From a virus: a stretch of 26,083 nucleotides of DNA. Position 1 is the stretch's first letter. Each line of letters begins with the position of its first letter. Both the position numbers and the translations under genes were made by a program. Shown piece after piece: positions 1 to 26,083 of the stretch. The notes under the pieces were generated by a model. That model was not told where the DNA came from. It saw nothing but the letters and a program-made list of their open reading frames with translations, and did no database searches. The DNA is taken from positions 1 through 26,083 of the IMG/VR virus record IMGVR_UViG_3300031651_000018. One strand, given 5' to 3'.

Positions 1-2
1 TA

Positions 3-365
3 AAAGATGTTTTACTAAGTTTTGGAGTAAATTTATATATAGATAATAATGAACTTGTTTTGCATCAAATAAATCAAACAAGTATTTTTAATGTAGTTGT
101 TTTGGCGTATAGCGGTGGTCTGCTTAATATAGAAAATATATCAATATCAGAAAATCAAAGCATAAAATCAAAAAGTAAATTGAAAGAAATTAAAAAGAAA
201 TTAAAATTTACTTCTTTATTAATTCCACAATTACAGGTAAATGGCCTAGTTATATTCAAAACTTTTTATTTAAATTCAACTTTTGCGATAAATAAACTAA
301 AATTTTTTGGTAATAATTATGGAGAAAATGATTTTAATTGTGAAGGAGAGGTGGTTGAATTATGA
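3..365 (+). CDS. Baseplate hub protein, C-terminal part (5' end outside window)
   Basis: The frame is open from the first complete codon at base 3, with no stop, so this is the last 120 or so residues of a longer protein. A TTG at 60 could be read as a start but has no convincing ribosome binding site. The tail carries a pattern typical of hub proteins of Mu-like and T4 gp27-like tails: a tyrosine/glycine-rich strand (AYSGGLLNIENIS), a basic stretch, then SLLIPQLQVNGLV and a closing strand before the stop. It lies directly before a Gp138-type spike and overlaps it by four bases (ATGA), which is the usual hub-spike order. The family call rests on pattern and context, since the N-terminal part cannot be seen. 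Confidence 0.5.
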   Translation, partial: KDVLLSFGVNLYIDNNELVLHQINQTSIFNVVVLAYSGGLLNIENISISENQSIKSKSKLKEIKKKLKFTSLLIPQLQVNGLVIFKTFYLNSTFAINKLKFFGNNYGENDFNCEGEVVEL

Positions 366-949
366 CAGAAAATTCAGTTGATATATTTGATTTATTTTTT
401 AAGAGCAGGGCAGAAAATATACATACTTGTTTGCCTGGTAAAATAGATATATATGATTCAATACAAAGAAAAGCAACTGTTAAACCATTGATAAAATTAA
501 AGACTAAAAATGGAAGTGACGTTGAAATCCCTGCCATTAGTGAAGTACCGGTTATGTTTCCAAGTGGTTCAAATTTTTCTTTGTTATGGAATATAAAAAA
601 AGGTGACAATTGTTTATTATTATTTGCTGAAACAGGTATTGGAAATTTTTTAAATAGTATTGGTCAAGTAGTTAATGCAGATGATGTTTCAAGATTTTCT
701 CTGACTGATGCTATATGTGTGCCAGGTCTTTTTCCTTTTTCAGTTGTTCCAAGTAGTAGCGTAACAATTGAAAGTACTGTAAATAATAAATTAAAAATTA
801 GTAATAAAGTAGAAAATTTAAAATCTGTGTTGGCTGATTTTGCAAATGCTGTAAAATCAATAGCAACAACTGGTGGATATACGCTTGATCCAGGCAGTCA
901 ATTAGCTGTGCAAGAAATTATTACCAGAATAGATACATTATTGGAATGA
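362..949 (+). CDS. Gp138-type baseplate spike protein (membrane-piercing tip)
   Basis: 195 aa. Residues about 15-125 match the oligonucleotide-binding-like fold of the Gp138 N-terminal family: an opening strand around PGKIDIYDSIQRKATVKP, then VPVMFPSGSNFSLLW, GDNCLLLFAE, and the hallmark RFSLTDAICVPGLFPF. In this family the trimer forms the central spike below the hub and punctures the outer membrane. The C-terminal 60 residues (helical, then GGYTLDPGSQLAVQEI) are probably the trimer stalk or end. It starts at ATG after a GAAGGAGAGG site and overlaps the hub gene by four bases. It resembles Mu gp45 in position. The length is ordinary for the family and no lysozyme domain is seen. Confidence 0.8.
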   Translation: MTENSVDIFDLFFKSRAENIHTCLPGKIDIYDSIQRKATVKPLIKLKTKNGSDVEIPAISEVPVMFPSGSNFSLLWNIKKGDNCLLLFAETGIGNFLNSIGQVVNADDVSRFSLTDAICVPGLFPFSVVPSSSVTIESTVNNKLKISNKVENLKSVLADFANAVKSIATTGGYTLDPGSQLAVQEIITRIDTLLE

Positions 950-953
950 AAAA

Positions 954-1316
954 ATGAAAAATTTATATTTTGATCCAACAACAAATGATTTAACATTAAA
1001 AAATTTCAATCTTAGACTAACTGAAAATAATACAGAATGGTTAAGTCAAAGAATTGAAAATGAGTTCCGGTTTTTTTATGGTGAATGGTTTGCTGAACAA
1101 ACACGTGGAATAGATCATTATGGAAAAGTTTTAAAAAAGAAAGTTGATATTGATGAAGTACATTCATTATATCTAAATATTTTAAAAAATATTGTTGGAG
1201 TAAACAAAGTACAAAAATTTGAGATTGATTATATTGGAAAAACCAGAACTTTTACAATAAATTTTATTGTTATTAGTGATGAAGGTGAAGCAGTTGAAAA
1301 TGAATTTGTTTTATAA
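954..1316 (+). CDS. Baseplate wedge protein, gp25/Mu gp46-like
   Basis: 120 aa, the normal size for Mu gp46 / T4 gp25 / P2 W-like proteins. Visible family features are WLSQRIENEFRFFYGEWF near residues 28-45 (the strand-helix where the growing baseplate binds) and a C-terminal half of alternating strands (KFEIDYIGKTRTFTINFIV) followed by an acidic end. In the assembled tail these proteins sit at the core of the wedge and seed the sheath. Only four bases separate it from the spike gene and 26 bases from baseplate J, so the order spike, gp46, gp47 follows Mu. The ribosome binding site is weak (TTGGAATGA), so coupling to the upstream gene is likely. Confidence 0.75.
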   Translation: MKNLYFDPTTNDLTLKNFNLRLTENNTEWLSQRIENEFRFFYGEWFAEQTRGIDHYGKVLKKKVDIDEVHSLYLNILKNIVGVNKVQKFEIDYIGKTRTFTINFIVISDEGEAVENEFVL

Positions 1317-1342
1317 TATAGTAATAGTATAGGAGAAAAGTA

Positions 1343-2806
1343 ATGGGTTTTTTTATAGATGAAAATGGTTTTAATAAAAAAACATTTGAAGAATTAAAAA
1401 TTGAATGGGAGACTATTTTTAAAGAATTATTTGGAGATGATATTGACCTTGATCCATCTGGAGCATTTGGTCAATTAGTGGGTTCATTTGCGCAAAGGGA
1501 AGCTGATTTATTTGATGGAGCAGAAGAAATTTATAATAGTAGGGATCCAAATTCAGCCGAAGGAATATCACTAGATAAAATTGCTGCCGAAACAGGTATA
1601 ATAAGACAAAGTGCAACAGAAACAATTGTATATAATGTGCTGTGTTATGGCACTGAAGGAACTGTTATTGATGTTGGAAAAGAAGTCAGACAAAGTATTG
1701 GTGATTATGCTGATATGAGTTATGTGCTACAAGAAGAAGTTACAATTACAAAAGTAGCTACACGTGAAATAGAATTAACAATACAAACCCCAGAAGACTT
1801 AGAAGTATTTACAATTACAATAGACACAATTCCATATAGTTATACAGCTGATGTAGGTAGTGATACTGCTGCTATAGTTGCTGATGAAATAAAAACACTT
1901 ATTGAAGCAGGTGTTTTTACAGGCACTGTTGCTATAGATGTAGCAACATTAACAATCAGTGATGTTAGCGTTGACCACAATAATTTTGATATTGACTGGA
2001 CTTCAAATATTGACCTGGATAAATTAGGAAGTAGTGGAACATTTCAAGCAGAATTGGCAGGACAAATTCCATTAAGTTCAAACACTTTAAATACAATTGT
2101 AACACCTGTCAGTGGTTGGGATAGCGTAAATAATCCAAGTTCTGGAATTACTGGGCGTAATAAAGAACTTGATCCTGCTTTCAGAATTAGAAGAGCAGGC
2201 ACATTGTTTGCAGGGAATGCAACCGATGATGCTATGGTAAGAGCAATTAGTAATAATGTTGTTGGTGTTACTCAAGTGTCTATGACTTCAAACCGAGGTG
2301 AAACCACAGATGCAAACGGATTGCCCCCACATAGTTTTGAAGTTGTAGTTGTAGGTGGTGATGAAGACGATATTGCGCAACAGGTATGGGAAACGCAACC
2401 AAGCGGGATAGAAAGTTATGGTAATACTGAAATTGAAGTCACAGACAGTCAGGGAAAATTACAAACCATAAAATTTAGTCGGCCAGTACCTATTTACATG
2501 CATGTAAGAGTATCCAGAGATTTATATAGTGAAGAAATATATCCAAGCAATGGCGATGATTTAATCAAAGCAAATATTGTAGCTTGGTCTTTGCTTAATC
2601 AGATAATTGGCAAAGATGTTATCAGACAAAGATTATCTCAACCAATTTATGAAGTGCCTGGCATTGAAGATATACTAATTGAAATTGACGGCACAGCTAA
2701 TCCAGGCGATACACCCGCTTATGTAGAAGATAATATTGAAATTGAATTGAGGGAATACGCAGATTTTGCAATTGATAGAATAACAGTTCAAGACCTGACA
2801 CCATAA
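1343..2806 (+). CDS. Baseplate J-like protein (Mu gp47 family)
   Basis: 487 aa. The N-terminal 90 residues show the conserved opening of this family (FIDENGFNKKTFEELK, then FGQLVGSFAQREADLFD, then GISLDKIAAETGIIR). The middle is a beta-rich insert, and the J core follows from about residue 255 with GRNKELDPAFRIRRAG, a strongly conserved segment, and VRAISNNVVGVTQVSMTSNRG. The C-terminal part carries the usual PVPIYMHVRV strand and a final IEIELREYADFAIDRITV. The protein forms the wedge arm that links baseplate to fibres. A good AGGAGAAAAG site precedes the ATG. A 22-bp stretch at 2117-2138 recurs exactly in the second fibre gene. Confidence 0.88.
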   Translation: MGFFIDENGFNKKTFEELKIEWETIFKELFGDDIDLDPSGAFGQLVGSFAQREADLFDGAEEIYNSRDPNSAEGISLDKIAAETGIIRQSATETIVYNVLCYGTEGTVIDVGKEVRQSIGDYADMSYVLQEEVTITKVATREIELTIQTPEDLEVFTITIDTIPYSYTADVGSDTAAIVADEIKTLIEAGVFTGTVAIDVATLTISDVSVDHNNFDIDWTSNIDLDKLGSSGTFQAELAGQIPLSSNTLNTIVTPVSGWDSVNNPSSGITGRNKELDPAFRIRRAGTLFAGNATDDAMVRAISNNVVGVTQVSMTSNRGETTDANGLPPHSFEVVVVGGDEDDIAQQVWETQPSGIESYGNTEIEVTDSQGKLQTIKFSRPVPIYMHVRVSRDLYSEEIYPSNGDDLIKANIVAWSLLNQIIGKDVIRQRLSQPIYEVPGIEDILIEIDGTANPGDTPAYVEDNIEIELREYADFAIDRITVQDLTP

Positions 2807-2816
2807 GGAGAATAAA

Positions 2817-3509
2817 ATGTCATATGATACAATTACAGTACCAGAATTTAGTGCAGCTACTGTTCCATCACTAACAGATTTATTATGGCTAAGTCAAGGG
2901 ACTGGAGCCAGTAGGGATAAAAAATTAACACTAGAATTATTGAAAGATTATTTTCTTGATTTTGTAGCAGATCAAAGAATCGGCTATTTGGAAGGTTATT
3001 TTAAAAATGATATACCATCTGTTTTTGGTGATAGAACCATACTTTTAATTGGTCAAGTAATAGAAATAACTGACTATCAAAAATTTTGTGCTGCAATGTA
3101 TTGCGGAGATGCAAATAATGCAACTGCGGCAACTTTTTATAAAACAAGCGATGCAGGTGGGACAACTAGAAGTACAAGCGGAACATATATGGTACTACCA
3201 GATGCCAGAGGCTTGTCTTGGAAAGGTGTTGGTGATGCAATTATAAACGGACGGATAAAAATTGGCCCTGATGAACTTGGAGAATTACAGGAAGATCAAT
3301 TAGAAATACATAATCATGGAACTGCTGCTGGCGGAACAACACAGTTCTGGACAATAGACACGGACTCACCGACTCATGACATAGCTTTTGGCGCTGCTAA
3401 TGTAAATGCTAATGCTCAATACTATACCGGTTATTTAGGTAGTGTAGGAAGATCAGGAAGTAATACAAGGGATAGTTCCGCTGGTATAAACTGGGGAATA
3501 GGATATTAA
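2817..3509 (+). CDS. Tail fibre with collar domain (receptor-binding tip candidate)
   Basis: 230 aa. Residues 1-45 (MSYDTITVPEFSAATVPSL...) are nearly the same as the start of the second fibre gene at 4560 and are probably the baseplate-attachment segment. Residues about 60-160 resemble phage tail-collar domains: IGQVIEITDYQKFCAAMYCGD followed by YMVLPDARGLSWKG, the counterpart of the usual LPDLRG motif. Then comes a histidine pair, EIHNHG, like the metal-binding HxH strand of T4 gp12 and L-shaped fibre tips. The Gly/Ser/Asn-rich end (VGRSGSNTRDSSAGINWGIGY) also fits this family. It is preceded by AAGGAGAATAAA and ends one base before the next start. Confidence 0.72.
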   Translation: MSYDTITVPEFSAATVPSLTDLLWLSQGTGASRDKKLTLELLKDYFLDFVADQRIGYLEGYFKNDIPSVFGDRTILLIGQVIEITDYQKFCAAMYCGDANNATAATFYKTSDAGGTTRSTSGTYMVLPDARGLSWKGVGDAIINGRIKIGPDELGELQEDQLEIHNHGTAAGGTTQFWTIDTDSPTHDIAFGAANVNANAQYYTGYLGSVGRSGSNTRDSSAGINWGIGY

Positions 3510-3510
3510 C

Positions 3511-4026
3511 ATGAAAGTAATTAGAACAACTGAAATTGATGGATATAAAATTGTTGCCTTTGTCAACAATGCAAATTTATTTATTGATGCAGAAGCAACT
3601 TATAAATCACTTGCAAAAAAAGGAATTGACTTAAAAAAATTACCTATTGCCCAAAGACAAGAAATTATTTATAATAATGCTATATATTTTAATATTCAAA
3701 GCCATAGTAAATTTGTTACCAATGAAGACGGAGAACACATCAAACAACTAATATTCAATAATAGAGACAATGCTGTAATAGATATCAATGCCAATGTAAT
3801 AATAGATAATAGAAAAAAAGTTATTTACCAAAAAATTGATAATATCTGGGAAAAAATTAAAATAGAAAAAATTGGTGAGGATATACCTGTAAATGCTATC
3901 GAAGAAAAAAACCTTACAAAGCAACAAAAAACTGAAATAGCCGAACAAAATATACCAAAAGAAGAACCAAAAGAAGAACCAAAAGAAGAACCAAAAGAAG
4001 AATTAAAAATAATAGAAGAGAAATAA
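3511..4026 (+). CDS. Unknown tail-region protein with Lys-Glu-Glu-Pro tail
   Basis: 171 aa, not recognised. It sits between the collar fibre (one base gap) and the DUF2612 gene (one base gap), the position often taken by fibre chaperones or accessory tail proteins. The first 120 residues look like a compact alpha/beta domain (IDGYKIVAFVNNANLFIDAEATYKSL at the start). The last 30 residues are a charged low-complexity tail with four Lys-Glu-Glu-Pro/Leu units encoded by a 12-bp tandem repeat (about 3956-4004), which slippage could expand or shrink. The tail is likely unstructured and surface-exposed. Assignment as a fibre assembly factor rests on position only. Confidence 0.55.
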   Translation: MKVIRTTEIDGYKIVAFVNNANLFIDAEATYKSLAKKGIDLKKLPIAQRQEIIYNNAIYFNIQSHSKFVTNEDGEHIKQLIFNNRDNAVIDINANVIIDNRKKVIYQKIDNIWEKIKIEKIGEDIPVNAIEEKNLTKQQKTEIAEQNIPKEEPKEEPKEEPKEELKIIEEK

Positions 4027-4027
4027 A

Positions 4028-4549
4028 ATGGAAACTTATTCAATAACAGAAAAAACATATGATAATACTAATTTATTACTTGAGCAATTCAAAGACAGTA
4101 CAAAATTTAAGGCTTTAATCAATGCCTGTAATGAAAAAGCGCAAGACATTGAAACAGCTTTGTTTGAAATTAGAAGTGAATTTGAAATAGATGTTGCTGT
4201 TGGGGCTCAGCTTGATATTTTAGGTAGTATTTTTACTGAGGACAGGGTGGGAAGAAACGACACCGATTACAGATATGCTATTAAAGCAAAAGCAGGTAAT
4301 CAATTTAGTGGTGAACCAGAGACAATTATTGCAATAATACAAAGTATTTTTTTAGCTACTTATGTATATTATCGTCCATTTTATGATGCAAAATATTATA
4401 TAAATACAGATGCTGATATTAGTTCATCTGATCTGGAGCAATTTAGTCCGAGTGGCGTACAACCACTTGTAGAAGGCTATGATGTTGTAGATGGAAATGG
4501 AAACAGATTGGCAGATGGAAATGAAAATATATTAACGACTATAAAGTAA
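4028..4549 (+). CDS. DUF2612 / Mu gp48-like baseplate protein
   Basis: 173 aa. The central stretch is typical of the DUF2612 group: ALFEIRSEFEIDVAVGAQLD, then LGSIFTEDRVGRNDTDYRYA and KAKAGNQFSGEPETIIAI. In Mu-like phages the gp48 counterpart follows baseplate J directly and forms part of the wedge. Here a collar fibre and an unknown protein are inserted between them, which suggests that the fibre cassette was duplicated or moved. The C-terminal end is variable (VVDGNGNRLADGNENIL), as seen in related proteins. Translation is probably coupled to the previous gene, since only one base separates stop and start. The family call is fairly firm; the exact structural role is inferred. Confidence 0.72.
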   Translation: METYSITEKTYDNTNLLLEQFKDSTKFKALINACNEKAQDIETALFEIRSEFEIDVAVGAQLDILGSIFTEDRVGRNDTDYRYAIKAKAGNQFSGEPETIIAIIQSIFLATYVYYRPFYDAKYYINTDADISSSDLEQFSPSGVQPLVEGYDVVDGNGNRLADGNENILTTIK

Positions 4550-4559
4550 GGAGAATAAA

Positions 4560-6137
4560 ATGTCATATGCAACAATTACAGTACCTGAATTTGACCCAGC
4601 TACAGCTTTAAATTTAACAGATCATCTTTGGTTGACTCAAGGACTTGGGGTAGATAGGAATAAAAAACTTAGTATCGAACTATTATGGGATAGCGTAAAT
4701 AATCCAACAATTATTGGAACAATAATTCATAATAGTTGTTATATTGTTTCTACTCAAATAGGATTTAATGAAATAATTGAAAGAGTAGCTGCAAATCAAT
4801 ATAAAATAAAAGATGGAATAAAGAAAATCCAATTAAGATTTTTAATAGGTGGTTATTTATGCTATGGAGGTACTTCTTTTTTAAGTGATGGTGATAGTTG
4901 GGGATATCTGGAAACAAATGAATGCTCTGAATTATTTGCAGATAATGGAGCTTATTTAAATCCAGACGATAACCAATTTTATATTGAAACAAACACAGAT
5001 TATTGTCTGATGAAAAACATATCTGTAATTGCGCCAGGATCTTCTGTTGCACCAATAGATTATACATTTTTATTAAATGCTGATTTTGTTATATATGAAA
5101 ATTGTAGAATTAGTAATCGTTTATCAGATATAGTTATGACAGGATTTAAAGAGTCTGCGACAAGTTCTCATAATGAAACTGCTGCCTATATAGGTTGTAA
5201 AGTAGAGGGACTAGACGGAGGCAACCCATTTACATATTCAAATCCTTTTGGATTTTGCCATAATATTCAAAAATGTTATGAAGATAAAAATAAAATATTA
5301 GAAAAAGTTAACTGGAAAAGTGCTCAATTAGTTGGATCTGGATTAAGTATTAGTGGAATTGGTAACGCTGCTTTAGCTGCATTAAATGAAACAGACATAG
5401 CTTTTATAGACTCTACTGTAGAAAAATTAAAAACGTATAGATTTAATGGTAGTACATGGAGTTTAGTTGGATCTGGATTAAGTATTAGTGGAAGTAGTAC
5501 CCCTGCTTTAACTGCATTAAATGAAACAGACATTGTTTTTATAGATGCGGCTTTAGAAAAATTAAGAACGTATAGATTTAATGGTAGTACATGGAGTTTA
5601 GTTGGATCTGGATTAAGTATTAGTGGAATTGGTACCCCTGCTTTAACTGCATTAAATGAAACAGACATAGCTTTTATAGACTATAATGTAAAAGAATTAA
5701 AAACGTATAGATTTAATGGTAGTACATGGAGTTTAGTTGGATCTGGATTAAGTATTAGTGGAATTAGTATCCCTGCTTTAACTACATTAAATGAAACAGA
5801 CATTGTTTTTATAGACTATATTTTAGAAGAATTAAAAACGTATAGATTTAATGGTAGTACATGGAGTTTAGTTGGATCTGGATTAAGTATTAGTGGAATT
5901 GGTAACGCTGCTTTAGCTGCATTAAATGAAACAGACATTGTTTTTATAGATGAGACTTTAGAAAAATTAAGAACGTATAGATTTAATGGTAGTACATGGA
6001 GTTTAGTTGGATCTGGATTAAGTATTAGTGGAATTAGTACCCCTGCTTTAACTACATTAAATGAAACAGACATAGTTTTTATAGATACGGCTTTAGAAGA
6101 ATTAAGAACGTATAGGTTTGATTTTTATCCAATATAA
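4560..6137 (+). CDS. Second tail fibre with six-repeat beta-propeller-like C-terminus
   Basis: 525 aa. Residues 1-45 repeat the attachment segment of the first fibre, with the same ribosome binding site and the same start of coding DNA. Residues about 46-250 look beta-rich, with Gly/Asn/Asp turns and several cysteines. Residues about 258-525 are six copies of a 45-residue unit (VGSGLSISG..., LNETDIVFID, RTYRFNGSTWS). This unit resembles known phage and bacterial beta-propeller blades with the sequence YRFDGSxW. Six units, with a modified first strand (VNWKSAQL) and a cut-short last one (TYRFDFYPI), suggest one closed six-bladed propeller. It would be a receptor- or glycan-binding head. The stop faces the convergent protease gene 23 bases away. 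Confidence 0.75.
   Translation: MSYATITVPEFDPATALNLTDHLWLTQGLGVDRNKKLSIELLWDSVNNPTIIGTIIHNSCYIVSTQIGFNEIIERVAANQYKIKDGIKKIQLRFLIGGYLCYGGTSFLSDGDSWGYLETNECSELFADNGAYLNPDDNQFYIETNTDYCLMKNISVIAPGSSVAPIDYTFLLNADFVIYENCRISNRLSDIVMTGFKESATSSHNETAAYIGCKVEGLDGGNPFTYSNPFGFCHNIQKCYEDKNKILEKVNWKSAQLVGSGLSISGIGNAALAALNETDIAFIDSTVEKLKTYRFNGSTWSLVGSGLSISGSSTPALTALNETDIVFIDAALEKLRTYRFNGSTWSLVGSGLSISGIGTPALTALNETDIAFIDYNVKELKTYRFNGSTWSLVGSGLSISGISIPALTTLNETDIVFIDYILEELKTYRFNGSTWSLVGSGLSISGIGNAALAALNETDIVFIDETLEKLRTYRFNGSTWSLVGSGLSISGISTPALTTLNETDIVFIDTALEELRTYRFDFYPI
5331..6118 (+). repeat. Six tandem 135-bp coding repeats in the fibre gene
   Basis: Units start at 5331, 5466, 5601, 5736, 5871 and 6006, exactly 135 bp apart. 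The stretch of about 60 bases around each boundary, encoding TYRFNGSTWSLVGSGLSISG, is the same or nearly the same in the complete copies. Changes cluster at two sites: the four residues after SISG (IGNA, SSTP, IGTP, ISIP, IGNA, ISTP) and the stretch after FID (STVEK, AALEK, YNVKE, YILEE, ETLEK, TALEE). Near-identical DNA in the constant parts points to recent amplification or gene conversion. Confidence 0.97.
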
Positions 6138-6169
6138 ATAAAAAGTAAAAAATAATTGCTTTATTTATA
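6133..6169. terminator. A+T-rich inverted repeat between convergent genes
   Basis: A perfect 10-bp inverted repeat (TATAAATAAA at 6133-6142 and its complement at 6160-6169) spans the 23-base gap between the end of the fibre gene and the end of the leftward protease gene, overlapping both stop codons. The position suits a two-way terminator. There is no G+C-rich stem, so its strength is doubtful. Confidence 0.35.
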
Positions 6170-6811
6170 AACATCTTGTATTTTCATAATATCTATTTCT
6201 GATAATTCAGAATAATATATTTGCTCAGGTGCTTCAATTGTTTTTTCTCCATTTTTTGAAAAAGCATATTTATCATAATGTAATATTGATTTATAATCAT
6301 ATTCATATTTAATAGGATCATAAATATATTTTTCATTTTTATCAAATAAAATAATAAACTCATTTATATTATTTTCAATAATATTTTCAAAGTTAATAGT
6401 AATATAATTGTTTCTGTCTGGACGTTGATGTTCGTGTTGAAATCCCAAGCAATGCATAAGCTCATGATTGACGTGTCTTTTATTTGCTGTTTTTAAAATT
6501 ATATATGAATATTCGGTATATCCTATTATAGAATAGTTTATATTTCCTTTGAATATTTTAACCATATTTTTATTTTTATTTTCAATGAAGGAAATACAGC
6601 CGCTTTTTTCTTCTATAATATGCATACAGTTGCGAATCAAAGTTATTTCATCAGCATTAAAATCATATAATTTATAATATACTATTCCATTTTCCCATTT
6701 TTTTATTGGAATATCTATTTTTAAATCATTGATATCAACTTCTGGTAAATTAGCAATTTCACAGTTTAGTGAAAAAATACTTAAAAGTAAAAAAATTATT
6801 ATTTTATTCAT
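6161..6811 (-). CDS. Astacin-type (M12A) zinc metalloprotease, secreted or lipoprotein-like
   Basis: 216 aa. It has the full astacin zinc signature at residues 116-131 (HELMHCLGFQHEHQRPDR), with His116, Glu117, His120 and His126 as zinc and catalytic residues. Downstream comes the Met-turn region SILHYDKYAFSKNG, where the usual SxMHY has Leu in place of Met. The N-terminus is a hydrophobic signal segment ending in SLNC, so it may be a lipoprotein with a loose lipobox. The mature domain begins near KWENGIVYYKL, so the long pro-segment of animal astacins is absent. It starts at ATG after AAAGGAGAAAACAC. It is read leftward from the 7090-7118 promoter through the 66-aa gene. The role is unknown: host-surface or effector protease, or a virion-associated enzyme. 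Confidence 0.88.
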   Translation of the reverse strand: MNKIIIFLLLSIFSLNCEIANLPEVDINDLKIDIPIKKWENGIVYYKLYDFNADEITLIRNCMHIIEEKSGCISFIENKNKNMVKIFKGNINYSIIGYTEYSYIILKTANKRHVNHELMHCLGFQHEHQRPDRNNYITINFENIIENNINEFIILFDKNEKYIYDPIKYEYDYKSILHYDKYAFSKNGEKTIEAPEQIYYSELSEIDIMKIQDVYK

Positions 6812-6847
6812 AGTGTTTTCTCCTTTGAAATATATATTATTTTTAAT

Positions 6848-7048
6848 TTAGATTGCTTTATACGTTGGTCTAATCATACCAATATTTGGACAAATACATT
6901 CGACATTATTTTCAATCGAAATTCTGGCGCTAATAAAATTTTCATGGAACCATATTGTTTTTTCTGTTCGTTTTGAAATAAGAATGCTTTCGTCAAACCT
7001 ATTAGATTTATATACTTTACCAACTTCAAATCTTTTAATTTCTGTCAT
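6848..7048 (-). CDS. Small conserved-looking phage protein, unknown function
   Basis: 66 aa, starting MTEIKRFEVGKVYKSN. The layout FEVGKVY, then KRTEKTIWF, then the strand pairs ARISIENNVECICP and IRPTYKA suggests a small beta-barrel. Similar short hypothetical proteins occur in other phages, but no function is known to me. It has the shared leader and GAGAGGAAATT ribosome binding site found also at 9899, and is the first gene after a strong leftward promoter, with the protease next. The start is fixed by the leader, which is the same on the opposite strand at 9850-9903. Confidence 0.7.
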   Translation of the reverse strand: MTEIKRFEVGKVYKSNRFDESILISKRTEKTIWFHENFISARISIENNVECICPNIGMIRPTYKAI

Positions 7049-7089
7049 AATTTCCTCTCTTTTTCTTTAATTTCTTATTAACTAATACT

Positions 7090-7118
7090 AATATATAAAA
7101 GAAAGTAAGAAAAGTCAA
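7090..7118 (-). promoter_or_regulatory. Leftward copy of the repeated phage promoter (P1)
   Basis: On the minus strand: TTGACT (7113-7118), 17-bp spacer, TATATT (7090-7095), then AGTATTAGTTAATAAG and a leader with GAGAGGAAATT before the ATG at 7048. A TTACTTT half-site lies in the spacer and AAGTAAAAAATAAC just upstream. It matches the copy at 9830-9857 through the whole leader. Confidence 0.8.
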
Positions 7119-7119
7119 G

Positions 7120-7350
7120 TTATTTTTTACTTATAAAGTAAAATAATTTATTATATAAAATATGTAATATTGTATTTTTACCGTTTATTAACTGAAACTC
7201 TTTAAAAGATAAATTCTTTGGAAAAGGTTTTGACAAAAATTTGTTATTTTCTTTTAAATCTTCAAACCATTCCAGGCAATTGGTCAAAATAAAATTCTTC
7301 CAATCAGGATCTTTCCATATATATTCTTTTTTCTCTTCAAATGTTTTCAT
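7120..7350 (-). CDS. Small hypothetical protein
   Basis: 76 aa from the ATG at 7350 (MKTFEEKKEYIWKDPDW). An in-frame ATG 15 bases earlier would give MRINS as an extra start, but GAGGAT lies at the right distance before the second ATG, so that one is chosen. Rich in aromatic and charged residues, probably a small helical protein (WKNFILTNCLEWFEDLKEN). It follows the 7352-7729 gene directly, in the same leftward unit, and its stop lies right at the -35 of the next promoter. No family recognised. Confidence 0.6.
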   Translation of the reverse strand: MKTFEEKKEYIWKDPDWKNFILTNCLEWFEDLKENNKFLSKPFPKNLSFKEFQLINGKNTILHILYNKLFYFISKK

Positions 7351-7351
7351 A

Positions 7352-7729
7352 CTATTTATCCTCATTTAATAACAGGTACATAGTAGAGATACATTCTTTT
7401 AATGTTTCTGAATTACATTTTTCTATTTCTGCAAGTTTAAGCATCTCTGCACTATCTGTTATTTTTGGTATATCATAAAAATTTACTGTTATTTTTGGTA
7501 TATCATAAAAATTTAATCTTTGAGGAAATCTAAATGTACTTTCACAGGGCATAAAACAAAAATCTTCTTCATTTTGGTATACAAAATAATCATATATTAT
7601 ACTATTTCCAGATTCTGAAATAACATGATAGATCGTGTCATTTCCATAACTAGCTATTGTTTTTATATCTTTCATTTTGTTTTCTCCTTTGAAATAAATA
7701 CAATCTTTTTTATCACATTTTTTAAGCAT
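7352..7729 (-). CDS. Hypothetical protein with internal 10-residue duplication and two possible starts
   Basis: 125 aa, no family recognised. Two in-frame starts each have a good ribosome binding site: the ATG at 7729 (AAAGGAAGAAAACACT) and the ATG 18 codons later, MKDIKTIAS (AAAGGAGAAAACAAA). The 18-residue N-terminal extension has two cysteines (CDKKDCIYF), so long and short forms may both be made. A perfect tandem repeat gives NFYDIPKIT twice near residues 73-92. Driven by the 7762-7790 promoter. Confidence 0.6.
   Translation of the reverse strand: MLKKCDKKDCIYFKGENKMKDIKTIASYGNDTIYHVISESGNSIIYDYFVYQNEEDFCFMPCESTFRFPQRLNFYDIPKITVNFYDIPKITDSAEMLKLAEIEKCNSETLKECISTMYLLLNEDK
7456..7515 (-). 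repeat. Perfect 30-bp tandem duplication inside a coding region
   Basis: Bases 7456-7485 and 7486-7515 are the same. The 30-bp unit keeps the frame and adds ten residues. The lack of any mismatch points to a recent slippage event. Confidence 0.97.
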
Positions 7730-7761
7730 AGTGTTTTCTTCCTTTGTTCTTAATTAATACT

Positions 7762-7790
7762 ATTATATAGAAGAAAGTAAAAAAAGTTAA
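7762..7790 (-). promoter_or_regulatory. Leftward copy of the repeated phage promoter (P2)
   Basis: On the minus strand: TTAACT (7785-7790), 17-bp spacer with TTTTTACTTT, consensus TATAAT (7762-7767), then AGTATTAATTAAG. The flanks (AAAAATAACTTAAC upstream) match the other copies. It reads into the 125-aa gene. Confidence 0.75.
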
Positions 7791-7797
7791 GTTATTT

Positions 7798-8241
7798 TTA
7801 TCTGGAAAGCTCTAATATTTTTGATATTTTCACATCTTTTTTATCTGAACTTCTTTTCACATGATCCATTTTAGAGAGAAAACGCAGAAAAGGTTGAATT
7901 GATTCTTGAACTTTAATAATCATGTCTTCAGATATATCTTCAATATCTTGAGATAATATATCTAATTTTATTTCCCTTTTTCTGATTTGTTTATACGCAT
8001 TCCTATTTGCATACATTTGTTTTTTGGTTTTCTGTCCTTCTTTTTCTTTTTCTGTTATTATTTGTTCATAATAATTTTTTAAATCTTTTACTTTTCGTTC
8101 ATAATCTTCTTTGATTTCAAATTTTTCTTGTCTTAATTGTTTTAAAAATTCTTTTCTAGCTATTTTTTTTCCAATTTTTTTTCCAAGCACAATAGCATCA
8201 TTAATTCGTTTTGAAATTATTTTAAAAAATAAATTTTTCAT
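7798..8241 (-). CDS. Coiled-coil hypothetical protein
   Basis: 147 aa. Highly charged and helical throughout, with a likely coiled coil from about residue 35 to 110 (heptad-like KFEIKEDYERKVKDLKNYYE, then Lys/Glu runs). A basic N-terminus (ISKRINDAIVLGKKIGKKIARK) could bind nucleic acid or a membrane surface. It has an AAGGAGAATAAA ribosome binding site like that of the tail fibre genes. It is the last gene of a leftward run that starts at 9739. No family recognised. Confidence 0.6.
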   Translation of the reverse strand: MKNLFFKIISKRINDAIVLGKKIGKKIARKEFLKQLRQEKFEIKEDYERKVKDLKNYYEQIITEKEKEGQKTKKQMYANRNAYKQIRKREIKLDILSQDIEDISEDMIIKVQESIQPFLRFLSKMDHVKRSSDKKDVKISKILELSR

Positions 8242-8251
8242 TTTATTCTCC

Positions 8252-8428
8252 TTATATTTTTATTTCAAGAATTTCATAGATATACTTATCGATACAGCTT
8301 TTTTTAATTATTTCTAATGCTTCTTTTTTACTTTCAAAAATTACTGGTTTGTGCCAATCAATTTTTGATAATATCAATAAATCTGTATCCAAAAATAATT
8401 TATAAATTACAATATATTTTTTTTTCAT
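8252..8428 (-). CDS. Small hypothetical protein
   Basis: 58 aa from the ATG at 8428 (MKKKYIVIYKLFLD). An ATG seven codons upstream exists, but AAAAGGAGTCTAAA sits just before the inner ATG and the outer one lies inside the preceding gene, so the inner start is preferred. Strand-helix-strand pattern (KYIVIYKLFL, KKEALEIIKKSC, YIYEILEIKI) suggests a small alpha/beta fold similar to short phage proteins with a KEEAL-type helix. No function known. Confidence 0.6.
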   Translation of the reverse strand: MKKKYIVIYKLFLDTDLLILSKIDWHKPVIFESKKEALEIIKKSCIDKYIYEILEIKI

Positions 8429-8429
8429 T

Positions 8430-9557
8430 TTAGACTCCTTTTCTAACAAACATTACAATTGCAAAAGAAATTGGCGCAATAAGATCTATAAACATAGCAG
8501 GAAAAACAGATAGCCAAAATTGAATCATATCCGCTCTCCACCTAAATATTCTTGACATCCATAAATAAAAATCAGGCGAATTTTTTTTAACGATTTTAAT
8601 ATTTGTATTTTTTCTTAGATTTTTTAATTTTTTTGATATTTGATTAAGTTCTTTTTTTGACTGATAAAACCTCCATCGAAAATTAGTGTATTGTTTTTTA
8701 TTTTCTTCAATCATTTCTTTGGTTACATATTGTCCGAGTATATTTTGCAGTTGTTTAATATCATTAGTCAATATTTTTTTTCTATCCAAGAACTCTTCTT
8801 TTTGTTCAGTATATTCTTTGTACTTTCTATCATTGTCTGTAACAAGTTTTTCTTGTTTATATTGCGTATTTAATTTTTCTATTCTGGCATTGTATTGCCC
8901 TGCAACTGTGGAAACCATTGAAAAAATAGTAACTATTGCCCATAAAAAAGAAAAAACAAAAATTAGAAAATATCTTTTTCTTTGGAAAAATAATATAATT
9001 AATTCAAAAGCCGACACAGCAAACGTAACCATAATAGTAGCCAGTAACAACGCCCGAAAAGGATTTAAAAATTCTCGTAACCAATTGTCTGAGTAATAAA
9101 TACTCATGTAGGTTGCTCCAACACCTATTGTTAGTAATATATATCTTAAAACTATAATCCAGTTATTTGTATTTAATTTTTTTTTGTTTATTTCTTTAAA
9201 TGAAAATAATTGATGTGCATTCTTTTTTAATTTTTCCAATGAAAAAGGAGTGATAAAATTTTTATCATTTATTTTTTTGAATTGTGGAAATACTTTTCGT
9301 CGGGGTTTGTCCAGAGCAATATCAGGATTTATTATTAATTTTTCATTTTTTATTAGTAAAAATTTTTCTTTTCTTAATTGTCTTGTCAACTCATATATTT
9401 TATTTTTGTCAAAATTTGTTTTGTTTCTTAGCCAGGCCAGGCCAGGCATTTTATTAAATTTTTTAAAATAAGAAATCAATAATTTTTTAAACGCATAAAT
9501 ATCATTTACTTTTAAATGCTTCAATTTGCCAATCCTTCCTTTTATTGTTTTTATCAT
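8430..9557 (-). CDS. Membrane protein with winged-helix-like N-terminus and central coiled coil
   Basis: 375 aa, unrecognised family. Residues about 20-77 look like a winged helix (GLAWLRNKTNFDKNKIYELT, then RKEKFLLIKNEKLIIN), followed by a basic linker. Three hydrophobic spans follow (about 133-154, 168-191, 196-219), then roughly 100 residues of coiled coil (222-325), a basic stretch and a last span (about 345-371, QFWLSVFPAMFIDLIAPISF). This suggests an inner-membrane protein with a cytoplasmic helical arm and a nucleic-acid-like reader domain. Too large for a holin. It overlaps the upstream gene by one base and lacks a clear ribosome binding site, so it is translationally coupled. It could be a membrane anchor for DNA or a host-exclusion protein; neither is shown. 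Confidence 0.7.
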   Translation of the reverse strand: MIKTIKGRIGKLKHLKVNDIYAFKKLLISYFKKFNKMPGLAWLRNKTNFDKNKIYELTRQLRKEKFLLIKNEKLIINPDIALDKPRRKVFPQFKKINDKNFITPFSLEKLKKNAHQLFSFKEINKKKLNTNNWIIVLRYILLTIGVGATYMSIYYSDNWLREFLNPFRALLLATIMVTFAVSAFELIILFFQRKRYFLIFVFSFLWAIVTIFSMVSTVAGQYNARIEKLNTQYKQEKLVTDNDRKYKEYTEQKEEFLDRKKILTNDIKQLQNILGQYVTKEMIEENKKQYTNFRWRFYQSKKELNQISKKLKNLRKNTNIKIVKKNSPDFYLWMSRIFRWRADMIQFWLSVFPAMFIDLIAPISFAIVMFVRKGV

Positions 9558-9739
9558 TATTTTATTATTTCAGGTAATTCTGCAATCATAGCTACTCTAT
9601 AATTTTTTATTTTTGCTGTGGTATTGGCGTTATGTGTTGCAGCATTAAAATCCTTGACAATAATTTCTTCCATTTCACAAGATTTTTCCGTGGGTTTATC
9701 GCTTTGTTTTTTAAAAAATATTCTGTATTTATATGCCAT
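9557..9739 (-). CDS. Small hypothetical protein
   Basis: 60 aa, starting MAYKYRIFFKKQ after TAGGAGAAAAAATA. First gene of a leftward run of four. Pattern of strand, loop with Cys, strand (EEIIVKDFNAATHN), then KNYRVAMIAELPEI. No family recognised. Confidence 0.6.
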   Translation of the reverse strand: MAYKYRIFFKKQSDKPTEKSCEMEEIIVKDFNAATHNANTTAKIKNYRVAMIAELPEIIK

Positions 9740-9829
9740 TATTTTTTCTCCTATACTATATATTATACTATATTTTACGCAAATAAAAAATAATTTTTTT
9801 AAAAAAGTGTAAAAAAGGGTAAAAATAAC
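9740..9829. promoter_or_regulatory. Divergent A+T-rich control region
   Basis: The gap between the leftward run and the rightward early genes. On the minus strand a TATAAT (9762-9767) lies among repeated TATAGTATA units, a likely leftward start, though no good -35 is seen. On the right side two GTAAAAA half-sites (in GTGTAAAAAAGGGTAAAAA, 9807-9825) precede the rightward promoter. No gene is seen here. Confidence 0.5.
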
Positions 9830-9857
9830 TTGACTTTTTTTACTTTTATAGTATATT
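9830..9857 (+). promoter_or_regulatory. Rightward copy of the repeated phage promoter (P3)
   Basis: TTGACT (9830-9835), 16-bp spacer with TTTTTTACTTTT, TATATT (9852-9857), then AGTATTAGTTAATAAG and GAGAGGAAATT before the ATG at 9899. The promoter and leader are the same, on the opposite strand, as those before the 66-aa gene at 7048. Confidence 0.85.
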
Positions 9858-9898
9858 AGTATTAGTTAATAAGAAATTAAAGAAAAAGAGAGGAAATT

Positions 9899-10660
9899 AT
9901 GACTGAATTAAGGAATTTTTATATTGTTGGATTTACAAATAAATTTTATACTCTTTGGCATATCCAGGATGAAGATGTATACTCAAAAGGTGTTTTGGGA
10001 AATAGCTTTTTTGCTGGTGTTAGAACTCATTATCAGTACATAAAAAATATTTCTTTTGAAATCGATACTGTAAAAAGTTTATATCCAGAATTAAAAATTG
10101 ACGACGAATTAAGGGGCCAGGATCATTCTTTCTATAAAATTTGTGTAGTATATCAAAACGATATAATTCCTTTTGGAAAACACGCTGGAATGACGGTTTT
10201 TGAAATTGAGAATATTGACAGCCAATACCTTGAATGGCTATATCAAAATAATTCTTCAAACGAATTAAAAATAATTTTGGAAAAAACTGAAACAATTAAA
10301 AATTTAATTTCTAAAGAAGAAGCTGAAAAAGAAACTGTTAAAATCGAATTCGAAAAAATGGAAATAGAAAAAAATAAATTAGCAGCAGACTTTCAAATTC
10401 CTGTATTGATAAAATTTACCAGTAATCCCAGCAATCCTATTACGGGAAATGATAAAATAATTACAATTGATGGAGAATATAAAAATACTCGTTGTTTAAT
10501 TTATTTGAAAGAAGAGGATGTAAAATATGTAAATTGTCAGCATCCTTATTATTTATTAAAAATAGATGGGAAAGCAAGGCGAGTAAAAAACAAAGAATTT
10601 AAATTAAATTTAAATGTAGAAGAAGTTAAAAAAGATTTCATTATAGCCAAAGCAATTTAA
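9899..10660 (+). CDS. Phage protein with ExoX-C/DUF3820-like motif
   Basis: 253 aa. The best landmark is near residues 91-115: IIPFGKHAGMTVFEIE followed by YLEWLYQN. This is the FGKHKG...YLEWL pattern of the short domain found at the C-terminus of exonuclease X-like proteins and in DUF3820 proteins, thought to bind nucleic acid. A coiled-coil segment follows (ELKIILEKTETIKNL to EIEKNKLAADF, about 120-165), then a beta-rich C-terminal domain. No exonuclease active-site residues are visible, so a nuclease role is not supported. First gene after promoter P3, and probably early expressed. The N-terminal MTEL echoes MTEI of the 7048 gene because the leader duplication runs into the coding start. 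Confidence 0.6.
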   Translation: MTELRNFYIVGFTNKFYTLWHIQDEDVYSKGVLGNSFFAGVRTHYQYIKNISFEIDTVKSLYPELKIDDELRGQDHSFYKICVVYQNDIIPFGKHAGMTVFEIENIDSQYLEWLYQNNSSNELKIILEKTETIKNLISKEEAEKETVKIEFEKMEIEKNKLAADFQIPVLIKFTSNPSNPITGNDKIITIDGEYKNTRCLIYLKEEDVKYVNCQHPYYLLKIDGKARRVKNKEFKLNLNVEEVKKDFIIAKAI

Positions 10661-10712
10661 GTTAATAAGAAATAAATAAGCCTTCGGGCGGGAGAGGAAA
10701 TTATGACTACAA
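10660..10712 (+). repeat. 53-bp repeated leader with UUCG mini-hairpin, copy 1
   Basis: Exact match to 14942-14994. It contains GTTAATAAGAAATAAATAAG, the stem-loop GCC-TTCG-GGC (10680-10689) and the ribosome binding site GGGAGAGGAAATT, and reaches into the first codons (ATGACTACAA) of the 290-aa gene. The C(UUCG)G tetraloop just 5' of the ribosome binding site could protect the mRNA end or set translation level. No promoter lies directly before this copy, so it is probably read through from P3. Confidence 0.9.
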
Positions 10713-11575
10713 CAAAAATGACTAAAAAAATGTATGAAGATTACAAGGTTTTTTACAAAGGGAATTTAAATGCAAAAAATGCAACGTTTGATTACAAAAA
10801 AGAATTTAAAACTATTAAAAATTACAAAGACTTTTTAAAGCTAAAAGAATATCAAATTTGTTCTAAAAAACAAATACGCGCCAGCGTAAAAGAAAAAAGC
10901 GAACATTTGTCTATGAGAGAGAGACTTGATGCAAGAAAAAAAGAATTATTTACTAATGAATTGAACATAATAGTAAATACAAATGATGGAGCAAGAGTAA
11001 TAAATAGTGGTGCGTTTTCTTTTGAAATAAATGAGTATGCTGATTGGGATTATTACGCAAAATCATATCGGTTTCCAAAAAATTTTAAAACATCTGTTTT
11101 TAATATCAATTTATCAAATTTCAAATATAATTATCGAAAATATATTGCCATTGATGGAATTGTAAACGCAGAAATAAAACAGATAACTGAAAAAGAAGAT
11201 TATATTTTAATTGAAGCTGTTTCTATTCTAAGAAAAAAAATTGATGGAAAAATTAAATTTACCCTGGTTCCTATGTTTATTGCGGAAAATGAAAAATATT
11301 CTTATCATAGCGAAAAGTCTTTTGCTATAGCAATCAAAGGTTTGGAAAGAAAGGCTAAAACAGATATTGAAAATGTCAAAAAAGATACTTTAATAACTAT
11401 TTCTATGTACAAAAAAATAACTGGTGCTTGTTCTGCTGGAATAAACAACTGGCTACATAAGCATGAGTTTAATTCAAAGATAAAAATAAAAGCAGACAAA
11501 TTATTATCAATCCTAAAAGAAGAAAATGCTTATGGATGGCAAAAATTAGAAAGATTAATATTTAAGGTCTCATAA
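10703..11575 (+). CDS. Unknown early-region phage protein
   Basis: 290 aa, no family recognised. The N-terminal 90 residues are basic and helical (KMYEDYKVFYKGNLNAKNAT, HLSMRERLDARKKELFTNEL), the middle is beta-rich (ELNIIVNTNDGARVINSGAF through EAVSILRKKIDGKIKFTLVP), and the last 60 residues are helical with a DNA-binding look (GACSAGINNWLHKH, then KIKADKLLSILKEENAYGW). It uses the 53-bp leader also placed before the 94-aa gene at 14985. Its stop codon lies inside the conserved sequence that starts the 3' hairpin element at 11571. The two genes therefore share both 5' and 3' flanks although the proteins are unlike. Confidence 0.65.
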   Translation: MTTTKMTKKMYEDYKVFYKGNLNAKNATFDYKKEFKTIKNYKDFLKLKEYQICSKKQIRASVKEKSEHLSMRERLDARKKELFTNELNIIVNTNDGARVINSGAFSFEINEYADWDYYAKSYRFPKNFKTSVFNINLSNFKYNYRKYIAIDGIVNAEIKQITEKEDYILIEAVSILRKKIDGKIKFTLVPMFIAENEKYSYHSEKSFAIAIKGLERKAKTDIENVKKDTLITISMYKKITGACSAGINNWLHKHEFNSKIKIKADKLLSILKEENAYGWQKLERLIFKVS

Positions 11576-11609
11576 TTTCCTGTCCGGTCTGCTAACATAG
11601 GGGCCGGAC
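11571..11609 (+). ncRNA. Structured hairpin element, copy A
   Basis: CATAATTTCC (11571-11580) is followed by a 28-nt hairpin (11582-11609): GTCCGG pairs with CCGGAC, extended by U-G, C-G and U-G pairs, with the loop region GCTAACATAG. The same arrangement occurs at 15337-15374 with a compensatory C-G to U-A change. Rich in G+C in an A+T-rich genome. There is no run of T after the stem, so it is not a plain terminator. It overlaps the stop of the 290-aa gene. A 21-codon reading frame with ATG at 11627 follows but is not claimed as a gene. Confidence 0.6.
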
Positions 11610-11671
11610 TCCTGGATAGGGGAAAATGATTATAAGAGAATTAATTATTAAAAACAAAAGGAGAAAACACG

Positions 11672-12199
11672 ATGCAAAATCAATTAGATAATAGTACATA
11701 CAATAATTATCAAAATATGGTTTTTTTAAAAACCAATAAATTTTATAAAAAATATAAATACATAGAAAAAGACGAACTAATAGCGCAAGCAAATTTAATT
11801 TTTTGTGAGAGTTATTACAGTTTTTCAAATGATTCAAAAAATATTTCTTTTTCTACTTTTCTATGGAAACAATTGGATTGGGGCTTATTTTCTTATGTCA
11901 AAAATAAAAATAATAGAATAAAAAAAGAAATATCATTACCTGCTGTTTTATTAAATAATTATAACTATTATGATAAAAATCAAGAAGCAATTTTATTCGC
12001 AGATTTTATAAAAAATATTAGCAAAAAAGCAAAGCAAATTTTAAAATTAATTTGTTATCCAAGTACAAAAGAAGTAAAAGAAATAAATAAAATAAATAAA
12101 AAACAAATAACTATATATCTGAGAAAACAGGGTTGGAAATATACAGACATTTTTAATTGTTTTAATGAAATAGAAATATATCTGGAGAATTGGAAATGA
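11672..12199 (+). CDS. Sigma-factor-like phage protein (putative)
   Basis: 175 aa. Residues about 30-85 have the layout of sigma-70 region 2: IEKDELIAQANLIFCESYY, then FSTFLWKQLDWGLFSYVKNK, then basic residues, comparable to the DELIQEG...F.TYL..r...Y pattern. The C-terminal 65 residues (SKKAKQILKLI, then a helix-turn-helix-like KEINKINKKQITIYLRKQGW) could stand for region 4. Sequence drift is large, so the call is tentative. If right, it could direct host RNA polymerase to late or middle phage promoters. It starts after AAAAGGAGAAAACACG and overlaps the helicase start by four bases. Confidence 0.45.
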   Translation: MQNQLDNSTYNNYQNMVFLKTNKFYKKYKYIEKDELIAQANLIFCESYYSFSNDSKNISFSTFLWKQLDWGLFSYVKNKNNRIKKEISLPAVLLNNYNYYDKNQEAILFADFIKNISKKAKQILKLICYPSTKEVKEINKINKKQITIYLRKQGWKYTDIFNCFNEIEIYLENWK

Positions 12200-13749
12200 G
12201 AAAAGCTGAATTAAAAAAAAATAAAATAAAAATTTATTTCACCGAAAAAAACAGGGATAAATTTTTTCGCATAATTAATAAATTTAAATCTTTTGGCGGA
12301 AACTATAATCAATCAAAAAAATATTGGTCAGTTCCTTGTAATGAAAAAAGTATTAAATTTTTATCTGATTTAAAATTTTCTCTTGCCAATGAGATTATAA
12401 AATATTGGGAAAAAATAAAAACAATTAAAAAACAGGTTTTTCCCATAATAAATTATAACAGTGATTTACTGAGAGAATATCAAAACAAACACATCAATAA
12501 ATTAATCCCAGTACTACAAAAAAATAATACTGGTTTGGATGGAAGTGATACCGGAACAGGAAAAACATATTCGGCAATAGCTATTGCAAAATTTTTAAAA
12601 TTAAAAATTATTGCCTTAGTTCCTATTGCAAGCATAACAACTTGGAAGGAACTTGCTGAAAAATTTGGAGTCGATATTTTTGCCAGTAATTATGAACAAT
12701 TTCAGCGGGGTAATATAAAGTATTTGCAAAAAACAGAAAGTTATAAAAACACAGTTAAAAATGGAATAATAAAAAAGAAAAAATATGTGAAATATAAATG
12801 GAATACAAACGAAAAACATATAATAATATTTGATGAAATTCATCGTTGCGGAAACTATAGAACACTAAATGGAAAAATGCTAAGGGCGTGCATAAATATA
12901 CCAAGCAAAGTTTTGGGCTTGTCTGCTACAATAACAGACAACGCTTTACAAATGTATAATATAGGCCTTGTGCTTAAAATATTTTCAAATTGGATGGGAT
13001 TTATTTCTTGGGGATACAGCAGGGGTATTAAACAAGGTCATTGGGGAATGGAATTTAATGCAACAAAAGAAAATCTGATAAAAATACATGATGATATTTT
13101 TCCAGGCAAAGGGCATAGAATGAGAGTCGAAAATATTCCAAATTTTCCAGCCAATAATATTATAAGTGAAATATATGATATGAAGGAAGCTAAGCAAATA
13201 CAAGAAAAATATGATGAATTAAGCAATATCCTGGAAATAACAAAACGAATACAGGCCAGACAAGAAATAGAATTACATAAAATAAATACAATAATTGAAT
13301 TAGTAAAAGATCTAATTAAACAAGGCTATAGTGTGCCTATCTTTGTTAATTTTACTGAAACAATTGTACAGATACAAAAAAAATTAAAAACAAGTTGTAT
13401 AGTAAAAGGTAGTATGAAAAAAATAGATAAAGATAAAAATATCAAAGATTTTCAATCAAACAAAGAAAAAATAATAATACTAAATAATCGTGCAGGTGGG
13501 GAGTCTATTTCTCTACACGATATGACGGGAGAGCACCCGAGAATAAGTATAATAAATATTCCTGAAAGTGCAAAAAATCTGAAACAGGTACTTGGTAGAA
13601 TAAGACGTGAAGGAACTGTTGCTGAAAAAGTTACACAAATACTTATTTTTTGCCGAGATACTGTTGAAGAAAAAGTTGCTGAAAACATACGGAAAAAAAT
13701 AAATAATATAGACATAATAAATGATGGTGATATAAAATTAGAAAAATAA
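12196..13749 (+). CDS. SF2 DNA helicase/translocase (SNF2-like)
   Basis: 517 aa from the ATG at 12196; GGAG lies eight bases upstream, and the ATG overlaps the previous stop (ATGA). Residues 1-50 resemble a HARP-like domain (KYWSVPCNEKSIKFLSDL). Motif Q/I: LREYQNKH, then SDTGTGKTYS with Lys about 123. Motif II: HIIIFDEIHRCG. Motif III: VLGLSATI. Second RecA fold: VPIFVNFTETI, NNRAGGESISLHDMTG (motif V) and QVLGRIRREGT (motif VI with arginine fingers). These are the full set for an ATP-driven duplex-DNA motor. Likely role in origin opening, recombination or fork restart. The stop is followed in the same frame by an open zinc-ribbon-like reading frame. Confidence 0.88.
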   Translation: MRKAELKKNKIKIYFTEKNRDKFFRIINKFKSFGGNYNQSKKYWSVPCNEKSIKFLSDLKFSLANEIIKYWEKIKTIKKQVFPIINYNSDLLREYQNKHINKLIPVLQKNNTGLDGSDTGTGKTYSAIAIAKFLKLKIIALVPIASITTWKELAEKFGVDIFASNYEQFQRGNIKYLQKTESYKNTVKNGIIKKKKYVKYKWNTNEKHIIIFDEIHRCGNYRTLNGKMLRACINIPSKVLGLSATITDNALQMYNIGLVLKIFSNWMGFISWGYSRGIKQGHWGMEFNATKENLIKIHDDIFPGKGHRMRVENIPNFPANNIISEIYDMKEAKQIQEKYDELSNILEITKRIQARQEIELHKINTIIELVKDLIKQGYSVPIFVNFTETIVQIQKKLKTSCIVKGSMKKIDKDKNIKDFQSNKEKIIILNNRAGGESISLHDMTGEHPRISIINIPESAKNLKQVLGRIRREGTVAEKVTQILIFCRDTVEEKVAENIRKKINNIDIINDGDIKLEK

Positions 13750-13947
13750 AAGAGAGGTAAAAGTAGTACTTTTGAAAAAACACATTTTAATAATTGGGAA
13801 AGGGTAGAAAATTTGGGGTGCAAAACATGGAGATGTAAATTTTATAGAGATAATTATAGCGAAATTTTTGGTGCATGTCCTGAATGTATTCATGATCCTA
13901 TGCCAAATAATATAAATAATATAAATGGATTACGAAGGACTTTGTGA
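13750..13947 (+). CDS. Zinc-ribbon-like open frame without a normal start (possible readthrough tail or broken gene)
   Basis: Immediately after the helicase TAA the same frame stays open for 65 codons, to TGA at 13945-13947. It encodes SSTFEKTHFNNWERVENLG, then CKTWRCKFYRD, then GACPECIHDP. The four cysteines (C-x4-C, later C-x2-C) look like a zinc ribbon, and the composition is protein-like. There is no ATG before the motif. A GAGAGG site lies upstream at the right distance from AGT-ACT at about 13762-13770, where a start codon seems missing, and TTG at 13813 is the only alternative start. A palindrome, AAAAGTAGTACTTTT (13759-13773), covers that point. Options are a gene with a lost or TTG start, or helicase readthrough. 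Confidence 0.35.
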   Translation, partial: KRGKSSTFEKTHFNNWERVENLGCKTWRCKFYRDNYSEIFGACPECIHDPMPNNINNINGLRRTL

Positions 13948-13994
13948 ATATTTTGAAGTAAAATAAAAGGAGTTTTAAAAAATAGGAGTTAATT

Positions 13995-14885
13995 ATGTTT
14001 GATGCAAAACAATTTTGTATGGATTATAATATCAATATACCTGATAGAATTAAAAATACGCAAGAAGGCTGGGTAAATATTAAGTGTCCATTTCCTGAAT
14101 GTGATGACACAACAAATCATGGAGGTTTTAATTTAGAGAATGCTTATTATTATTGCTGGAAATGCGGTTGGCATCCACTATATGAAGTCATACAAGAATT
14201 AATAGGAGTGAGTAAAAATGAAGCATATTCACTTATATGCGAATATGATGTAATAAATAAAATAAGTACAAAGAAAAAAAGACACGCATCAAAAATTAAA
14301 TTTCCACCAGAAACAATTCTAATGAAAAAGTCACATAAAAAATATTTGCGCAATAGAAATTTTGACGCAGAATATCTTGAAAAAGAATGGAATTTGATGG
14401 GTACGGATAGTGTAGGAGAATATTCACATAGAATTATTATACCCATACTATACAAAAATAAAATTGTTAGTTATCAAGCCCGGGATATAACAGGAAAAGC
14501 TGAACTAAAATATAAAGCTTGTAAAAAAGAAAATGAAATAATGCAGCACAAACATATCTGCTATGGAATTGATAAAATAAAAGATGGTGTGGCAATAATT
14601 GTTGAAGGTGTTACTGATGTTTGGAGAATTGGTGCTGGAGCTATTGCAATGTTTGGTACTTCATTTACTATGCAGCAAGTGAATTTTCTTGTCAAAAATT
14701 TATCCAGGGTTCATATTTTATTTGACTTTGGAGAAAAACAGGCACAAGAAAAAGCCAAAAAATTAGGGACTTTATTATGTCCTTTTATGGATGTAGAAAT
14801 ATTACAAATACAAGGAATGTTAGGTGATCCTTGTGAAAATTTAAGTCAAAGCAATATAAACTATTTAAAAAAAATAATTTTTTAA
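13995..14885 (+). CDS. DnaG-type DNA primase (zinc finger plus Toprim)
   Basis: 296 aa. The N-terminal zinc-binding domain has Cys31, Cys36, Cys54 and Cys57 (CPFPEC, then YYYCWKCGWH). The Toprim part starts with RIIIPILYKNKIVSYQARD and continues with IIVEGVTDVWRIG (Glu204, Asp208), AIAMFGTS and HILFDFGEKQAQEKA. These match the order of motifs in small phage primases of the DnaG/TOPRIM type. It would lay RNA primers for the lagging strand with the DnaB-like helicase of 18469. Shorter than DnaG because the helicase-binding domain is missing. The start is set by AATAGGAGTTAATT. Confidence 0.82.
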   Translation: MFDAKQFCMDYNINIPDRIKNTQEGWVNIKCPFPECDDTTNHGGFNLENAYYYCWKCGWHPLYEVIQELIGVSKNEAYSLICEYDVINKISTKKKRHASKIKFPPETILMKKSHKKYLRNRNFDAEYLEKEWNLMGTDSVGEYSHRIIIPILYKNKIVSYQARDITGKAELKYKACKKENEIMQHKHICYGIDKIKDGVAIIVEGVTDVWRIGAGAIAMFGTSFTMQQVNFLVKNLSRVHILFDFGEKQAQEKAKKLGTLLCPFMDVEILQIQGMLGDPCENLSQSNINYLKKIIF

Positions 14886-14892
14886 TTAAAAA

Positions 14893-14935
14893 AAAGTAAA
14901 AATAACTTGACTTTTTTTACTTTATACATTATATT
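14893..14935 (+). promoter_or_regulatory. Rightward promoter P4 with dyad operator across the -35
   Basis: TTGACT (14907-14912), 17-bp spacer, TATATT (14930-14935). A perfect 10-bp inverted repeat, AAAGTAAAAA (14893-14902) and TTTTTACTTT (14914-14923), surrounds the -35 with half-site centres 21 bp apart, two helical turns, as expected for a dimeric repressor. The palindrome TTTTTTAATTAAAAAA at the end of the primase gene lies just upstream and could act as terminator or UP element. Confidence 0.85.
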
Positions 14936-14941
14936 AGTATT

Positions 14942-14994
14942 AGTTAATAAGAAATAAATAAGCCTTCGGGCGGGAGAGGAAATTATGACTACAA
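14942..14994 (+). repeat. 53-bp repeated leader with UUCG mini-hairpin, copy 2
   Basis: Exact copy of 10660-10712. Here it follows promoter P4 directly, so the transcript would start at or near its first bases. The GCC-TTCG-GGC stem-loop is at 14962-14971 and the ribosome binding site just after it. Confidence 0.9.
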
Positions 14995-15269
14995 AAAGAA
15001 CAGTAAAAGTGTTGATAAATAATGAGAATATTCTGTATGCTATTGGCTTAAAAGATATCGCTGAACAAAAAAAATATTTTCTTGAACAGAGGATGAAAAT
15101 TGAGTGTCATCAGGGAATTTGTGGGTATGAATTACCAACGATAACAGAAGCCAGAAAAGATTTTAATAATTATTTTAAACAAATTGAAATTTCTTGGGAC
15201 GCATATAAAGCATTTAGAAATGACAATAAAAATTTATTTTTTGAATTAACTGGTTATTATCTTGAATAA
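14985..15269 (+). CDS. Small unknown early protein
   Basis: 94 aa, no family recognised (MTTKRTVKVLINNENILYA at the start; KAFRNDNKNLFFELTGYYLE at the end). Single strong promoter (P4) and shared leader upstream. Its stop codon lies four bases before the hammerhead ribozyme, so a ribosome at the stop codon would cover the 5' strand of the ribozyme. Function unknown. Small early genes of this type often encode host-takeover proteins, but nothing in the sequence proves this. Confidence 0.65.
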   Translation: MTTKRTVKVLINNENILYAIGLKDIAEQKKYFLEQRMKIECHQGICGYELPTITEARKDFNNYFKQIEISWDAYKAFRNDNKNLFFELTGYYLE

Positions 15270-15272
15270 CAA

Positions 15273-15337
15273 TATCGAAACTAGCCGTAACTGGCTAGTC
15301 TGCCAGACCTGACCTACTGGCACTGATGAGATAGGTC
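15273..15337 (+). ncRNA. Type II hammerhead self-cleaving ribozyme
   Basis: All core elements are present in order. Stem II 3' strand TATC (15273-15276), GAAA (15277-15280), stem III CTAGCC/GGCTAG (15281-15286 with 15293-15298) with loop GTAACT, closed by A15280-T15299, giving the cleavage triplet GTC (15298-15300). Stem I TGCCAG/CTGGCA (15301-15306 with 15317-15322), core CTGATGA (15323-15329), and stem II 5' strand GATA (15330-15333). The conserved G-C pair next to the core is kept (15330 with 15276). Cleavage is predicted between 15300 and 15301. GACC in loop I (15311-15314) can pair with GGTC at 15334-15337, as in pseudoknotted type II hammerheads. It is the open-stem-II permutation. Confidence 0.88.
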
Positions 15338-15374
15338 ATAATTTCCGTCTGACCTGCTCTAACAGGGGCCAGAC
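15337..15374 (+). ncRNA. Structured hairpin element, copy B (after the ribozyme)
   Basis: CATAATTTCC (15337-15346) followed by a 28-nt hairpin (15347-15374): GTCTG pairs with CAGAC, then one A-C mismatch, then CCT with GGG. The middle CTGCT and AGGGGCC match copy A. Relative to copy A, one pair changes from C-G to U-A and one from U-G to C-G, which supports a real RNA fold. It lies between the ribozyme and the 48-aa gene. Confidence 0.62.
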
Positions 15375-15407
15375 TCTAAAAATAATTTATTAAAAGAGTG
15401 GTATAAA

Positions 15408-15554
15408 ATGAATAAGAAAAAAAAGATTTATATCAGACAAAAAGAAAAAGAATTTTTTGAAATATTCAGAGGTTTACATGCCAGTATTAAAAAAAATATC
15501 GCTCTGGCTAAACATAAAAATTTTATAATAAAAATCAAAGAAGTAATAAAATAA
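15408..15554 (+). CDS. Small basic protein, 48 aa
   Basis: 48 aa from the ATG at 15408, too short for most gene finders. It is strongly basic and helical: MNKKKKIYIRQKEKEFFEIF, then RGLHASIKKNIALAKHKN. A modest ribosome binding site, AGAGTGG, lies seven bases before the start. If the ribozyme cleaves, its mRNA begins at 15301 with a 5'-OH and a structured leader. The A+T palindrome TTTTTTAATTAAAAAA follows the stop. The basic charge suggests nucleic-acid binding, but no family is recognised. Confidence 0.55.
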   Translation: MNKKKKIYIRQKEKEFFEIFRGLHASIKKNIALAKHKNFIIKIKEVIK

Positions 15555-15573
15555 AAATTTTTTAATTAAAAAA

Positions 15574-15617
15574 AAAGTAAAAAAATACTTTACTTTTTTA
15601 TAATATTATATTATATT
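15574..15617 (+). promoter_or_regulatory. Rightward promoter P5
   Basis: TTTACT (15589-15594), 17-bp spacer, TATATT (15612-15617) followed by AGTAGTATAAATAAT. AAAGTAAA (15574-15581) and TTTACTTT (15589-15596) form an inverted repeat closer together than in P4. The -35 is weaker than TTGACT. It reads into a structured leader. Confidence 0.72.
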
Positions 15618-15624
15618 AGTAGTA

Positions 15625-15742
15625 TAAATAATAGAAAACACAGGATGCACAACCTCTTTCCCGTGTTTTTTCTAAAAAAAAGAGGATGATTGTTATACGA
15701 GGTTGCACTTGAAAAAGTGGTATGATGGTTGTCCTCTTTTTT
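15625..15742 (+). ncRNA. Attenuator-like leader or small RNA
   Basis: From P5 the first terminator-like hairpin comes at once: AAAACACAGG (15635-15644) with CCCGTGTTTT (15660-15669, one A-C mismatch), followed by T residues. A second is AAAAAAGAGGA (15676-15686) with TCCTCTTTTTT (15732-15742). Within it is CACTT-GAAA-AAGTG (15706-15719). CCTC at 15653-15656 can also pair as CAACCTC with GAGGTTG (15699-15705), or as CCTCTTT with AAAGAGG (15679-15685), so the folds exclude one another as in attenuators. Either a leader controlling the 15776 gene or an independent RNA of about 118 nt. No known riboswitch class recognised. Confidence 0.5.
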
Positions 15743-15775
15743 ATTTCTACATAAATAATGATATAGAGAAAATTA

Positions 15776-16114
15776 ATGCAAACACTTATTGAATTGTTAA
15801 AATCAGATGACAATATTATATGTAATAAAAAATTAGCAAGAAATATAGGGCTACATGAAACTATACTCTATTCTGAATTATTATCTAAATATTTGTATTT
15901 CAGTAAAAATAACCAACTAAACAAGTATGGTTATTTTTTTAATACAGTAGAAAATATGCAACAAGATACCACTCTATCTGATTCACAGCAAAGAAAAACT
16001 ATTAAAAATCTTGGTTTACTTGGTTTAATTAAATATCGTAGATACGGAATGCCTGCAAAAAGATGCTTTAAAATTGTTATAAATCAAGAACTTTTGAAAA
16101 AATACTTATTTTAA
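15776..16114 (+). CDS. Replisome-organiser-like winged-helix protein
   Basis: 112 aa. Pattern typical of the N-terminal wHTH of phage replication initiators: NKKLARNIGLHETILYSELL, YFFNTVENMQQDTTLSDSQQ, RKTIKNLGLLGLIKYRR, then YGMPAKRCFKIVIN. In these families the wing binds origin DNA and a separate C-terminal part recruits helicase or loader; here only the DNA-binding part is present. The next two genes carry similar helix-turn-helix domains, so the three may act together at the origin. The ribosome binding site is weak (ATAGAGAAAATTA), so the upstream structured leader could matter for expression. Confidence 0.65.
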   Translation: MQTLIELLKSDDNIICNKKLARNIGLHETILYSELLSKYLYFSKNNQLNKYGYFFNTVENMQQDTTLSDSQQRKTIKNLGLLGLIKYRRYGMPAKRCFKIVINQELLKKYLF

Positions 16115-16138
16115 ATTGCTCAAAAAAAGGAGAAAATT

Positions 16139-16375
16139 ATGATAATTAGATCCAACAAAAACAATCCCCACACATTAGTAAATAATCAATTCCTAAACAA
16201 CAAAAATTTATCCTGGAAAGCAAAAGGACTGCTATTATATTTATTTAGTTTACCAGATAATTTAAAAATTAAAGTCGAAGATTTGAAGAAAATATCCAGT
16301 GATGGAAAAGCAAGTACAGAATCTGCATTAAAAGAACTCATTAAACACAAGTATATTACAGGAGAAAAACAATGA
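16139..16375 (+). CDS. Helix-turn-helix replication protein, short
   Basis: 78 aa. VNNQFLNNKNLSWKAKGLLL, then YLFSLPDNLKIKVEDLKKI, then a second helix pair (STESALKELIKHKYITG) match the N-terminal wHTH of phage replication/primosome proteins (the 'SWKAKGLLAYLLSLPD' group). It is normally fused to a longer C-terminal part; here it ends at 78 residues and overlaps the next start by four bases (ATGA), as if the gene were split into two coupled parts. Strong AAAAAAGGAGAAAATT site. Likely an origin or helicase-loading factor. Confidence 0.65.
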   Translation: MIIRSNKNNPHTLVNNQFLNNKNLSWKAKGLLLYLFSLPDNLKIKVEDLKKISSDGKASTESALKELIKHKYITGEKQ

Positions 16376-17724
16376 AACAAAAAAGAGATATTTCTAATAT
16401 ATCCGTGGAAATGGATGATGATATTATTTTCATAACTGTGGAAAAATATAAATTATTTTTAAGCTACGGTAAAATTGGAATTGATGCATACCAACTTTAT
16501 AGTCATTTAATTTTTACTGCCAGACTACAAAAAACAAATAGTGTATATGCTAATAATACATATTTAAAAAAAGGCTTGTGTTGGGGCAGAGATAAATTAA
16601 TACAAGCAAAAAATTTATTACATGAATTAGGATTAATTGAAACCGTACAAAAAAAAGATGAAAAAGGTAAATTTAATGGTAATTATATTGTGGTTAAGAC
16701 AAAAACAAGCTCTGCCGGAGTACCGAAAAAACGGAGTCCGGTTTTAAGACGTAAATGCTTAAACGAGAAAGTAAAATGCTTAAACGAAGAAATAAGTGAC
16801 TCTATCGAGTCACAAAACTCTTCAGCTAATAAAAATTTAATAAAATCAGCTAATAAAAATTTAATAAAATCAGCTAATAAAAATTTAATAAAATCAGCTA
16901 ATAAAAATTTAATAAAATCAGCTAATAAAAATTTAATAAAAATAGATGAAATAACTATGTTTTGGAATAAATTAAGTAATACAAGAAAACATAAAGACTC
17001 ATCTAAAATTCATAAAAGAATTAATAAATTATTAAATGATCTAAGAAAAGGTAATTTTTATAAATATCATTTTGATGAAAATTTTTTAAATAAAAATAAA
17101 ATAACAAAAAAAGACCTAAAAATAAAATGGACAGATGAAAATATTAAAATCATTTTAGAAAAAATTAATTTAATTTATGAGAACAAATATTGGCCCTATG
17201 ATAAAACAAAATTAACTAAAGATTTAGATATTATTATTTATAATAAAATTAGTCAAAAATCTTTTTTTCTGATGTATATGAATAATACACCTAAATTATT
17301 AAATGCAGATAAAAAACAAAAACCTAAAAATATTATAATTTATGATAAGTATAAAAAATTATTTGCTATAAATGACCAGAAATTTGTAAAAATGTTTAAT
17401 GAATTTTATACTAAAGTACAAATAATTTTTTCTGATATTGAACCATGCTACAGACACAGATCATTTAGCAGTTATCTTGGGAGCAGTAGACGTCAAGAAG
17501 TATTTTTTGATATACACATCGAATGGCTTAAAAAACAAAGTCAGTTATTTCCTGGACTGATGAAAGGAAGGCCGTGGCAGGATTTTAAAAATCATATTAA
17601 AAAAGAATATGATTTTATTTTAGAACCAAATGAAGGAGAAAAAAAAGAAATACTAAGAAGTTATAATGAAAGTTGCAGGAGAATTGAGGCAAAAAAAGAT
17701 GAAAAAAATGAGTACTTTTTTTAA
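16372..17724 (+). CDS. Replication initiator-like protein with in-gene tandem repeats
   Basis: 450 aa. The N-terminal domain is helix-turn-helix-like (FLSYGKIGIDAYQLYSHLIF, GLCWGRDKLIQAKNLLHELG, then YIVVKTKT). A linker rich in Lys/Arg/Cys follows, then five copies of SANKNLIK (about residues 151-190) encoded by 24-bp repeats. The C-terminal 250 residues are basic and helical (PCYRHRSFSSYLGSSRRQEV, WLKKQSQLFPGLMKGRPWQD) and not recognised. The arrangement of DNA-binding domain, repeat-coding linker and C-terminal interaction domain resembles phage initiators such as lambda O, where the linker DNA is the origin. It overlaps the previous gene by four bases and the ligase gene by 26. Confidence 0.6.
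   Translation: MKQKRDISNISVEMDDDIIFITVEKYKLFLSYGKIGIDAYQLYSHLIFTARLQKTNSVYANNTYLKKGLCWGRDKLIQAKNLLHELGLIETVQKKDEKGKFNGNYIVVKTKTSSAGVPKKRSPVLRRKCLNEKVKCLNEEISDSIESQNSSANKNLIKSANKNLIKSANKNLIKSANKNLIKSANKNLIKIDEITMFWNKLSNTRKHKDSSKIHKRINKLLNDLRKGNFYKYHFDENFLNKNKITKKDLKIKWTDENIKIILEKINLIYENKYWPYDKTKLTKDLDIIIYNKISQKSFFLMYMNNTPKLLNADKKQKPKNIIIYDKYKKLFAINDQKFVKMFNEFYTKVQIIFSDIEPCYRHRSFSSYLGSSRRQEVFFDIHIEWLKKQSQLFPGLMKGRPWQDFKNHIKKEYDFILEPNEGEKKEILRSYNESCRRIEAKKDEKNEYFF
16822..16941 (+). repeat. Five 24-bp direct repeats, iteron candidate
   Basis: Units start at 16822, 16846, 16870, 16894 and 16918 (TCAGCTAATAAAAATTTAAT and four further bases, the last copy ending one base different). All are in frame within the initiator-like gene. 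Spacing of 24 bp and A+T richness fit initiator-binding iterons next to an unwinding region. Confidence 0.95.
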
Positions 17725-18301
17725 AAAAGATCCAAATGATCTTGGTAGAGTTGTAAGTGAAATAAATCCTGAAAATAGATGGGTTTTGAATTGCGGTTTG
17801 CCTACTCGAAAATTTGATGGAACAGCTTGTATGATAAAAGATTTTCAACTTTATAAAAGATATGATGTAAAGAAAAATAAAAAAACAGGTAAATTTAAAA
17901 AAGTTCCAGATGGTGCAATTTCTTGTCAAGAACCAGATATGAAAAGCGGTCATTGGCCACATTGGATTTTATGCGATAGAAATAATTCTCAAGATAAATA
18001 TCATTTTGAGGCTTTTGATAATTTAGAATGTAAACAAAATGGGACGTATGAATTATGCGGAGAAAAGGTGCAAGGAAATCCAGAAAAAATTAAAGGTCAT
18101 AAACTTATTTTACATGGGTCAGAATATTTAAATATATCAGATTTTTCTTTTGAAGGATTAAAAAATTTTTTATCTTCAAGTAAAAATAATATTGAGGGCA
18201 TTGTTTTTTATTCAACTGATGGATCAGGTCGAATGTGTAAAATAAGAAAAGTTGATTTTGGAATAAAAAGATATGAAAAGGAGAGATGTTATGGAAAATA
18301 A
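17699..18301 (+). CDS. RLIG1-like RNA ligase (DUF5565 family)
   Basis: 200 aa from the ATG at 17699, chosen because GAGG lies nine bases upstream; an ATG at 17666 would add 11 residues. Nucleotidyltransferase motifs are clear: motif I RKFDGTACMI with Lys38 as the AMP-accepting lysine, then LYKRYDVKK, CQEPDMKSGHWPHWIL, GTYELCGEKVQGNPE (motif III area), IEGIVFYSTDG (motif IV) and MCKIRKVDFGIKR (motif V). This set matches the DUF5565 group, to which the human RNA ligase RLIG1 (C12orf29) belongs; it joins 5'-phosphate and 3'-OH RNA ends. Likely RNA repair after host tRNA or rRNA cleavage. Confidence 0.8.
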   Translation: MKKMSTFFKKDPNDLGRVVSEINPENRWVLNCGLPTRKFDGTACMIKDFQLYKRYDVKKNKKTGKFKKVPDGAISCQEPDMKSGHWPHWILCDRNNSQDKYHFEAFDNLECKQNGTYELCGEKVQGNPEKIKGHKLILHGSEYLNISDFSFEGLKNFLSSSKNNIEGIVFYSTDGSGRMCKIRKVDFGIKRYEKERCYGK

Positions 18302-18494
18302 TAATTTAAATGTGAAAGAAGATCAAAAAAAAGCAGTTCTATGTGAAGTTTATTCAAGAGTTGTGGGGTATATGCGTCCTGTTGCACAATGGAATAAGGG
18401 CAAACAAGAGGAGTTTAGGGAAAGAGCAATAATTGATTTAGCAAAAACAGGTATTGGAGAAAACACGAATGAAATTAATCAGGAACAAAATTGA
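18291..18494 (+). CDS. Stand-alone NrdD-type glycyl-radical tail
   Basis: 67 aa from the ATG at 18291 (AAAAGGAGAGATGTT upstream), overlapping the ligase end. Residues 20-46, EVYSRVVGYMRPVAQWNKGK then QEEFRER, match the C-terminal end of anaerobic ribonucleotide reductase NrdD, where the Gly in the RVVGY context (Gly26 here) carries the radical. NrdD itself is not in the window, and the zinc cysteines that precede this tail in NrdD are missing except Cys18. By analogy with GrcA/YfiD, which replaces the damaged radical end of pyruvate formate-lyase, it could repair or supplement host NrdD and keep dNTP supply up without oxygen. It may also need an NrdG activase. Function inferred from motif only. 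Confidence 0.65.
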   Translation: MENNNLNVKEDQKKAVLCEVYSRVVGYMRPVAQWNKGKQEEFRERAIIDLAKTGIGENTNEINQEQN

Positions 18495-19854
18495 TGTTGA
18501 AGCAGAAAAAGAAATTGTTATTGGTTTTATAGTTAGCAATAGATTTATAAAAGAAATAACACCTATTTTTGATGTAAAATATTTGAAAATTAATTACACA
18601 AAAATTATTTCCAAGTGGTGTTTAGAATATTATGCCCAATATGGAAAAGCTCCCTACACAGATATTGAAAAAATATTTAAGTTAAAAACAATTGAGAATA
18701 AAATAAATGATGAATTAGTGGAATTGATTGAAAAGTTTTTAATGGATTTAAATAAAAAATATGCAGATTTTGAAAATTTTAATGAACAGTATTTAATTGA
18801 TAACACAGAAAAATATTTAAAAAAGTGTAATTTAGAATTACTTAAAGATACTATTGATGTTTGTTTGGTTGATAATAAAATTGATAAAGCTGAATCAATT
18901 GTGGCTTCTCATTGTAGAGTAGAAAGACTTGGTCATGATTATATTGATATTTTAAAAGATGATAAAAAAATTATTTTAAAATTATTAGAAGAGGAAAATG
19001 AAATTTTTACTTTTCCAGGAGTATTGGGACAAATGGTTGGACCAATACATAGGGCTGATTTTGTTAGTTACATAGCTCCAATGAAACGCGGAAAATCCTG
19101 GCACTTGATTAATTTTGCTGTAAGGGCTTCATTGCTTCAACTCAAAGTTTTATTTATTTCTATGGAAATGCCTATGAAACAATTATTACAAAGATTTTAT
19201 CAAAATTTTTTAGGTGAAAGTAAAAAACAAAAAGATGAGATTACAATTCCTTACTTTAATGAAAATAATTTGGATTTTAAAACAGTGAAAAGAAAAGGTT
19301 TGAAAGTAAGTGGCGTAATACGAAAAATAAAAAAGTTGGATACATTAATTAAAGGCGGTGGATTAAATCTTGTGTGTTATCCTACACGTGGTATTAATAT
19401 AGCAGGTATAAAAAATGAAATAAATAATTTAGCACATTATAAAAAGTTTTATCCCGATGTTGTTGTAATAGATTATTTGGACATACTAGCTCCAGAGCCT
19501 TTTTCATCAAAAGATATTAGACATAGAATAGATGAGACATGGGCAGTAGCTCGTGGGTTAGCGCAAGAAATAAACGGCGTTGTAGTAACGGCTAGTCAGG
19601 GTAATAGAGGAACATTTTCAAAAGACATTGATGAGGAAGGTGTGGCAGAAGATATTAGAAAACTTGCACATGTAACACACATGATTACTTTGAATCAAAC
19701 CAAAGAAGATAAAAGAAATTGTGTCATGCGTATGAGTATGTTATCTGCACGTGAAGAAGAGTTTTTTGTTGATGATGAAGTTGTAGTTACTTATCAATAT
19801 GGAATTGGAAAAGCATATTTGGATAGTCGCTGGAAAAAAGATGTAATTTTTTAA
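18469..19854 (+). CDS. DnaB-like replicative helicase
   Basis: 461 aa from the ATG at 18469 (TTGGAGAAAACACGA upstream), overlapping the previous gene. N-terminal 140 residues are helical like a DnaB N-domain (EKEIVIGFIVSNRFIKEI). The RecA core follows: Walker A variant SYIAPMKRGKSWHLINFAV, KVLFISMEMPMKQLLQRF (H1a), Walker B VVVIDYLDILAPEP, then EINGVVVTASQGNRGTF (H3) and a C-terminal strand with MRMSMLSAREEEFFVDD. The Walker A lacks the second Gly pattern of DnaB but keeps GKS, as in other phage DnaB-type proteins. It works with the primase at 13995. The end lies 88 bp before the queD start. Confidence 0.85.
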   Translation: MKLIRNKIDVEAEKEIVIGFIVSNRFIKEITPIFDVKYLKINYTKIISKWCLEYYAQYGKAPYTDIEKIFKLKTIENKINDELVELIEKFLMDLNKKYADFENFNEQYLIDNTEKYLKKCNLELLKDTIDVCLVDNKIDKAESIVASHCRVERLGHDYIDILKDDKKIILKLLEEENEIFTFPGVLGQMVGPIHRADFVSYIAPMKRGKSWHLINFAVRASLLQLKVLFISMEMPMKQLLQRFYQNFLGESKKQKDEITIPYFNENNLDFKTVKRKGLKVSGVIRKIKKLDTLIKGGGLNLVCYPTRGINIAGIKNEINNLAHYKKFYPDVVVIDYLDILAPEPFSSKDIRHRIDETWAVARGLAQEINGVVVTASQGNRGTFSKDIDEEGVAEDIRKLAHVTHMITLNQTKEDKRNCVMRMSMLSAREEEFFVDDEVVVTYQYGIGKAYLDSRWKKDVIF

Positions 19855-19942
19855 AAAAAGTTTAATTATTTTGTGTTAAAAATATATAATATAAATATAT
19901 CATATAAATATATAATATAAATATATGATAAAGAGGTGAAAA
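19855..19942 (+). promoter_or_regulatory. A+T-rich control region before the 7-deazaguanine operon
   Basis: Two copies of a 21-bp sequence (19880-19900 and 19906-19926, spacing 26 bp) each contain TATAAT. TATCATATA (19898-19906) and TATATGATA (19922-19930) form a perfect 9-bp inverted repeat around the second TATAAT. No good -35 is seen; TTTAAT at 19861 with 18-bp spacing to TATAAT at 19885 is the best guess. The layout suggests an operator for the que genes. The ribosome binding site of queD is AGAGGTG. Confidence 0.5.
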
Positions 19943-20344
19943 ATGTTAACCGTAACAAAAAAATTTGAATTTGAAGCAGCTCATTTTTTAAAAAATTATC
20001 AAGGAAATTGTTTTAATTTACATGGCCATACATTTAAGCTGGAAGTAACTATAGGTGTATTAGGAACTTGTTCAGATGTTTTGGAAAGAGAATTACAAAA
20101 TGGTATGTTGTTTGATTTTAAAAAGTTAAAAAAAGTTGTACAGGAAAATATAATTGATATATTTGATCATAATTGTCTTAATAATATATTTCCAGAAAAT
20201 CCCACATGTGAAAATATGGTTTTGTATATTATAGATAAATTAAAAAAATTTTTATTTGGTAAAGAAGAAAATATAAAATTATTTAGAGTAAGATTATATG
20301 AAACAAGTAATTCATATTGTGAGTGGTCTGAGGAAATTAAATGA
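19943..20344 (+). CDS. queD: 6-carboxytetrahydropterin synthase QueD
   Basis: 133 aa, full length for the family. Zinc ligands His14 (EAAHFL), His27 and His29 (LHGHTF), catalytic Cys23 in CFNLHGHT, FDHNCLN with the catalytic His/Asp pair, and YETSNSYCEWSEE with the conserved Glu. Converts dihydroneopterin triphosphate made by FolE to 6-carboxytetrahydropterin, the second step toward preQ0. First gene of a seven-gene operon ending with a DpdA-like transglycosylase, so the product is more likely to go to DNA than to tRNA. Overlaps queE by four bases. Confidence 0.93.
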   Translation: MLTVTKKFEFEAAHFLKNYQGNCFNLHGHTFKLEVTIGVLGTCSDVLERELQNGMLFDFKKLKKVVQENIIDIFDHNCLNNIFPENPTCENMVLYIIDKLKKFLFGKEENIKLFRVRLYETSNSYCEWSEEIK

Positions 20345-21003
20345 AAATATTTGAAATATTTGATAGTATAAATGGAGAAGTAAATGGAATTTCACAGGGT
20401 GTACGTTCTACTTTTGTCAGATTTGCTGGTTGTAATTTAAAATGTCCTTACTGCGACACTTTGTATGCAAGAGAAAAAGAGAGTGGTGAAATTATTACTG
20501 TTGAACAAATAGTAAAAAAAATTATATCTATGAAAAATCATGTAATAGTTTTTACAGGGGGAGAACCTTTACTATATGAAAAAGAAATTTCAGATATTAT
20601 TATTTTGTTAGAGAAAAATAATTTTTATTATAAAATAATAGTAGAAACAAATGGAACAGTAAAATCTATGTTTTTAATGAGAAATGATAAGAGAAATGAT
20701 AAAATTTACTTTGTAGTAGACTATAAATTACCTTCATCAAATGTAAATATCAATGAAATAAATTTTTTATACAAAGATTTATCTAAACAAGATATTATTA
20801 AATTTGTCATTAGTGACGAAATAGATTTTTATTGTTTTGTTAATACGTATAAAATAATAAAAGAATATTCTTTGGCACAAATAGCTGTTAGCGCTAACAC
20901 GAAAATAATGAGTTATAAAAAATTATTTACTTTATTACAAGAAAATAAAATTTATGATATTATATTTAATGTTCAAATTCATAAATTAATTAATTTTAAA
21001 TAA
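20341..21003 (+). CDS. queE: 7-carboxy-7-deazaguanine synthase QueE (radical SAM)
   Basis: 220 aa. Typical start (KIFEIFDSINGEVNGISQG), which is the substrate/magnesium region, then the radical SAM cluster CNLKCPYC with Cys31, Cys35 and Cys38. VIVFTGGEPLL is the SAM-binding GGE motif. VETNGTV and FVVDYKLPSSN follow as in QueE. The C-terminal part is shorter and more divergent. Forms the deazaguanine ring from the QueD product. Inside is a small direct repeat encoding RNDKRNDK. Translation couples to queD through ATGA. Confidence 0.92.
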   Translation: MKIFEIFDSINGEVNGISQGVRSTFVRFAGCNLKCPYCDTLYAREKESGEIITVEQIVKKIISMKNHVIVFTGGEPLLYEKEISDIIILLEKNNFYYKIIVETNGTVKSMFLMRNDKRNDKIYFVVDYKLPSSNVNINEINFLYKDLSKQDIIKFVISDEIDFYCFVNTYKIIKEYSLAQIAVSANTKIMSYKKLFTLLQENKIYDIIFNVQIHKLINFK

Positions 21004-21020
21004 AAGACAAGGAGAAAAAA

Positions 21021-21560
21021 ATGGTAACAAAAGAATGTTTAATGGAAGCTGCAAAAGATTTATCTGGTTTTATTGATTTTGATATTTCAATTGATGAATT
21101 AGAAAAATGTGATGTTGAGATTATACGAGACGAAGTAATTGAAGCAGCTGCTGTTTTAGAAGATGGCGACAAGTTAAGGCAAATTACTTTTGATGTTTTA
21201 CAAGAACTTGAATTGGATATTCCAGCAAAAATAAAAATTATCAAAGAAAAGGAAAAACCAAAAAAAGTTGTTTCAATAAAAGAAGAACCAAAAGAAATTA
21301 AAAAAGAAGAACCAAAAGAAAGTAAAAAAGAAAGTAAAAAAGAAAGTAAAAAAGAAAGTAAAAAAGAAAGTAAAAAAGAATATGTTTGTAAAAAAGGAAG
21401 TCAAGCAGATTATATTAATAATCTTATTCTTAAAAATATTTCTTTAGAAAAGATGATAAATTCTTTTAGTGAAAAATATAAAAAAAATAAGATTACTTCT
21501 AAAAATAGAATTAATTTACATTTAAATTTTTTAAAACGAAAAGGTATTATAAATGAGTAA
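21021..21560 (+). CDS. Unknown protein in the deazaguanine operon with Lys-Glu-Ser-Lys repeats
   Basis: 179 aa, not recognised. Three parts: an acidic N-terminal domain (about 1-75, [20 protein letters not shown]), a charged linker (about 76-125) with tandem Lys-Glu-Ser-Lys units coded by 12-bp repeats near 21317-21380, and a C-terminal basic domain (about 126-179, [20 protein letters not shown], then [15 protein letters not shown]) that looks like a small winged helix. Its place between queE and folE, with an eight-base overlap into folE, ties it to the operon. It may be a DNA-binding partner or regulator. The linker resembles the tail of the 3511 gene in composition. Confidence 0.6.
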
Positions 21561-22104
21561 ATTAATAGAAGATATTGTTGTTCGTCAATTACAATATATA
21601 AATGAAGATAGTGAAAGAGAGGGTTTAAAAGATACACCAAAAAGAGTTGTAAAATCATGGGATTTTCTTTTTTCAGGTTATAAACAAGATCCAAAAAAAT
21701 TAATAACAACTTTTGCTGCTGAGGGATATAATGAAATTGTTCTTTTAAAAAATATCGAAGTGTATAGCATGTGTGAGCATCATTTACTTCCTTTTTTTGG
21801 TAAAGCTCATATTGCATATATCCCTGAAAAAAAAGTAATTGGTATCTCTAAATTAGCACGTATTTTAGATATTTATGCCAGACGTGCTCAGATACAAGAG
21901 AGACTTGGTAATCAAGTCACAAATTTATTAATGAAGGAATTGAAACCAAAAGCAGCCGCTTGTATAATTGAGGCTCAGCATTTGTGTATGTTGATGAGAG
22001 GAGTACAAAAGCAAAATTCTGTTATGACTACATCTTCGTTAAAAGGTGCTTTTATGAATAATGCAAAAACAAGAGAAGAATTATTAATGTTAATTGGGAA
22101 ATAA
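21553..22104 (+). CDS. folE: GTP cyclohydrolase I FolE
   Basis: 183 aa, the usual size. Family features: [20 protein letters not shown], zinc site CEHHLLPF (Cys74, His77), [28 protein letters not shown] and [18 protein letters not shown], plus the third zinc ligand Cys in QHLCMLMRG. It opens the pathway by making dihydroneopterin triphosphate from GTP. Phage copies of folE with queD/E/C and dpdA are known from other phages with deazaguanine DNA. Starts inside the end of the preceding gene. Confidence 0.95.
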
Positions 22105-22106
22105 AA

Positions 22107-22352
22107 ATGAAAGTAATTAGTATTGATTTAGATGGAACAGCTTTACTTTATCCGGATATTGTAAATAATTTATATGAATATCCAAATAATTTTATTGTTA
22201 TTTTTACTTCAAGAAGTTCCTCTATTAGAAAACAAACTGAAATAGAATTATCTGAGAAAAATATAAAATATCATGCTCTTGTTATGGATGAAATAAGAGC
22301 TGATATTTATATAAATGATAAAAATGCTGGAGGACTTACATGGAAAATTTAG
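22107..22352 (+). CDS. Minimal HAD-like phosphatase
   Basis: 81 aa. Motif I ISIDLDGTALL (nucleophile Asp in DxDGT), motif II VIFTSRSS, then KQTEIELSEKNIKYHALVMD and a terminal IYINDKNAG with the acidic motif IV. This is a small capless HAD-type fold, shorter than most. It lies between folE and queC and overlaps queC by 13 bases. The role is unclear: nucleotide or pterin phosphate removal, or end repair of nucleic acid, are guesses. Confidence 0.72.
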   Translation: MKVISIDLDGTALLYPDIVNNLYEYPNNFIVIFTSRSSSIRKQTEIELSEKNIKYHALVMDEIRADIYINDKNAGGLTWKI

Positions 22353-23050
22353 AGAAAAAAGTGTTGTTGTACAGTGGGGGTATGGATTCATATATTATAT
22401 CTTCTTTATGGAAACCAGATATAAAATTGTATATAGATATTAAAGGAAAATATTCTGAATATGAAAAACAAAGATTGTCTAAAGATGTTATAATTGAAAC
22501 ATTAGATTTATCTAAATTTGAAAGAGATGATATGATTATACCACTGAGAAATATGTATTTTATTGCGATAGCTAGTTATTATGGAAATAATATTTGTTTA
22601 GGTGCAACTGCTGGGGATAGAGTTTTAGATAAATCTTTTGAATTTTTTTCAAAAATGGAAAATATTCTTTTATATTTATATCAAAAACAATGGTGGTTAA
22701 ATAAACCAAGAAATATTAGTATAGATAGTACATATAAAAATTATACAAAATTAGATTTATTAAAATTATATTTGAAAGGTGGGGGAGATATAAAGGAAGT
22801 TTATACAAAAAGTTTTTCTTGTTATTCTCCAGATATAAATGGAAATGAATGTTGGGATTGTAAGGCTTGTTTTAGAAAGTGGGTTACTTTTGCTAGTATT
22901 GGTTTTATTAAACATACTAAACCAATTTCTTATATGAAAAAAAATGTAATTCCAAAAATTCTTGATAAAACATATAGAAGAGGAATTGAAGAAGAGAAAT
23001 ATGTTATGCAGATTTATGAAGATTATAATAAAGGAAGGCTGTGTAAATGA
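22340..23050 (+). CDS. queC: 7-cyano-7-deazaguanine synthase QueC (preQ0 synthase)
   Basis: 236 aa. The ATP pyrophosphatase P-loop LLYSGGMDS (residues 10-17) is intact. A further motif is NICLGATAGDRVLDKS. The C-terminal zinc site is SCYSPDINGNECWDCKACFR (four cysteines in the order C-x9-C-x2-C-x2-C). Converts the QueE product to preQ0 with ATP and ammonia. No glutamine amidotransferase domain is fused to it, unlike the Gat-QueC phages that make archaeosine-like bases. Divergent from bacterial QueC in the middle. Confidence 0.85.
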   Translation: MENLEKKVLLYSGGMDSYIISSLWKPDIKLYIDIKGKYSEYEKQRLSKDVIIETLDLSKFERDDMIIPLRNMYFIAIASYYGNNICLGATAGDRVLDKSFEFFSKMENILLYLYQKQWWLNKPRNISIDSTYKNYTKLDLLKLYLKGGGDIKEVYTKSFSCYSPDINGNECWDCKACFRKWVTFASIGFIKHTKPISYMKKNVIPKILDKTYRRGIEEEKYVMQIYEDYNKGRLCK

Positions 23051-23895
23051 AGATTTATTATTCATCTTCTTTGAGTGATTATAGTTTTTTAAATTGTTCT
23101 GGTTTTTCAATTGGTTTATTAAAATCTTATTACGAATTAAAAAATTATAATAAACCAATTGAAAAACCAGAACAATGTGATTTATTGTTTTTGGATTCTG
23201 GTGCATATTCTGCATGGTCGAAAGGAATTAATATAGATTTATATGCTTATATTGATTTTCTTAATAAACATAAAAAAGAATTTAATGTTTATGTTTCATT
23301 AGATGATATAAATTCTCAAGAAAAAAGTATTGAGAATTACAAAATTATGAAAAAAGAAAAATTAAATCCAATGCCAGTTTTTCATTATGGGGAATCTTTT
23401 GATGTATTAGAATATTATATACGTCAGACGGATTATATTGGTCTTGGAGGAATGGGAAATATTATTCGTAATAATAATATTAAACTAACTTGGTTGGATA
23501 CAATATTTTCTAAATATCCAGAAAAGAAAAAAATAGGTTTTCATGGATTTGGTATACAAAGCAAAAAAGTTTTATTGAGATACCCTTGGAGAAGTGTTGA
23601 TGCGTGTTCTTGGCATATTCTGGCAAGATATGGGGAAATAGTTACACCTTGGGGAGCATTAGTAGTAAGTAATAAAATCAAATTATATAATAAAAATAAA
23701 TGGAAAACAGACTTTTCAATAAAAAAAATTAAGAGTTTTTTAAAAAAATATAATGGTAATTATGATTTAATTTGTGAAGGAACTACAAAAGGATCATTAG
23801 AAAGAATGAAAATTAATATTTGTTATTATGAGGAATTGTCAAAACAAATACCAGAAATTTTTATTAAAAAAACACAAAAAGGATTATTCGATTGA
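23047..23895 (+). CDS. dpdA: DpdA-like DNA guanine transglycosylase (TGT fold)
   Basis: 282 aa. TGT-like barrel signatures: LLFLDSGAYSAWSKG with Asp50 in the place of the catalytic acid, VYVSLDDINSQEKS, MPVFHYGES, YIGLGGMGNI, KIGFHGFGIQSKK and WRSVDACSWH with a second Asp. Similar short TGT-like proteins (DpdA) in phages with que operons swap guanine for preQ0 in DNA. It has no tRNA-binding PUA domain and lacks the TGT zinc cysteines. The overlap with queC (ATGA) supports a joint role. Bulk phage DNA protection from restriction enzymes is the known use of this system. Confidence 0.72.
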   Translation: MKIYYSSSLSDYSFLNCSGFSIGLLKSYYELKNYNKPIEKPEQCDLLFLDSGAYSAWSKGINIDLYAYIDFLNKHKKEFNVYVSLDDINSQEKSIENYKIMKKEKLNPMPVFHYGESFDVLEYYIRQTDYIGLGGMGNIIRNNNIKLTWLDTIFSKYPEKKKIGFHGFGIQSKKVLLRYPWRSVDACSWHILARYGEIVTPWGALVVSNKIKLYNKNKWKTDFSIKKIKSFLKKYNGNYDLICEGTTKGSLERMKINICYYEELSKQIPEIFIKKTQKGLFD

Positions 23896-23902
23896 GGTAT
23901 AT

Positions 23903-24925
23903 ATGAAAATAAATAAAAAAGAATTATTAGAAAAATTAGATCTTGTTAAAAATACAGCTATAGGATGGAAAAATATACTTGATGTTAGTAATACATTTTT
24001 TTTTACCGGAGATTATTTGGTAGCTTATAATGATAAAACTTTTTTTGCTATTAAAATAAAAACAGATTTTAAATGCATCGTGTCTGCGAAAGAGTTTTAT
24101 AAAATTATATATAATATACAGCAGGAAAAAATAAAAATTGAAAAAGAAAAAGAACAATTAAAAATAACGGGTAAAAATATTCAAATTGAAATTAATTGTT
24201 TATTAGTCGACATATCATTGATAGAAAAAACAATGGAATTAATACCACAAAAATGGAAAAAATTCCCAACTAATTTTTATAAAGGACTTTCTTTAAATGT
24301 TTTCAGTACTTCAAAGGAAATAACAAAGCCTGCATTTACATGTATTCATGTGAAAAATGATATAATAGAATCATCTGATAATTTTAGAATCAGTAAATTT
24401 ATTATGAATAAAACTATTAAAGATGAATTGATGTTACCTTTTTTCTCTGTGGCTGAATTGCTTTCTTTGAAAATAAAATTATATTTATATGCTAAAAGTA
24501 ATGGATGGCTTTTTTTATCAGATGAAGATTGTTTTTATGTTTTTGGTATGAGAGAATTGTGTGTTGATTTTCCTGATACCTCTTCTTTTTTTAGTTTGAA
24601 AGGTGAAAAAATAACATTACCTGAAAAATTTATAGATAATGTTGAATTGGTTTCTGTATTAGCTAGTGGGGATTATGATTTTGATAAAAGAATTAATATT
24701 GTAATTAAAGATGGTTATATATATTGCAAAACACAAAATCAAATAGGTACTATAAAAACAAAATTTAAAACAGATAATTTACAGGAAATAAATTTTGAAA
24801 TAAATCCTATTTTTCTTAAAGAAATTTTAAAAAACTCATTGGAGTTTGTTTATAATAATTCTTATATTATGTTTATTTCTAATAATTATAAACATGTTAT
24901 ATCTCTCTATCAGGGGAATTGTTGA
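23903..24925 (+). CDS. DNA sliding clamp-like protein (beta-clamp fold)
   Basis: 340 aa from the ATG at 23903 (GAGG upstream). The three-domain repeat of beta clamps can be followed: KKELLEKLDLVKNTAIGW at the start; a middle part with IIESSDNFRISKFIM, comparable to the conserved clamp stretch of bacterial DnaN (ATDGxRL); and FEINPIFLKEIL as the third-domain helix. Length is close to DnaN (about 370). It precedes the polymerase gene by a one-base overlap (TGATG), which fits a clamp for that polymerase. Similarity is weak, so the call is by pattern and neighbourhood. Confidence 0.62.
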   Translation: MKINKKELLEKLDLVKNTAIGWKNILDVSNTFFFTGDYLVAYNDKTFFAIKIKTDFKCIVSAKEFYKIIYNIQQEKIKIEKEKEQLKITGKNIQIEINCLLVDISLIEKTMELIPQKWKKFPTNFYKGLSLNVFSTSKEITKPAFTCIHVKNDIIESSDNFRISKFIMNKTIKDELMLPFFSVAELLSLKIKLYLYAKSNGWLFLSDEDCFYVFGMRELCVDFPDTSSFFSLKGEKITLPEKFIDNVELVSVLASGDYDFDKRINIVIKDGYIYCKTQNQIGTIKTKFKTDNLQEINFEINPIFLKEILKNSLEFVYNNSYIMFISNNYKHVISLYQGNC

Positions 24926-26083
24926 TGAAAGGATTTTTTTATGAAGAAGAAATAATAAAAAAAGAAAAAGCAAAAAAAATTAAAGAATATAATTGTGAAA
25001 GTTGTGGATTATATAGACAATGTAATAGTCCAAAAATGCTACCAACTGGAAAAGGTGGATTAAATATTTTGATTGTAGCTGAAGCCCCTGGAAAAAAAGA
25101 AGATCAACTGGGAAAACAAATGGTTGGTGAATCAGGACAATTGTTAAGAGAAGCATTGCAATCTGGTGGATATAATTTAGACAAAGATTTTTGGAAAACA
25201 AATGCTGTTATATGTAGACCCCCTGGAAATAGAAAACCAAATAAATTAGAAATAAAATGCTGTAGAAAAAAATTAATGGCTTTTATAAAGACTAAAAAAC
25301 CTGATAAAATAATAATTTTGGGAAGTACAGCACTAGAATCTTTGACAGGAGAAACATTAATTGAAAAATTTGTTGGAACATCTATTCCAGATCAGGAATT
25401 GGGATGTTGGATTTATCCAATGTATCATCCATCTTTTTTACTTAGAAATGAAAATGATTTTTTATTAAAAAAACAATTTAAACAAAATTTATTATTTGCT
25501 ATTGAAGATGAAAGAGAATTTCCAATTTATTCTAATATACAGGATAACATTGAAATTATTAATCAACCTTTTCCAGCTATTATTTTTTTACAGGGCCTAA
25601 ATGTTTTTGATGAATCTATTATATCAATTGATATAGAAACAACTGGATTAAAACCTTATGTAAAAGGACATGAAATAATATGTATTTCTATTACAGTAAA
25701 TACTTTATGTACAAAAGTTTTTCCTGTTTTTGAAGATAAAGAATTTTTATTTGAATTAAAAAAAGTATTAACAAATAAAAAAATAAAAAAGATAGCTCAT
25801 AATTTAAAATTTGAAAACAAATGGTTTGAAAATATTTTAAAAGCAAAAACAAAAAATTGGTATTGGGATACAATGATTGCAGCACATGTACTTGATAATG
25901 GTCGTGGCATAACAGGTTTAAAAGTCCAATCATATATTAATTTTGGAATTAAAGGTTATGAAAATGAGATATCTTCTTATTTAAAAAGTTCTGAAAAATC
26001 ATCGCACGCATTTAATCAAATCAAAGAATGTGATATAAATAAATTAATGCTTTATTGTGGTATGGATAGTTTGCTGACTTATT
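24925..26083 (+). CDS. Uracil-DNA glycosylase / 3'-5' exonuclease fusion, probably family A DNA polymerase (3' end outside window)
   Basis: Open to the window end, 386 codons seen. Residues 1-190: family 4 UDG with Fe-S cysteines Cys24, Cys27, Cys97 and Cys112 or Cys113, motif AEAPGKKEDQ (residues 52-61), CRPPGNRKPN, and YPMYHPSFLLR (His168). Residues about 220-386: DEDD exonuclease with ISIDIETTGL (Asp236, Glu238), IAHNLKFENKW (Exo II, with Glu in place of the usual Asp) and YCGMDSLL (Exo III). UDG fused to Exo and polymerase is known in some phages such as SPO1-type polymerases. The polymerase palm is expected downstream. It starts with a one-base overlap after the clamp. Confidence 0.85.
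   Translation, partial: MKGFFYEEEIIKKEKAKKIKEYNCESCGLYRQCNSPKMLPTGKGGLNILIVAEAPGKKEDQLGKQMVGESGQLLREALQSGGYNLDKDFWKTNAVICRPPGNRKPNKLEIKCCRKKLMAFIKTKKPDKIIILGSTALESLTGETLIEKFVGTSIPDQELGCWIYPMYHPSFLLRNENDFLLKKQFKQNLLFAIEDEREFPIYSNIQDNIEIINQPFPAIIFLQGLNVFDESIISIDIETTGLKPYVKGHEIICISITVNTLCTKVFPVFEDKEFLFELKKVLTNKKIKKIAHNLKFENKWFENILKAKTKNWYWDTMIAAHVLDNGRGITGLKVQSYINFGIKGYENEISSYLKSSEKSSHAFNQIKECDINKLMLYCGMDSLLTY

Follow-up and report, generated by a model that had tools for sequence, protein, structure and literature searches.

A complete and, from its sequence, functional-looking type II hammerhead ribozyme with a pseudoknot lies in a short two-ORF phage operon, where it very probably separates the messages for a 94-aa and a 48-aa protein by self-cleavage (Table 1). 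The DNA in question is positions 1 to 26,083 of the IMG/VR virus record IMGVR_UViG_3300031651_000018, and this entire stretch of 26,083 nucleotides is referred to as the window, with all coordinates on its + strand. The ribozyme is a genuine, newly found case of an already published ribozyme type, and its identity is backed by a covariance model, by many phage homologues and by the matching arrangement in a related phage.

A search of the 26-kb window against all Rfam families with cmscan recovered an end-to-end match to the type II hammerhead family RF02276 with a score of 34.1 bits (E = 0.0016); with this family alone the e-value was 3.9e-7, and the match was the sole one in the record. The score falls 2.9 bits short of the gathering cut-off of 37 bits, which is a curated search threshold and not a defining biochemical feature of the family, and the alignment suggests that the tail and the A/T-rich stem II, rather than the core, account for the shortfall. 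A preliminary description of this DNA had assembled the hammerhead from TATC-GAAA, the stems, GTC, CTGATGA and GATA, and on direct reading all of these were found as claimed, with every core base intact. The covariance search that it had proposed as a check bore out the family and the core but not a score above the cut-off; the outcome that it had named as speaking against a hammerhead was a low score combined with an unconserved core, and what we observed is a slightly low score with an intact core. The features of RF02276 are present in the form of the core CUGAUGA ... GAAA with UH (GUC here) at the cleavage site, loops that close stems I and III, and an open stem II. The core pattern CGAAAC..GTC..CTGATGA matched once in the record and not at all in 100 shuffles, and the hammerhead has a GC content of 48.5%, against 26.5% for the record. 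The sub-cut-off score might be taken to indicate a chance resemblance or a decayed, inactive hammerhead, but this is very improbable given that all core bases, the three stems and the pseudoknot are intact, the single-family e-value is so low, no match is expected by pattern and the placement among genes is typical.

Table 1. Features of the hammerhead locus in the window
Feature	Position	Strand	Basis or remark
Sigma70-like promoter (inferred), TTGACT-17-TATATT	14907-14935	+	10/12 matches; precedes the two-gene unit
Upstream ORF, 94 aa	14985-15269	+	AGAGGA ribosome-binding site; no known family
Stop codon TAA of the 94-aa ORF	15267-15269	+	3 bases, then stem II
Type II hammerhead ribozyme, whole Rfam match	15273-15340	+	RF02276 covariance match
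Stem II, 5' strand TATC	15273-15276	+	3 bases after stop codon; pairs with GATA 15330-15333
Conserved core GAAA	15277-15280	+	Direct reading, Rfam alignment
Stem III hairpin, A15280-U15299 plus 6-bp CTAGCC/GGCTAG	15280-15299	+	Rfam alignment, folding
GTC triplet	15298-15300	+	Direct reading
Predicted cleavage site, 3' of C in GTC	15300/15301	+	Rfam alignment, folding
Stem I hairpin, 6 bp, TGCCAG 15301-15306 / CTGGCA 15317-15322	15301-15322	+	Rfam alignment, folding
Loop I, 10 nt, ACCTGACCTA	15307-15316	+	Direct reading
Conserved core CTGATGA	15323-15329	+	Direct reading, Rfam alignment, pattern
Stem II, 3' strand GATA	15330-15333	+	Pairs with TATC
Pseudoknot, 3' strand GGTCA in tail	15334-15338	+	Pairs with TGACC 15310-15314 in loop I
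Additional G+C-rich hairpin, past the hammerhead and before the 48-aa ORF	15346-15374	+	Competing fold, not unusual
Downstream ORF, 48 aa	15408-15554	+	No known family

A related contig, L002 (IMG/VR 3300042731_005307), with a primase 57% and a helicase 64% identical to those of the present virus, carries a hammerhead whose 40.7 bits exceed the cut-off; it is found at another locus, where unrelated small ORFs of 54 and 42 aa flank it. The order there is promoter-like box, small ORF, stop, hammerhead, ribosome-binding site and small ORF, with 2 bases separating the TAA from stem II and an SD plus ATG 32 nt past the core. The hammerhead of a more distant relative (L606/G004, helicase 25% identical) is likewise over the cut-off, with 44.9 bits, and is situated directly 3' of the TAG of a small ORF and 5' of an SD plus ATG. 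Given that both hammerheads stand beside other genes, the ribozyme recurs between different genes. Thus, as in the placement described by Perreault et al. (2011), the hammerhead is flanked by co-directional phage genes with variable neighbours, and its position between two small genes, as first proposed, is supported by both the related phage and the homologue set.

Neither of the flanking ORFs has homologues. The 94-aa protein had none in viral contigs and no match in the L002 genome (relative G001), and the 48-aa ORF showed no convincing similarity to the 49-aa ORF at the corresponding position in L002. Close phage records yielded no DNA match and helicase matches of less than 60% only, and no relative was found in bacterial genomes; orthologous conservation of the hammerhead site is not seen because no close relative has the same locus. 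The promoter scan overall yields no more boxes than shuffled sequence does; boxes similar to the one in Table 1, also with a 17-nt spacer, were read by eye in L002. The start of the 48-aa ORF lies 78 nt past the core, a distance longer than usual for phage hammerheads.

Loop I and the 3' tail can form a pseudoknot of 5 bp (TGACC/GGTCA), the core of which is the GACC/GGTC pairing put forward in the preliminary description. Its counterpart in L002 is TGTCC/GGACA, also of 5 bp and differing by a two-sided change. Among the matches listed, at least 4 loop I/tail pairs are available in 84% of 170 phage homologues as against 32% of shuffles, and at least 5 in 54% as against 8%; a pseudoknot of at least 4 bp is therefore a feature of the majority of type II members, and the 5 bp found here agree with it.

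When the pseudoknot is left out, energy folding favours alternative structures, with a gap of about 2 kcal/mol if the ribozyme is folded by itself and of 3.8 kcal/mol if the downstream stretch is included, and the minimum-energy fold of 15262-15385 pairs the ribozyme with the extra hairpin downstream. This could be read as a switchable ribozyme, in which the hairpin, copying parts of stem I and loop I, sequesters AGGTCA and shuts off cleavage. We consider such a switch highly unlikely, in that the energy gap is ordinary (among the matches listed, 3.8 kcal/mol is the class average and 45% of phage hammerheads have a gap as large), the mean gap is larger with shuffled downstream sequence, and L002 is without the downstream hairpin element. 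A downstream inhibitory element was consequently dropped. Still less likely is that the structure serves mainly as an intrinsic terminator: stem III does offer a stable hairpin after the stop codon, but no T-run follows it on the + strand, for which reason this candidate was also dropped, and the sole terminator-like match is on the - strand.

The placement of the ribozyme relative to the stop codon was surveyed across the class by four pattern scans of IMG/VR followed by structural filtering, which gave at least 170 non-identical type II hammerheads in at least 95 loci. Hits within a contig and in related phages are not independent, the counts are lower bounds, and ORFs were called mechanically; hence no p-value is attached to the survey. 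Among the matches listed, the stops of open frames of at least 50 codons form a sharp peak 2-7 bases before the C of CGAAA, with a density of 0.127 per base at -4 to -2 compared to about 0.004 further away, and there is no comparable peak on the opposite strand. In a set of 446 core-like sequences that lack the stems, and that may include some overlooked true members, the stop peak is only small; ordinary 7-bp hairpins that follow stops in the hammerhead-bearing contigs are distributed near-evenly across 50 nt. Of the listed matches with flanks, 102/152 (67%) follow an upstream ORF whose stop ends 1-10 nt before CGAAA (5.4% at random positions), 120/152 (79%) have an SD plus start within 40 nt downstream (15% at random positions) and 82/152 have both (1% at random positions). 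Averaged per contig among the matches listed, stop abutment amounts to 65% and SD plus start to 71%. Among these matches a stop abuts the ribozyme about as often when the next start is near (82/120, 68%) as when it is far (20/32, 62%; Fisher p 0.53), and since abutment is independent of the distance to the next start it is not merely the product of a squeezed intergenic gap.

The pattern extends beyond IMG/VR. Bacterial genomes contain 13 candidates, one of which (L482) is probably false, and 10/13 adjoin a stop. In 3/3 annotated Vibrio phages, which are mutually related, the stop codon of the CDS, as deposited, ends 2 bases upstream of the C of CGAAA, and the downstream CDS is located 21-38 nt past the core. 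Phage type II hammerheads thus generally abut a stop codon. We also observed contigs (L120, L036, L070 and L061) with about 7-10 type II hammerheads each, arranged serially between successive genes; the hammerhead clusters of L070 and L034 had no match in annotated phages.

The best reading of the locus is intercistronic self-processing, in which the two ORFs would stay intact and each new RNA end would lie in a hairpin. As the transcript emerges, stems III and I would form, and loop I would pair with the tail that follows stem II. The RNA would be cut 3' of C15300, the position that the covariance model predicts in agreement with the earlier claim, splitting the 94-aa from the 48-aa message with both frames undamaged. 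The upstream message would keep its stop codon and finish with the stem III hairpin, bearing a 2',3'-cyclic phosphate, and the downstream message would begin with a 5'-OH and carry the stem I hairpin at its 5' end; each product would be hairpin-ended, with its ORF whole, because the cut falls between stem III and stem I. RNA ends of this kind, with hairpins, a 5'-OH and a cyclic phosphate, should slow down the common exonucleases and 5'-monophosphate-dependent decay, so that separate control of the two messages is likely. The purpose would probably be that neighbouring phage messages made from one promoter can each have their own stability and translation.

A stronger form of this reading, that cleavage depends on translation of the upstream gene, is plausible. 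A ribosome at a stop codon covers about 10 nt downstream, and the 5' strand of stem II and part of the GAAA fall within this cover; therefore, a terminating ribosome lying over the 5' strand could block cleavage, and cutting would take place only when the stop codon is free of ribosomes. Given that stop abutment is general in the class, the hypothesis of a link between cleavage and translation is a reasonable one and does not hang on chance at a single locus. That the stop-adjacent placement has been selected so that a ribosome terminating there hides the stem II strand and GAAA is a more tentative proposal. It is favoured by the sharp class-wide stop peak 0-6 nt before the C of CGAAA, which is independent of the distance to the next gene and poorly explained by compaction alone, and by the 7 nt from stop to GAAA here, inside the footprint of a ribosome; but the same placement is expected if the ribozyme merely lies outside the ORF with the shortest 3' tail, and on balance we rather doubt such selection. 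The extension to the whole class, with phage type II hammerheads as stop-anchored, termination-gated elements in which each cut reports translation of the upstream gene, must be regarded as somewhat more doubtful still. For this locus the analysis shows the sequence, a consistent fold, homologues and the placement in the genome, and we infer cleavage, product stability and ribosome gating.

Several other features of the virus record were noted. Downstream of the 48-aa ORF and upstream of replication-initiator-like genes lies a candidate pseudoknotted ncRNA (window 15617-15746, +; L002 11420-11555, +), which here has its own promoter-like box TTTACT-17-TATATT (15589-15617). In both phages a first hairpin is followed by a stem of 18-23 bp with a 7-nt 5' bulge, then by a small hairpin (5-bp stem, 4-nt loop) and a T-run, and the fold z values are -5.1 and -6.2. 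In each phage every base of the bulge can pair with the hairpin 1 loop, and all 7 pairs differ between the two phages (GAGGUUG/CAACCUC versus AUUCGGC/GCCGGAU); of 18 long-stem pairs compared, none is broken, 9 are identical in the two phages, 6 differ on one side and 3 differ on both sides. The architecture of the candidate is shared with L002 and backed by covarying changes; the candidate matched no Rfam family and was absent from five more distant phages examined. At 15776-17724 a replication-initiator-like sequence is divided among three ORFs (112, 78 and 450 aa), where L002 has one 398-aa ORF. By their translations, the genes at 19943-23895 resemble a 7-deazaguanine synthesis cluster (QueD-, QueE-, FolE- and QueC-like), suggesting a modified guanine in the phage DNA; its 282-aa TGT/DpdA-like protein, the sole member tested, corresponds to the PHROG queuine tRNA-ribosyltransferase. 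Near the start of the TGT/DpdA-like ORF is a long, nearly perfect A/T-rich inverted repeat (23092-23177), and sub-threshold miRNA-like Rfam matches there were rejected as arising from it. A probable tail or fibre protein of 525 aa, encoded at 4560-6137, has about seven near-identical repeats of ~45 aa (SLVGSGLSISG...).

Since 2011 it has been known that type II hammerheads with a loop I pseudoknot occur between (pro)phage genes, and clustered ones are reported to self-cleave in vitro, one set in E. coli too (Perreault et al., PMC3088659). The present ribozyme shares with them and RF02276 the core, the permuted order, the open stem II and the loop I/3'-tail pseudoknot, as well as a location between (pro)phage genes that are not constant between phages; unlike them, it is a single copy in the fragment, with an A/T-rich stem II and a score slightly under the cut-off. 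Stop-codon abutment was not found in the text of PMC3088659, nor in the literature searched on phage hammerheads, which covers the relevant papers incompletely. A loop-mediated pseudoknot is also common to the hammerhead of PDB 8YDC, where it supports the active fold and replaces helix II, whereas here a 4-bp stem II and the 5-bp pseudoknot can both be drawn (PMC11300833). A review treats what hammerheads do in prokaryotes as an open question (PMC6155905). The placement rule, with a stop a few bases 5' and a ribosome-binding site plus start immediately 3', restricts the possible roles to intercistronic mRNA processing. In phage T7, RNase III cuts the early mRNA between cistrons, giving hairpin-ended messages with intact ORFs. 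The processing proposed here resembles that of T7 in its intercistronic cut, hairpin-ended messages and intact ORFs, and differs in that a protein enzyme makes the cut in T7, while here self-cleavage with 5'-OH and 2',3'-cyclic phosphate ends is predicted.
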